NCBI GenBank assembly: GCA_022402465.1
Contig: JAKRSH010000028.1
Coordinates: 62,001-126,000, forward strand
DNA: 64,000 nucleotides
Direction of reading: 5' to 3'
Origin: Leptospiraceae bacterium
GTDB lineage: Bacteria > Spirochaetota > Leptospiria > Leptospirales > Leptospiraceae
Under the pieces are notes generated by a model. The model had not been told where the DNA came from. It made no database searches and worked only from the letters and a program-made list of their open reading frames with translations. The translations under genes were made by a program, and so were the position numbers. Each line of letters opens with the position of its first letter. The first letter of the stretch is position 1. Below, piece after piece: positions 1 through 64,000 of the stretch.

Positions 1-146
1 AGCGGAGTAACTCAATTTATATCATTTGGGCAAAATGATTTTGAGACTCTCCATTTCCTTATTCTAATTTCATAATTTAAAAATTGCCCAAGAATTTTTC
101 TTTTCGCATTCAATGATCAAGGCTATTCCACCTTACATTTAAATAT

Positions 147-181
147 AGAATCCCAAAGAAAGATAATTTCTCTGGGATTCT
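147..181 (-). terminator. Putative terminator hairpin downstream of ahcY
   Basis: Inverted repeat AGAATCCCA ... TGGGATTCT just after the ahcY stop; the U-tract is weak. Confidence 0.5.
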
Positions 182-200
182 CAGCAAAACTCGCTACTTC

Positions 201-1520
201 TTAGTAACGATAATGCTCTGGCTTGAATGGGCCTTCAGGATTGATACCTAAGTAATCCGCTTGTTTTTTGTTCAAATGAGTGAGTCTTACACCTAGGTTT
301 TCTAGATGGAAGGCTGCAACTTTTTCATCCAAATGCTTAGGAAGTCTATAAACTCCTAATTCATATTTATTCGTCCAAAGTTCAATTTGAGCCAATACTT
401 GGTTAGAGAAAGAAGTTGACATTACGAAAGATGGGTGGCCTGTAGCGCATCCAAGATTTACAAGTCTACCCTCAGCTAATACAAGAATATATTTACCATC
501 TGGGAAAGTATATTTATCAACTTGTGGTTTAATCTCAGTTTTAGTTACATCTTTTGCAGCATTCAATTGAGCCATTTGGATCTCTGTATCAAAATGTCCG
601 ATATTACAAAGAATCGCTCCACTTTTCATAGCTTTCATATGCTCAAAAGTAATGATGTCATCATTTCCAGTAGCAGTTACAACTATGTCAGCTTGCTCAA
701 TAATATCTTCAACTCGTAGAACTTGGTAACCTTCCATACATGCTTGAAGAGCGCAGATTGGATCAACTTCTGTTACTACAACTCGTGCACCAAAATTTCT
801 AAGTGACGCAGCCGAACCTTTTCCAACATCTCCATAACCACAAACGATACAAAGCTTACCAGCTAACATTACATCTGTAGCTCTTTTGATACCATCAGCA
901 AGTGACTCACGGCAACCATAGAGGTTATCAAATTTTGATTTAGTTACTGAATCATTTACATTGATTGCTGGAACTTTCAATTCACCTTTCTTCATCATTT
1001 TCATGAGAGCCATTACGCCAGTTGTAGTCTCTTCTGAGATTCCTCTTACATCTTTAAGAAGTTCTGGGTATTTGGTATGCATTACATGAGTCAGGTCACC
1101 ACCATCGTCAAGAATCATATTTGGACCAGTTCCATTCTCATCAAAATAAATTGTCTGCTCAAGGCACCACCAATATTCTTCTTCCGTTTCACCCTTCCAT
1201 GCAAATACAGGAATCCCAGCTTTTGCGATAGCGGATGCCGCGTGGTCTTGAGTAGAGAAAATGTTACAAGAAGACCATCTGATTTCTGCACCTAACTCAA
1301 TTAATGTTTCAATGAGTACTGCTGTTTGAATAGTCATGTGAAGAGAACCAGCGATTCTTGCGCCTTTCAATGGCTTAGATGCTCCGTATTCTTTTCGAAT
1401 TCCCATAAGACCTGGCATTTCCTTCTCTGCGATCTCGATTTCTTTTCTTCCCCATTCAGCGAGAGATAGATCTTTCACCTTGTAAGGGAGTAAATTTGTT
1501 TTAGTTGCTGTTGCGGACAT
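201..1520 (-). CDS. ahcY: Adenosylhomocysteinase (S-adenosylhomocysteine hydrolase)
   Basis: Full-length 439 aa with typical motifs ([12 protein letters not shown]-like, [13 protein letters not shown]-terminal KPEHYRY). Confidence 0.97.
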
Positions 1521-2514
1521 GGTAGTCCTCCTTTTTTGTTGCTTTAATAAATAAAATTTTAAAAACAGTGTTAGTTGAGACAGAATCTCGTTCGATTAAT
1601 TCAAATCCATATGTCTTTAACCAAGATTGGATTAGGTCGGGCTCGAATCCCATCCAGAGGTCAGCGTATTTTTCTCTCATGAATTCTTGGTTGTGCTTAA
1701 CTAGATCTACTAGACAAAATGTACCGCCTAACTTTAAGACTCTATTGATTTCTTCCAAGACTTTGGGCGGATGGGAAACATGGTGTAAGACCATAGATGC
1801 TACAACTGAATCTGCAGTGTTATCATCAACCGGCAATTGCTCTAATTGTGCTTGTAGAATCTCAACTTTAGAGTTACCAAAAAATTCCTTACGGGCAACT
1901 TCAACCATTTTCGTGGATGAATCAAGCCCAATAACTTTATTGGATTTGGACAATAAGTAAGGGATAAGGCCCCCAGGTCCGCAGCCAAGATCCAGCAGTC
2001 GTTCTGAATTGCCTGGTAGAGAAGAAAGAATTCTATCTCTATAGATTTTGGGATCCAAAACTTCTTCTTGGACTTTTTCCCAATTCTGACCGAGGTCATC
2101 AAAGAATTCTCTGCTTAAATTTTCTCGATTTTGTAAGCTGATGCTCATGTTTCGTTGGTCGACTTCACGAAATGGAAGATCTTCCTTATAGGAAAGTATA
2201 AGTTGCACCAAATCGTATGAAAAATATTTAGCTGAGTTACGGAGGGAATAGTAAACCCAAGAGCCTTCTCGCCTAGAACTTAAAAGCCCCGCATCTGTGA
2301 GAATTTTCAAATGGCGAGATACCGATGATTGACCCATGGAAAGAATATCAACAATCTCGTTTACAGAAAAATCAGCGTAAGATAGGATATGTATTATACG
2401 AACGCGGGTTTCGTCAGAAACAGATTTAAATGCCTTCATTAGGGCATTCTCTGATTGGGAAACCAAGCTAGGTGTGGGCAGCAAGGTTTCTGTTTCTGTT
2501 CGTAGGAAATCCAT
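1501..2514 (-). CDS. ArsR-family HTH regulator fused to a SAM-dependent methyltransferase (SahR-like)
   Basis: N-terminal ArsR wHTH ([26 protein letters not shown]) plus class I methyltransferase motif [16 protein letters not shown]; overlaps the start of ahcY by 20 bp. Confidence 0.9.
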
Positions 2515-2526
2515 CTAGATTTCAAC

Positions 2527-2546
2527 ATATCTAGATATCTCGATAT
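2527..2546. promoter_or_regulatory. Putative operator of the ArsR-MTase/ahcY unit
   Basis: Perfect 12-bp palindrome ATATCTAGATAT overlapping a second inverted repeat ATATC-TC-GATAT, directly upstream of the regulator gene. Confidence 0.55.
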
Positions 2547-2558
2547 TGTCAACTTTAA

Positions 2559-3335
2559 ATGAAACGTTTACTTTCAATTTTCATCTCACTCGGATCCTTT
2601 TGGATCTTATCCTATAGTTTATGGAAAATTGCCAATTCCTGGGGCACATTTTGGGCTTTTATGAACTTTATTCCCTTGAGTGTAGCCATTTCTATTCTTT
2701 CAGGAATCATCCTTAAATATGTAAAATTAGAGGATCGTATTGGACCGATAATCGGGCTCTCAATTTTAACAGGAATCTTTGGTGCAATGAGCATTAATCC
2801 CCTCAAAGAAGCATTTCTTTTGAAAGTGGACTCAAGCGCTGTAAGTCTATTGTATCCAAAATCGGAATTGGTACCTTATCCTGGCTATATAAACTTAAAA
2901 TCCTTATCTCTCTGCGACAATAGTGATTTATACTCTCAAATTCTTTGGGATTTGGTTAAAAGGGGCATGAAAATGAAAGACAATGATAACACTTACTATG
3001 GATACGATGCTGCCTTGCCTTTGAAAATCCAAGGGAAGGAAACTTCCATCCTTTTGTATTTTGAGACTGTAGGATATGGCGAAGTGAATCCGCCTAGCCA
3101 GCCAACAGAAAAAGAATGGGTTAAGTATTGTAAAGAGAAAATTTCTTGGGTAAAAATTCTCAAAGATTCAAACAACAGAAACGCAAAATTTGTTCGCAAA
3201 TCCTTTCCAGACGAATTAAACAAACTCATTTATGTCAACTCCACTTCGCCTACTTTCGATCGCTGGGCATGGAGTATAGGTTTTGGAATTTTGATTCTTT
3301 TGAATTTGAGACAAGCGATTTTTGTTAAAGATTAA
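2559..3335 (+). CDS. Hypothetical membrane protein
   Basis: 258 aa with N-terminal and C-terminal hydrophobic helices. Confidence 0.75.
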   Translation: MKRLLSIFISLGSFWILSYSLWKIANSWGTFWAFMNFIPLSVAISILSGIILKYVKLEDRIGPIIGLSILTGIFGAMSINPLKEAFLLKVDSSAVSLLYPKSELVPYPGYINLKSLSLCDNSDLYSQILWDLVKRGMKMKDNDNTYYGYDAALPLKIQGKETSILLYFETVGYGEVNPPSQPTEKEWVKYCKEKISWVKILKDSNNRNAKFVRKSFPDELNKLIYVNSTSPTFDRWAWSIGFGILILLNLRQAIFVKD

Positions 3336-3465
3336 AATTCAATTTATTTTTTGTCTTATTTCCTTGGAAGTTCCTAAGAAAAATAGAAAACTACTTTTTA
3401 AAAAAGGAATGGTCTGCTTCAGCGAAGCTTGCTAGTTTGGTGAAATTCCGCCATCTTCTTTATGG

Positions 3466-4068
3466 ATGGCTAGAGGTAAAAACCCCTTGGCATTTGTTAG
3501 ACATATACAACCATCAATCAAACTATTAATCATACTCATATCTCTAACTTTTATACATTGCACAACCTCAACGAAATACCTTTCTGAAGAAGACACAAGA
3601 CCTTCTGCTGAATGGGGACCTTTTGAACTAAAAGCAACCATCCATACAATGGCAACTGAGATCAGTGCTTTCTTAAAAGAGCAGGATCCAAAAGCCATAC
3701 TAGCAATTTCCAGAATGGAAAACCAAAGTTCAGAACACATTGAACCTGAGATGATAACCAGAGAGCTTATATCGAAATTAATCTTTAACAAAGTAAAATT
3801 CATTGACCGCTCTAAACGAGAAGAAGCGGTCTCAGAAAGTATTTTTGGAAAACAAGGAATAACCAAAGAAAGTAAGGATTTAAAATTAGAAACTGCTGAT
3901 TATGTGTTAGATGGAGTTGTTCTTGACAATGTTCGTTACGTCGATACGAAGAAAATTCAATACATCATCGTTAGTTTTCAAATGACAAAACTTTCCTCAG
4001 GTCTCATAGTATGGCAAGGCGAGCAAAAATTTCTAAAAGAGTCTAAATCCCCTTTAGTAAAATGGTAG
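3466..4068 (+). CDS. LpoB-like lipoprotein (penicillin-binding protein activator family)
   Basis: Lipoprotein-type N-terminus (LLIILISLTFIHC) followed by an LpoB-like pattern (KAILAISRMENQSSEHIEPEMITREL..., ADYVLDGVV). Confidence 0.7.
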   Translation: MARGKNPLAFVRHIQPSIKLLIILISLTFIHCTTSTKYLSEEDTRPSAEWGPFELKATIHTMATEISAFLKEQDPKAILAISRMENQSSEHIEPEMITRELISKLIFNKVKFIDRSKREEAVSESIFGKQGITKESKDLKLETADYVLDGVVLDNVRYVDTKKIQYIIVSFQMTKLSSGLIVWQGEQKFLKESKSPLVKW

Positions 4069-4076
4069 AAGAGAAT

Positions 4077-4110
4077 TTGATCCAATATATTTTTTTATAT
4101 ATTGAATCAA
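4077..4110. terminator. Bidirectional terminator between convergent genes
   Basis: TTGATcCAATATAT-TTTTTT-ATATATTGaATCAA hairpin between convergent CDSs. Confidence 0.55.
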
Positions 4111-4154
4111 CCTATCGCTCATTTAACTGAATTGTTCCAAAAAACTATGTTCAT

Positions 4155-5456
4155 TTACTTCCTGCCATCTGGGTAGAAATAAAAATCTAGCACTGATTCT
4201 TTATTAGGCGAATTCACTTTCGTAGGTGCGATTTGTTTACGAGATTCATGGAATTGAACTGATGGAGAAAGTTCTTGATTTGAAGAGCCTACCCAAATAT
4301 AATCGGGTAGATAACGAACATATCGATAGCTTTGGGCAACATTTGCTGTATTTACAATATCTTGTTTGGCAGAATCAATAGATTTCGAAGCTATCTCTGC
4401 ACCCTTTTGTAGTCCAGCAATCAAGACTACAAGTCCAACTGCTGATAGATCCGATGAGTTTGCCTCTGTTCCTAAGTAAATCAAACCTCCTCCAACTGCT
4501 ATTCCTAAAACCCCAACTGTAATCCCTAAGGCAACACCGCCTGTTGCAACTGCTGTGTTCTTTACTATACTAAGAGCCATTTTCTGACCATACTTAGAAT
4601 CCTGAATGAGTTCATTGATTGCATTATCTCTTTCTAAATGCCTTTCATACCATGCCTTTGAATTGGATGTAATTCCAAAAGAAATTAGCTTACCTTTTTC
4701 ATCTCTTAACTCAATCTTGGATTCTAAACCCTTGGAATTAAATTTTAAATCTCGAAAACCTCTTACAACATTCCATTCCAATTTGGGATCCCATATTGGC
4801 TCTCTACCTGGATAGCCTAAAACAAGGATCATCTTTTTAGGTGGAGCTTTCATCAAAGAAAGTTGCCAGGCCCATGTCATAGATTTATCCATGTAGTATG
4901 CCTTTCTGTATTCGACACGTGCCTCCTCCCAATGATCTACGCATCTCCACATAGATGCTAGAAATATTCTTAATATTGGATCATCGAATGGACCTTCATG
5001 GCTCCACTCTCCACCCAAAAAGTGAGAAACTTTTCTTATATGAATAAGGGCTTTTTCTTTATCACCTAACATTATATTGCCCCAACTAAGCAATAGATGC
5101 ATCCATATGATTTCATGTTCGGATGCATAGTAACCATCTGGAGTATCTGCGTAGAAAAAATCTTTAAGCTCACGAGAAACCTTATATCGAACTCGTTCTT
5201 CCATTTTCTCAGCAAACCATTCTAATTTTTTAATCTCTGGTTTGCCTTGGAGAAGATTGAGATAGGTCTTTTCTAATGTTGTTATGAAAGCACCGTCTTC
5301 TCCCTTAGGAAAAACTTCTAGTGCTGTTTCTAAATCCTGCTCTGAAAGACTTTTAGTTGTTGGATAGTAATCATAAGACTTATTATAAACAGTGCTGCAA
5401 GATACTAAATATAAACTAGCTAAGAGAAATATATGAATACTCAGGATTACCCCCAT
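4155..5456 (-). CDS. TPR-containing lipoprotein (COG3014-like)
   Basis: Lipoprotein signal (LLASLYLVSC), helical repeats, central glycine-rich hydrophobic segment; convergent with the LpoB-like gene. Confidence 0.65.
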   Translation of the reverse strand: MGVILSIHIFLLASLYLVSCSTVYNKSYDYYPTTKSLSEQDLETALEVFPKGEDGAFITTLEKTYLNLLQGKPEIKKLEWFAEKMEERVRYKVSRELKDFFYADTPDGYYASEHEIIWMHLLLSWGNIMLGDKEKALIHIRKVSHFLGGEWSHEGPFDDPILRIFLASMWRCVDHWEEARVEYRKAYYMDKSMTWAWQLSLMKAPPKKMILVLGYPGREPIWDPKLEWNVVRGFRDLKFNSKGLESKIELRDEKGKLISFGITSNSKAWYERHLERDNAINELIQDSKYGQKMALSIVKNTAVATGGVALGITVGVLGIAVGGGLIYLGTEANSSDLSAVGLVVLIAGLQKGAEIASKSIDSAKQDIVNTANVAQSYRYVRYLPDYIWVGSSNQELSPSVQFHESRKQIAPTKVNSPNKESVLDFYFYPDGRK

Positions 5457-5457
5457 C

Positions 5458-7467
5458 TTACTTTACGGAAGTATGGATGATATTGTACTGGGTAAGACAG
5501 TATTCTTTGGAAGGATGTTCCACACGAGAGTGAATTTCCAACTTTGTTTTTAATTTGTCTGATCTTGTTCGGATTTTTTCTTGAAGAAATGGATCCTCAC
5601 AAATCGGAGAAATTTCTACAAGGCTATCGAAGTCATCCCAGGTTTTAATATTGTACTTATGATCATTCCGTATTATATAACTTTTATAGCGACTCATTCG
5701 AATAAGAACATCAATTTCGGAAGCAAGTAGTCTGCCTTCCTTATCAAAATGAATATCTTCATGAAATCCATTTATTAAAATTAGATTCTTGTCTAATGGA
5801 AGTTGAGCACTAATCCATCTAGCTGGCTCAAAAATATTCGCATCTTCTCCTCTAAGACAATAGTATCTTGTTTCACTATAGGACTTTGTCCAAAAGCCTC
5901 TATCATTTGCAAATAAACCTACACTGACTAGAAATGCAATAGCTGCTATGACTTGCCAAGCTCTTTGTAATTTCTTGCTTCTATAGAAAATAGATTCCTG
6001 CATAGGTCTTATAATCCATAGACTTGTTAGTAAAGACAAACAAGGTATAAATTGCAAAACATATCTTTGTTGCTTGTTGGGAGTCGTAATCTCTAAAATG
6101 AATATTTGAAAAAAAAGAATTAGCGTCAAACCAACTAAAGGATCTTTGAATATTCTAAATGGGCCAATTTCCAAGTCCTTTAAGCGACCAGATAAATTTT
6201 TAGACCAAGATAAATCTGATTCAGAAATATTTCTTGGTTCTTGCATTCTAATAGATTCTTGAGATTTTTTGGAAATAAATTGTTGTCTAAGCCATATTAA
6301 TATAGAAATTACAGCAAAGAATATCATAATTCGAATCGCCCAAGGACTATCAAAAACTGCCTGAGGTAAAAATATATCACCCGATGGAGATGCTATCAGA
6401 CTATAAAAAAAGCTTTTTGTGAATTTGTTAACAATATTAGATGCACCAATAAGGCTAGTTACACGGTCAGGGTTCAAATAAATCCAAAATAGGGATGGCA
6501 TTATTCCTAATATATAAATTGCTCTAAGACTCGATGGAATAATTTTTCTTAATGGAAGCTTTTGTTTCCAAAGAAAATAATTGAAATCCAAAAAGAGTGG
6601 TAGTGTAAGATAATAATACATCAATTTATAAATGCGTAGGTTGGCATCAATAAGACCCAATTTCTTGGCAAAAGGTAAACCTAATAAACCAACTAGAATA
6701 AGTATGAGAAAGAATCTACGAATTCCTTTGTAGTGACTTACTAAGGCATGCTCAACTAGGCGAAATATTCCACTGGGCGACCTTAGGCTTTCCATTATAG
6801 TAAGTGCTATAAAAAGCATGAGACCGTAGGGGTATTTTGTGAAAAAGAAAAATAAAAGAGAAATTCCTAAACCCCATTTTAACCTAGAAGTGATTTCTGC
6901 CTTACATAAATAAATTTGGTAGAGATAATAAAAACACCAAATGGATGCAAACATAGCCTGGGTCTCAAGCATAGATGACAAACTATAAGCTGGAACTTCG
7001 AATGTATGAATTAAGAATCCTAGGCTCACTATAGTAATCAAACCTGCATATAGAAGATTCTTTGTGATAGAATAGGATACGATTGCTATAGATAGGAAGG
7101 TAAATGCTAAGAACGCAAGACCGAGAAAAGAATCTTCTAATATGACAGAGTAACCTGTTGGAATATAAAGAAGCATTAGTGTAATAAAAGAACGAAGAGG
7201 TGGCCAAGTTGGTGCTTCAAAAAAAGGTAGGATAGCAGAGTACCATCTGCCCAAATGGAAGTCAGAATATTGGTCCAACACCGTCACTAACCTAATGTTC
7301 TCGTCCCAACTCATGACATCCTGGTTTGGGCAATTTTCTAAAAAGTACGACCAAGCAATATCAAAAAAGTAATAGGAGCTAATAAATGCTAATGCAAAGA
7401 GCATAGATCCGAGAAAGAAATCTAAAGACTTTGATGAGAGGTAAGATTTTTCAAATATATTTTTCAT
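5458..7467 (-). CDS. Multi-pass membrane protein, GT-C glycosyltransferase-like
   Basis: 669 aa, many TM helices and an extracytoplasmic C-terminal domain. Confidence 0.6.
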   Translation of the reverse strand: MKNIFEKSYLSSKSLDFFLGSMLFALAFISSYYFFDIAWSYFLENCPNQDVMSWDENIRLVTVLDQYSDFHLGRWYSAILPFFEAPTWPPLRSFITLMLLYIPTGYSVILEDSFLGLAFLAFTFLSIAIVSYSITKNLLYAGLITIVSLGFLIHTFEVPAYSLSSMLETQAMFASIWCFYYLYQIYLCKAEITSRLKWGLGISLLFFFFTKYPYGLMLFIALTIMESLRSPSGIFRLVEHALVSHYKGIRRFFLILILVGLLGLPFAKKLGLIDANLRIYKLMYYYLTLPLFLDFNYFLWKQKLPLRKIIPSSLRAIYILGIMPSLFWIYLNPDRVTSLIGASNIVNKFTKSFFYSLIASPSGDIFLPQAVFDSPWAIRIMIFFAVISILIWLRQQFISKKSQESIRMQEPRNISESDLSWSKNLSGRLKDLEIGPFRIFKDPLVGLTLILFFQIFILEITTPNKQQRYVLQFIPCLSLLTSLWIIRPMQESIFYRSKKLQRAWQVIAAIAFLVSVGLFANDRGFWTKSYSETRYYCLRGEDANIFEPARWISAQLPLDKNLILINGFHEDIHFDKEGRLLASEIDVLIRMSRYKSYIIRNDHKYNIKTWDDFDSLVEISPICEDPFLQEKIRTRSDKLKTKLEIHSRVEHPSKEYCLTQYNIIHTSVK

Positions 7468-7523
7468 TGACCCAGACTTTTATAAACATTTTTTGGAGGG
7501 ATACTATAGGAATCTTCCACGAT

Positions 7524-7877
7524 ATGAAAAATTTATTTACCCTGTTTTTCTTGGCTAGCCTTTTAACACAATGTGCTACCTCGAATGCAGGAATTGCAAC
7601 AAGCAACATTCCCATTACTGACCAACAATACACAGTGATCGGTCCTATTGAGAAATCGGATTATTGGTTTACCTTTGATATTGCGGTCATAGGTTTCCCT
7701 CTTACCAAGCCACCTATGGATCAATTGGTAAAAGCCTGCCTTCAGGAATCTGGTGCTGATGCTCTTATTAATATTCAATATTGGAATGATAAGAGCATAA
7801 TTTTTTTTGTGACTCTAAACAGAATTGGGCTTAGAGCAGAGGCTATTAAATTTCAAAATGATCCTAAGAAAAAATGA
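7524..7877 (+). CDS. TRL-like lipoprotein
   Basis: Start moved to MKNLFTLFFLASLLTQCATS (lipobox LLTQC); the upstream ORF extension overlaps the divergent gene. Confidence 0.65.
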   Translation: MKNLFTLFFLASLLTQCATSNAGIATSNIPITDQQYTVIGPIEKSDYWFTFDIAVIGFPLTKPPMDQLVKACLQESGADALINIQYWNDKSIIFFVTLNRIGLRAEAIKFQNDPKKK

Positions 7878-7878
7878 A

Positions 7879-8346
7879 ATGATCAGCTCTTCAACAGAGT
7901 GGAGCAAAAGAATTTTCTGTAATCTCATACAAAGAATAAAAATCCCACTAAGTACTTTTTTATGCACCTTTATACTCAGCCAATGTGCGGGAGCTCTTAT
8001 AGAGAAAGGTGGTCATACTCGGAGTTCTCATTTAACACAACAAGCTACTATCATTCGTAATTCCCAATATAAGATTCTAGAAACCTCATCGGGTGAATCA
8101 TCTACCTTGTTTTTGTTTGGACTCTTTCCTGTGACTAGTCCTTTGGATATAGAATATGCTATGAGCCAAGCTGTTCAAAAAATACCAGGCGGACAATCAC
8201 TTATAGATATACATTATTGGCAGGAGACGCATGTATTTTTTCCTTTAGGAACTGTTTCTGTATTAACTGTTGAAGGTAAGGTGATCAGTTATGAATCAAA
8301 CATAAGTGAGTTAGAGAAGTCTCTTAAGAAAGTTCCTCAAAGATAA
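7879..8346 (+). CDS. Lipoprotein, paralogue-like to the preceding gene
   Basis: Lipobox-like LCTFILSQC; shared pattern (LFGLFPVTSPLD..., INxxYWxxxxxFF) with 7524-7877. Confidence 0.6.
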   Translation: MISSSTEWSKRIFCNLIQRIKIPLSTFLCTFILSQCAGALIEKGGHTRSSHLTQQATIIRNSQYKILETSSGESSTLFLFGLFPVTSPLDIEYAMSQAVQKIPGGQSLIDIHYWQETHVFFPLGTVSVLTVEGKVISYESNISELEKSLKKVPQR

Positions 8347-8566
8347 GTCTATCTATGAAAATCATTTTTGTATTAAAAATGCCAAACTGAGTACTAGACT
8401 CAAGTCTAATCATTGCTGGAGACTTTTTCCTAATTTTTATATCAATCTTACCTAAATCCAAAATATTCAATCTAGATTAATTGTTGTGAGAATTTACAAA
8501 TACAACAGTGTTTTAAAAGGCTTGGATTCATGATTTATTTAAGAAAAATGGTTTTTAGAGGGTATT

Positions 8567-9196
8567 ATGCAGACTTACGTAGATTTAGGTGAGACATTAA
8601 TTTTCGTCATTATGGGTTTCGCAAGTGTTCTTGCTCTTGCAGTTTTTGTAGAAAGATTGATTGTATATCGAAGAACGATATCAGAAAAATCGGAACATTT
8701 TTTACAAAATTTAACCATCTCTCTTCGCAAAAAAGATATCTCTGAAATAAAAGATCTAGTATCTCAATCAGAAGATACTGTCTATTCAAGATTCACATCC
8801 TTTACTATGGAACGCTTAGAAGAAAATCCAAATGGAATTCCAGTCCTTATGGAAGGAAAAATCATCTCAGAAAAAATCGAACTCGAGAAACGACTCCCTA
8901 TTTTAAATACCTTAGGCAATAATGCTCCCTTTATTGGTCTCTTGGGAACAGTTCTTGGAGTAATCAAAGCATTTTACAATTTAGGAACCCTAGGAAATAC
9001 GGGAGCTGAAGTTGTTATGCGATCCATTTCTACTGCCCTACTTGCAACTGCTGCAGGACTAGCAATTGCTATCCCTGTGGTTATGATTAATAACTTCTTC
9101 TCTCGAAAGATGAAAGTGATTCTAGCAAATCTAGAAATACTCAGCAGAGAATTTACAGGAAATTTCCTTAGTGGCTCAAAGAAGCAAAACCACTAA
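8567..9196 (+). CDS. exbB: MotA/TolQ/ExbB proton channel family protein
   Basis: LPILNTLGNNAPFIGLLGTVLGVIKAF motif and TM organisation. Confidence 0.92.
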   Translation: MQTYVDLGETLIFVIMGFASVLALAVFVERLIVYRRTISEKSEHFLQNLTISLRKKDISEIKDLVSQSEDTVYSRFTSFTMERLEENPNGIPVLMEGKIISEKIELEKRLPILNTLGNNAPFIGLLGTVLGVIKAFYNLGTLGNTGAEVVMRSISTALLATAAGLAIAIPVVMINNFFSRKMKVILANLEILSREFTGNFLSGSKKQNH

Positions 9197-9215
9197 ACCA
9201 TAGGAGAAACTAGAT

Positions 9216-9617
9216 ATGGCAGTTCAAAGTGGCGGCGATGATGAGGAAATTGGAAATATAAACATTACTCCCATGGTGGATGTAATTTTAGTATTACTTG
9301 TAATTTTTATGGTTACAGCAAATTTCCTTAAGAAAGAATCCATCAATATCAATCTACCTAAGGTTGCAGCTGCGGATCCTAATATTGCAGAATCTAAGCA
9401 GATAGCTCTAACAAAAGATGGCAAGATCCTTTTTGAAGGAAATGAAACGAGTTTAGAAGGAATGATTCGGATCTTAGAAAGAGATGCAAAGCTACAACCT
9501 AATATGCGTTTGACTATTTCCGCAGATGAGAAGCTCCCTTACGGGCGAGTGACAGAGATTATGGGACAGGTGCGTAAGGCTGGTGTGACTCGAATTGCAC
9601 TATCAGTTAAAAAATAA
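9216..9617 (+). CDS. exbD: ExbD/TolR family biopolymer transporter
   Basis: NITPMVDVILVLLVIFMVTANF motif. Confidence 0.93.
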   Translation: MAVQSGGDDEEIGNINITPMVDVILVLLVIFMVTANFLKKESININLPKVAAADPNIAESKQIALTKDGKILFEGNETSLEGMIRILERDAKLQPNMRLTISADEKLPYGRVTEIMGQVRKAGVTRIALSVKK

Positions 9618-9619
9618 GT

Positions 9620-10264
9620 ATGAAGCAAATTGATTGGCAAGAAATTAAAACTAAGATTAAGATCTTTGGTGTATTTCGCTTTTGTCTACTGGCTTCTATT
9701 TTTCTTCATGGCTCTGTGGTCTTAGGATACTATATTGCTACCTATGTCGCACCTGTAGATTCTGAAGAGTACGAAATTTCAGAATTAGATGTTGATTTTG
9801 AAGAAATACCTCCCGAACTGATAGGCGGAACATCAAGCCCGGCACCTGTTGAAAAGTCGGAATGGGTGGAAGGCTCAAACAAGGACCAATCTAAAGAAGC
9901 TCCCGACGATTCCGATATAAATCCCAATGCCTTGAATGGAAATGGGACTGACAAGGACGGATTTTTATTTTCTTGGGCGGGGGATAGACCTCCAACTTTT
10001 ATAATTGATTTTGATTTAACTGATTATTTTCCGGCTTCAGCTAAGGCTGCAGGAATAACCAATAAAATGGTTACAGTTATGGTGCAAGTAAATGAGAAAG
10101 GCGAACTCATGGGTGCAAAAATTGTATCTGGCAAGGCTGGATATGGTTTTGACGAAGCTGCTATTCAAATTGTGAAACGAGCTCGTTTTGCCCCTGGCTA
10201 TGTGGATGGGCGACCAACGAAAATGGCTCATAGACTTCCGATAAATTTTACTTTGGAGGATTGA
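9620..10264 (+). CDS. TonB-family energy transducer
   Basis: N-terminal TM anchor, C-terminal TonB domain (VMVQVNEKGELMGAKIVSGKAGYGFDEAAIQIVKRARFAPGYVDGRP). Confidence 0.9.
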   Translation: MKQIDWQEIKTKIKIFGVFRFCLLASIFLHGSVVLGYYIATYVAPVDSEEYEISELDVDFEEIPPELIGGTSSPAPVEKSEWVEGSNKDQSKEAPDDSDINPNALNGNGTDKDGFLFSWAGDRPPTFIIDFDLTDYFPASAKAAGITNKMVTVMVQVNEKGELMGAKIVSGKAGYGFDEAAIQIVKRARFAPGYVDGRPTKMAHRLPINFTLED

Positions 10265-10265
10265 T

Positions 10266-12650
10266 ATGCGATTTTTCAAATCGAAACATCTTGCTATGTT
10301 TCTTCTTGTGGTTTTATATTCCTCCTTTCGGCATCAATCAGCCTTGGTAGGCTCCGAAGACCCAGTTCCCTTCAATGGTTTTAGAGTAGGCCTACTTCAA
10401 GATGAACCCAACCTAGCAAGCACTATACAAGAAGCACCTTCTTTAAAATACTCTACACTTCCTAAAAAAATTGATCTAGCATCCAAACTCCCTATCCCTT
10501 ACCCACAAGGAAACCAAGCAAGTTCCGTAGGTCTTGTATTAGGTTATTTAATGAAATCTTATTATGAAAATTTAAAACTGGATCAACCAAAAGATTTAAA
10601 TAAAATATCGGTATCCAACCAAGAGAAGACTTCCTATTTCTATTCGCCTTCTTTTGTGTACAATTCAATCAATCATGGCAAAGACTTAGGAGGCTCCATT
10701 TTAGATGGATTGATTTTATTAGCTTCCAAGGGAATTCCTACTTGGGGAGAAATGCCCTATTCACCAGAGGATTATAGAAGCCAGAAAGATGAAATATCCT
10801 TAAACGCCTACTCTCATAGAATCAATGATTTTCGAAAAATTCCTCAGTCAGATATTATAAAAATAAAATCCTATATAGCAGCTAACAATCCATTGGTTGC
10901 ATCTATGCTTTTTTTTGAAAATTTTACCTTATATAAAAAAGGTGAGATCCTTAACCAAGAAAAGGGAAAATTTTTAGGTGCACAAGCGATTGCCTTAATT
11001 GGATATGATGACTCCAAAAAGGCGTTTAAGGTTTGGAATTCTTGGGGACCTAACTGGGGTGAGAACGGCTATGCCTGGATAAGTTATTCCCTCTTTCAGA
11101 AACTGGGATCCAGTGTGTATTGGATGGATGATCCCCCAAAATTACTTGATCCTGCGGATTTAGCACTTGCTTATCCAAACCAAATACATGCAACAAGAGG
11201 GAATTACCCGGATAGAGTTCGTATTTCTTGGGAAAATGTAAAAAATGCAATAGGCTATGAAATTTTTCGCAAAAGACCCTCTGAAACAAAATATACCTTA
11301 GTTGGTCTATCAATTGATAATGCTTTTGAAGATATGGGTGTGCAACAAGATTTAGTCTACCAGTATAGCCTTGCATCTGTTTTTTCAGAACAAAGTTCTT
11401 CACAAAATCCTGATCCGACCGAAGGATATTCTTCTAAGTCAAAACTTCCTATTACTTCTATGGAAATAACTGGACTAACAGCAAGCCAAGGAAGATTCGC
11501 AGATAAAATCCTAATTCGATGGGACCCAATCCCTGGAATAAGAAACTACCATTTGTATAAATACAATATATACTCCAAAGAATTCCGTTTATTATCTAAA
11601 ACAGCTAAACCGGAATTTATAGATAGAAAAGCACAAAGAAATGGAAATTTTGAGTTCTACCGAGTGTCTGTGGCAGGCAGCTTTGCAACAAGTTTCATTT
11701 CACAAGCTAGCTTCGGTTTTACGACATCAAGAGGGATTTCACTTCCGCCTCCTGAGTTGGTTTATGCTTCCCAGGGTGAATATACAGATAAAATCAATAT
11801 AACCTGGGAAGAAGTTCAAGGTGCTGTGGATTATAAAGTATATCGTTACACAAAGGAAAGCAATTTCTGGGAAGAACTCGGTCAAACGGCTAACCATATA
11901 TTTGATGATACAGAGCCTAAAGCATCTAACCACTACTATGCAGTATCTTCTTTAAACAAATTAGGAACTTGGAGTAGAGCATCTCTTCCCGTTTATGGAT
12001 TTATTTCTAAACTATCCATGAGATCTTCCAGCTTGAAACCTCCCCAAGAATTAAGTATATTTGAAGTAATGCAGAAGACGACTAAAGAAAATCTACTGAG
12101 ACTTAGTTGGAAACCTGTCCAGGATGCAAAAGAATATAGAATTTATTCCAAAATTGTGGGAGGTAGCTGGACAGTTATAGGGACTTCCAAATCGAATTAC
12201 TTTCAATTCCCTACTCAACCCGCTTCCAAATTCCACCTCTATTCAGTAAGTTCAGTGAATGATTTGGATCTGGAAGGTTTTAAAAGTAAATCTCTTTCTT
12301 ATGGTTGGCATCCCATTACCAAGGATGAATCAAGCATACGATCCTTTGGAAGTGATTCCAAATTAGAAAATTTCAAAGGACCTTGGACATCTATGTACTG
12401 GGATGGTAAGGCTACTGTTACACCTGTTCGCTTGAAAATAGAGTCAACAGATGATTTAAACCAAGCCTATACAATTGAATTGAACAACAAGGTCATTTAT
12501 GAGGGAGATTATTTACAGGAAAATAAAATAGTCGATCCCCAGGGTAGCTTCAAACTAGAACTATCTTCATCATCAGATGCGCTTTATTTGGAGATTAAAG
12601 ATAAAAAAATTCTCAAAGAAAATACTACCCTTTCTTTTCTTAGAGAGTAA
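10266..12650 (+). CDS. Secreted C1-papain-fold protein with fibronectin III-like repeats; catalytic residues apparently lost
   Basis: Papain C-terminal signature (FKVWNSWGPNWGENGYAWI) preceded by an altered Cys box (PQGNQASSVGLV) and altered His box (LGAQAIALIGYDD); at least four FN3-like repeats follow. Confidence 0.8.
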   Translation: MRFFKSKHLAMFLLVVLYSSFRHQSALVGSEDPVPFNGFRVGLLQDEPNLASTIQEAPSLKYSTLPKKIDLASKLPIPYPQGNQASSVGLVLGYLMKSYYENLKLDQPKDLNKISVSNQEKTSYFYSPSFVYNSINHGKDLGGSILDGLILLASKGIPTWGEMPYSPEDYRSQKDEISLNAYSHRINDFRKIPQSDIIKIKSYIAANNPLVASMLFFENFTLYKKGEILNQEKGKFLGAQAIALIGYDDSKKAFKVWNSWGPNWGENGYAWISYSLFQKLGSSVYWMDDPPKLLDPADLALAYPNQIHATRGNYPDRVRISWENVKNAIGYEIFRKRPSETKYTLVGLSIDNAFEDMGVQQDLVYQYSLASVFSEQSSSQNPDPTEGYSSKSKLPITSMEITGLTASQGRFADKILIRWDPIPGIRNYHLYKYNIYSKEFRLLSKTAKPEFIDRKAQRNGNFEFYRVSVAGSFATSFISQASFGFTTSRGISLPPPELVYASQGEYTDKINITWEEVQGAVDYKVYRYTKESNFWEELGQTANHIFDDTEPKASNHYYAVSSLNKLGTWSRASLPVYGFISKLSMRSSSLKPPQELSIFEVMQKTTKENLLRLSWKPVQDAKEYRIYSKIVGGSWTVIGTSKSNYFQFPTQPASKFHLYSVSSVNDLDLEGFKSKSLSYGWHPITKDESSIRSFGSDSKLENFKGPWTSMYWDGKATVTPVRLKIESTDDLNQAYTIELNNKVIYEGDYLQENKIVDPQGSFKLELSSSSDALYLEIKDKKILKENTTLSFLRE

Positions 12651-12719
12651 TACTGTATTCCCATCTCCCGTTTGAGTATGTATTGCCTCCCTTTGAAAAA
12701 AAATAGATAGTGTTTCATT

Positions 12720-14228
12720 TTAAGAATACACAGCCACCTTGTCAGTTATTCCTTTTAAGCTGAACTCTCCATGATAATTCACCGAACTCTTATTAGTTGC
12801 ATTTAAATCATTATAGAATTCTCGACTCATAGCAATAGGAAGTTTCAATTCTTTTGTAAAGGATTCTAGTCGAGAGGAAAGATTCACTGAATTACCAATT
12901 ATGGTAAATTCCATGCGACTCTTTGACCCTATATTTCCTAAAGTAACTTCTCCAAAATGAAGACCAATACCTATTTGTAATTTCCCATCGGCAAATGGTA
13001 TCGAATCTAGTTCTCGAAGCATGTCTCTTGCCGCTGTATAAGCTGAATCCGATGGATTCGAGATAGGAATGATCCCTCCAAAAATAGCTAGAATTCCATC
13101 GCCAATAAACTTATTTATAATTCCATCATTTGCAACTATGCATGTATTCATTTTATCAAAATATGAATTCAAAAACTGTACAACCTGTTCGGGTGGAAGC
13201 TTTTCTGAAAAAGATGTAAAATTTCGTATATCTGAAAATAAGATTGCAACTTTCTCCTTTTTCCCACCTAACTCTGGAGGATGTTTCAAAAGATAATCTC
13301 GTATACGTCCATCAACCATCTTTCCAAATATTTCACGTATAGTTTCTTTCTCTAGTAGTTCGCGACTCATAGTATTCATAGTGTATTTTATTGTTCCCAG
13401 TTCATCTTTGGAATCCACAAATATCGCTCCGGTAAAGTCACCCGTTCTAACATTATCTGTAAGACTTTGGATTTCATTCAGTGGTCTACGCAAAGATTGA
13501 ACTAAAAAATATGTGAGTATTGCACCTGAAATTATAAAAATAAAAACTAGTAAGAAAAAATATATAACATCTTCTTCCTTGCTAACATTTCCGATACTCG
13601 CATTGAGTGCAAAGAAGATAACAAGCATAGGAAACATTACTGCCGAGAAAAAATAAAAACTAAATTTTCCAATTAATCCATCCTTCAAAAATTTAGAAAG
13701 ATTGAAAATTTCGTCCTGTTCAAATACTAAAGGAAAAAGGAATATTTTAAAATAATAATCACAAGCAAAATAGGAAAGTGCAAAGCTATAGATTGAAACA
13801 AGCAGAGATACTAACAAGAGCAACATCTGCGAGACTTCTGTAATTGGAATTTCTTTCGTTACTAAAAAATACCTAGAAAGACTTATACCTATAGCCCAAC
13901 CTAAGGAACCAATGAAGGACCCTATAATAGGCATTCTGAGAGATAATCTCTTTATATAAATTGGGATCTTATGAATGGGAGTCTGTCTCTTTATAATTAT
14001 CATAATAGGTAAAAAGATAGCATACAATAATAATGTAGGGAGGATAAATGATGGTAGAATACTGATCTTCCAATTAAATTTATTAAATTCTTGGAATAAA
14101 TGAAGGTCTTCTTCTTTGATTAAAATATAAGAGAGACAAGCATTTAAGCCCACTGTAAATATATTTGCAACTATTACAGAAATAAGAGGGATATTCGCGC
14201 GAAATACTTTTTGTTGTGTAAGATTCAA
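12720..14228 (-). CDS. Membrane adenylate/guanylate cyclase with HAMP domain
   Basis: Class III cyclase motifs (VAILFSDIRNFTSFSEKLPPEQVVQFLNSYF, GKLQIGIGLHFGEVTLGNIGSKSRMEFTIIGNSVNLSSRLE). Confidence 0.9.
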   Translation of the reverse strand: MNLTQQKVFRANIPLISVIVANIFTVGLNACLSYILIKEEDLHLFQEFNKFNWKISILPSFILPTLLLYAIFLPIMIIIKRQTPIHKIPIYIKRLSLRMPIIGSFIGSLGWAIGISLSRYFLVTKEIPITEVSQMLLLLVSLLVSIYSFALSYFACDYYFKIFLFPLVFEQDEIFNLSKFLKDGLIGKFSFYFFSAVMFPMLVIFFALNASIGNVSKEEDVIYFFLLVFIFIISGAILTYFLVQSLRRPLNEIQSLTDNVRTGDFTGAIFVDSKDELGTIKYTMNTMSRELLEKETIREIFGKMVDGRIRDYLLKHPPELGGKKEKVAILFSDIRNFTSFSEKLPPEQVVQFLNSYFDKMNTCIVANDGIINKFIGDGILAIFGGIIPISNPSDSAYTAARDMLRELDSIPFADGKLQIGIGLHFGEVTLGNIGSKSRMEFTIIGNSVNLSSRLESFTKELKLPIAMSREFYNDLNATNKSSVNYHGEFSLKGITDKVAVYS

Positions 14229-14303
14229 ACTTGACTCCTAAAACGCATATTATTATGATTTATCTTTGTAAGAGCTTTTCTGCAAATAAGAATTCTCAAC
14301 TTT

Positions 14304-15308
14304 ATGAAAAATAGTAAATTATGGATGCTAGTTCTTCCTCTCTACCTAACACAAATCTTTATAAACAATAAAATTTATTGTGATGAAAATAATGAACCTA
14401 TTATAACTTCAAGGTCTGTTGACATATCTAATCCCAATTATATTCAACAAATTTCTTGCGAGGAAAGAAAATGCCATAAGTTAGAGCTTACTGATGTCAA
14501 TTTAAATGATATCCAAGACCAAGTTTTTGATTTAATGGGCAAGGAAGCTGGCAAAATCTTTGTAGAAGTTCAAGAAAATCCAAATACAATTACTGATGAG
14601 AAAAATGAAGTATGGTTGAAATACCTTCGCGAGATAGCCAATCGTAAGGGAAGGGTCATTTTTGAACCAATTTATATACAAACTCGTGATATGAGTTTTA
14701 ATGATATACCAATTTATGGTGGTTATTTTAAACTGGGATCTTCAATTTACAGTAGATTCAATTCTATACTTATCTATGGAAGAATGGAACACTATAATGC
14801 AAAGGTACTCTTTCATCCTAAGACACACCATATAATGGCTTATTTCTTCGTCCACAAAAACTATGGTAGCATATGCAAAACGGTTTTTTCAAATTGCAAC
14901 AGCATCGAATATATTGATGATGATGTCTTTGATTTTCAACTTGAAGAAGCTCTAAGCAAAACAAAGGAGAATTTTTTTATAGTTGAGTTCACTAATACTA
15001 AAGCGAATCTTCCCTTCTTTCGTATGGAGGTTGAAGCCTTACTTGAGGTTAACAAGTCCTCAAGATTGTATAAATGGTTGGTAGCATCAAAAGTATCTGA
15101 GGCCAAGCCTATAGTTCAAGAGCGATTTCTAACTGTCCCAATTGCAATAAAAATCATCGATTATTCATTGTCAGCTTATGACCTAGTTCAAAGTATTCGA
15201 ATGTACTCATCTGCTCGGTCCTGGAAGGCTACTACTTATTTTGAAGAATCAGCTGAGGGTAAAGCCATCAAGTCTGTACATTTTGAAAGAATTACTGAAG
15301 AAAGATAA
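14304..15308 (+). CDS. Hypothetical exported protein
   Basis: N-terminal hydrophobic signal-like segment; 334 aa. Confidence 0.65.
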   Translation: MKNSKLWMLVLPLYLTQIFINNKIYCDENNEPIITSRSVDISNPNYIQQISCEERKCHKLELTDVNLNDIQDQVFDLMGKEAGKIFVEVQENPNTITDEKNEVWLKYLREIANRKGRVIFEPIYIQTRDMSFNDIPIYGGYFKLGSSIYSRFNSILIYGRMEHYNAKVLFHPKTHHIMAYFFVHKNYGSICKTVFSNCNSIEYIDDDVFDFQLEEALSKTKENFFIVEFTNTKANLPFFRMEVEALLEVNKSSRLYKWLVASKVSEAKPIVQERFLTVPIAIKIIDYSLSAYDLVQSIRMYSSARSWKATTYFEESAEGKAIKSVHFERITEER

Positions 15309-15334
15309 TTGATTCAAGAATATTAAAGATTTTA

Positions 15335-16204
15335 TCATTTTAAAAATCTATGATCTAGAGCGGGAATTTTCTTTCGAGCTATCTCAATTGAATCGGTATC
15401 GATTTCAATAATTCTGCATCCTATTTCTGTTCCTGCATCCGAAAGTATTTCGCCCCAGGGAGAGATAACCATGGAATGCCCATACGTTTTCTTTAGAGAG
15501 GAGGCCTGAGGCAATCTTAGATCTTTACTGGTCTCAGAGTTGGATTTAGATAATTTGTGAGTACCTGTTTGGCCTGGAGCAACAATGTATACAAAATTTT
15601 CTATAGCTCGCGCTCGAAGTAAAATTTCCCAATGTGCCCTACCTGTTAATTCAGTAAATGCGGAGGGAACAAAAATAATTTGTACATTTTGTTCGGAGAT
15701 CTTTCGAAAAAGTTCTGGAAATCGAAGATCGTAACAAATAACGGAAGATACTCTTCCAATTTCAGGAATATCAATTGTATTTGGAATTGCAGATCCAGGA
15801 AACACAGTTCTAGATTCTTTGTACTGAATTCCATCTCCAGGATTCGTATCGAAAAGGTGAATTTTATTATATTGGAATACTTCTTTCCCTTCTGGAGAAA
15901 ATATCGATGCTCTGTTATATGCTTTTTCTGGATTTGGACTTATGGAAGGATAACCACCACCGAGAACATAGATTTGAAATTCAAGGGCAACTTTACGTAA
16001 GAAATTCTCCGCCATTTTTTGAATCGTACCAAGATTTTGAATTTTATCGGACTCTCTTCCCATATAAGCAAAATTTTCAGGTAGTGCAACAAGCTTAGCA
16101 CCTTCTTTATAAGCCTGTTTTATCCAATGATGGCATTGTTCTAAATTGGATTCAATTTCATCAGAACTATTTAATTGAATTGTAGCAAGTTTTGTTTTTG
16201 GCAT
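15335..16204 (-). CDS. Carbon-nitrogen hydrolase (nitrilase family, Nit1/omega-amidase-like)
   Basis: Motifs KLVALPENFAYMG, YNKIHLFD, SVICYDLRFPELFR; start set at MPKTKLATIQLN because the upstream extension lies over argB. Confidence 0.9.
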   Translation of the reverse strand: MPKTKLATIQLNSSDEIESNLEQCHHWIKQAYKEGAKLVALPENFAYMGRESDKIQNLGTIQKMAENFLRKVALEFQIYVLGGGYPSISPNPEKAYNRASIFSPEGKEVFQYNKIHLFDTNPGDGIQYKESRTVFPGSAIPNTIDIPEIGRVSSVICYDLRFPELFRKISEQNVQIIFVPSAFTELTGRAHWEILLRARAIENFVYIVAPGQTGTHKLSKSNSETSKDLRLPQASSLKKTYGHSMVISPWGEILSDAGTEIGCRIIEIDTDSIEIARKKIPALDHRFLK

Positions 16205-16249
16205 AAAAAACGTCTTTGAAAAATAGAAACTACTAGTAACAAGGTCATA

Positions 16250-17107
16250 ATGGAAAGGCAGATTGAAAAAGTAAACCATATCCTCGAAGCGCTTCCTTAT
16301 ATCACAAAATACAATGGGAAGACTATCGTAATCAAATACGGTGGAGCAGCCATGGTACATGAAGAACTGAGAGGTTCTTTTGCCCAAGATATTGTTCTTC
16401 TCAAATTTTTGGGTATCAATCCAGTTGTGGTTCATGGTGGCGGACCTGAAATCAATGGGCTTTTGAAGGCATTGAATATTAAATCTGAATTTATACGTGG
16501 GAATAGAGTCACTACCCCAGAAACTATGGATGTAGTAGAAATGGTTCTCACTGGAAGAGTGAATAAACAAATAGTTTCCTTGATCAATGATCAAGGTGGT
16601 AAGGCAGTAGGAATCAGCGGCAAAGATGGAAAGATGGCACTTGCCGAGAAACTATATATGAATATAGATGGGGAAGAAGTCGACCTCGGCCTAGTTGGTA
16701 AAATCAAAGAGATAGATACCTCCATCCTAGATAATCTTAGAGATGAGAATTTTATTCCTGTCATCTCTCCCATAGCCTATTCTGCAGAAGGGACATCTAT
16801 GAATATCAATGCAGACACTATGGCAGGAGCAATCGCAGCGGCCCTGAAGGCGGAAAAATTAATTCTTCTTACCGATACAGAAGGGATTCTGATTCATAAT
16901 AAATTAGTAACTGGATTGAATCGATCCAAAGTGGAAGAATATATAGCCTCTGGCGATATCACTGGAGGAATGATTCCCAAGGTAGAATGCTGTATTACAG
17001 CAATTGACCAAGGTGTCAAGCGTTCTCATATCATAGATGGACGAGTGGCACATGCAGTTCTTTTAGAAATCTTTACTGACAGTGGAGTTGGCTCTCTGAT
17101 AGAGTGA
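16250..17107 (+). CDS. argB: Acetylglutamate kinase
   Basis: [22 protein letters not shown] and IPKVECC motifs. Confidence 0.95.
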
Positions 17108-17112
17108 GTACT

Positions 17113-18867
17113 ATGTCAGAAATGAAGCTCACACTCGGACTCATCACTGAGATTACATCTAAGATTAATTCTGTAGAAGACCTTCAATCTCTACTCCATA
17201 CTATTATGGACACAACGAAACGTGTGCTTAATACGGATGGATGTTCTCTCCTACTATATGATAAGGATGAAGATTGTTTAGTCTTTGATATAACAGTAGG
17301 CGCTAAGAAAGAAATTTTATCTAAGCTAAAAGTTCCTAGGGGCAAAGGAATTGCTGGGATGGTTCTTGAATCATTGAAGCCTGAAATAGTAAATGACGCT
17401 GAAAATGATAATAGAATTTATAAAAATATTGATGACCAAGTTGGATTCAAAACTAAAAATCTGATTTGTGTGCCTATGCTTGCGAACGGTGAAGTACAAG
17501 GTGTACTTGAAGCTGTAAATTCATCCGATGAAAGAGATTTTACAGAAAAAGATATTAAAATCCTCCGCTATTTGAGTGATCTCGCTGCAATATCTATTCG
17601 CAATAGAAAATTAATTGATGCCCTCGAAGCACGAGCAAATGAACTGAATACATTATTTCAAATATCTCAATCACTTTCCACAATAGTAGACCTAGATCAG
17701 TTTCTTGAATCTACAGTAAAGTCGATTACAGCAATTATGAAGGCGGATAAGGTTGGGATTCTTTTCCAAGGAAGTCAACCTAAAGGCTATGATTTTATCA
17801 AGACTCATGGCTTCCCTCATGCTATCCAAGATTTGAAAGAAGGCATAGGACCCTTAGATAGAATCCTAGAATCAGTTAGAACGGTTGGTCAAAAAGTAGC
17901 CTTGCATGTAAATTCATCTGCAGCAGCTACCGAAATATCAAAGTTAGGTTACTTCAAGAAACATTTAATCATTATCCCTATTCAAAGAAATTTAGAAACC
18001 TTAGGTATACTATTAGTTGCCGATCAAATAGATAATTCATCCTTCGATGATGCAGAGATTCGCATTCTTTCTACTATTTCCAATCAAATCGCAGAAGCGT
18101 TCACAACTTTAATTGTTAAAGAACAAAGTGAACAATTAAAATATATTCAAAGAGACTTACAAGTTGCAGCACAGATACAAAAGAATTCACTTCCTATAAT
18201 ACCAGATACTTATGGAGACTTGGAATTTTCGGCTTTTTACAAGGCTTCCAAAGAGATAGGTGGTGACTTCTATGATTTAGTAGTTCATAGTCCAACAGAA
18301 ATTTCGGTAATGATAGCAGATGTTTCTGGGAAAGGAACACCAGCAGCATTATTTATGGAGTTCAGCAAAACTATTATTTCTAGTGAAGTGTCTAGATCTA
18401 ATTCTCCCAGTGATGCCTTATTTAAATCTAACAATATTATTCAGGAAAAATCAGCATTTGTTCTTTTTGTAACAGTGATGCTCGTACGTATCAACACTAC
18501 CAATAAAACACTTACCTATGCTACAGCAGGCCATAATAGACAGTTTCTTTATAGAAGGTCTCAGAAAGATATAAGCTTACTTTCTGGGAAAGGCACTCCC
18601 TTAGGAATAGGTCAAACAGAATTCTCAGAACACACCATAGATTATGAACCTGGTGATTATCTCATATTGTATACAGATGGTGTAACCGAAGTCATGAATA
18701 CAAGCGATGAAATGTATGAGGAAGAAAGATTCATAGAAGATATTCTTGCTATGGAAGAAGATACTGCCAAAGATATCCAAGCAAAAATTATCCAGCATAC
18801 GAATAAATTCCAAGGAAATGCTGAACAACACGATGACTATACCTTGTTTATTATAAAACTAAACTAG
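17113..18867 (+). CDS. GAF-domain PP2C/SpoIIE-type phosphatase (RsbU-like)
   Basis: Two GAF-like domains, then RDLQVAAQIQKNSLP...EIGGDFYDLV...GHNRQFLYR...LYTDGVTEVMN. An in-frame GTG at 17104 is an alternative start. Confidence 0.9.
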   Translation: MSEMKLTLGLITEITSKINSVEDLQSLLHTIMDTTKRVLNTDGCSLLLYDKDEDCLVFDITVGAKKEILSKLKVPRGKGIAGMVLESLKPEIVNDAENDNRIYKNIDDQVGFKTKNLICVPMLANGEVQGVLEAVNSSDERDFTEKDIKILRYLSDLAAISIRNRKLIDALEARANELNTLFQISQSLSTIVDLDQFLESTVKSITAIMKADKVGILFQGSQPKGYDFIKTHGFPHAIQDLKEGIGPLDRILESVRTVGQKVALHVNSSAAATEISKLGYFKKHLIIIPIQRNLETLGILLVADQIDNSSFDDAEIRILSTISNQIAEAFTTLIVKEQSEQLKYIQRDLQVAAQIQKNSLPIIPDTYGDLEFSAFYKASKEIGGDFYDLVVHSPTEISVMIADVSGKGTPAALFMEFSKTIISSEVSRSNSPSDALFKSNNIIQEKSAFVLFVTVMLVRINTTNKTLTYATAGHNRQFLYRRSQKDISLLSGKGTPLGIGQTEFSEHTIDYEPGDYLILYTDGVTEVMNTSDEMYEEERFIEDILAMEEDTAKDIQAKIIQHTNKFQGNAEQHDDYTLFIIKLN

Positions 18868-18955
18868 TATTTATATTTAAAATTTTCAAGCTAAGATCTT
18901 CCTGCATTATAGATTAATGCCGCTTTACTATTTTTAATTTTTCTTAAACCAAAAA

Positions 18956-19765
18956 TCACCACCATTCATAAAAAAAATGAACTGGCCCCTTTCCCTTACC
19001 TATCTCTAAATGAGCTGAAGCTTTGATTGTACCTGTTAGATACGTTTTTGCGATACGGATTGCATCAAGAGAATTATTTCCTTTTGCTAATTCTGCCGCA
19101 ATAGCAGCTGAAAACGTACAACCTGTTCCATGCGTATTATTACTTGCAATTCTTTCAGACTCGATCCAAGTTATCTTACCGCCTTTCTCAATGATACAAT
19201 CAGCACTCTTTTCTTGGTCTTGAGAATGCCCACCTTTTACAACTACAACTTCGGGGCCATAACCCAAGATTTCTTTACCTGCAAATTCCATATCACTTGG
19301 ATTCGCAATTTCTTTCCCAATCAAATCACCTGCCTCAGGAATATTCGGTGTTAAGACAGATGTTAAAGGAAGAATCTCCGATTTTAATGCTTGGATTGCA
19401 TCTTCCTGTAGTAATCTATGTCCTGATTTTGCAACCATAACAGGATCAACTACAATAAATTTAGGCTTATATTCTCTTAATTTTGCAGCTACCAAAGTGA
19501 TGATTTCTGCCTTATGAAGCATTCCTATTTTGACTACTTTAACATCGAGGTCTTCAAACATTGAATCAATCTGTTCAGCTATGGACTGTAAGGGAAGATC
19601 ATAGAGACCTTTAACTCCAGTTGTATTTTGTATGGGCAGTGAAGTTAAAACCGTACAGGCGTATACTCCTCTAGCAGAAAATGTCTTAAGGTCCGCTTGC
19701 ATCCCAGCTCCCCCACTTCCATCAAAACCAGCGATACTTAAAGCAATGGGAAAATTTGGTTTCAT
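18956..19765 (-). CDS. thiD: Hydroxymethylpyrimidine/phosphomethylpyrimidine kinase
   Basis: ALSIAGFDGSGGAGMQADLKTF and NNTHGTGCTFSAAIAA motifs. Confidence 0.95.
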   Translation of the reverse strand: MKPNFPIALSIAGFDGSGGAGMQADLKTFSARGVYACTVLTSLPIQNTTGVKGLYDLPLQSIAEQIDSMFEDLDVKVVKIGMLHKAEIITLVAAKLREYKPKFIVVDPVMVAKSGHRLLQEDAIQALKSEILPLTSVLTPNIPEAGDLIGKEIANPSDMEFAGKEILGYGPEVVVVKGGHSQDQEKSADCIIEKGGKITWIESERIASNNTHGTGCTFSAAIAAELAKGNNSLDAIRIAKTYLTGTIKASAHLEIGKGKGPVHFFYEWW

Positions 19766-20523
19766 AGCTTTTCAATCCTTAATGAAGGTTTAGTGGAATC
19801 AAAATGGATTGTACTCATAGCGTCTAAGAATCTTTCTCTATAATTTCCTAAGCCTGTGTTGTCTAATGCGGCTTTTTCACCTAATACTCCATAGTATGCG
19901 ACGGCGGAAGCAATGCTTTCAATTGATTTATTTCCAGAAGCTAAGACTGCAGCTAGATAAGAGGAGAGAACGCAGCCTGTTCCTGTAATCTTTGCCATAA
20001 TTGGAGTACCATTGTTAACACGATACCTATCAATGCCATTTGAAATGTAATCAACCTCACCACTTACAACTACTATACACTTTCTTTCCTTGGCTAAGTC
20101 ATCCGCCGTGGCTTCCACAGATTTTGTTTCTATAGTTGAGTCTACTCCTCTGGTTGTGGAAGATAAACCAGCGATACTAGAAATCTCAGAAGCATTTCCT
20201 CGAATTAAATCAATTTTACCTGATCCTAGTATTTCTTTACATGCTGAAGATCGAATGCTGCTTGCCCCTGCACCAACAGGATCCAATACAATATTCTTTG
20301 CATTAGAATTAGAAAGAACTTTTCGCATTACGTCCATCTGGTGAGATGATATTGTTCCTATATTCAAACAAATACCATTTGTAATATCTACAAGTTCGTA
20401 GGCATCGATTGGATCATCCGACATTACAGGTGATGCACCTAATGCAATTAAGGAACTTGCAATAAAATGCGTAGTAACGTGGTTGGTTATATTTAATATG
20501 AGAGGATTATTGGTTATCATCAC
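19762..20523 (-). CDS. thiM: Hydroxyethylthiazole kinase
   Basis: NPLILNITNHVTTHFIASSLIALGASPVMSDDP, ITGTGCVLSSYLAA. Confidence 0.93.
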   Translation of the reverse strand: MMITNNPLILNITNHVTTHFIASSLIALGASPVMSDDPIDAYELVDITNGICLNIGTISSHQMDVMRKVLSNSNAKNIVLDPVGAGASSIRSSACKEILGSGKIDLIRGNASEISSIAGLSSTTRGVDSTIETKSVEATADDLAKERKCIVVVSGEVDYISNGIDRYRVNNGTPIMAKITGTGCVLSSYLAAVLASGNKSIESIASAVAYYGVLGEKAALDNTGLGNYRERFLDAMSTIHFDSTKPSLRIEKL

Positions 20524-20617
20524 TCTGCCTCCGCTAGTATAATCTAGATCAGGTCCTCAGGGTATAATCTCAGACCAACTTTCACATCTCTAGTGAAAGC
20601 GGGACACCCCCGGTGAA
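20524..20617 (-). ncRNA. TPP riboswitch (THI element)
   Basis: Reverse strand reads CACCGGGGGTGTCCCGC ... GTCTGAGATTATACCCTGAGGACCTGATCTAGATTATACTAGCGGAGGCAGAG, matching the THI-box conserved blocks, directly upstream of thiM. Confidence 0.95.
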
Positions 20618-20657
20618 AAAGAATTCTATTTATAGAAAATTTTTTGTATTCCTAGAG

Positions 20658-23600
20658 TCAACCTCTAAAAGCAAATTTTTTAATTCTTTGGAAAAACCAT
20701 ACAATATCACGATTGATTATATACAGAACAGGAATTCCATACAATGTAATCAAAGTGGATGATATAATTCCATAAGCTAGAGCTAATACCATAGGTTCAA
20801 TAAATGGGTCTGAACCTCCAATCCCATATCCTGTAGGCATAAGCCCTAGAACTGTCGTGGCAGTTGTAATCAAGATAGGTCTTAGCCTACGTATAGATCC
20901 TCGCATAACAAGTACTTTATCTCGAATCACAGCATGAGAGGTTCTACGTATAGTGTTTCCTTTTGGAAAGAATTTATTAATAAATTCCATCATCATGATT
21001 GAGTTATTTACAACAATCCCCGAAAGACCTATAACTCCGATTAAAGCAAAGAATGAAAAACCAAGTCCATGTGCGAAAAATGCCCAGAATACACCCGTTA
21101 AGCCAAAGGGAACTGCCATAAGAACTAATATAGGCTGGGCAAAAGATTCAAATAAAAGCACTATTGCCAGATAAATTGCAATAAAACCAAGCATAAATGC
21201 AATAACTAAGGAAAGAAAAGACTCTTGAGCCTTTTCAGCCTCTCCACCATAAGACATACTTACTTCGGGAATATCTATTAGCTCATCTGCAAAATGCGCA
21301 ATAGTAGTATCTACAATTACCTTTGGTACAAAATTTGGTTCAACATTAGCGGTAACAGTTGTAGTAACTTCTGCATTAGTATGGTAAATCTTTGAATCAG
21401 CGCGAGTTGTAGATATTGTAGCAAAGGAACGAATAGGAATCAAAGCACCTGTTTTGTTTCTAACTTCAAGGTTCAATATGTTCGCGGTGCTATCTCTGTA
21501 CTTACTTGGAAATTTTACTCGAATCCCTATCTCTTCATTTTCTCTGACAATGGAAGTTGCAATAATCCCATCAAAAGCTATCCTCAAATTGGTAGTTACA
21601 TCTTGAACGGTAAGACCGAGCTGACCAAGTATTGCATAGTTGATATCAATCTTATATTCTTCCCTTCCTAATTTAGCATTAGATGTGATATCATAAACGC
21701 CTTTGGTCTGTTTGAGATATTCAATAACTTGCTGAGTGTATTTTTGTCTATAATCAGGTCTATCTGAATGTATTCTAAGTTCAATTGGCTTTCCTACAGG
21801 AGGACCAGGTTTAGCAACTTGCACATCAAGATTTTCTAAAGGTAGATTCAAATCAAGAATTCTATTTCTTACTTCAGCGGCAATTTCATCTGCTGTTCTT
21901 TCTCTAAGATTGCTTGCGGTAAGCCCAACTTCTGTAATTGAAAGATTTTTCTCACCACCTATAGGAACTGCCAATTGATTCCCATTCCCTGTTCCTAATT
22001 TGGTAGTTGAATAAGCAAGTTCTTGCTTCGGTAGAGAAAGCACAATTTTATCAACTTCGAAAAGAACTTTTTGAGATGCATCAAAACTATAGTAATCCGG
22101 CATTTCTAAAGTTATATTAAATCTATCCGCACCAGCAGATGGGAATAAATTAACACGAACCTGTGGAGCTATAACCAAAAAAGTAAAGAACATAAATGAC
22201 AAAAGGCCGAGTAAACTCACATACCTTTGTTTTAGAAATACCTTAAGTGAATTTTTGTAGAAATAAGTTAATCTTTTCTCAAGCCTATTTCTAAAGTTAT
22301 CATCCTTATGGTGAGAAGCCTTACCATATTCATTCAACAAAGATGGAAGGAAAAACCATGAATAAAGAAGGGAAGCAAACAATGAGACTATAACAACGAT
22401 AGGAATCACACGTATAAATTTACCTATAGTTCCTGTAACAGCAAACATAGGAATAAAGGCAAAAACAGTTGTACATACACTAGCAAAGATTGGCATCACA
22501 ACTTCCATGGTTCCTGTAAGGATATTTTTATCCTTATCACCGCCTCTTGCTACATAGAACATAGAGTTCTCAGTCACAACTACAGATTGGTCAACTATCA
22601 TACCTAAGGCTGTTATCATAGCAACTAAGGATACTGCATTGATACTCTGACTAAGATTGTCCATCAGGATAAAAGTTAACAGGAAAGAAAAAGGAATACT
22701 AGAAGCAATAAGTAAGGAAGAACGGATATCTATGAAAAAAATCATAACCCCGACCACTAAAAAAAATCCAAACAAAGCATTAGAGAGCACTACATCTATT
22801 CGATTTCTTACAACCTTAGAAGCATCCGAGGCAATTGTTAGTTCAACTCCTTTTGGGAGTAATTTCTTTTTCTTTTGAACAAAATCATTTACCCTATCTA
22901 CAAGACGAATGATATCTTCACTGCCCGATTTCTTTATAGTAAGTGTAATCCCTTGCTTTCCATTGAAATAAGTTCGCATCAATTCGTCTTCAAAACCATC
23001 TTTAATTTCAGCAACATTTTTGACACGGATAGTACCTCCACCAAACTCTGATCTTACGATAGTTTCTTGGATGTCGGAAGTAGAATTGTACTCGGCAACT
23101 GTTAGAATGTTTCTTTGTGAAAGACCTTGTTCCAAGGTTCCACTTGTAGCCTTTATATTTCTTGCTGATATTGCCTGAAGAACATCAGTAATTCCTATAT
23201 AATTCGCCTTGAGTTTGGCTGGATCAGTATAAACTAAAAATTCTTTATCTCTATATGCATACTTATCTACTTGGGAGACACCTGGGATTCTTTTGATTTC
23301 TTTCTCTATCAACTTTGCAACGTCTCTTACTACTCCATACTCGACATTGTCTCCTGAGATTCCCACGCTTATTGCCGGAAACTCTGTCGCCTTTAGGTCT
23401 CGGATCTGTGGCCTCTCTTTTACTTCGGGTGGTAAGTCGGTAACTCTTTCAACCGCTCTACGAATTTCATCTTTTACTTCTTTTTGATCAGGATAATCAA
23501 TATCAATTTCGACAACAATGGAAGACACATTCTCTTGGGAGGTTGAGGTGAATGTTTTGATACCTGCGACTCCTTTGATTTCATCTTCAATCAAACGCGT

Positions 23601-23789
23601 CACGTTTTCTTCTACGTCCTTAGGCGAGGCACCCAGGTATTTTGTTGTGATGATCATGGTTCCCAAATCGACTTGAGGAAAACCATCCCTTTGCATCTTT
23701 CGAATAGACATCAAGGAAATCAAAATAATTCCCACAATTGCGATTCTAACAAATAAAGGACGATCGATAAAAAAGCGAAAGAAACTCAT
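20658..23789 (-). CDS. RND family efflux transporter (AcrB/MdtB-like inner-membrane subunit)
   Basis: About 1040 aa with RND topology; start placed at MSFFRFFIDRPLFV, preceded by GGGAG SD. Confidence 0.93.
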   Translation of the reverse strand: MSFFRFFIDRPLFVRIAIVGIILISLMSIRKMQRDGFPQVDLGTMIITTKYLGASPKDVEENVTRLIEDEIKGVAGIKTFTSTSQENVSSIVVEIDIDYPDQKEVKDEIRRAVERVTDLPPEVKERPQIRDLKATEFPAISVGISGDNVEYGVVRDVAKLIEKEIKRIPGVSQVDKYAYRDKEFLVYTDPAKLKANYIGITDVLQAISARNIKATSGTLEQGLSQRNILTVAEYNSTSDIQETIVRSEFGGGTIRVKNVAEIKDGFEDELMRTYFNGKQGITLTIKKSGSEDIIRLVDRVNDFVQKKKKLLPKGVELTIASDASKVVRNRIDVVLSNALFGFFLVVGVMIFFIDIRSSLLIASSIPFSFLLTFILMDNLSQSINAVSLVAMITALGMIVDQSVVVTENSMFYVARGGDKDKNILTGTMEVVMPIFASVCTTVFAFIPMFAVTGTIGKFIRVIPIVVIVSLFASLLYSWFFLPSLLNEYGKASHHKDDNFRNRLEKRLTYFYKNSLKVFLKQRYVSLLGLLSFMFFTFLVIAPQVRVNLFPSAGADRFNITLEMPDYYSFDASQKVLFEVDKIVLSLPKQELAYSTTKLGTGNGNQLAVPIGGEKNLSITEVGLTASNLRERTADEIAAEVRNRILDLNLPLENLDVQVAKPGPPVGKPIELRIHSDRPDYRQKYTQQVIEYLKQTKGVYDITSNAKLGREEYKIDINYAILGQLGLTVQDVTTNLRIAFDGIIATSIVRENEEIGIRVKFPSKYRDSTANILNLEVRNKTGALIPIRSFATISTTRADSKIYHTNAEVTTTVTANVEPNFVPKVIVDTTIAHFADELIDIPEVSMSYGGEAEKAQESFLSLVIAFMLGFIAIYLAIVLLFESFAQPILVLMAVPFGLTGVFWAFFAHGLGFSFFALIGVIGLSGIVVNNSIMMMEFINKFFPKGNTIRRTSHAVIRDKVLVMRGSIRRLRPILITTATTVLGLMPTGYGIGGSDPFIEPMVLALAYGIISSTLITLYGIPVLYIINRDIVWFFQRIKKFAFRG

Positions 23790-23804
23790 GAACACTCCCA
23801 TTTC

Positions 23805-23826
23805 AATGACTGAATATTCAGTCATT
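23805..23826. promoter_or_regulatory. Putative TetR-type operator for the RND gene
   Basis: Perfect 22-bp palindrome AATGACTGAATATTCAGTCATT immediately upstream of the SD, adjacent to TACAAT (-10-like). Confidence 0.7.
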
Positions 23827-23878
23827 TATTGTAGGATTTAGAATGAGACTAGGTACTGCAATGAAAAATTCCTTGATT

Positions 23879-24922
23879 TTACTTGTAAGGGCTGATCTCG
23901 TTTAAGCTGGTTTTGCCTAAAATTTTCATCAAAAGCCTATCCAAGCCTATAGAGATCCCCGTGCATACGCTCGGAAAACCCATTTCTAAGCAAGATAGGA
24001 AATCTTCATCAATAGGAAAGACTTCCTTCCCCAATTCTGCCCGTAAAACTTGCTCCGATCTGAACCTTGTTCGTTGTTCATGGGAGTCTGCTAGTTCGAA
24101 GAAGGCATTGGCAAGTTCTACGCCGTCCCAATAGATCTCGAATCTTCGTGCAATTCCCCTTTCTACCTTTGCAAGAGCTGCACACTGAGGCGGATAATCA
24201 TAAAGATACACAAGACCTGAGGAAAGATTGGGCTCAACTAAATTTAAGAAGACAAGATAATAAAGATCTTCATATCGATCTTCTTTAGAAAAGGCAATTT
24301 TCTTTTCGCTAAGAGTCTCTATCAACTCAGTCCGAGTCCATCCCCTACCTGTTGTTTGCAAAAAAATGTCAAGATTCGTATATCTTTGCTTTGGCAAATT
24401 AGGTCTTCTGCTCGTCGTACTTAGCAAATCCTGCTCTAGTCTATTAGCTTCGGCTCTAGTGGAATTAGTTTCTGATAAAAGTCGATAAGCTTCTGTTTGG
24501 ATTTGAAAAGTAAGATGATCTATCAGCCTATCGCAAAAGTCCATCATTTGAAATTCATCCCAATTTCCGACATACATTTCAAGCATAAGAAACTCAGGGC
24601 TATGGATAGAACTTCCTTCTTCACCTGAGCGATAAACATGAGCTATTTCATAGATTCTATTAAGACCTGTACTCATAGCCATCTTTAGTGAATATTCTGG
24701 ACTCGTAATGAGGTAGCCTTTTTCTTTCTTGTTAGGTGATGACACTTCGAATGGATCCAAGTAAGGTTCCATTCCAACAATTTTTTTATAACTAGGTGTA
24801 TCGATTTCAAGGAAGCCCTCATCTGAGAGCAGTTTTCTAAGTTCATAAAGAAACTTGGATCGTAATTTGAATATTCCAGAGGGAAGTAAATTCATCACTT
24901 GACAAGCCTGTTGAAATTGCAA
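23879..24922 (-). CDS. epmA: EF-P lysine lysyltransferase / class II LysRS-like protein (GenX/EpmA)
   Basis: Class II aaRS core without anticodon-binding domain: YLITSPEYSLKMAMSTGLNRIYEIAHVYRSGEEGSSIHSPEFLMLEMY; GISIGLDRLLMKILG. Confidence 0.88.
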   Translation of the reverse strand: MQFQQACQVMNLLPSGIFKLRSKFLYELRKLLSDEGFLEIDTPSYKKIVGMEPYLDPFEVSSPNKKEKGYLITSPEYSLKMAMSTGLNRIYEIAHVYRSGEEGSSIHSPEFLMLEMYVGNWDEFQMMDFCDRLIDHLTFQIQTEAYRLLSETNSTRAEANRLEQDLLSTTSRRPNLPKQRYTNLDIFLQTTGRGWTRTELIETLSEKKIAFSKEDRYEDLYYLVFLNLVEPNLSSGLVYLYDYPPQCAALAKVERGIARRFEIYWDGVELANAFFELADSHEQRTRFRSEQVLRAELGKEVFPIDEDFLSCLEMGFPSVCTGISIGLDRLLMKILGKTSLNEISPYK

Positions 24923-24934
24923 ATCGTATAAAGT

Positions 24935-25372
24935 ATGGCTAAACCTAGATTGAAATACTTTCGCTTTCGAGAAGTGTCCAATGCGATAGAGTTAGTCTGT
25001 CTATTCAATGAACTGAATGAAAGCATTGAGAATGAGGCTAGTTCTGTTTTTGCCATGCTATACTACCAAACAAGAAATCATATAAAGATAGATTTATTCC
25101 CTCTAAAGTATTTGAGTTTAAGCTTTACCACAAGACTATTAAATCTAGCAAGAGATCTTAAAGATAAAAACAGAGCATTAATACTCGCTGGCTTGAATCC
25201 ATCCTTATTGCATTTCATCAAAAGGTTCAAGTTCACAGACACTATTTTCCTTATAGAAGAAGCAGATAAGGATCGCAAGAGAAGATCCAAGACTAGTTCA
25301 CCTCCATCCATGGAAGAAATTCAAGCCTTATTCCCAAGTCTCCCAACAACAAAAGTAAACGAGGCTCAATAG
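24935..25372 (+). CDS. Hypothetical protein, possibly STAS-like
   Basis: 145 aa ORF with plausible coding composition; resemblance to STAS domains is weak. Confidence 0.5.
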   Translation: MAKPRLKYFRFREVSNAIELVCLFNELNESIENEASSVFAMLYYQTRNHIKIDLFPLKYLSLSFTTRLLNLARDLKDKNRALILAGLNPSLLHFIKRFKFTDTIFLIEEADKDRKRRSKTSSPPSMEEIQALFPSLPTTKVNEAQ

Positions 25373-25697
25373 AAACACCATCCACCTCCCAATCTGCAAA
25401 CTCTATGGAAGTGTAAAACACTGCTTCATAATCATTGCAGAGTTCTTTTAGTTCGGAACGCTTGGGTGCAATTCTCTTTAAAATATCCCAGAGATGATCT
25501 GCGTAAAGTGCATCAGGAGAGAGTTTAGAATTCAACTGCCATCTAGGTTGAATAGGTTTATTCTCAAAATTTATGGTCTTATCATCGTTTGTATAGTCAG
25601 CAGTGATACCTAATTGTAAGGATACTTGTTCCGGATTGAGGCCTTTGCCTTGCAGCACTAAGGTAGCCCAAGTTCTTGGATTTTTTTTTAACATGTT
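25293..25697 (-). CDS. DUF4279-like protein
   Basis: TLVLQGKGLNPEQVSLQLGITADYT... resembles the DUF4279 N-terminal pattern; start assigned at MLKKNPRTWATL (in-frame alternative at 25742). Confidence 0.6.
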   Translation of the reverse strand, partial: NMLKKNPRTWATLVLQGKGLNPEQVSLQLGITADYTNDDKTINFENKPIQPRWQLNSKLSPDALYADHLWDILKRIAPKRSELKELCNDYEAVFYTSIEFADWEVDGVSIEPRLLLLLGDLGIRLEFLPWMEVN

Positions 25698-25751
25698 TTT
25701 TACTTGCAGGAATAGGATTTTCGGTTTTTTTGATAAATACAAGGAATTTTT

Positions 25752-26477
25752 ATGAAAAATATATTGGTCATAGAAGATGATCCAGATATTGGCAACCTTA
25801 TTCGAAAATCACTCGACTCTGCCCACTATACAACTGTGATCCAATCTTCTGGTGAAGAAGGATTGAAACATTACAAATCAAGTCATCCTGATTTGATCAT
25901 ATTGGATCTCAGCCTTCCTGATATAGATGGTATGGATGTCTGTCGAAGCATACGCAAGACCGATGAATCTACACCTATTTTCATACTTTCTGCCCGAACA
26001 GAAGAAATAGACCGCATCATGGGTCTTGAACTAGGAGCAGATGATTATATTACCAAGCCTTTTTCTATTAGAGAACTTAAGACAAGAGTAGACGTCTTCT
26101 TTAGAAGATGGGATAAGAAAATTGGCATTAAGCCAAACATAGGTTCTGGTGGTGAGATCATTCGAGGAGCCCTGAAGATAGATCCAATTCGAAGAAGAGT
26201 AACTTTGAATGAGAACATTATTAATATTTCTCGGAAAGAATTTGATATTTTGCAATTATTAGCCTCTGCACCTGGCAAAGTTTTCAGTAGAGAAATGATT
26301 TTAGAATCAGTTTGGGGTGTAGAGTGGGATGGTTTTGAAAGAATGATTGATAGCCATATCAAGAGAATTCGTTCCAAACTAGAAAAGAATTCTGCACAAC
26401 CTGAGTGGATAGAAACGATCTGGGGAATTGGATACAGGTTCTCAGATAATTATGATAATATTATCATACCTGAATAG
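25752..26477 (+). CDS. OmpR/PhoB-family response regulator
   Basis: Receiver ([38 protein letters not shown]) plus winged-helix C-terminal domain. Confidence 0.95.
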
Positions 26478-26552
26478 AGTTAGATAATTTTTCCCACTGT
26501 TAGAATTCGTATTTTCTTATGCATTGATCCATTTAAACAAGGAGTTTAATTT

Positions 26553-26837
26553 ATGAGCGCACAACAATCCGAAATTGGACTAGAACAAGAAATAAAAAAT
26601 TATAAAAGCAAAGCCAAAGAACTCACAAATAAGGCTCGTGAGAAATATCTAGAGAATATCAATGATATCAAAGAAATGGCGAAGCTTGTTGGTGGAGAGG
26701 CTTCCGTCCGTGCCAAAGAATTAGTAGATCATGTGGATGAATTTATTGAAGAAAACCCTAAGAAGGCTGCTCTTTGGGGTTTTGGCATTGGTGTTGGAGT
26801 CGGAATTATTCTCACTTCCCTATTGAAACGAGATTAG
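26553..26837 (+). CDS. DUF883/YqjD-like membrane-anchored protein
   Basis: Coiled-coil followed by ENPKKAALWGFGIGVGVGIILTSLL C-terminal glycine-zipper helix. Confidence 0.7.
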   Translation: MSAQQSEIGLEQEIKNYKSKAKELTNKAREKYLENINDIKEMAKLVGGEASVRAKELVDHVDEFIEENPKKAALWGFGIGVGVGIILTSLLKRD

Positions 26838-26846
26838 ACTTTCAGA

Positions 26847-27218
26847 ATGGCGAAGAAACCCCAAGCTACTTCTTCAACTTCCACTGAGAATACAACTTCC
26901 AATAGTAAAAAAAGAAGACGTGGATTGCAAGCTTCCTTAGAAAACTTCTTACAAAAATTTATTGAATACTTAGAAGCCCTCCTCCTTTACGCACAAAGAC
27001 ATACGGAACAATTTTTGAGAAGTTTAATCTTCAAGGGAATTTGGTTTATTTGTTTATTCTTTACGATTTGTATCGGATTTGGGTATCTATCCTTCTCAAC
27101 TTTTCTTGCCTTCCAAATTTATGCTGGCTTATCTATCATTCAAGCATCACTTAGCACTGGTTTGGTGTTTTTACTTGGATCATTTCTATTCTTAAAATTT
27201 CTCTTGAGCAAGAAGTAA
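26847..27218 (+). CDS. YqjE-like (phage holin family) membrane protein
   Basis: Two adjacent TM helices, located between YqjD-like and a small coiled-coil protein. Confidence 0.55.
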   Translation: MAKKPQATSSTSTENTTSNSKKRRRGLQASLENFLQKFIEYLEALLLYAQRHTEQFLRSLIFKGIWFICLFFTICIGFGYLSFSTFLAFQIYAGLSIIQASLSTGLVFLLGSFLFLKFLLSKK

Positions 27219-27463
27219 TGCCTCTACCTAAAGATCCCAAAGATATGAATTTGGATGAGTTAAGAATGCTCATAGAATTCCGGAAATTAGAATTGAAGAT
27301 GGAATTCCAAGAAGTTCGTCATAGTTTGGGACTAGGAAGTAGAATACTAAAAGCCTTCAAAAATTCGGGAATCTTAGAAGGAATTCAGGAATCTTTCCAA
27401 AAGAAAGCAAGCACTAAAAGCAATCAGGATGCGAAAAGCAAAGAAGAAACAGAACCTCAGTAA
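27218..27463 (+). CDS. Small coiled-coil protein, third gene of the YqjD/E-like cluster
   Basis: 81 aa, start overlaps the preceding stop by one base. Confidence 0.55.
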   Translation: MPLPKDPKDMNLDELRMLIEFRKLELKMEFQEVRHSLGLGSRILKAFKNSGILEGIQESFQKKASTKSNQDAKSKEETEPQ

Positions 27464-27600
27464 ACTAAGATTGAATATACTTAGCTGAATAGAAATTTGA
27501 TTTAACCTATTTTCTTTAATTCTTAAATCTAAATCCTAAATTGAAAATGTTCCATACATACAAACAAAAATAAACAAGCCATTACGCAAAAGAAGAAAAT

Positions 27601-29547
27601 ATGATACTAATTTCCGCCCAAGGCATTACAAAATCCATAGGACCAAAAACACTTTTCCAAGATGTAAATCTCGGTATCCAAGAAGGTGAAAAACTCGCAA
27701 TCATTGGTAGCAATGGTTCAGGAAAATCTACACTGCTAAGAATTCTACTCGGACAAGAGGAAATCGATAGTGGGCAAATTGTAAATAATAGAAACCTAAA
27801 AATCTCTGCCTTATTACAAGACCCAGCTTTTGATCCTGAGCAACAAATTATTGATCATATTGTTTCAACTAAAAACAGATTGTTCGAAGTAATACGAAGA
27901 TATGAAGAAGCCTGTGAAAAAATTGAACTAGATCAATCATCAGAAGTAGAAGAAGAATTTAACCAAGCGATTTCGGAAATGGATCGTTTGCAAGCATGGG
28001 ATACAGAATCCAATTTCAAGTCTATGCTTACTGAACTAGGAATTACAAATCTACATCTAAAAATGGGTGAACTTTCGGGTGGTATGCGAAAGAAAGTTGA
28101 GCTTGTGAAAGTAATTCTGGAAGAAAGTAATTTACTCATTCTAGATGAACCAACTAACCACTTAGATGTGGAGACTATCATGTGGCTTGAAGACTATCTT
28201 GTTGATATGAAGAAAGCATTGCTGTTGATTACTCATGATAGATATTTCCTGGATAGGATCATGGACAAAATTATAGAAATCGATCGTAAGAAAGTACGAG
28301 TCTTCGACGGAAAGTATTCTGATTACTTAGAAAAGAAAAACGAAATCCGTGAAATGGAGGAACGTCTAGAAGAAAAAGCAAAAAGCTTTCTAAGAACTGA
28401 AATAGAATGGCTCCGAAGACAACCTAAAGCCCGAGGTACGAAACAAAAAGCTCGTATCCAAAGATACGAGGAAGTGGATGGTAGAGAAAAAGTTACAGTA
28501 GATAAAAAGTTAGAATTAATTTCTCTAGAAACCAAACAGGGAAAAACGATACTAGAAGTAAAAAATTTAAAGAAATCTTTCCAAGGCAAATCTATTATCA
28601 ATGGTCTTAACTACCATTTTCGTCGCAAGGAAAGATTGGGAATAGTAGGTCCTAACGGCAGTGGTAAGTCTACATTACTTAATCTCTTGGCTGGCACTCT
28701 TGAGCCAGATTCTGGAATAGTGAAACCAGGTATTAATACTGTGTTTGGTTATTTTGATCAAATTTCAAGAGAGCTAGATCCTAGCCTAAAGGTAATTGAT
28801 TACATCAAGAAAAAAAGTGGTGATTCAATAAGCTTAGAAGATGGAACTAAAATTTCCGCGTCCAAAATTCTAGAGAGGTTTCTCTTCCCTGGTGAGATGC
28901 AGTATTCTTTGATTGAGAAACTCTCTGGTGGGGAAAAAAGAAGGCTATATCTCGTAGAAATATTACTTAAGAATCCCAACTTTTTACTCTTAGATGAACC
29001 AACGAATGATTTGGATATCCAAACTTTGACTATATTAGAAGAATATCTTATGGACTTTCCTGGTTGTGTTGTATTGGTTTCCCATGATAGATACTTTATG
29101 GATAGGATAACTCATTCCTTACTTGCTTTTCGTGAAAATGGAGAAATCCTACAATCTCATCTATCCTATTCTGAATTTTTGGACCAAGACGAGAAGGATA
29201 AAGTCCGAACAGGATCAAAGCTCACATACACAGGGGATGATGAACAAGAATCCAACCAAACAAAAGAATCTACTTCTACTAAGAAATCTATGCAAGCGAA
29301 TTCTAATAGTAGCTCTCAATTAAAATCTGAATCTATTGCACCAAAAAAACTTAGCTACAAACAAATTCGTAGAAAAGAAGAAATCGAAACCAAGATGGCA
29401 CAACTAGAAAGCGAACAAAAAGAACTAGAGGAAAAGATTCCTAGCCTATCCTCAGATTATGAAGCTTTAACAGATGCTACAACAAAACTAGGAACCATAG
29501 AAACAGAATTGGAAGGCTTACTAATCGAATTGGATTCTATTGGTTAA
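27601..29547 (+). CDS. ABC-F family ATP-binding protein (Uup-like)
   Basis: Two ABC cassettes (GSNGSGKSTLLRIL, LSGGMRKKVEL; GPNGSGKSTLLNLL, LSGGEKRRLYL) with a linker and a C-terminal coiled-coil. Confidence 0.95.
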   Translation: MILISAQGITKSIGPKTLFQDVNLGIQEGEKLAIIGSNGSGKSTLLRILLGQEEIDSGQIVNNRNLKISALLQDPAFDPEQQIIDHIVSTKNRLFEVIRRYEEACEKIELDQSSEVEEEFNQAISEMDRLQAWDTESNFKSMLTELGITNLHLKMGELSGGMRKKVELVKVILEESNLLILDEPTNHLDVETIMWLEDYLVDMKKALLLITHDRYFLDRIMDKIIEIDRKKVRVFDGKYSDYLEKKNEIREMEERLEEKAKSFLRTEIEWLRRQPKARGTKQKARIQRYEEVDGREKVTVDKKLELISLETKQGKTILEVKNLKKSFQGKSIINGLNYHFRRKERLGIVGPNGSGKSTLLNLLAGTLEPDSGIVKPGINTVFGYFDQISRELDPSLKVIDYIKKKSGDSISLEDGTKISASKILERFLFPGEMQYSLIEKLSGGEKRRLYLVEILLKNPNFLLLDEPTNDLDIQTLTILEEYLMDFPGCVVLVSHDRYFMDRITHSLLAFRENGEILQSHLSYSEFLDQDEKDKVRTGSKLTYTGDDEQESNQTKESTSTKKSMQANSNSSSQLKSESIAPKKLSYKQIRRKEEIETKMAQLESEQKELEEKIPSLSSDYEALTDATTKLGTIETELEGLLIELDSIG

Positions 29548-29623
29548 ATATGAAAGCTTACTACTAATCAGTTTCTGATGAATTTTTTCCAAATTTGAAT
29601 GATGATATATTTGGTAGCTATAT

Positions 29624-31186
29624 CTAAGTCATAAATCTAATAAGAGCAGATGCAACTTTCATTCCATCCATAGCAGCAGAAACTATACCCCCAGCATAGC
29701 CTGCCCCTTCGCCACAGGGGAACAATCCTTTGATCTCAGTATGCTCAAGACTTTCTTTATTTCGTGGGATTTGGATAGGCGAAGATGTTCTGGTCTCAGG
29801 AGCATGGATAACAGCTTCATTTGTTGCATATCCTTTCATTGACTTACCAAATTCCACGAAGCCTTTTTGTAAGGATTGATAGATTAACTTTGGCAATACG
29901 GAGGCAAGTTCTATAGAGCTTATACCTGGAGGATAAGAAGTCTTAGGCAGGTCTTTGGACTGTTTGCCTTCAATAAAATCAAGATATCTTTGTGCAGGAG
30001 CCTTTTGAGTTCTGCCTGCTTGCAACCAAGCTCTATGCTCTATAGATTTTTGAAATTCAAGGACAGATAGAGGACCAAACTTTCGAAAATCTTTTAGGTC
30101 GTCTAATCTAAGTTCTACCACAATCCCTGAATTAGCCGTAGGTCTTGATCTTTGAGAGGATGACCAGCCATTTGTAACGATCTCTTCTTGGGAAGTTGCA
30201 CAAGGTGCTATCACTCCTCCTGGACACATACAAAATGAATAAACTCCTCGCCCCTGGATTTGCTTAACTATACTGTAAGGTGAAGGAGGTAGAAATTTAC
30301 TTCTAGTTTCACATTTGTACTGTATCGAATCAATCAGTGATTGTGGATGTTCAACTCTTACACCTATTGCTATAGGTTTAGCTTCAATACTAATTTGCTT
30401 TCTATGAAGTAAATAAAAAATATCTCGTGCAGAATGTCCTGTTGCAAGAATGACTTTATCGGTATTGAATTTAGATCCATTTTTGAATGATAAAGACCTA
30501 ATGGACTGCGCTACTAACTCTATATCAATCAATCTAGTATTGAAATGAATTTCGCCTCCATATGCAAGTATGCAGTCTCGCATGTTCTTAAGAATTTCAG
30601 GTAATTTATTTGTTCCGATATGAGGATGAGCATCAATGAGAATTTCATCTGGTGCTCCAAATGCTACTAGCAGTTCATAAACCTTTCTCACATTTCCACG
30701 TTTGGTGGATCTTGTGTAAAGCTTGCCATCTGAGTAAGTTCCTGCGCCACCTTCCCCAAAGCAATAATTGGAGTCTTCGTTTACTATATTATGTAAATTG
30801 ATAGCTCTTAAATCGAAGACTCTATCTCGAACATTTTTACCTCTTTCGAAAATTACAGGCTTGATTCCAAGTTCAAGCAACTGTAAGGCTGCAAACATTC
30901 CCGCAGGACCGGCACCTATAATAGCAACAGGCCGTGAATTCGCTACATTGGGAAAATTGGGCAGATAAGATTCTGCCAGTTTAGGTTTGAACTCTTCCTC
31001 TATGTAGACTCGAAATTTCTCTTGGTAAACAACATGTTTTGATCTGGCATCAATAGAACGCTGGATGGGCTCTATATGACTGATTTTTTTGCTAGGAATA
31101 TTGAGTTTATTTGAAATTGATTCCAATAATTTTTCTGGAACCTGTGATATTTCAGGAGCTAGCCTAAGTTCGATTTCTTGTATCAT
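29624..31186 (-). CDS. FAD-dependent oxidoreductase (COG2509-like)
   Basis: AIIGAGPAGMFAALQLLELG dinucleotide motif; FPCGEGAGYAGGIVSAAMDG. Confidence 0.88.
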   Translation of the reverse strand: MIQEIELRLAPEISQVPEKLLESISNKLNIPSKKISHIEPIQRSIDARSKHVVYQEKFRVYIEEEFKPKLAESYLPNFPNVANSRPVAIIGAGPAGMFAALQLLELGIKPVIFERGKNVRDRVFDLRAINLHNIVNEDSNYCFGEGGAGTYSDGKLYTRSTKRGNVRKVYELLVAFGAPDEILIDAHPHIGTNKLPEILKNMRDCILAYGGEIHFNTRLIDIELVAQSIRSLSFKNGSKFNTDKVILATGHSARDIFYLLHRKQISIEAKPIAIGVRVEHPQSLIDSIQYKCETRSKFLPPSPYSIVKQIQGRGVYSFCMCPGGVIAPCATSQEEIVTNGWSSSQRSRPTANSGIVVELRLDDLKDFRKFGPLSVLEFQKSIEHRAWLQAGRTQKAPAQRYLDFIEGKQSKDLPKTSYPPGISSIELASVLPKLIYQSLQKGFVEFGKSMKGYATNEAVIHAPETRTSSPIQIPRNKESLEHTEIKGLFPCGEGAGYAGGIVSAAMDGMKVASALIRFMT

Positions 31187-31318
31187 GAAAATTAAATAAT
31201 TATCTTAAGCATCTTTCTAATCTTTGATCATGAGAAGAAATCTGACAAATTATAATACCAATTCCAAATTGATAGAGATAGAAATTTCCACAACAGATTT
31301 CTGAGGAGATTCTCTAAT

Positions 31319-32992
31319 TCAAATCTTAGTATCCAACCATTTCTTTCGAGCTACGGATTTCTTCACATTTTCAAGTAATTCAACAGTGATACCCATATTT
31401 AATTTGTTCACTTCTGGATCTTGAGCAGTTGCCTCAAGTTCATCAATAATATAATCTACTAAATTCTCTATGGATCTTACACCGGATTCATCTTCTAGAG
31501 TAGCAACTACAGCTTGAGAGATAGCATTGTAAAGTATGGAACTTATTTCTCTTGCAAGATTATCCTTCCAAGCCTTAGGTAAAAAGCCAAATTTGTTAGG
31601 ACCGATTTCGGACTTCTCTAAGATTTCAGCAATAGTCTTTTCAATTAACTCCCCTAACCTTTCATTGGAGGCGCTCTCTTTAAGCTTACGAACTACTACT
31701 CTTTTAATGTCATCTCTATGCGCATCTATTGCCTTAGTCATGATCTGTAAAGAAGCACCTGACTTAATCTCTTCTTGGGATTCTGTTATGATTTGTATAG
31801 TAACCATGTCAGATAATTCTTCTTTAATAATGTTCCCATAGTATTTAATTGTACGAGATATGATATCATTTCCAACCGGAACGATTCTACTGGTCTTAAG
31901 TATAAGAAATATTTTATAGATACGAATTAAACGAAAGAGCCTAAATTCAACAATTGGTAATAGTCCTAGAACATCATACCAATGGTAGATGGGATAGAGG
32001 AACCAGGCTATATATTTTTTCTTACGAATTGCAATGAACCAACTTAAAGCAAATTCACAAACGAAAAAAGCAAGAAAAGGCGCATCTAAAACCAAATAAT
32101 TATTCACAGGCTTTCCATTTTTACCTATATGTCGATAATAATTAACGCCCATTAGATCTCTAATTTCATTATCAAAAATTGCAAACTTTTCATCCATACT
32201 TGATTGCGGATTTCTCCAGAACCATGTAAATACCAAAGCTGTTGAAGGAAAACTCTTCTGACCACCCAAAGATTTGCTTAGTAAATTTCTATAATCCTTA
32301 TCCAGATCTCTTGTCTTAACTGAATCATAACGAGTTTTGATATTGGATTTAATTTTGGAAATATTTTCTGTCTGTCCAGAAGCTTGGAAAGGATTCGTCT
32401 CAACTATATGAATCATTTGGTAATCCATCTTAGATAGTACGTCTTCCTTCTCTTCTTTCCATCCTTTCTCAGTCTCAACACGAGAAAGAAGCAATAAATC
32501 GGATTCTAGTTTTTCAATATGTGCTGAAATATATTCCCCTTCTTTGTAAGAGAGCAAATCCAAGAATAATTCTTCTTTATCAAGTAGGTCTTGAGAAATA
32601 TCTCCAGGCTTAGTTACTAAGCTATATTTTTCTAAAAGCAGAGACTTCTCATTCATGAGTTTTACATCATCTTGTGTATAGACAAATTGAATGGCTTCCT
32701 TCATCTCGGTAAGCTTAGAATTGAATTCTTGAGAATGAAGAGATGGATCCTTAATACGCTCAAGAAACTTTAAAGTATCAACAAATTTGATATATTTTTC
32801 TGTGCTACGATGTGGTTCAATACCTAGGATTGGTTTATCATAAAATTCTAAAATAGCTGGGAACTTCTTATAATAATAAGGTCTTAGCCATAGATATGTA
32901 AGATCGAAAACAATTAAAGTAAGATTGGCAAGAACCACCATTACCATCACAAAGTCCCAAATGATGAATAAATCGAACTTCTTTGCTTTCAT
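31319..32992 (-). CDS. Voltage-sensor-like membrane protein with large insertion and cytosolic C-terminal helical domain
   Basis: Ion-channel S2-S4-like segment CEFALSWFIAIRKKKYIAWFLYPIYHWYDVLGLLPIVEFRLFRLIRIYKIFLILK. Confidence 0.65.
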   Translation of the reverse strand: MKAKKFDLFIIWDFVMVMVVLANLTLIVFDLTYLWLRPYYYKKFPAILEFYDKPILGIEPHRSTEKYIKFVDTLKFLERIKDPSLHSQEFNSKLTEMKEAIQFVYTQDDVKLMNEKSLLLEKYSLVTKPGDISQDLLDKEELFLDLLSYKEGEYISAHIEKLESDLLLLSRVETEKGWKEEKEDVLSKMDYQMIHIVETNPFQASGQTENISKIKSNIKTRYDSVKTRDLDKDYRNLLSKSLGGQKSFPSTALVFTWFWRNPQSSMDEKFAIFDNEIRDLMGVNYYRHIGKNGKPVNNYLVLDAPFLAFFVCEFALSWFIAIRKKKYIAWFLYPIYHWYDVLGLLPIVEFRLFRLIRIYKIFLILKTSRIVPVGNDIISRTIKYYGNIIKEELSDMVTIQIITESQEEIKSGASLQIMTKAIDAHRDDIKRVVVRKLKESASNERLGELIEKTIAEILEKSEIGPNKFGFLPKAWKDNLAREISSILYNAISQAVVATLEDESGVRSIENLVDYIIDELEATAQDPEVNKLNMGITVELLENVKKSVARKKWLDTKI

Positions 32993-33023
32993 ATTAAAAA
33001 TTTCTTAGGCCTTTCTTCATGAA

Positions 33024-33560
33024 TTAGTTATTCTTTTTATCTTGAACTATTCTTTTTTCGATAACTAGATTCAAGGCATCAACTAACTCTTGAAATTCGT
33101 CCCCTTTTCGAGTCCGAATGGGATAGGTGTTCTCTCCATTTGCCAATCTTTGCAAATTCATTTTAATATTGTGAATAGGACCCGCCATCTTATGTGATTT
33201 GAAAATAGAAAATACTAAAATTAAAAACAAATAAATCGTAGAAAGAATTGCGACAGCAGTAAATTGAATAGAATATCGATCCAATTTATGATCATAATCT
33301 GGAAGGAATACTTCCCTAGGAATAAACTTCTCAGATTTTCCATCCTCACCTTCTACTTTATAATAAACTTGCATAGGATCTTGGCGTAGCTTAAAAACGG
33401 CTCCGCCTTCATATTTCATTTGATTCAGCCAATATAGCACAACTAGGGATGAAAGCACACCCAGAACAAAAAGTACAAAAAAATGGAATAGGAACCGAAA
33501 TTGGAATTCTCTATCGATTATATAATTGAAGCGGAAACTTTTCTTATTACTGCTGTGCAT
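33024..33560 (-). CDS. Membrane protein with HAMP-like domain
   Basis: Two TM helices and KMAGPIHNIKMNLQRLANGENTYPIRTRKGDEFQELVDALN. Confidence 0.75.
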   Translation of the reverse strand: MHSSNKKSFRFNYIIDREFQFRFLFHFFVLFVLGVLSSLVVLYWLNQMKYEGGAVFKLRQDPMQVYYKVEGEDGKSEKFIPREVFLPDYDHKLDRYSIQFTAVAILSTIYLFLILVFSIFKSHKMAGPIHNIKMNLQRLANGENTYPIRTRKGDEFQELVDALNLVIEKRIVQDKKNN

Positions 33561-33591
33561 GCGATAAACATTCGCACAACTTGTCTAGAGA

Positions 33592-34662
33592 TCAACGTAT
33601 TTTTTCTACTTCATTGATCTTTGATCTTGGAATTTTGGATTCGCCCTTGACAGTTCTAATGTAAATGAAGGATTCGTCCATTTTGAAAACTACCCCTCTA
33701 AAATTTTCTCCATCTGTTGTTGAAACCTGTTCAAGGATAGAATAAATTCTGTAAAGATCATCTTCATTTTGAATGACTCGGCTTAGTTTCTCTTGGGGAA
33801 CAGATTCTATGGAAACATAATCCAATTCCGCTAGGCTTCGTAAATTCTTAGCACCTAGGGAAGATTTCTTCCACTCTGCTCCATTTTGGATCAATTCCTC
33901 ATTGGAAATAATTTCTTGGGAAAAAGCCTGACTAGCTTGGGATACCAGAACCTTGCCTTCACTCACAGCGACAACCAATCCATTCTCTTGTTTCTTAGTT
34001 AAAAATTTAGTTCCACGAACTTCCACCTTGGAATCTTCCGTACGAATTGTAAATTGAGAAGTCTTGTTGAGTTTATGAATATGGGCCAGGATAGAACCTT
34101 TCGAAAGGTAGATTGTGACCTTATTTGTGTCCAAATCTTGGATCAATTTCTCTAAAATAACATCTGAATTCTCTTTAATACGTATGCTCGATTGACTTGT
34201 TAGATATAAATCCACAAATGATCCTTCTTCAACATGAAGGCGATCGCCTTTTTCTAAATTACTTAGGAGATTTAAATGAGATCTTCGTGAACCATCGGAG
34301 TTAACGATATATGCATCACCACTCACTGCATGAATTTTGATGGAATAGGATTTTACGATTTGTTGCTCAGAAAATGGAGAGAGGTATAAAAATGCAAAAA
34401 ATAATCCCGCTGCTGCTAAGAATGATCCCAAAATCTTCTTTCTTGTTGCAAAATGAACTACATTCGTTTTATTTTTCTCTTCTAAATGTTTATTCCATAA
34501 TTCATCGAAAGATGGAAAATCTAATTGTTCAGATTGTGTCTTAGCACTCATACCCTTGAGCTTAGAAACAAGTAAATCTAAGGTCTTTTTCGTTCTGCTT
34601 TCTTTCCCTTCTAAAGCAGAAGCAAGCTCCTCTGGATTCCATTTCATAAAGCTTTCTTCCAT
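33592..34662 (-). CDS. FecR-domain protein (anti-sigma-like)
   Basis: Single TM, FecR core (GSFVDLYLTSQSSIRIKENSDVILEKL...DSKVEVRGTKFL); abuts the ECF sigma gene. Confidence 0.82.
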   Translation of the reverse strand: MEESFMKWNPEELASALEGKESRTKKTLDLLVSKLKGMSAKTQSEQLDFPSFDELWNKHLEEKNKTNVVHFATRKKILGSFLAAAGLFFAFLYLSPFSEQQIVKSYSIKIHAVSGDAYIVNSDGSRRSHLNLLSNLEKGDRLHVEEGSFVDLYLTSQSSIRIKENSDVILEKLIQDLDTNKVTIYLSKGSILAHIHKLNKTSQFTIRTEDSKVEVRGTKFLTKKQENGLVVAVSEGKVLVSQASQAFSQEIISNEELIQNGAEWKKSSLGAKNLRSLAELDYVSIESVPQEKLSRVIQNEDDLYRIYSILEQVSTTDGENFRGVVFKMDESFIYIRTVKGESKIPRSKINEVEKIR

Positions 34663-34664
34663 GT

Positions 34665-35240
34665 TTATGACTCGAGATTTATATTCTTGCTTTCAGCAAG
34701 TTTTAGAAGATTCGAGGTCGCCTTCACGACCATTCGAGAAGCTGTGGAAACTGAAATCCCCATAATTTCAGAAATTTGAGTAAGGTTGTAATCTTGTATA
34801 TGCCTAAGTTCAATAATACATCTTTCGTCTTCGTTTAATTCATCCATACATTTCCAAAGCTTATTCTCTAGATCCTGCCATTCTAATTTTTTTTCAAAAC
34901 TTACACTCTTGGAATGGATATCCTCATTCAAACTTGAGTTTTCTTTCATAGTGGAGAATTTTTTAGAGAAATTGATGGAGCGATTGCGTGCAATCGTGTA
35001 AAGCAGCATGATGGATTTTTCTTCTGTGAGGTTTTGATCTGAATACGTTTTGAAAAAGCTTAGAAAAGTGTCTTGGGTTAAATCCATAGCTGTATCAGGA
35101 TTTCTTGTATACTTAAACAAGAAATCATAAATACGCTTCTGGGCCGAAGCATAGAGCTTCTCCATAGATAGCTTTTTGTCCAACATCCATTCCAATACTG
35201 TGGAGTTGGCAGAGTAATCAAGTAAAATCTCGAAGACCAT
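34665..35240 (-). CDS. ECF-family RNA polymerase sigma factor
   Basis: Sigma region 2 (MDLTQDTFLSFFKTY...LYTIARNRSINFSKK) and region 4 (ERCIIELRHIQDYNLTQISEIMGISVSTASRMV). Confidence 0.9.
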   Translation of the reverse strand: MVFEILLDYSANSTVLEWMLDKKLSMEKLYASAQKRIYDFLFKYTRNPDTAMDLTQDTFLSFFKTYSDQNLTEEKSIMLLYTIARNRSINFSKKFSTMKENSSLNEDIHSKSVSFEKKLEWQDLENKLWKCMDELNEDERCIIELRHIQDYNLTQISEIMGISVSTASRMVVKATSNLLKLAESKNINLES

Positions 35241-35300
35241 TCTGTTTTATTCAACAAGCAGAACTGACTTATTTTTCACAATTTTGAAAAATCTTACAAT

Positions 35301-35642
35301 TTATTTTATCCCTGGAAAGGAATTCACATATTGTACCTTGATATCTGGGAAGGAATTCACGATCTGCACTTTTAAATCAGGAAAAGAATTCACAGCCTGC
35401 CATTGCCCACACTTACTCGGAAATGAATTCACCATTTGCACCTTAATATCAGGAAAGGAATTCACAATTTGAACCTTAAGATCGGGAAAAGAATTCACAA
35501 ATTGAATCTTCCCATACAAATTATGCCCCTTGAAACTACAAGAATTGGGATCAATCTTGGGAGAGGCTAGCGACGGTTGAAAGGATAGAAATAGAGCCCA
35601 AACAACCAAGTATATTGTTTTTAATCTGTAACTTTGCTTCAT
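35301..35642 (-). CDS. Small secreted VNSFPD-repeat protein
   Basis: Signal peptide followed by six VNSFP units mostly 11 aa apart. Confidence 0.8.
   Translation of the reverse strand: MKQSYRLKTIYLVVWALFLSFQPSLASPKIDPNSCSFKGHNLYGKIQFVNSFPDLKVQIVNSFPDIKVQMVNSFPSKCGQWQAVNSFPDLKVQIVNSFPDIKVQYVNSFPGIK
35320..35496. repeat. Tandem 33-bp coding repeat with six EcoRI sites
   Basis: GAATTC at 35320, 35353, 35386, 35425, 35458, 35491 (spacings 33,33,39,33,33). Confidence 0.9.
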
Positions 35643-35744
35643 TGAGTTTTAGACGCTTTACTTCGATCAAAGAAGAATCAAAAATTCAAGAGCTTGAAAT
35701 CAATTGATTATAACTTAGGCGTAAAATCTAAATTTGGTGAATAT

Positions 35745-37205
35745 CTAGATCTTTTTTTGGTATATTGCAATCCCTGGTTCATAAACCTCTAAGAAATTAT
35801 AGATTTCCAATGAAATGGGATGTTGAAATTCGTTTGGATAATCTTTATTCATACTGGGAAACAAAAGAAACTGAGAATTTTTATCATAAATACAGTTTGT
35901 TTTGTATTGCGTCATCATAAAAACCAATACTGGTTCAAATTTTGATTCAGGAGAACGGAATTCATTCCATTCAAATGTATCTATCCGAGGATATTTTCTA
36001 CATATCGTTTGCAAAGCATAGACGGAATTATTAAAATTCCAGTCATGATACTTTTGAAGATGTACTTCAAAAGTATATAGAGTTACAAAACAAAATATTA
36101 TAACTGCAACTCTTGAAGTTATAATATTTTTAAGTAAACTTTTACGATAAAGCATGGTATATAATCGTAGAGCGAAATAACTTAATAAGAATAATGAAAA
36201 TGGAAGGAAGATTAAGAAATAGTGTATACTCCTAAAAGCTTGGCCAACTTTTGCATAAAAGAGTATAACACTGAATGCGATAATCAAGTTTATAAGAAGA
36301 ATAGGCTTAATGAAATATTTTTTCTTACTTTGTTTATAATTACAAAAAAGTAAAATTAAAATAAAGATGAGGGAATTACAAATTAATACCAAATCATTCA
36401 ACTGAAATATTTTATCACTAAAAGGAAATAGGTATAAAGAAAATATGATCTCAGAAGATCTTAAACCATCTGATAAGTTTTTCTCTGCTTGATTAAATAA
36501 TATAGCTTTCGTATTTGCAAATTTTCTAATAGCTTCGGCGTAAAGGTAAGGAATACAAGCTAAGCTAATAAAAATTGAGATAAAATAAAATTTAAATCTG
36601 TTATGAATTTTAAAGTCTGTAAGAAGAAATCCATAAATGATAAGTGATAAAAATACGATTGAAATTAAATGAAGATGTAAACTCAATATTAAAAAGAATA
36701 ATACTGTAAGTAAATTTTCTAATTTCTTTCTGCGTAAGAATTCAAGATAACTTATTAGAATCATGGACGACAAAGAATATAGGATTACATTACTCCAAAG
36801 AATTGATAATGCGAACCAATACACAAAAGAGCAAAGTGATAGAAATAAATAAGAATTAGCTAATAGTTTTGAAAATTTATTTAATGAAATAAAAGTGAAT
36901 AGCAGAGTAACTATATTTATCAATCCAAAGCAAAAATGAATCCAAAATGGATGATTTGAGAATATTTTAAGAAATGAAATTAATAAATATATAAATGGAC
37001 CGATTGGATATACAATCGGTTGGGTAGTTGATAAATATGGACCATATAAGGATTTTAAATTTCCTTCAAATAATGCGCTAGCATTCTGAAATTGATCGAT
37101 TTGGTCTCCAAGAAAAGGTGATGATTCTAAATTTAAAAATATATAGATGGTAGAAATTACGAAACTGTAGATCAACAGAAAATAAAAAATCGTTCTACTA
37201 TGCAT
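35745..37205 (-). CDS. Multi-pass membrane protein, GT-C glycosyltransferase-like
   Basis: 486 aa with multiple TM helices; LGDQIDQFQNASALFEG N-terminal loop. Confidence 0.6.
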   Translation of the reverse strand: MHSRTIFYFLLIYSFVISTIYIFLNLESSPFLGDQIDQFQNASALFEGNLKSLYGPYLSTTQPIVYPIGPFIYLLISFLKIFSNHPFWIHFCFGLINIVTLLFTFISLNKFSKLLANSYLFLSLCSFVYWFALSILWSNVILYSLSSMILISYLEFLRRKKLENLLTVLFFLILSLHLHLISIVFLSLIIYGFLLTDFKIHNRFKFYFISIFISLACIPYLYAEAIRKFANTKAILFNQAEKNLSDGLRSSEIIFSLYLFPFSDKIFQLNDLVLICNSLIFILILLFCNYKQSKKKYFIKPILLINLIIAFSVILFYAKVGQAFRSIHYFLIFLPFSLFLLSYFALRLYTMLYRKSLLKNIITSRVAVIIFCFVTLYTFEVHLQKYHDWNFNNSVYALQTICRKYPRIDTFEWNEFRSPESKFEPVLVFMMTQYKTNCIYDKNSQFLLFPSMNKDYPNEFQHPISLEIYNFLEVYEPGIAIYQKKI

Positions 37206-37273
37206 AAAAATCTAATGTTATAGTTCACCGTTCCTATGCGAATAAAAGGAAATAAAATTCTTTAGGTAAATCT

Positions 37274-38719
37274 TTACTTCACTTCGCGTATTTGAATAGT
37301 ATCTACTCTTTCTTCTCCTGCAATAACATCAGAGAGAATTACAACTTTTTCTCCGCTTTGAATCATACCTTCTTTCTTAAGAATCTCTATCGCATGCTTA
37401 ATCGTCTTCTCAGGATCACTCGAAAAATCAACTCTATAAGGTATAACTCCTCTGTTAAGCCAAAGTTTACGTCTAACGGATGTCATATTGGTGAAGGCAT
37501 GTACTATTGCTGTTTCTGGATGAAAAGAGGATACATGATTTGCCATAATACCTCTTCGAGTAATTACAATAATTGCAGGTGCTCCTAAAGAATCTGCAAG
37601 ATGAGCTGCAGATCTTGCCATCTCCTCTTTCTTGTCTTGGGGAATTTTACTTTTTACATAACCCATCCCGCCACTCATTTCAATTCTACGAGAAATCTTA
37701 TCTAACATCTCTACACATCGAACAGGGTATTTACCCATGGCAGTTTCACCAGAAAGCATAATAGCATCGGCTTCTTCATATACAGCATTCGCAACATCTG
37801 TTACTTCTGCACGTGTAGGTGTTGGGTTATGAATCATACTTTCCAGAAGGTGGGTTGCAACTATTACCTTCTTTCCTTCTAGCGCACATTTCTTAATAAT
37901 TCTTCTCTGTATAATAGGAAGATCTTCCAAGGCTACTTCCACACCAAGATCTCCTCGAGCAACCATAACACCATCTGAAACAGCTATAATTTCATCTAAA
38001 TTACGAACACCTTCTTGATCTTCGATTTTTGCAATGATTTGACAATGAGCGCCCTTATCTTCAATTATCTTTCGAAGCTCTACTACATCATCAGGCGAAC
38101 GAACGAAAGATAAGGCTATGAAATCAATTTCTTCTTCCAGACCAAATAAAATATCTTTATGATCCTTGGGAGTTATACTTGGCATATTAACACGAATTCC
38201 AGGAAGGTTAATATGTTTTCTAGATCCAAGCTTACCACCATCTAACACTTTGCAAACGAGCTCGCCTTCTTTAATTTCTTGAACAGCAAGATTGATAAGT
38301 CCGTTATCAACAGTAACTTTGTCACCAACTTTCAGATCTTTAACTATATCTATGTAATTCACAAATACAGATCTAGCTTCTGATTCTCGACCTGGAATGA
38401 CATGAAATGAAAATGTTTCCCCAACTTTTAGATGTAGTTCATTATCAACATCCCCTGTTCTGATCTCTGGGCCCTGGGTATCCATTAGAATTGCTATGGG
38501 GAATTTTCCTAAATCCTTGTTTAAGGATTTGATATTTTTAATTATCTTTCTGTGAAATTCATGATCCCCATGGGACATGTTTAACCTTGCGACATTCATT
38601 CCTGCCATGGCCAGTTGTTTGATCATGTCTTTGTCTGAGGTAGCTGGGCCGATAGTACAAATAATTTTAGTTTTTCTCGCACGGAGAATTTGGTTGGTAG
38701 GTTTTTTGTTTTTATCCAT
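37274..38719 (-). CDS. pyk: Pyruvate kinase
   Basis: [74 protein letters not shown]. Confidence 0.97.
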
Positions 38720-38722
38720 TTC

Positions 38723-40699
38723 TTATCTTATCTTAGGCAATATTCTATCTAAAAATTCAGCTAAGGAGACAGCTAAATCATACTTCATCTGCTCTCTCAT
38801 TGCTCCCGTCTTTTGTGCTTGGATGACTTCTTCTGCCTTCTCTAGCAGCTTCTTCCCATTTTTTTTCAAATAATTTCTCGTAATTAAAATCGGCCAGATG
38901 TACTTATCCGGCTGATTTCGAACCATATATGAATAGATATCCTTACCGCCCTTTTTCTTCAAAAAGAAAATAAGATCATCTTCCGTCATAGAACTGCTTA
39001 CCTTATCCAAGACATAGGTTCTGTCTGGATAAACTCCAAAATCCCAAGCCTCATCTAATGCAGATAGGATGCTTTTTAGTTTTTCTTTGGTTGCTGGATC
39101 ATCCTCAAGCTCTGAACTACCCTGTGAAGGGATAGTATCTTCCGATGATTTTTCATTTGCAGCTTCAGTATCTTTAGTTTTCTTTGCCAGTTTCTCATTT
39201 TCTTTCTTAATGCGTTCTTCCGCTATTTCTGTTCGTCTCTTGGCAATATGTTTGGATCTTTGGTCGGCAACTTGTTGTTTTACATTCTTGAGCACTGCAT
39301 TTCTAATGCTAGTGGCTTCAAATTTATGAACTTTCTTATTTCCCATTAGCATTCGCCAAAGCCAGGTTAGGAAAGGAAGATGTTTAAATAATGCACTACT
39401 TTCCGCTTCTTCAAATGATTTAATCACATCAGGATCTTCGATATTTGAAATAACATCCATCATTCTAAGTACGGTTATCTCTGTATCATTTCCTGTAGCT
39501 GCGAAATTTCTTTTTGCTGATTCAATAGCTGATTTCACACCTTCTTTATGAAGGATATACTCAAAATAATGTTTCTTATCAGCAAATTCTGTATAATGAA
39601 TAGCAGAATGTTTTATTATAGAAGTGCGCATCTCTTCATCCAAGGTTTCCCCTTGGATTCTCAAGAGATTAAGATCAATAATTTTTCCAGAAGATTGAAT
39701 ATAAGTCATGATTTCATCAAAAGTCTTTTTCTTTTCTTCTTTCTTTTCTTTTTCTTTCTCCTGGTTATAATAATCAGAAAGAAGTATTATTTCTTCCACT
39801 AAGGCCTTTTGGTCACCGTATGAATCGGTAAGAAAGGTAGATACCTTAGTTGCAATTTCTTTAGGATCTTCCCAATCTTCATCGCTTGGTTTTTCAATAA
39901 CTCCGATTCGTATCAAGTCAGGTATTATAACTTCTTTTAAGATATCGAGGTAGATCTCTAAGCGACTAAAGATCTCTTCTTTCTTAAAAAAATAAAATAC
40001 AGATTTATTGCCTGCTTTAGATGCCTTGTCGTTGCGGATGAAAAAGATAACCTTATCTTCTACAAGTTTTTTGAGAATGGGTTTTAAATGGATTAAAATT
40101 GTAGTATCTTTGAGTGCCTTTGTTTTATCAAAAGGACAGCGAAATAAATTTCCAATTTCTGTTGAAGCATAAGTATCAAATAAACGATTCTCGGTAACAG
40201 CACTTTTAATTCTATCACTGAGGTAAGCTTTAGATGGGGACTCCCTTTTATCCTTTACCCACTTCTTAATGTTATCAATACTAATATCATTCAATCCTGT
40301 CGCATAACGATACGATGTTGTTCCATCAGCTGCCGTTGGACGGCAGAAAACTGTATGGTGTTTGAGATGGGATTCTGGCTCGAAGCTTTCTCCACCTAAA
40401 TCACTTGGAGAATACTCCAAATAATTGAGTTTCTTTATCATAGGTGGCTTAGATTTAATTCCGTATTCATTTAGGAAAAAATCTAATTTTTCTGCCTCAA
40501 TACCAATATCCTTTAAAAGTTGCTCAGCTCTTGGTAATGATTTGTTTACAGTGAATTTTTCAGTCCACTCATACAGAGTTATGAGAAGTCGGTAGATTCC
40601 CTTATTTAGCAAGTCACCCCTTGCTTCAATAGATTGTGTTCGTTGAAGTGCCATAGTATAGTCTAGCACTTTCAACTCTGGTAAATTGGGATCTAACAT
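38723..40699 (-). CDS. Conserved hypothetical protein (charged, cytosolic)
   Basis: 658 aa coding ORF; no family recognised. Confidence 0.75.
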   Translation of the reverse strand: MLDPNLPELKVLDYTMALQRTQSIEARGDLLNKGIYRLLITLYEWTEKFTVNKSLPRAEQLLKDIGIEAEKLDFFLNEYGIKSKPPMIKKLNYLEYSPSDLGGESFEPESHLKHHTVFCRPTAADGTTSYRYATGLNDISIDNIKKWVKDKRESPSKAYLSDRIKSAVTENRLFDTYASTEIGNLFRCPFDKTKALKDTTILIHLKPILKKLVEDKVIFFIRNDKASKAGNKSVFYFFKKEEIFSRLEIYLDILKEVIIPDLIRIGVIEKPSDEDWEDPKEIATKVSTFLTDSYGDQKALVEEIILLSDYYNQEKEKEKKEEKKKTFDEIMTYIQSSGKIIDLNLLRIQGETLDEEMRTSIIKHSAIHYTEFADKKHYFEYILHKEGVKSAIESAKRNFAATGNDTEITVLRMMDVISNIEDPDVIKSFEEAESSALFKHLPFLTWLWRMLMGNKKVHKFEATSIRNAVLKNVKQQVADQRSKHIAKRRTEIAEERIKKENEKLAKKTKDTEAANEKSSEDTIPSQGSSELEDDPATKEKLKSILSALDEAWDFGVYPDRTYVLDKVSSSMTEDDLIFFLKKKGGKDIYSYMVRNQPDKYIWPILITRNYLKKNGKKLLEKAEEVIQAQKTGAMREQMKYDLAVSLAEFLDRILPKIR

Positions 40700-40729
40700 A
40701 GTAATTACGCTATATTAGAATGAAGAAAC

Positions 40730-41785
40730 TTACTTGGATCTTAGATATCCTTTTTTGTAAAGTAATTCTGCATTCAATACAGCTGCACCTGCGGCTCCTC
40801 GTACAGTATTGTGACTCAAGACAACAAATTTCCAATCTAGAATAGGATCTTCTCTCAGTCTTCCAACTACAACGCCCATTCCTTTTCCTTCATAAAGATC
40901 TAATCTTGGTTGCGGACGATCGTCTTCTTCTCTATATATGATCGGCTTGGGAGGTGCCGATGGTAAACTTAGTTTTTGTGGTTCTGCTTGAAAATTCCTC
41001 CATAAAGAAATAATTTCTTCTTTCGATGCTTTCTTCTTGAGTTTCACCGAAATACATACAGTATGACCATCAAAAACTGGAACTCTATTGCAATGCGCTG
41101 ACATTTTAAAATCAGCCGAAACAATCTTACCATCCTGAACATGACCTAGGCACTTCTGGGGTTCTGACTCAGCCTTGGGCTCTTCGCCTCCAATAAAGGG
41201 AACCACATTTCCTAAGATATCCATTGAGGGAACTCCTGGGTATCCTGCACCTGAAATGGCTTGCATGGAAAAAATCATTAAACTTTCAATGCCAAATTGA
41301 TCAAACAAGGGCTTGAGGGCAATTGTTACTCCCATAATAGTACAATTTGAATTCGTAATAATTTTGCCCTTAGTTAATTGTGCATCTAAAACTGCTAGGT
41401 GCTCTGGATTGACTTCCGCACTGAGTATGGGAACATTATCAACCATGCGGTGATTTTTGCTATTTGAAATAACCATAACTCCTGCTTCCGCATAAGCAGT
41501 CTCAACTTCACCAGCAATACTTGCATCCAATCCTGAGAATACTATCTGCAATCCAGGAGTTTCCTTGGGTTCAGGTGAGGTTACCACCATTGGCTTCGCA
41601 TAGCTAGGAATATCAGAAGATATCTTCCACCGAGATTTCATCAAATCTCCATATGCCTTTCCAACACTTTTTTCAGAGGCACACAAAGCTGCGACCTCAA
41701 AGAAAGGATGGTTCTCCAAAAGTTCTACAAATCTTTGACCAACAGATCCGGTCGCACCTAATATTCCTACTTTTACTTTTTCCAT
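40730..41785 (-). CDS. asd: Aspartate-semialdehyde dehydrogenase
   Basis: [56 protein letters not shown]. Confidence 0.95.
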
Positions 41786-41814
41786 AGCTAACTCTTCCTA
41801 AATTTGCTTTTCCA

Positions 41815-43371
41815 CTAATTTCTTAAAGCAGAAAATTTCTTAATTTCTTCGCAATAAACCTGATTCATTTTTACCATGCCTGGATATGTAAAATGGTGGT
41901 AATCGCTAAAATCCTGCATGTGTAAATTTTCTTTCAAATCAATGAATTTTACTGATGGATTTTCTAAATCTTTCAAATATTTTAAATAGCCCTCATACCA
42001 CTTGGAATCCTTGTACCACTTCAGTGATATGGGATTTTCTGGGTTATTGATAAGCAATAAGGGAATGTTACGTTTATCAAATTCATTACTGATTTCCTTT
42101 AGATAAGGAAAATGTAATATGGGGATAAATTCTTGACTTGCAAGCTTTTTCTTAGATTCAGCGAGTTCTACTAAATAACGTATTCCGGGCCTTAGGTGAA
42201 AATCTTCTAAAAGACGAAAATAAAAATATTTCTCATATTCCGAGTCATTCATATTTAGATAGCGAAGATCTTCTGTTCTTTCTTCTCTATTGTATTGAGC
42301 ATTTTGTATGGGTTTATCTAATCCAAAAGTTTGAGTTAGACGAACTCCCATAGGGTCAAAGTGGTAATCTTTCAAAAAACCAACTGATTCTGTAGCAAGC
42401 CATGTCTGACTTAATTCAGCTCTTATTAAATCACCATGTCTTTCATCTAGGTAGATTTTATTCCAGCCTGGCTTCAGGAATACTTTAGTTTCTTTCCAAT
42501 TATTGGATGAAAATTCTATACTTAAAGATTTTTCTCTAAGAAGGTCGGATACTATTTCCAACCAAAATCCATCTTGGCGCAATTTCTTTGTTAAAGGGAA
42601 TGAAAATGTTTTTCCAGTCCAACCAAGTGAATTTACTCTTTCCGGTATTTGAACACCTGCATAGGCATGATATCTTGTATTTCTACCAAATCTATGATTA
42701 TAAATATTTTCAATATTCTCGGAATATATATTTTTTGTTGCATAAAATCGAAAAAGCCCAGCTAAAAAGAAATCAGACCTTTCTTCCCAATCTAGGATTT
42801 TCCAAAAATGAGAAAGTGTTTGCCATGGAAAAATAATTTTTGCCTGAGGAGCTTCTCCTTCAGAGATAGCATCCTTAATTAGCACTTCATTCGGAACATT
42901 AGAAAGCAATTGACCTGGAAAAAGCACATTAGCCCTGTGCATACGAAAATCAATAAAATTAATGGGATAAACTACTAAATCTGGTTTTAATTTCCATAAC
43001 TCATCTAGAAATAAATAAAGATACAAAGGGCTTTTACCAGCGTACGAAAAGTACTCTACATCCCAATCTTCCTTAGTCAATTTACTGAGTTCATTTTCAA
43101 CTAAGGTTTTATCCAAACTATAATAAGCAATACTTGATCCAACAATGAATACTCTCTTCTTATTCTTGGGACGACTTTCAATAGCCTTCCATTCATAGAT
43201 GAAATTGTAGAAATGATTTGAATTCCAGGGACTCTCATTAGGAATTTTCCATAAGAGAAATCCAAAAAAAACAGTATCTAAAACAAAAAGACAAACTACG
43301 AAAAGGATAGAAAATTTTGTATTTTTGGACCAGAACATTGCTCCAATATTCTTGAATTTGCTAAAAAACAA
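41815..43371 (-). CDS. SGNH/DltD-like protein, partner of MBOAT acyltransferase
   Basis: N-terminal TM, RVFIVGSSIAYYSLDK, C-terminal DYHHFTYPGM; overlaps the MBOAT gene by 11 bp. Confidence 0.7.
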   Translation of the reverse strand: MFFSKFKNIGAMFWSKNTKFSILFVVCLFVLDTVFFGFLLWKIPNESPWNSNHFYNFIYEWKAIESRPKNKKRVFIVGSSIAYYSLDKTLVENELSKLTKEDWDVEYFSYAGKSPLYLYLFLDELWKLKPDLVVYPINFIDFRMHRANVLFPGQLLSNVPNEVLIKDAISEGEAPQAKIIFPWQTLSHFWKILDWEERSDFFLAGLFRFYATKNIYSENIENIYNHRFGRNTRYHAYAGVQIPERVNSLGWTGKTFSFPLTKKLRQDGFWLEIVSDLLREKSLSIEFSSNNWKETKVFLKPGWNKIYLDERHGDLIRAELSQTWLATESVGFLKDYHFDPMGVRLTQTFGLDKPIQNAQYNREERTEDLRYLNMNDSEYEKYFYFRLLEDFHLRPGIRYLVELAESKKKLASQEFIPILHFPYLKEISNEFDKRNIPLLLINNPENPISLKWYKDSKWYEGYLKYLKDLENPSVKFIDLKENLHMQDFSDYHHFTYPGMVKMNQVYCEEIKKFSALRN

Positions 43372-45046
43372 AGTAAATAAAGGGTTTTCCAGGCTTTGAA
43401 AGCAGTGTTATTAAAATGGCGATCGTTGAAAAAACCAAAGCATGCCGGAATTGAAATGGGGTATTTTCCCAAAATTCTGGATGAATTTTGCATTTTCCAG
43501 CTATGTGACCTACACTCAAACAAAGAAAAACAAAGAAAAAAGAAGATAGCATGGCATAAGGTAAATTAATTCCAGACTGTAAGGTAAGGATCCTATTTAT
43601 CATATCCAAGGCAATGTTTAGATTCGGTGATCTAAAAAATACCCAGAGAATAGAAGTTACAGAAAAAACGATTAAAGTTGGAAATAATTTATAGATCACT
43701 AATTGAAGCACTTGATTCCATAAATCATTCTTAGCTTGAAATGGTCTTAATTTAATTCTATCAAAGAAGAATCGTTCTATGGCCAAAAAAAATCCATGAG
43801 ATCCACCCCAAATAACAAAATTCCAATTCGCACCATGCCAAAGACCACCCAGAAGCATGACTAGCAAGAGATTTCTATAAGTCAAAAGAGCACTAACACG
43901 ATTGCCTCCTAAGGATATATAGAGATAATCTTTCAACCAAGAGGATAAAGAAATATGCCAACGATTCCAAAATTCACTGAAACTGCTAGAGAGATAAGGA
44001 AGATTAAAATTCTTAGGTAAACGAAATCCAAACAATAAGGCGATTCCAATTGCAATATCACTGTATCCACTGAAGTCTAAAAATATTTGGAAACTATAAG
44101 CCAAAACGGAAATGAAACCAAATGACCAATCTAGGGCATTTGGATTCAAGTATGCAAAATCCACGATTTCTGCCAAACGGTCTGCAAGCACTGCCTTCTT
44201 AAAAAATCCTAAGGCTATCCAAGAAAAAGCAGAAATCAAAGGAACCTGAGTCCAGGAAAGTCTCTCATAAACCTGGGGCAAAAATTCTTTTGCCTTAACT
44301 ATGGGCCCTGCAACCAATTGTGGGAAAAAACTTACGTAAAGACAATAATCAAACCAGGAACTACAAGGTCGTATCGTACCACGATATACATCAATGGTAT
44401 AGCTCATAGATTGAAAAATAAAAAAAGAAATTCCCAGGGGAAGGATCCAATCCATGCCAGAGATTTCTTCTTGGAGATTGAATAAGTGACCATTATTAGT
44501 CATTTTATTGATTATTTCTATAACATTTAATGCAATAAATTGAGCGTATTTGAAGAAGAAAAGGGTGCCTAAATTCAAGCTTATTGAGAAGAAAAGAAAA
44601 ATTTTCTTCTTGCTGGGATATCTGGAAATCAATAGAGCCAGAAGGAAATCCCAGCTCACTACTGAAATGAGAATTGGGAAGAAGGAAGAATTCAGAATAA
44701 AGTAAAAAAGGAGAGACGAGAATAAAAGAAAAGCATTAAATAGCCTATTTTCAAGCATTTTATTACTCAATTTTATTGACTGGGCATTGGTTTCCAATAA
44801 TTGATTATTATAATATCTTTTTCCGCTTGAAATATTGTATTTTAATGATTTAATTTTAGCAATTCTGAAGATATTATTTGCTATTTTAATAACTGCTTTA
44901 TAACAAGCATTTATTTGAGAAACTATAGAGTTTTTTCTAATATTTATTCTTAACCATCGAATGCAATATTCGCACATATAAAATAGCAGTATTATGATTA
45001 TTATTAATCCATAAAATGATATAAATAATGGTGATAGGAAGGACAT
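43361..45046 (-). CDS. MBOAT family O-acyltransferase (AlgI/DltB-like)
   Basis: FFPQLVAGPIVKAKEFLPQ, FRLPKNFNLPYLSSSFSEFWNRWHISLSSWLKDYLYISLGGNR, LGGLWHGANWNFVIWGGSHG. Confidence 0.92.
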   Translation of the reverse strand: MSFLSPLFISFYGLIIIIILLFYMCEYCIRWLRINIRKNSIVSQINACYKAVIKIANNIFRIAKIKSLKYNISSGKRYYNNQLLETNAQSIKLSNKMLENRLFNAFLLFSSLLFYFILNSSFFPILISVVSWDFLLALLISRYPSKKKIFLFFSISLNLGTLFFFKYAQFIALNVIEIINKMTNNGHLFNLQEEISGMDWILPLGISFFIFQSMSYTIDVYRGTIRPCSSWFDYCLYVSFFPQLVAGPIVKAKEFLPQVYERLSWTQVPLISAFSWIALGFFKKAVLADRLAEIVDFAYLNPNALDWSFGFISVLAYSFQIFLDFSGYSDIAIGIALLFGFRLPKNFNLPYLSSSFSEFWNRWHISLSSWLKDYLYISLGGNRVSALLTYRNLLLVMLLGGLWHGANWNFVIWGGSHGFFLAIERFFFDRIKLRPFQAKNDLWNQVLQLVIYKLFPTLIVFSVTSILWVFFRSPNLNIALDMINRILTLQSGINLPYAMLSSFFFVFLCLSVGHIAGKCKIHPEFWENTPFQFRHALVFSTIAILITLLSKPGKPFIYFVF

Positions 45047-45068
45047 AAACTGAAACTATAAGAACAAG

Positions 45069-45284
45069 CTAAACAACGTACTTACAAGTAACTCCACAAT
45101 TCGGACAAATGCAGGTTACTTCTGCCTTTACTCTTCTACCTTTGGCAGATTCTACCTTTCCGATAGCCACAAAATCAAAACTAACGCCTGATGGGACATA
45201 ATGACCAGATCCATACTTAGCGGAACCTTCAATTATATAGCTACAAGCATGGCATTTTACCCTTAATTTTATCGATTCAGCCAA
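45069..45284 (-). CDS. Small putative zinc-ribbon protein
   Basis: Two CxxC pairs (CHAC, CPNC). Confidence 0.6.
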   Translation of the reverse strand: MAESIKLRVKCHACSYIIEGSAKYGSGHYVPSGVSFDFVAIGKVESAKGRRVKAEVTCICPNCGVTCKYVV

Positions 45285-45769
45285 TTCAAACCATCCTTAT
45301 TCTGCAACAAAATCTTATTCTTTCTATGTTTGAGATAAATTCACTAAAAAAACTCCTGCCAGAATGACAGATGCACCTTTTTTTCATGGTAATGCCATAA
45401 TGGCAGGGTATAGACCTGTTTCACGAAATCAAATTTGCCCTTTTTCTACCTAAGAAGCATGGATTTAGCTAGCTTGTACTCCCTTGGGTTCTATCTAGGC
45501 TTTACTTGACTGAAAATTCCATATCCCTAGAATTTTGGGCATATACAGACAAGTTGTGCAATTTTTTGGAAATTTCCTTCTTTCTGCGGAATAATTTAAG
45601 ATCAAATTTGCTTCTCGCTTTTTTTTAAATTCCTACTTCAGAGATCCTTCTTCTTCAATAGCCCTATTGTGGGCAATTAAAAGAACAAGATTTGACTTTT
45701 TAACCTAGATTGGTGAGTTAATTCCATCCATTTTCCTCAGTGTAATGACGTAATTTGGTTTTTCTAAGT

Positions 45770-46019
45770 CCTAAATGCCAAGAATTGGCCTAAGCACTTA
45801 GCTTAATTGCCAATATCTTCCCACTTAAAAGAATTCCAAAGTTAAAAAAATGGGCAGTTTGGATGTCCTTCTGCCCTCCCATGGTCTTTTGTATAAAAGT
45901 TTAATTTTAGGCAGATAATATGGTCATTTAGCAAGCAGCCTAAGCATTTAGGTATAACTGACCAGCCCTCGTCATTAAATGGTTAAAATTGGGCAGTTTA
46001 TTAATTAAAATTTGGCAGT
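45770..46019. repeat. Cluster of short direct and inverted repeats in a long intergenic region
   Basis: CTAAGCACTTAG (45790-45801), CCTAAGCATTTAGG (45939-45952), CCTAAATGC near 45772; recurring GGCAG boxes (TGGGCAGTTT twice, AGGCAGATA, TTGGCAGTA). Confidence 0.6.
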
Positions 46020-46103
46020 AGTTTTCAGTGTGCTACCCACAGTGGAAATTGTGAAAATCGGTTTCTATTGAGCATTAAGGGCTAATGCTCATCTAATTTG
46101 AAT

Positions 46104-46532
46104 TTAAGGCTTTTTCTTCTTAGCTGCGGTTTTTTTCTTTTTAGCTTGTTTCACGTCTGAATTCGTTGTTTCGGATTTATTGGAAGGCTGAGTTGCCGAC
46201 GGGCTTTTTGATTTTGCCTTCTTTACGCCGACAGTGCTTGAATCTGCATCAGTTCCGTATCCTAGAGGTGAATTCCCCATTCTTTCATTTCGCTTCACCA
46301 TATAAATAAAATGTCTTACATACTGCGTATACGGTTCTTGGATGTCCTTGGGCTCGAATTCAAGGGGAGATTCGATCAGTGTTTTAATTAAAGACATAGG
46401 AAGATCTTCCTTGCTGGTTAGCAGAAGAACTTCAAGTCTCTTGCAGATTTCATTGTCATTAACTTCAATGGAAAGTCTTCGCATTGCATTGAGCAATTTA
46501 CTGAATGCAATTCGTTTAGGTTTGGATGCCAT
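46104..46532 (-). CDS. Hypothetical protein with Lys-rich C-terminal tail
   Basis: Ends KQAKKKKTAAKKKKP; start placed at MASKPKRIAFSKLL. Confidence 0.65.
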   Translation of the reverse strand: MASKPKRIAFSKLLNAMRRLSIEVNDNEICKRLEVLLLTSKEDLPMSLIKTLIESPLEFEPKDIQEPYTQYVRHFIYMVKRNERMGNSPLGYGTDADSSTVGVKKAKSKSPSATQPSNKSETTNSDVKQAKKKKTAAKKKKP

Positions 46533-47467
46533 AGGGATAGAATTTTCCAATTCTGATTTCTTACAATTCGTTTTTCCTTCCCAAGACCAGCTTCTACAGA
46601 AAACATGAAAGCTTGGTTCTGGGACTGAGGCAATACTTCCCGTGCATTTGAAACTTTTGTAAATAGATTTCCAGAAGTGATTAGCTTAGCTAAATCATTC
46701 CATCTCTCTTGGTATTCCCCTGCGATCCAATAATTGAACTTCAAAAGAACTTGGTTCTCCAATTCAAAAACCGCAGTCTGAACCCTGGGTGCAAATGAGT
46801 CACTCATTCCAAGAATATGTGTGCTTGCTGCTGAGTCTATTTCCCAAGTAAGGCCCCTAGAATTTCTGACTGTAGCAAAGGACATTTTGTAATTTGAAGA
46901 ATCCTTATTTCTTCCTGGGAAGAAATCCCAAAAAGCCATGAAGTGAAGTCTAGATCTATGGCCGGTGAATTTGTACTGAGGAATTTGGATCTCAAAGCAA
47001 GTATTTTTCAAAAAAGATTCTAAGCTCCAAGCTCTTCCATAGGTTTCAATGTTTGCAAAACCATAAGCTTCAAATGCATTGAGTGAACTTACCTCTATTG
47101 GTAGATACGATTTCTGGGATAGAACTACCTTTGTTTCTTCTGATGAATTTGAAGGAGATGCCAATTCAGAATTTGCTTTTGTAGTTACATCCGTAGGGAT
47201 CTCCCAATCAAGTGCAGAAATTTTAGCACTAGTTAAATCTTGGTCCATTTCAAAAACCCGTAGCACTTCAGACTCATGAAGCAACTTCCACTCTTGAGCC
47301 TCAATTTGACTTATTTGGGAAGAGAAAAGAAAAAGACTTAATGCATAAAAAGAAATTCGGAAATTAGATGAAAATTTATGATTTTGGCTAAGCTTAGAAA
47401 TCGTTTTTTTGACAGATCCGATTTGAAAAAATCGTGCCAAATATGTATTTAATTTAGAAATATTCAT
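46418..47467 (-). CDS. Hypothetical exported protein
   Basis: Hydrophobic N-terminal signal region (FRISFYALSLFLFSSQISQIEA); 3' end overlaps the next CDS by more than 100 bp. Confidence 0.6.
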   Translation of the reverse strand: MNISKLNTYLARFFQIGSVKKTISKLSQNHKFSSNFRISFYALSLFLFSSQISQIEAQEWKLLHESEVLRVFEMDQDLTSAKISALDWEIPTDVTTKANSELASPSNSSEETKVVLSQKSYLPIEVSSLNAFEAYGFANIETYGRAWSLESFLKNTCFEIQIPQYKFTGHRSRLHFMAFWDFFPGRNKDSSNYKMSFATVRNSRGLTWEIDSAASTHILGMSDSFAPRVQTAVFELENQVLLKFNYWIAGEYQERWNDLAKLITSGNLFTKVSNAREVLPQSQNQAFMFSVEAGLGKEKRIVRNQNWKILSLWHPNLNELHSVNCSMQCEDFPLKLMTMKSARDLKFFC

Positions 47468-47516
47468 AAGCTATATGCCTAATTTGAGGCATATTTCCCA
47501 GAAAATCAAGTTTTTT

Positions 47517-48509
47517 TTATGAAATCATAAGTTTTTTCGTAAGTAGCTTCCACTCCCAAAGAATTAATTCTCTTTCAATTTCCCGGCTCTCATCTTGCTC
47601 CTTGGATAGCAATGCATAAATCATAGCAGCAATTTCTCTACTGAATTTCTTCTCAGCAAGTTCCTTTTCGAATTCTTCAATCTGACTATCTAAGATTAAT
47701 GTTGAAAGTCGGAATGCTTCGTTGAGAGCGACTAGCTTTTCACGACTTGCCTTTAACTCTGGTTTGTTGAACTCATTTCGAATCATAACTTCTAGAAAAG
47801 TCCGGATGAAGGCTACATCTTGGCCATTCAATTTGAAATCCAAAAGCAATTGCTTCACCTTATCCAATTCCATATTCCTAAGATGAATGCGCGCAAGGAA
47901 AACTGGATTTTGGGAATATTGATTCAGATTGGAATTTGTTATTACATCAGTAGCTCTAACCTTGCTGAAATCTACAACCTTGTTATCAGAACTCGTTTGC
48001 TTCTCTACTTTGGTTTCAAGAGAAGATATTTTCTTTTTAATTACCAAAATATTCATCGCGGGGAAGCGGATTTTTAAAGTAACCATATCTGTTCGAGGCA
48101 AATCTTCATCCACAATTAGGTAATGGAATATCTCTGAGGTCTCGCATTCCTTTACTAAATCTTCCTTAGTGGTAAAATGCTGAACTAAAACTGGTAGAAT
48201 ATCACTAGCCGACCCAGTTGCCACAAAAATTGTTTTGATTTCATTGCTGGTTCCATGTTGATAAGGGATGACTAATTTGCCCGCCTTCACATTCACAAAA
48301 CTTAATTCTGAGAGGCGAAAGTGGGAGAGATTAAAATCAGAGCCTAAGAATGCAACTCGTGGCACAGGAACCACTATGGATTTACTCTTAGAACCCCTTG
48401 GAACCTCAGGTCCATCATTCGTAAAGACAACATAGGTCATTTTGGCAAGGCGAACCTTGATCAAAAATCCTCCTGGAGTCTTTCTTTCTTCGTAAAGCGT
48501 ATCTTCCAT
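47517..48509 (-). CDS. Hypothetical cytosolic protein
   Basis: 330 aa ORF, 4 bp from the regulator gene upstream. Confidence 0.7.
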   Translation of the reverse strand: MEDTLYEERKTPGGFLIKVRLAKMTYVVFTNDGPEVPRGSKSKSIVVPVPRVAFLGSDFNLSHFRLSELSFVNVKAGKLVIPYQHGTSNEIKTIFVATGSASDILPVLVQHFTTKEDLVKECETSEIFHYLIVDEDLPRTDMVTLKIRFPAMNILVIKKKISSLETKVEKQTSSDNKVVDFSKVRATDVITNSNLNQYSQNPVFLARIHLRNMELDKVKQLLLDFKLNGQDVAFIRTFLEVMIRNEFNKPELKASREKLVALNEAFRLSTLILDSQIEEFEKELAEKKFSREIAAMIYALLSKEQDESREIERELILWEWKLLTKKLMIS

Positions 48510-48512
48510 AAT

Positions 48513-49823
48513 TTATAATAAACCTAAATTTTTCATTTTATATTGCAGGGCCCCTCTTGAAATTTTCAGAGCCTTTGCCATTCGTAATTGATTTCCTGCA
48601 AAAATCTTTTCGGCGAGTAGGATTTTTTGACGTTCTAAGGCTTCCACACATTTTGGAAGATCCAGATCATCGGAATCCTGGATGCCAATTGCTAGGGGCT
48701 TATCTTCACCCGGAGATTCCTCGTCCCAGTTCAATAGATTAGACGTAGATTTCCAAATTGCTTTACCGAGAGAATTTTTTAATTCTTCGAAATTTCCAAG
48801 CCAATTTTTCTCAGTAAGTTGCTTAAGAATATCCTGGGGAATTTCCATTTCACTTTTCCCTAAATTGTAAGCCAAATCCTTAAATACTTCTAATACCATC
48901 TGCTTTTTTTCTGATTTTTCCAAAGTATCCAAGTTTGGCAAATGGATAGAATTCTGGGAAATAAGATCCCAAAATCCAGGATAGGCTTCTTTTTTATTCA
49001 GCCCCTGGTCTATAAAGAATGCATTTTTTGCTAGGGAAGAAATTTGCAACCATTCATAAAAAATTCGCTGTTGGCCCAAACTTAAGCCAGCTAGATTGCC
49101 CAAGACTATGGACCCTTCTTCGCCTAGAATTTCTTCCCAATGGCTTAGTGCTTTTTCCAACTTGCCTACCTGCTCTGGAATGGTATCCACCCAAATCCAT
49201 TGGCCGCTTCGTCCCCATATTTTGTGAAGATATCGGGCCAGAGATTTCTTGCCACTTCCTTTTCCACCAAGCAATAGAACTGGTTTATCTTTCTGTAAAT
49301 TTTGAAATGCAAGGGAAACGGTAGGGCTATTTTTTACTAGCCATTGGATAGCAGAGTTCACATGGGAATCTTCCGAAACTACTTGAGGCTTGGGCTTTTC
49401 AGGAGTGGATAGAAAGTTCGCCAGAAGGTAAGATTGAAATTTTCTGGCTTCCCTATTTCCATCAAATTCTAAAATTATGAATCCATTAAATTGCAGACCA
49501 TCTCTCAATTTCGCAACAACTGCAAAATCCGATCTTTCTGAAAATAAGGGGAAATCCGTTTTAAGAAAAACCATGGGCTCTTCGAGCTCCTGCAATTTCT
49601 CTAAATTTCCTCTTCCACGGGCTAAAAAGGAATAGAAGAAGCCATCGTCCCCGTAACCAAAGCTGGCTTTTTCTATAAAGCCTGAACCGTCTTCGGATCT
49701 CTCCACCAATACACCGCAGATCGCTCCAAGAAGCTCTTGTGACTCCTGAAGGATTTCAATCTTACTCTTGTTCTTTTTCCCAGAATAAAGGTGCATAGAT
49801 GAAAACTGTTTAAATTTAAGCAT
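48513..49823 (-). CDS. NtrC-like regulator with degenerate AAA+ domain and Fis-type HTH
   Basis: P-loop GGKGSGKKSLARYLH, C-terminal RMAKALKISRGALQYKMKNLGLL (HTH_8); no GAFTGA motif. Start set at MLKFKQF. Confidence 0.75.
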   Translation of the reverse strand: MLKFKQFSSMHLYSGKKNKSKIEILQESQELLGAICGVLVERSEDGSGFIEKASFGYGDDGFFYSFLARGRGNLEKLQELEEPMVFLKTDFPLFSERSDFAVVAKLRDGLQFNGFIILEFDGNREARKFQSYLLANFLSTPEKPKPQVVSEDSHVNSAIQWLVKNSPTVSLAFQNLQKDKPVLLLGGKGSGKKSLARYLHKIWGRSGQWIWVDTIPEQVGKLEKALSHWEEILGEEGSIVLGNLAGLSLGQQRIFYEWLQISSLAKNAFFIDQGLNKKEAYPGFWDLISQNSIHLPNLDTLEKSEKKQMVLEVFKDLAYNLGKSEMEIPQDILKQLTEKNWLGNFEELKNSLGKAIWKSTSNLLNWDEESPGEDKPLAIGIQDSDDLDLPKCVEALERQKILLAEKIFAGNQLRMAKALKISRGALQYKMKNLGLL

Positions 49824-49846
49824 ATTGTCAACCACGTACCGTAAAA

Positions 49847-49864
49847 TTGTCGGATATCCGACAA
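49847..49864. promoter_or_regulatory. parS/operator candidate 1
   Basis: 18-bp perfect palindrome TTGTCGGATATCCGACAA between divergent genes. Confidence 0.65.
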
Positions 49865-49919
49865 AACTTTCACAGCTATATTCTTTGCTTTTCGTGCTCT
49901 TTCGAAACTCAATTCCAGG

Positions 49920-49935
49920 TGTCGGATATCCGACA
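49920..49935. promoter_or_regulatory. parS/operator candidate 2
   Basis: 16-bp perfect palindrome TGTCGGATATCCGACA, identical core to candidate 1, 72 bp centre-to-centre. Confidence 0.65.
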
Positions 49936-50009
49936 ATTTAAGAGAATTCTGGAAATTTTCTTGTAGAAAACCAGGGTTCTGACAAAGCTTCAAGAGGGGA
50001 AAAAGAAGA

Positions 50010-50759
50010 ATGATAACTGTCTCAATAGCTAACCAAAAAGGAGGGGAAGGAAAAACGACTACCTCTTTAAACCTTGCAATCGGCTTAGCGCGACGGGGCA
50101 AAAGAACCCTAATAATCGATATGGATCCTCAGGCAAATTCTACTGGAATTTTTCTAAATCCTGAAACCAGCTCCAAGAATCTTTACCATGTTTTTAATAA
50201 AAAAACTAAAATGAGCGAGGTCGTTCAGAAGGTTTATGCGGATAATTTGTATCTTGCTCCCTCTTCCACTAACCTTGCTGAATTAGAAGCGATGAATACC
50301 AACTCCGTTGAGGCTCCGTACTTATTGAGAGACTCACTTCAAGTAGTGGAAAAGGACTTCGATTTTTGCATAATTGACTGCCCACCTAGCCTTTCGATCT
50401 TTACCATAAACGCCTTGGTTGCATCTAATTTTGTCATCATACCCCTTCAGGCTGAAAAATTTTCTGTAGATGGAATCGTTGGACTCCAACAAACCATATC
50501 TAGCATCAAGAAAAGAATCAATCCGAATTTGGAAATTATGGGCGCCTTGATCACGCAGCTAAAGCCCCAAACTTTACTTACGAAAACCATAGTCCCAGTA
50601 TTGAATAAATATTTTAAAATCTTCGAGAACAGCATCTCCGACGGAGTAGCAATAGGAGAAAGTCATCTTGCTAAAAAATCTGTTTTTGACTATAATAAAT
50701 CCAGCCGTCAAGCGCAAGAGTATGAAGGCTTCGTGGAGGAATTTTTAAGTGAGCTCTAA
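50010..50759 (+). CDS. parA: ParA-family partition ATPase
   Basis: SIANQKGGEGKTTTSLNLAIGLARRGKRTLIIDMDPQANST; CIIDCPPSLSIFTINAL. Confidence 0.95.
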   Translation: MITVSIANQKGGEGKTTTSLNLAIGLARRGKRTLIIDMDPQANSTGIFLNPETSSKNLYHVFNKKTKMSEVVQKVYADNLYLAPSSTNLAELEAMNTNSVEAPYLLRDSLQVVEKDFDFCIIDCPPSLSIFTINALVASNFVIIPLQAEKFSVDGIVGLQQTISSIKKRINPNLEIMGALITQLKPQTLLTKTIVPVLNKYFKIFENSISDGVAIGESHLAKKSVFDYNKSSRQAQEYEGFVEEFLSEL

Positions 50760-51618
50760 AAGTAAACGATTAGGATCCTTAGCCGATGTCTTTAAGTCCG
50801 AATCTCTGGATGGAACTATGCGTAAAATTCGTATGGATAGAATTCAACCATCTACCAACCAACCAAGGCAGGATAGAACCAAGGGAGTAAGCGAACTTGC
50901 GGAGTCCCTGAAGAAAGAAGGTCTACTCCAGCCTATTGTTGTAGCAAAGGATGAAAAAGACGAAGACAAATATAGAATCATAGCTGGCGAAAGAAGATAC
51001 CACGCAGCAAGCAGTCTTGGTTGGATGGAAATTGAATGTAAAATTTTTGATAGAAATGAAAAAGAAATCTATAAACTAGCAATCATAGAAAATCTACAAA
51101 GAGAAGATTTGAGTGCCTTTGAAGAAGCAGATGCTCTGAATCACCTAAAACTTGAATACAAATACACAGACTCGGAATTAGCAGATATGTTTGGCAAAAG
51201 CCGAAGCTATATGTCTGAAATTTTGAGTATAGCAAACCTAAGTCCCAAGGCGGTAAAATCTTGTAGGGATCTTGAGATAGACAACAAGAACCTCTTAGTA
51301 CAAGCAGCCCAAGCGGAAAAAAAGGGAAACTTACAAGAATTCCTAGAAAGAATTAAGGCTGGGGAATTGAAGACAGTTAAAGATGCGAAAAACTTTAACC
51401 GTGGCCCAAGCATTATCGAAGTTGAGCCTACTATTCCAAATAGAGCTCCCGCAAATGAGCCAGGCCTACCCTACGATGAGCAAATTTCCAAAAAATCAGG
51501 AATTCGCATCCAGAAAAAAGCTGATTCAGTGAATGTAATAAGCGATGACCCAATTCTATTGATGGGAATCTATAAATTTATTAAAAAGGAAATTCCCAAA
51601 AAGTTTCCAAACAACTAA
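50749..51618 (+). CDS. parB: ParB-family partition protein
   Basis: QPSTNQPRQD, SLKKEGLLQPIVV, YRIIAGERRYHAASSLGW, IENLQREDLSAFEEADAL; overlaps parA. Confidence 0.95.
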   Translation: MSSKSKRLGSLADVFKSESLDGTMRKIRMDRIQPSTNQPRQDRTKGVSELAESLKKEGLLQPIVVAKDEKDEDKYRIIAGERRYHAASSLGWMEIECKIFDRNEKEIYKLAIIENLQREDLSAFEEADALNHLKLEYKYTDSELADMFGKSRSYMSEILSIANLSPKAVKSCRDLEIDNKNLLVQAAQAEKKGNLQEFLERIKAGELKTVKDAKNFNRGPSIIEVEPTIPNRAPANEPGLPYDEQISKKSGIRIQKKADSVNVISDDPILLMGIYKFIKKEIPKKFPNN

Positions 51619-51776
51619 ATTAGTACTAAGCAAACATGTACTAAGACATATTTTTTCCTTATTTTTGCCATATTCTTCCTTGACAAAATAGGCAGCCTTC
51701 CCCATAATGTGACATAATCTAGTAAACACCGATATAGTACTTTTTTGGTGGTGGGGAACGAATTGCTAGAATAAAG

Positions 51777-51838
51777 AACGATTCCCCAAGAAAAAAACCC
51801 CTGGGTGACCAGGGGCCGGGTGATCCCGAAGGAATGTT
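51777..51838 (+). ncRNA. Predicted three-way-junction RNA in the parB-rep gap
   Basis: Outer stem AAC(g)ATTCC/GGAATGTT encloses CCCCTGG-GTGA-CCAGGGG and CGGG-TGAT-CCCG hairpins. Confidence 0.45.
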
Positions 51839-51847
51839 GTTGGATGA

Positions 51848-51867
51848 GACATAATAAACATTATGTC
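51848..51867. promoter_or_regulatory. Putative Rep operator/iteron
   Basis: GACATAAT-AAAC-ATTATGTC perfect inverted repeat upstream of rep; GACATAAT also at 51711. Confidence 0.5.
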
Positions 51868-51945
51868 GGATTATTGTCAACCTACTTTGGGATTTTTTGA
51901 TTAAAATTGGGATTTTTTATGCAAAAATCTCATCGAGGTGACAGA

Positions 51946-52875
51946 ATGAGTGAACACCAATCGTATGTCCGCATCATGTCGGACATTTTGGATTCGGGAG
52001 TTTGGGCGAAGCTATCTCCAGCCGGAAGAGCCCTCTACCCCGTACTTTTGAGATTTACAGACTACAATTTTCGATATGTTTGGCCCAATACAGAGACATT
52101 GATGAGGCTAACAGGATTTCGTACGAAAAAGTCTATAGTAGAAGCCAAAAAGGATCTTGAACAAAATGGTTTAATCTTTACCGTTTCAGGATCTGGGCGA
52201 ACCAGTACTAGGTTTTACTTTCGCTTCGACTATGAGGGCTCTAAAATTACCCCTCTGGGAGATACGAGCATAAACCCCAGGGGGCTAGAAGGACAGTCCT
52301 CAGGGGCCTACACGAACGGGCTTGAGGGGGGTAAAAGCGGAAACCCGAACCATATTAATATAACTATAAACAATACCCAAGATAATAAACCTAAAGAAAC
52401 TATTTTAAAAGATGAAAAAGATCAATTTTCAGCAGAAAAGAAAATCACTAAAAATGGAGCCGCTCTTAGTTTGGAAAATCTTTTGGAAGATTATGGCGCT
52501 GATGTTTTTCATTATGCCTACCAAGAAGCGAAGAAAAGAGAACTTCATAATAATCTTCCATACATAAAAACAATTTGTAGAAATCGAATCTCCAAACTTC
52601 AAGAAACGCTTAATATTGGGCAAAAATTTGTAGATCCTCTCAGTCCTCAACCTTCTTGGTTTGGTTTTTTGGAATGGGCAAAATCAAGGCTATCTTCCTC
52701 TAGTTATAAAGATTTGCAAGAGTTGGATATTGTAGTAGATGGAGATTGCATCTGTATCCAAGAAAAAGTGACAGCATCCCAGAGAACCATAATCGAAAGG
52801 TATTTTTCCCAAGAAGTAGATACAGATATACTTGTGGTTTTTGCTTCCCCTAAAGTAGAGAACAGAATTTTTTGA
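51946..52875 (+). CDS. Winged-helix replication initiator-like protein (Rep candidate)
   Basis: N-terminal wHTH (GVWAKLSPAGRALYPVLLRFTDYNFRYVWPNTETLMRLTGFRTKKSIVEAKKDLEQNGLI) next to parAB; start at ATG 51946 with GAGGTG SD. Confidence 0.65.
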   Translation: MSEHQSYVRIMSDILDSGVWAKLSPAGRALYPVLLRFTDYNFRYVWPNTETLMRLTGFRTKKSIVEAKKDLEQNGLIFTVSGSGRTSTRFYFRFDYEGSKITPLGDTSINPRGLEGQSSGAYTNGLEGGKSGNPNHINITINNTQDNKPKETILKDEKDQFSAEKKITKNGAALSLENLLEDYGADVFHYAYQEAKKRELHNNLPYIKTICRNRISKLQETLNIGQKFVDPLSPQPSWFGFLEWAKSRLSSSSYKDLQELDIVVDGDCICIQEKVTASQRTIIERYFSQEVDTDILVVFASPKVENRIF

Positions 52876-52880
52876 ACATT

Positions 52881-55400
52881 ATGAGATATGAACCAATTCG
52901 AATTAGCCACCCAAGGCAAGTCCAACACCTACGCGTAAGCACCCCAGGGGTATTTGAGGAAAAATCAGGACAATTGATATCCTTTCTAGACGAGAAAGAA
53001 AAAAGCGGATTAACATCCATTGTATTAGAACTATCCCCTGAGAACCAACATTTCAATCGAATTGAGATCCACCCACTTGCGGGAGACACTGACTACTTCC
53101 CTGATGTCTTTCGTATAGAAATGTCCCAAGACCAAAAGTACTGGGAACCCATTATCCAGGAGTCTGGATTCAAGCGAGCTCAAAAAGCCGTAGCGTTTTG
53201 GAATTTTACCCTAACATCAGCTAAATTTATTAAGTTTATTTGCAAAGTCAGTCGTAAAACAGACCAAGGGAAGTATAAGGTATCCTTTGGCCAATTTAAG
53301 GTAATGATTTCCGGAGTAACAGGTATCCAAGCAAGTTCTGAATTGGATCGATTGAAAGTAAAAGAAAATTTAATTGATACAAGACCAGATTATGGTTGGG
53401 CTTCGAGTGAGAGACAAAATCCCCAAGATGAATTTCTCGTTTTTGATTTATCTGCGATACATAGAATTGAAGAAGTGAGAATGCTTTCTAAGCAAGACGA
53501 GGTTACAAATTTTCCAGAAAAATTTACCGTTTATTATAGCGAGGATGATCTTTCTTGGCACCAGCTTCTAGAAGAGCCTTCTTTCATGGCTGAACCTGGA
53601 ACTTGGTACCGCTGGAGATTTCTTCCAGTGAATGCAAGGTTTCTGAAAGTAATCTGCAACCAAGAGAAGCAAGCGAACAAAGTGTCCTATATATCTGAGA
53701 TCATTGAGGTTGAATTCTATGCTACACCAGATGCAGCAGATGATGATAAAGCAGGCAAGACTCAAGGACCCCTGCCATATGCCTCTGTGCTAAGAGCAGG
53801 AATGGTGAGACTTGCTGTTGATGGAGAAACACGTGAAGGTGTGTCTGTTCAAGGTAGTGATCGTAGACTTAGGGAAGGAACTACGGAATACAAAGGGATA
53901 GTTGAACTTGCTACTGATGGGGAAGATCGTGAAGGTGTGGTAGTCCAAGGTAATGATAAACGTCTTAAGAATGCTACAGAACTTGGACATGGCTTGGTTC
54001 GTCTGGCAAGGTCAGGTGAGAGCCGAGAAAACCTTGTCGTGCAAGGAAATGATGAGAGACTTAAACTTGCAAGTACGGAGAGTCCTGGTATCGTTGAACT
54101 TGCATTAGATGGAGAGACTCGACCTGGAATTGCTGTGCAAGCAAATGATAAAAGACTTAGAAAAGCTAGCCAGAAAGAACCTGGTTTAGTTACACTCGCA
54201 GCAACAGGTGATCCATCTCCAGATAAAGTAGTAACGGGTGATGATGAAAGACTTAGAGATGCAAGCACAGAGGCAAAAGGTATAGTGCGTCTTGCACAAA
54301 ATGGCGAAGATTCAGCCTTAGCAGCTGTACAGGGGAATGATAAAAGAATTAAAAATGCTACAACTGAATCTTATGGTATAGTGCAATTGGCGCGATCAGG
54401 AGAATCGAAACCTGGAGTCGTTGTTCAAGCTGATGATAATCGAATTAAGCCTGCATCCGAAGAGAACATGGGAATCGTAAGACTTGCACTTCTAGGCTCT
54501 GATGAACCTGGTAAGGCAGTCGTATCCAATGATCCTAGATTGAAAGACGCCAGAAATCCACTCCCCCACACACATGATTATGCAGCTAAAGACCATGATT
54601 ACAATTCACATTCTGGGCTGATTCGGTTAACTGGGGATACATCATCATCCTTCCAAGGAATTTTTCCTCCACCCGACAAGCACTCTGTGATTTTTGGTAA
54701 AAACCAAAATCCTGAAGGTGCCGGAATTTCGGCAATTGGAAATAAAGAAGGCATTATAGGATATTCAGATCATACTGGAGTTCTAGGTTTGTCAGCTGGT
54801 CAATCTGGCAATGGATATGGAATCTTAGGTTTAAGTAAGAGGGGATCAGGTGGTGGTTTTTCATCTCAGTCTGGTTTTGCTGTCCATGCAAATGGAAAAG
54901 GCTTCCCAGATAGAAATGTTCCTGGTTCTGGGAAAGGTCTATTGGTTGATGGTGACTCTTTGTTCCATGGAACTGTGTCCATACATCTTTCCAATAGCCA
55001 AGATTGCATAGCTAAGAAATTTAAATTAGACACTCGTGATGTGGTATCTCCTGGGGATTTGCTAGTAGCTACCGATGAATCCTTGAAGCTTGCAAAATCC
55101 AAACAGCCCTACTCTACTAATGTGATTGGCGTACTTGTTGCAAGTCCTTCCCTTCTTTTGGGAGAAGAGAAAAAAGATCCAAACGAAGGTTTGGTGGCAA
55201 TTTACGGAGCTGTGCTATTAAATGTAGATCCATCTATGGGCATGATAAATCCAGGGGACTTACTTGTAAGTGGCTTGACGAGTGGTTATGCTGTCAAAGC
55301 TGACTCAAATAAAATTAAACCAGGAACCTTGGTTGGGAAGGCTCTAGAAGCATCTAAGAAGGAACGTGGTCAGATCTTAGTTTTATTAACTCTGGGCTAA
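52881..55400 (+). CDS. Discoidin (F5/8C-like) and tail-fibre-like repeat protein
   Basis: Two N-terminal F5/8C-like domains, eight repeats of about 32 aa, His-rich linker (HTHDYAAKDHDYNSHSG), tail-fibre-like C-terminus (GDLLVSGLTSGYAVKADSNKIKPGTLVGKALE). Confidence 0.7.
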   Translation: MRYEPIRISHPRQVQHLRVSTPGVFEEKSGQLISFLDEKEKSGLTSIVLELSPENQHFNRIEIHPLAGDTDYFPDVFRIEMSQDQKYWEPIIQESGFKRAQKAVAFWNFTLTSAKFIKFICKVSRKTDQGKYKVSFGQFKVMISGVTGIQASSELDRLKVKENLIDTRPDYGWASSERQNPQDEFLVFDLSAIHRIEEVRMLSKQDEVTNFPEKFTVYYSEDDLSWHQLLEEPSFMAEPGTWYRWRFLPVNARFLKVICNQEKQANKVSYISEIIEVEFYATPDAADDDKAGKTQGPLPYASVLRAGMVRLAVDGETREGVSVQGSDRRLREGTTEYKGIVELATDGEDREGVVVQGNDKRLKNATELGHGLVRLARSGESRENLVVQGNDERLKLASTESPGIVELALDGETRPGIAVQANDKRLRKASQKEPGLVTLAATGDPSPDKVVTGDDERLRDASTEAKGIVRLAQNGEDSALAAVQGNDKRIKNATTESYGIVQLARSGESKPGVVVQADDNRIKPASEENMGIVRLALLGSDEPGKAVVSNDPRLKDARNPLPHTHDYAAKDHDYNSHSGLIRLTGDTSSSFQGIFPPPDKHSVIFGKNQNPEGAGISAIGNKEGIIGYSDHTGVLGLSAGQSGNGYGILGLSKRGSGGGFSSQSGFAVHANGKGFPDRNVPGSGKGLLVDGDSLFHGTVSIHLSNSQDCIAKKFKLDTRDVVSPGDLLVATDESLKLAKSKQPYSTNVIGVLVASPSLLLGEEKKDPNEGLVAIYGAVLLNVDPSMGMINPGDLLVSGLTSGYAVKADSNKIKPGTLVGKALEASKKERGQILVLLTLG
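53799..54560 (+). repeat. Eight tandem protein repeats, consensus GIVRLAxxGExxxGxVVQGNDxRLKxAST
   Basis: Direct reading of the translation; period about 96 nt. Confidence 0.88.
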
Positions 55401-55430
55401 GATTGAGGCATCTTGCTTCCTAAGATTGTA

Positions 55431-56240
55431 TTAGAGCTTGTTCAATTTCCTGTATCTTGCTTCTAAGTCTTGGATAGCCTCATGCCCTTCTATGCCTAGA
55501 CTTTCAGAGAAAGAGTTCACATAGAGGTCGATGTGGGATTGTACAACATCCAAATCTTTGTTTTGGGAATTTGCTAGAATATATTCTTTGGCCTCTTTTG
55601 GATTTTGCCAAGCAAGTTGGAGACTTTTCTTAATTAGGTGGTCAATTTGTTCTTTTGTGCCCTTGCCCAAACTTCGCTTAATTGCTATGCAACCAAGTGG
55701 TATGGGATAGGACGTTGTCTTCTCCCACCATTCTCCCAAGTCGGCAAGAACTTCTAAGCCAAAATCTTGGTAAGTAAATCTCTCTTCATGAATGATGACT
55801 CCAAGGTCAGCATTGCCCTGAGAAAGTTCGTGGATAATTTTATCATAACGCTTGTAATGTAGAGGAAGGTCAGAATTGCCAGCATACAATTGGAGTAGCA
55901 AATTTGCAGTCGTCATGCTACCGGGAGAAAGTATAGATTTCGCCTTGGCTATAGTAAAATCTGTCCCTTTTCTTCGTATCAAAAGAGGACCACAACCGCG
56001 ACCTAAGGCTGAACCAGAATCTAGAATCTCATATCTATCGGCAACTTGGAAGTAGGCGGAAAAAGAGAGCTTGGTAATATCATATCTTCCAATGATTGCT
56101 GATTGATTCAATTCTTCCACATCTTTGAGCTCTTCGACAATTTGAATTCTGGGATCTAAATTAGAATGGATGAGATTGTAGAAAATGAAAGTATCATTGG
56201 GACAAGGTGAATAGGCTAAAGTAAATCTTGATTCATTCAT
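55431..56240 (-). CDS. mqnD: 1,4-dihydroxy-6-naphthoate synthase (menaquinone, futalosine pathway)
   Basis: LAYSPCPNDTFIFYNLIH; DITKLSFSAYF; GCGPLLIRR; ADLGVIIHEERFTY. Confidence 0.9.
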   Translation of the reverse strand: MNESRFTLAYSPCPNDTFIFYNLIHSNLDPRIQIVEELKDVEELNQSAIIGRYDITKLSFSAYFQVADRYEILDSGSALGRGCGPLLIRRKGTDFTIAKAKSILSPGSMTTANLLLQLYAGNSDLPLHYKRYDKIIHELSQGNADLGVIIHEERFTYQDFGLEVLADLGEWWEKTTSYPIPLGCIAIKRSLGKGTKEQIDHLIKKSLQLAWQNPKEAKEYILANSQNKDLDVVQSHIDLYVNSFSESLGIEGHEAIQDLEARYRKLNKL

Positions 56241-56327
56241 AGTGAAAAAGTGTTTTCCTTATCGCTTTCCTTAATAAAATGGCAAGCACTTAGAGATTTA
56301 GAATCTATTCAACTGAGGTAAACTTTC

Positions 56328-57437
56328 GTGGCTATTAAAATACAAAAATACGGATTCTTTGCTGAATGTATCATTCATATTGTGTATTTAGTTTCGAAGT
56401 TTGCCCTAAAGAAGGTTGACCATTACTTTTTAGACGGCAATCCGCGTCGCTTAGATCTACCCTACCCTACTGTTTATATTGCAAATCATGTTTCAGAATT
56501 GGACATACCTGGTCTAGCTACCATTCACAAACGCATTCAAAATCCACGCATACAATATACCATTCCAGTAAGGGAAGATATAGTGCAGAAAAATTTCTTA
56601 ATCAAGGAATTTCGTCCCAAGGGAATACTAAAGTACATATTGCACTTTATTGATCTTACAGGAGTTTTACCTCTTTTATTTCGGATAGTTGGAGCAGTTC
56701 CTGTCAAGCGACCGTTTAGAGATAATGCAAGAGCCATGGTTAAGGATGGATCCTTGCGTGATCAAGTCGATAAGGACTGGACTATACTATCCGACAATAT
56801 TGATTTAGGAAAGAATGTTGTCGTCTTCCCTGAGGGAGTGTTTAGCGAAGATGGCAATTTACGTGTGATAAAGAATGGAATCGCTCACCTTTCAGAAAAG
56901 AAGCCAGGCTTGAATTATTTTTACTTTAATTTCACCTATGACTTGCTCAGTGATAAGAAGCCATGTCTTCATATTGGTTTTGGAGAGCTTTTTCAAATAA
57001 ATCCTGCATCAAAGAAAGAAGAAATCACTTCTATGATCAAAGAAAAATTATCTCGAGCTTATGTAGTGAATTCTGCGAACTTGGTTTCCTTTTTGATTCT
57101 AAACTCTGATTTATTTGTAGGTAAGGACAAAATTTGGATACAGAAATCCGTCTTGGATCTTGCTAAGAAAATCCATGACAAAGAAAATGCAATGGTAGAA
57201 AATGCCTTGCTTGATTCTCAAACGGAAACAATTGATCGCATACTCAGTGTTATGGTGAAAAGAAAGTTGATATCGATCTCCAAAGAAGGTATTTACACTA
57301 AGGGACCGAAATGGGAGATCGAAAATAATCCAGAGAAACCTAAAAGTTATAAGAGAGACAAGCCATTTAGCTATCACAAAAATCAATTAAGAGCCTTCGA
57401 GCCTACTCTACTCAATACTATCAGTGAATACAAATAG
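56328..57437 (+). CDS. 1-acylglycerol-3-phosphate acyltransferase (PlsC)-like protein
   Basis: YIANHVSELDIPGL (variant of NHxxxxD) and VVFPEGVFSEDG. Confidence 0.78.
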   Translation: MAIKIQKYGFFAECIIHIVYLVSKFALKKVDHYFLDGNPRRLDLPYPTVYIANHVSELDIPGLATIHKRIQNPRIQYTIPVREDIVQKNFLIKEFRPKGILKYILHFIDLTGVLPLLFRIVGAVPVKRPFRDNARAMVKDGSLRDQVDKDWTILSDNIDLGKNVVVFPEGVFSEDGNLRVIKNGIAHLSEKKPGLNYFYFNFTYDLLSDKKPCLHIGFGELFQINPASKKEEITSMIKEKLSRAYVVNSANLVSFLILNSDLFVGKDKIWIQKSVLDLAKKIHDKENAMVENALLDSQTETIDRILSVMVKRKLISISKEGIYTKGPKWEIENNPEKPKSYKRDKPFSYHKNQLRAFEPTLLNTISEYK

Positions 57438-57442
57438 AACGT

Positions 57443-58636
57443 TCACTGACTAATAAAGAATGTCATTTGCTTGGTGATAAAAAGAATTCGAATTACAATA
57501 AATCCCATTAACAGGCCTGAGGCAGCTAGAAAGCCAAAGTCTTTGTATTCACTGTGGATCTGCTTTGCGAAAATCACTATGGGTATGGTTAAGACGAACA
57601 TTCTTGCCAAATTATCGAAATTTCTCCAATAGCCTTCTTCTGCTATTGTCATTACAGCAAGCAAAGGAAGAAGAGGCAGCAATACTAATACAAGTTTCCA
57701 ATTTCTTTGCTGTATTGCCTTTTTCATTTGTGTAAGATTTAGTATTAGAATAAGATACAATATAAATAAGAAAATTTTTGCAAAATTTTGAACCCAAGAT
57801 CTAATTTCGAAAATTAGGAAACCTTGGAAACTTTTTGCAAAGCCAAACAAAGGAAAGTCGACCATATCTTGGAATCTTAAAGGCAGAGTACCTGGCTCAG
57901 GTATAGAAAGGGATCTTGTATAGAAATAAAAGCTCAGATAAATGGAAAGTGGTATTAGAACAGCGGTAAGCTTCTTCCAGTTTTTGTTTAGAATGAAGTA
58001 GATTAGAAGTGGACCAAAAATGAAAATCGAAGTCTCTCTTACAAATAAGGCTAAAAGCATGTAAACTGCCCCAAGGAATATGGTTAGTAGAGATTTTTGT
58101 ATGAGTAGTAAGGCTAAGGAGATGATACAAAATGAAACTAAAAGAGAATCTGAAACCAAAAGTTGAGTGCTTAAAAAGGAAAATGCAGAGAAAAGATAGA
58201 AAAGAAAAAGTTTTTTATTTTCATCAGAAAGCAAGGAATACATAGTTAGGCTAGAAAGGATATGGAAGAAAGTGAGTATACTTAATGATGCAATCACATA
58301 GAACTTCCATCCAATTAAATAAGCAATACTTCCTACGACAATGGAGAGACCTAACCTATGGAAACGAAAGTAAAAAGAATCAAGAACGGGAAACTCCAAG
58401 CTACCATCATTGAACAGGAATTGAGAAAGTAGGAAGAAAAATTGTCCATCATAGCCACCATCTTTATAAATTACAAATCCAGAAGGTATGTATTGTGGAT
58501 TTAAGTTTGCAAAACCCTCCCATATATTGATCATACTAGAAAGATTCAGATCATAGTTTTGCACTTTTGCATAAATTGTTATGGCTAAGATCATTAAAAA
58601 AGCAAAGATTGACAAGATTGGAAAAAGCTTTTTCAT
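57443..58636 (-). CDS. Multi-pass membrane protein (GT-C-like)
   Basis: 397 aa with many TM helices. Confidence 0.6.
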   Translation of the reverse strand: MKKLFPILSIFAFLMILAITIYAKVQNYDLNLSSMINIWEGFANLNPQYIPSGFVIYKDGGYDGQFFFLLSQFLFNDGSLEFPVLDSFYFRFHRLGLSIVVGSIAYLIGWKFYVIASLSILTFFHILSSLTMYSLLSDENKKLFLFYLFSAFSFLSTQLLVSDSLLVSFCIISLALLLIQKSLLTIFLGAVYMLLALFVRETSIFIFGPLLIYFILNKNWKKLTAVLIPLSIYLSFYFYTRSLSIPEPGTLPLRFQDMVDFPLFGFAKSFQGFLIFEIRSWVQNFAKIFLFILYLILILNLTQMKKAIQQRNWKLVLVLLPLLPLLAVMTIAEEGYWRNFDNLARMFVLTIPIVIFAKQIHSEYKDFGFLAASGLLMGFIVIRILFITKQMTFFISQ

Positions 58637-58749
58637 AGATCACAATATTTACAAGGATAGGGAGTTGTCCTCTGAAAAAAATTTTTGACACTATACAAAA
58701 TATTTATAAATCTCTCGAAGAACTGGGTCCTAGAAAATCCTTTCAGATT

Positions 58750-59475
58750 ATGCGTGGTCTTGGCCACGAGAGGCTTATCTCCCTTTCTGAAAAAGCAGAT
58801 AGAGATAAGATGCTCTATTTATCCAAGAGACTTTCAGATGATCTCATAATTGATTTAGTTCAGAAATTGCCAGAGCCTATTCTTCTTGAAACTCTGGACA
58901 ATCTACTAGAAGACGATATTGTTTATTTCTTAGAAAAGTTTCCTTTGGATGCAATCGTTCAAATTTCTATCACCATCCCTCCTTCGGATGTAAGAAAGAT
59001 GGTTCTTGAACTCGGGAGAGAAGAATTGCTTGAGTCTCTTCAAAAAGTTGGCATTGATAAGTCTTTAATATTGTGGGAGAAGCTAGGAACAGATAGAGTT
59101 ATAAAACTTGCTCTAGCTTCCGGTATGAGCCAACTAACAAAGATAGCCACAAGCCTTACCGTTGAAGAAAGTTCTAAGTGGATTCAAGAAAGGGGGATAG
59201 ATGAGATTCCTGTCTTCTTAGAATTCTTCGGTGTAGACAATATGATTTCTTTATTTAAGACACTTGGCTTTGAGACGGCACTTGCACTTATCAATCAATT
59301 GGGCGCCAAAAAGATGATGGAAATCTCTAAAAAAATCTCAAGCATGAAACTTGCAGCAAAAGTTCCTAACACTATTCATCTTCTTCCCTCCAAGAAAAAA
59401 CCAAAATCCAAGAAAGGGAAACTAGCAAAGAGAAAAAAGTCTAAAGTCAAATCTAAAAGAAAATCAAAGCCATAG
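58750..59475 (+). CDS. MgtE-N-like helical repeat protein with Lys-rich tail
   Basis: Repeated LLETLDNLLEDDIVYFLEKFPLDAIVQI-type helices; C-terminus SKKKPKSKKGKLAKRKKSKVKSKRKSKP; true start may be CTG 58672. Confidence 0.6.
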   Translation: MRGLGHERLISLSEKADRDKMLYLSKRLSDDLIIDLVQKLPEPILLETLDNLLEDDIVYFLEKFPLDAIVQISITIPPSDVRKMVLELGREELLESLQKVGIDKSLILWEKLGTDRVIKLALASGMSQLTKIATSLTVEESSKWIQERGIDEIPVFLEFFGVDNMISLFKTLGFETALALINQLGAKKMMEISKKISSMKLAAKVPNTIHLLPSKKKPKSKKGKLAKRKKSKVKSKRKSKP

Positions 59476-59540
59476 TCACAACAATAGTCATAATAAAGTG
59501 ATATGTTTTTATCTGTTGCCTTACAAAATCTATCCAGGTA

Positions 59541-60245
59541 TTATTCTATAGAAAAGTTCTTCAGATCTCCACCCTTCTCCTTTGCAGAATCAATTTCTTT
59601 ACTATAAGCTTCGTTTCTAGATTGAATGGATTCAAATCTTTTAATTAGGATATCGTTTGTTACTGAATTTGTATTTGGATTTATATTGAGTTTTTCTTTG
59701 GCGTAGTTTAAGATTTCTAATTTTTCAGCTAGCTCTTGTTTTTTCTCGGAATAAAAAAACAGTGATTCATCGGAAGTAAGTTCTTCGCCTGTGAGTATTC
59801 TGTCCTGCAGAGAATCCATGATCTCATTGCGTCTTTTTTCTTTGGCTAGCTCTTGATCCGTTTTTTCTTTTGGTATGTAACGATTGTTAGGAAATAAGGC
59901 AACTAAAGGTTTGTATTTTTCAATGGCAAGTTTCTTCCTGCGTGCTCTTTCTTCAGGGCTGATTCTAGCTGGATCATATTCGGATGCTTTATCCGAAATT
60001 GCAGATTCTTCGGATTCTTTATCTGAGAATTCAAGAAAGCCATTGTTGGAATCAAATAGTGAGCCCTCCGTTTTTTCTGAAACCAAAGCATCTCTTCCAT
60101 TTGCATAGGAATTTCTGGTTTGGGATTCATCCCTGGCTAATTTGCTTTTATTGGTTTCTGATTTAGAAAATAGCAGATAAGCGAGTATAAGCGAAACGCA
60201 AACTATAATGGTATAAAGTAAGACCTTTTTTATTGAATGACTCAT
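59541..60245 (-). CDS. Hypothetical membrane-anchored protein
   Basis: N-terminal TM then a charged coiled-coil region; overlaps the histidine kinase stop by 4 bp. Confidence 0.65.
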   Translation of the reverse strand: MSHSIKKVLLYTIIVCVSLILAYLLFSKSETNKSKLARDESQTRNSYANGRDALVSEKTEGSLFDSNNGFLEFSDKESEESAISDKASEYDPARISPEERARRKKLAIEKYKPLVALFPNNRYIPKEKTDQELAKEKRRNEIMDSLQDRILTGEELTSDESLFFYSEKKQELAEKLEILNYAKEKLNINPNTNSVTNDILIKRFESIQSRNEAYSKEIDSAKEKGGDLKNFSIE

Positions 60246-62554
60246 TTTTGTATTTCCACCTCAAAAGAGGAGCCCTTGCCCTCTTCACTTTGAAATTTTA
60301 ATTCTGCCCCCATTTTTTCAACCAAAGATTTTACTATAGAAAGTCCAAGCCCTGTTCCACCAATCTTGCGATTGGATTCCGAAGGAATACGGAAGAATCT
60401 ATCGAAAACAGAACTCTTGAATTTGTCTGGAATTCCATATCCAGAGTCCGTAACAGTAAAACGTATCCATTTGCTATCAGACTTTAATGAGAGTTTCACG
60501 AATCCATGTTCTGTATATTTAATTGCATTTATATACAAATTGGAAACGATTTGAGAAAATTCAAACCGAATTCCTTTGATCAAATGACCTCTTTCTAAAT
60601 CTGCTGTAATTGAAATATCTTTTTCATTGGATAGGTGTGAATTCATATGCATCACATCTTCAATTACTATCGCTGGATCAAATTCTTCCATAGATTCTGC
60701 TTCTGATTCATCTTGGTTTCTTTCGATTTTAAGAAGATTCTCAATCAAAAAGCTCAATCGCTTAATATTCTTATCAATGATACTAAGCATTTCTGAATTT
60801 TCTGGTTTGGAACGAATCAAAGAATCATTGGAAAGCAATTCAAAGTACCCACGGATATTAGTCATGGGTGATCTTAGTTCATGACTAATGTTGGAGATAA
60901 ATTCATGCTTTGCTCGTTCCGATTCAATTCTTTCTCTATTGTCTTTAATGATAATTTGGTATCTCTTCTTCGGACTGACTAACATAGAGTTAATGGAAAT
61001 GTCCACTCCAAGTCGATTCCCATCTCGTAGAATGATCTCACCATCAGGAATATGAAGCATAGAATCTGATCTCTCATTCTTAAAATAAAGGCTTGTACTT
61101 AGTTTCTGTCCACCAACCAAATCATCAATTTTCATTCTTGAAAGATCCATTCTGGAATAACCACTCATCAAACGAAATTGTAGATTGGATTCAAGCAGTG
61201 CTCCAGAATCTGCATCAACAATGATGAGAGCTTCTCGTGAAAATTCGAAAAGGTATCTATATCTTTCTTCGGAATACTGCAAGTTTACAGAACTTCTATC
61301 AAGCTTGATTTCTAGAATGGAGTTAAAATTTTCTAGTTCAATGATTCTCTCATTCAGTTTAAAAATTTCAGCATTCCAATAATCTAACATATTGTTTATA
61401 TGAATTTTTACTCTATTATCTATGCGTAAGGTCTCATCAACATTTAGACGTGAATGAATATTCCCTTCTAGAATATCAAGGGAAATAGAAATAGCATCTG
61501 TTATCAAATGTCTTGTGTAATTTTGCTTTCGATAGTTTACGAGAGTTGGTGAGTATTGGTATTCGGCTCCTGGATTCTTAAAGTTAAAAGTCCTAACAGG
61601 AGAAGCCTCGGTATTATCTATGGCTTGCCAGATTTCATCAAATTGAAGAATGCCATTGATTTCTTCTAAGGAGATTTGTTTCTTTATAGTTCTAAAAAAG
61701 AAATCTTGAATTAAACTGTGGATATTTGATGCATTTCCTTTAACGGAGAATATGCGAGACTTGTCAAGTTTGTTCGCAAGAAGGATTTGCTTGAATTCAC
61801 CAATGCGATAGCTAGGGTAGAAATGATTGAGATTAAAGTCGGTACTGAGTTCATCTATTTCATTCTTTGAAATTTCATTCAGGTATTTTATTGCTTTGCG
61901 AATTGCTCTAAGGATTTTATCAGATTCACTTGGGAATTTACTTACAAATTGTCCACCGAAAACGAATAGAGTATTTGCAAAGGATTCAGGAATGGAATTA
62001 TTATCGTATGAATTTGGTTTATTTTCTACATCTTCAAAATTTTGAAATTTGTTTAAGAAGGGATAAAAGTTAGAATCCCCACTCATTCCCAGAGTTGTAG
62101 CCTTTCGCAATTGATTTTCCATAAGATAGTATGGCAACTCTACAAAACGCAGTTTGGGCATTTTGCCTGGGAAGAAGTTCTCTACAAATTTCTCTGTGAA
62201 AAATCTTTCTATAGAAAGTTCACTTGGTACGGGTATAGTAAAAGTTTTGTTTACTAGAACATCACTCGGCTCAAAGAAATTTCGGGAGTAGAAACTAAGC
62301 TTAGAATGGGAAAGATATAAGCCTTTGTAGAGTCTCTTGACTTTCGATTTTTTGAGAAAGCAATCATGGACATAAAGCAAGGTAGGAAGTTCCCCCGCAT
62401 CAATTCTGCCCGATTCCAAGAGAGAAAAGATACCTTTGTAATCTATGCAGGATCTGAGATCAATATCCAATCCCAGTTCCTCAAAGAAACCCTTTTTCTC
62501 AGCAATGGCTATAGGCAAGGAGCTGATTCTGTCGGTTATCATGATCTTAATCAT
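60242..62554 (-). CDS. Histidine kinase with N-terminal substrate-binding-protein-like (NMT1/SsuA-like) domain and PAS
   Basis: IMITDRISSLPIAIAEKKGFFEELGLDIDL; H-box HEFISNISHELRSPMTNIRGYFELL; G-box GGTGLGLSIVKSLVEKMG. Start set at MIKIMI. Confidence 0.88.
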   Translation of the reverse strand: MIKIMITDRISSLPIAIAEKKGFFEELGLDIDLRSCIDYKGIFSLLESGRIDAGELPTLLYVHDCFLKKSKVKRLYKGLYLSHSKLSFYSRNFFEPSDVLVNKTFTIPVPSELSIERFFTEKFVENFFPGKMPKLRFVELPYYLMENQLRKATTLGMSGDSNFYPFLNKFQNFEDVENKPNSYDNNSIPESFANTLFVFGGQFVSKFPSESDKILRAIRKAIKYLNEISKNEIDELSTDFNLNHFYPSYRIGEFKQILLANKLDKSRIFSVKGNASNIHSLIQDFFFRTIKKQISLEEINGILQFDEIWQAIDNTEASPVRTFNFKNPGAEYQYSPTLVNYRKQNYTRHLITDAISISLDILEGNIHSRLNVDETLRIDNRVKIHINNMLDYWNAEIFKLNERIIELENFNSILEIKLDRSSVNLQYSEERYRYLFEFSREALIIVDADSGALLESNLQFRLMSGYSRMDLSRMKIDDLVGGQKLSTSLYFKNERSDSMLHIPDGEIILRDGNRLGVDISINSMLVSPKKRYQIIIKDNRERIESERAKHEFISNISHELRSPMTNIRGYFELLSNDSLIRSKPENSEMLSIIDKNIKRLSFLIENLLKIERNQDESEAESMEEFDPAIVIEDVMHMNSHLSNEKDISITADLERGHLIKGIRFEFSQIVSNLYINAIKYTEHGFVKLSLKSDSKWIRFTVTDSGYGIPDKFKSSVFDRFFRIPSESNRKIGGTGLGLSIVKSLVEKMGAELKFQSEEGKGSSFEVEIQK

Positions 62555-62622
62555 TCTTCCAATTTGCCCTCGCCTAAAAAAAATACGATAGTTTTTCTGG
62601 TTTTTTGTCGAAGAGACATAAT

Positions 62623-63240
62623 ATGAACATAACAGATATTCCTTCTTTGCAACAGGTTTTTCGAAGAATGGGCGAAATTGAAAAAATTCTCGGATCGAAA
62701 TCACCAGAGAATCTGGGAAATGTTGTTAGTCCAGGCAATCTAAATAGTTCTGTAAATACGCCAAGCTTCGAAGAAATGATGGAAGAGGCAGCGAGTCAAG
62801 GCTTGGATTTAGAGAATCCAAGAGGGACTCAAAATTTTTCAGGAAGTACAATCTCAAATCCTAGAATGACTGAGGCTCTAGAGCAAAAGATTGCCTTGGA
62901 ATCTAAGAAGAATGGAATCGATCCTAATCTAGTTAAAGCAGTCATCCAAACCGAATCCAATTTTAAAGCGAATGCGATTTCTCCTAAGGGCGCTATGGGG
63001 CTTATGCAATTGATGCCACCAACTGCTAAGATGTTAGGTGTTGAAGATGCGCTCGATCCTATGGAAAATATTGAAGGTGGAACGAAATTTCTCGGAGATA
63101 TGATGAGTGAATTTCAAGATCGCAAGCTTGCCTTAGCTGCTTACAATGCTGGTCCAGCTGCAGTGAAAAAATACAAGGGAATCCCGCCTTATGCAGAAAC
63201 ACAAAATTATGTTAGTAAAATAGAAAAGCTTTTAAAGTAA
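62623..63240 (+). CDS. Lytic transglycosylase (SLT domain)
   Basis: VIQTESNFKANAISPKGAMGLMQLMPPTAKMLGV...LALAAYNAGPAAVKKYKGIPPYAETQNYV. Confidence 0.93.
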   Translation: MNITDIPSLQQVFRRMGEIEKILGSKSPENLGNVVSPGNLNSSVNTPSFEEMMEEAASQGLDLENPRGTQNFSGSTISNPRMTEALEQKIALESKKNGIDPNLVKAVIQTESNFKANAISPKGAMGLMQLMPPTAKMLGVEDALDPMENIEGGTKFLGDMMSEFQDRKLALAAYNAGPAAVKKYKGIPPYAETQNYVSKIEKLLK

Positions 63241-63247
63241 AAATATT

Positions 63248-63937
63248 TTACCTTTGAAGATTGCTATAGCCTAAGAAGGATTGTTGCCAAATTATATAAT
63301 CTTGGTACAAATAAAGTGTGGAAAAATGCCCAAGGTTCTCTTCCAATTTAGTTTTGTAAGAAGTAGAAGTTTTGTCAGAAACTATTTTATCTTGCAAGCT
63401 TTTGTTTAATAAAATAGACCTATCTCCCAACTGAATCAATTCACTACGTCGGTCTTTCTTGCGGGCTGGAAATCTTTTGGCTATATCAACTATATCAGCC
63501 TGCCAAATATCATCTAAATATAAATAGCTATTTGCTTCTCTTGTAAGAACCTCATAAAATTTATGCTTTAGCTTGGTCGCAAAATATATGTAATGCGCTG
63601 TAATAGGGTCAGAATAGATGGAATTCGTCCCTGCAAGTAAAGATTGGCTTCGAATAAAATCCTCTTTCTTGGATTCAAGTAAGTCATCTATAGTCTCATC
63701 GTATTTGCTGTAATTGAAATATACTGCTACAAGTATGCCAGCTACTAGAATCCCAGTAAAGGTTCTTGTGTTTAATTCCTTCTCTGTTCCCAAAAGAATA
63801 TTTCCTATAAGTAAGGTAAGAAAGGCAGGAGCAAGATAAAGCGAAATAGAGACAGAATGGGACAGAAGTTCGAAAAAGCTTGAGGTTCCAAAAAAATCTA
63901 ATATGGAAAAAACCACCAGAAGAACAAACAAGCTCAA
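63248..63937 (-). CDS. Hypothetical membrane protein
   Basis: Three hydrophobic N-terminal helices and a soluble C-terminal domain. Confidence 0.6.
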   Translation of the reverse strand: MSLFVLLVVFSILDFFGTSSFFELLSHSVSISLYLAPAFLTLLIGNILLGTEKELNTRTFTGILVAGILVAVYFNYSKYDETIDDLLESKKEDFIRSQSLLAGTNSIYSDPITAHYIYFATKLKHKFYEVLTREANSYLYLDDIWQADIVDIAKRFPARKKDRRSELIQLGDRSILLNKSLQDKIVSDKTSTSYKTKLEENLGHFSTLYLYQDYIIWQQSFLGYSNLQR

Positions 63938-64000
63938 TAAATAAGTAACCAGAATGATAAATGGAATATTCTTCCTTTTGTAAAAAACAGTAGTCCTTGC

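Follow-up and report, generated by a model that had tools for sequence, protein, structure and literature searches.

Two palindromes in front of parA

Which protein reads the two identical palindromes that separate parA from a divergent regulator gene in this Leptospiraceae genome? The window, which is the whole 64,000-nt stretch analyzed, contains TGTCGGATATCCGACA as a regulator-proximal copy at 49848..49863 and a parA-proximal copy at 49920..49935, 90 bp upstream of the parA start (no strand assigned to either). Both are exact matches and both are kept in relatives; their starts are 72 bp apart, and the first extends to an 18-bp palindrome (49847-49864). They lie in the gap between the leftward regulator gene (start ~49835) and rightward parA (start 50010), just where the initial annotation had placed two perfect palindromes of identical core. 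It had reported no third copy in the window, and none is present at ≤3 mismatches. Shuffled windows gave 0.07 matches at this tolerance, and none of 100 shuffles contained two. The genome-wide search that had been proposed returned two exact copies in 3.99 Mb, both at parA, so that TGTCGGATATCCGACA is confined to the region near parAB; the many dispersed copies that had been named as evidence against a centromere did not appear. No copies with one or two mismatches occur in the 3.99-Mb genome, and 3-mismatch matches genome-wide are at the level of a reversed-pattern control. Within the regulator-parA gap a promoter scan gave no sigma-70 match, and an Rfam search over the region returned nothing above threshold.

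The gene block and its origin setting

The sites belong to a conserved block whose order is 330-aa protein, Fis-type regulator, sites, parA, parB, rep and discoidin protein. The 330-aa protein (47517..48509, minus strand) has no Pfam match and is conserved in the block. The regulator (48513..49835, minus strand) matches Pfam Sigma54_activ_2 and, below threshold, HTH_8; it has a degenerate sigma-54-interaction AAA domain and a C-terminal Fis HTH. parA (50010..50759, plus strand) encodes a 249-aa Walker ATPase (Pfam AAA_31, E=1e-54) that begins directly at the KGGEGKTT motif and lacks an N-terminal HTH. Its reading frame overlaps that of parB (50749..51618, plus strand; 289 aa), giving the gene pair of a type I ParABS system. 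The replication-initiator-like rep (51907..52875, plus strand) has Pfam HTH_36, and its best homologues are in L. interrogans chromosome II (CII) and a Turneriella plasmid. A discoidin-domain repeat protein gene (52872..55400, plus strand) closes the block; it is conserved, and its homologues in L. interrogans and T. parva are annotated as discoidin domain-containing.

The block has the identical order in L. interrogans chromosome II (L009), recurs with one small extra gene on the 25-kb Turneriella parva plasmid pTURPA.01 (L010), and is found in most genomes of the class. Over the 173-kb contig, cumulative GC skew reaches its global minimum at window position 50639 (contig 112,639), inside parA, an origin signal. 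The genome paper on L. biflexa likewise locates the origin of chromosome II at a partition operon followed by a rep gene (PMC2229662). From this layout, the synteny with L. interrogans CII and pTURPA.01 and the skew minimum, the locus is a Leptospira chromosome-II-type origin, a type given by block and skew and not implying that the organism carries it as an independent replicon. In G018 and G008, two relatives whose assemblies have few contigs, the block is on contigs of 184 kb and 250 kb.

Several arrangements of the block were seen besides. On one 1.41-Mb contig (G002:C2; L060, L108) a chromosome-II-type block and a chromosomal parB with canonical parS lie 0.7 Mb apart, possibly a replicon fusion. 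Another genome (G033) has two diverged copies of the whole block (L088, L091), each with two identical sites. In several of the family's genomes, the contig that has this parAB also encodes a second ParA with a short ParB-like protein of ~235 aa (G000:C21:155495, L119; also L120-L123).

Conservation of the site

We compared the block sequences from 38 class genomes with L. interrogans CII, giving 40 distinct parA loci. A 14-mer search was used, with the core letters fixed except for the centre. Every one of the 40 readable parA loci has an intact GTCGGAYRTCCGAC upstream of the gene, and most have two or three; in one genome (G014) parB is at a contig edge and no copy is readable. Genome-wide there are 78 copies in 48 class genomes (~172 Mb), where ~2.6 are expected by chance, and all 78 are inside this gene block; the genome-wide count equals that in the fetched loci, so there is no GTCGGAYRTCCGAC outside the block. 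Nine class genomes without this ParB have none. Because the genomes of the class are related, a Fisher test overstates their independence. This is the pattern of a cis-acting palindromic parS near parAB and the origin, conserved with its ParB. Conservation beside parA, the lack of which was to count against the proposal, extends over several families, Leptospira and Turneriella; in L. interrogans CII two copies occur in 350 kb, both in the regulator-parA gap. When the centre was left free, 80 of 81 sites had a pyrimidine-purine step there, and a looser search (≤3 mismatches) found few degenerate versions. The exact motif in viral contigs was set aside: 12 single copies, about chance level, none with a related protein.

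Two placements are common: ~70-120 bp upstream of parA, and at a distance of 10-60 bp from the regulator start. The regulator and parA of G020 are parted by a 2.4-kb insertion, and each still has a site of its own close by. Six loci (G031, both in G033, G036, G037 and G038) have an extra site within the coding sequence of the 330-aa protein, at codons that are the same in all and 1.3-1.6 kb from the gap site; the residues encoded there are not kept in relatives without that copy (G035, G039). The argument that a 72-bp spacing puts both sites on the same helical face found no support. In relatives the distance between adjacent sites runs from 32 bp to 2.2 kb and shows no significant phasing (Rayleigh p ~0.08), and helical phasing of the pair was dropped.

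Relation to canonical parS

From the centre outward, the half-site of canonical parS reads G T G A A A C A and that of the present site family R T C C G A C N. Half-site positions 3-5 are thus CCG here and GAA in canonical parS, position 1 is G or A, and the window copies additionally have T, not C, as central base. The initial annotation was right that the 16-bp length and TGT..ACA ends are those of canonical parS; its statement that the core differs completely went too far, as only positions 3-5 of each half-site and the central base differ. The window site has 8 mismatches to canonical chromosomal parS (TGTTTCACGTGAAACA), for which about one is allowed, and relatives with a CG centre have 6; those with TGTCGGACGTCCGACA have 10 of 16 bases in common with TGTTTCACGTGAAACA. 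The outermost base of the family is variable, and tolerance at the outermost base pair has been measured for Burkholderiales parS (PMC5450999). The same genome has a chromosomal parB and canonical parS on another contig, and canonical parS was found in 24 of the 48 class genomes, away from this block.

ParB and its recognition helix

The window ParB has ParB_N (E=1e-21) and a central HTH_ParB, scores 121 bits with TIGR00180 (cut-off 58), and matches solved Spo0J/ParB/Noc structures. It carries the CTP-binding motifs GERR and ENLQR; in the class ParB alignment G80-ERR and E114-N-x-Q-R are invariant. A ParB search of the genome contigs collection gave one distant match only.

GKSR[SN]Y..E, the recognition helix, does not vary among the 38 ParBs of this type. 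By alignment, position 178 is E and 175 is Y in 38/38, where the chromosomal ParBs of the class have N and T (15/15). D at position 162 is also invariant in this lineage, and R173 is kept throughout (38/38). In Caulobacter ParB, R173 contacts parS base 1, and the contacts common to ParB and Noc are Q162, G170, K171, S172, N178 and R204 (PMC7383237). A carboxylate (E178) facing cytosine is chemically reasonable, and E178 may face base 3 or 4. The segment G201-R204 appears replaced as well, and is not relied on because the alignment is gapped there.

The best NCBIfam model for this ParB is Noc, below threshold (TIGR04285, 138 bits; cut-off 315). A Noc would have Q at 173, K at 179/184, NBS scattered over the chromosome and a passing Noc score; here 173 is R in 38/38, 179 is I in 35/38, and all sites are beside parA.

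Which protein binds the sites

On the evidence of sequence comparison, the palindromes are very probably the parS of a ParABS system that is dedicated to a Leptospira chromosome-II-type replicon and partitions it. The earlier proposal of a candidate centromere or operator of a non-canonical ParABS thereby gains support, from the restriction of the motif to this region and its conservation beside parA in relatives. ParB is favoured as binder because one genome keeps the sites without regulator or rep, because of the copies in a coding gene, and because its helix is re-specified. The genome concerned, G039 (99% complete), is the only one in which the sites are seen independently of the regulator. 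It has three intact sites; the 330-aa gene directly faces parA, no rep follows parB, and no regulator was detected in the locus or in the rest of the genome (best E 0.06; relatives reach 1e-160).

The most serious competitor is the Fis-type regulator, for which the palindromes would be operators controlling its own operon and parAB, with ParB binding elsewhere. Fis/NtrC-family regulators bind paired dyads; this one is divergent from parA, the sites often lie 10-60 bp upstream of its start as operators would, and in G020 a site remains near each of the parted genes. Its HTH recognition helix is nearly invariant (SRGSLQ[YH]), so that variability of this HTH, tried as an argument against it, was uninformative. 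We nevertheless consider this explanation unlikely: G039 retains three intact sites with no detectable regulator, which also speaks against a sigma-54 activator operator (UAS); six loci have a site within a coding gene far from both promoters; the site is a parS variant, matching at the positions that flank the changed core triplet; and no further parS candidate was seen in the regulator-parA gap. The GAFTGA motif is absent from the window regulator sequence. With its own conserved HTH, the regulator might share these sites with ParB.

That the palindromes are Rep-binding origin elements or iterons is very improbable. In its favour, the palindromes are part of the origin region, the GC-skew minimum is close by, and rep belongs to the block. 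Against it, the palindromes are upstream of parA and some 2 kb away from rep, the parB-rep gap contains its own set of conserved elements, and G039 keeps three sites with no rep after parB. The sites in G039 and the extra copies in the 330-aa gene speak for loading of ParB here rather than for an operator of the regulator or of Rep. Binding by ParA or by the 330-aa protein has the slimmest chance of all; both genes are retained in G039, but the 249-aa ParA lacks the N-terminal HTH found in operator-binding type Ia ParAs, and Pfam recognises no DNA-binding domain in the 330-aa protein.

Proposed mechanism

For the parS reading we infer direct ParB binding, a CTP clamp, a segregation function and autoregulation. 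A ParB dimer would read the 14-bp core GTCGGAYRTCCGAC with one HTH per half-site. Members of the ParB family, after loading, close as CTP-dependent clamps, spread and are moved by ParA; the window ParB would then do the same. Many ParBs control their own promoters, and loading here would probably also repress or tune the promoters of parA and the divergent regulator, since parA usually, and the regulator often, has a site immediately in front of it. Site placement, including that in G020, suggests such control. Centromere and operator roles may both hold. It is conceivable, though somewhat short of an even chance, that a class-wide ParB lineage has a recognition code of its own (D162, Y175 and E178, R173 being retained) for a parS changed at three positions in each half-site, and that the sites double as operators linking centromere occupancy to expression of parAB and the regulator/330-aa operon.

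Comparison with known systems

As in the canonical chromosomal ParB-parS system (Spo0J family; TGTTTCACGTGAAACA), a 16-bp perfect palindrome lies beside parAB near the origin, with TGT..ACA ends, A/T next to a Y-R centre, and a ParB with ParB_N, HTH, GERR and ENxQR. The differences are half-site positions 3-5, the changes N178 to E and T175 to Y, and the presence of a separate canonical system in the same genome. Secondary replicons with a private parS are already known from Vibrio chromosome II (PMC7022226) and the Burkholderiales (Bsr; PMC5450999). The Bsr systems also have their own 16-bp palindromic parS, distinct from that of the main chromosome and with a tolerant outermost base pair (PMC5450999), but sequence, phylum and gene block are other, and the Bsr centre is CG where any Y-R step occurs here. 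Vibrio cholerae ParAB2-parS2 (NTTTACANTGTAAAN; PMC7022226) is likewise a second-chromosome system in which centromere sequence and ParB are private; that site is different and has about ten copies, against usually two or three at parA here. Noc-NBS is comparable in that Noc, a ParB paralogue, came to recognise another site by changes where it meets the DNA (PMC7383237); unlike Noc, which has Q, this ParB keeps R173 and has changed N178, common to ParB and Noc, and its few sites are all beside parA.

The parA-parB-rep origin module is shared with the par-rep replicons of Leptospira chromosome II, p74 and LE1 (PMC2229662, PMC4338851). L. interrogans CII has the full block and the motif in common with the window, unlike the sampled Leptospira plasmid and LE1-like phage par loci, which have different ParBs and lack the motif. 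The papers found do not name the centromere of the chromosome II, p74 or LE1 replicons, searchable papers gave no description of one for chromosome II and its relatives, and a search of the open literature (subscription papers outside its scope) gave no relevant match to the motif. New are the site itself, the way it is fixed throughout the class together with a single ParB lineage of the Leptospira group, and the changed recognition helix. The site is a precise, testable centromere candidate for Leptospira chromosome II and relatives. The ParB would add a further natural specificity to the ParB/Noc family; because N178, a DNA contact common to ParB and Noc, is replaced, swaps of residues and bases offer a test of the recognition code. 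An orthogonal ParB-parS pair built on these sites could also be useful for labelling DNA and for stable vectors in laboratory Leptospira.

Other elements

A candidate antisense RNA lies between parB and rep (window 51794-51880, minus strand) and is conserved in the class, including L. interrogans CII, the Turneriella plasmid and others. Its candidate promoter, TTGACA-18-TATTAT, is followed by ~50-60 nt with conserved CCAACA..TTCC and then by a GC hairpin and T-run, whose stem differs between genomes with pairing retained. It has no Rfam family and is probably a counter-transcribed copy-control RNA of rep. The parB-rep gap (51700-51880) also has repeated GACATAAT motifs, common to many relatives, which may be iterons for Rep or may partly belong to the promoter of the antisense RNA. 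In Leptospira phage LnoZ_CZ214 (L154), a 28-bp perfect palindrome, AGGAAAGTGCATCCGGATGCACTTTCCT, is found upstream of the phage parA and is a candidate parS of the LE1-like par system.
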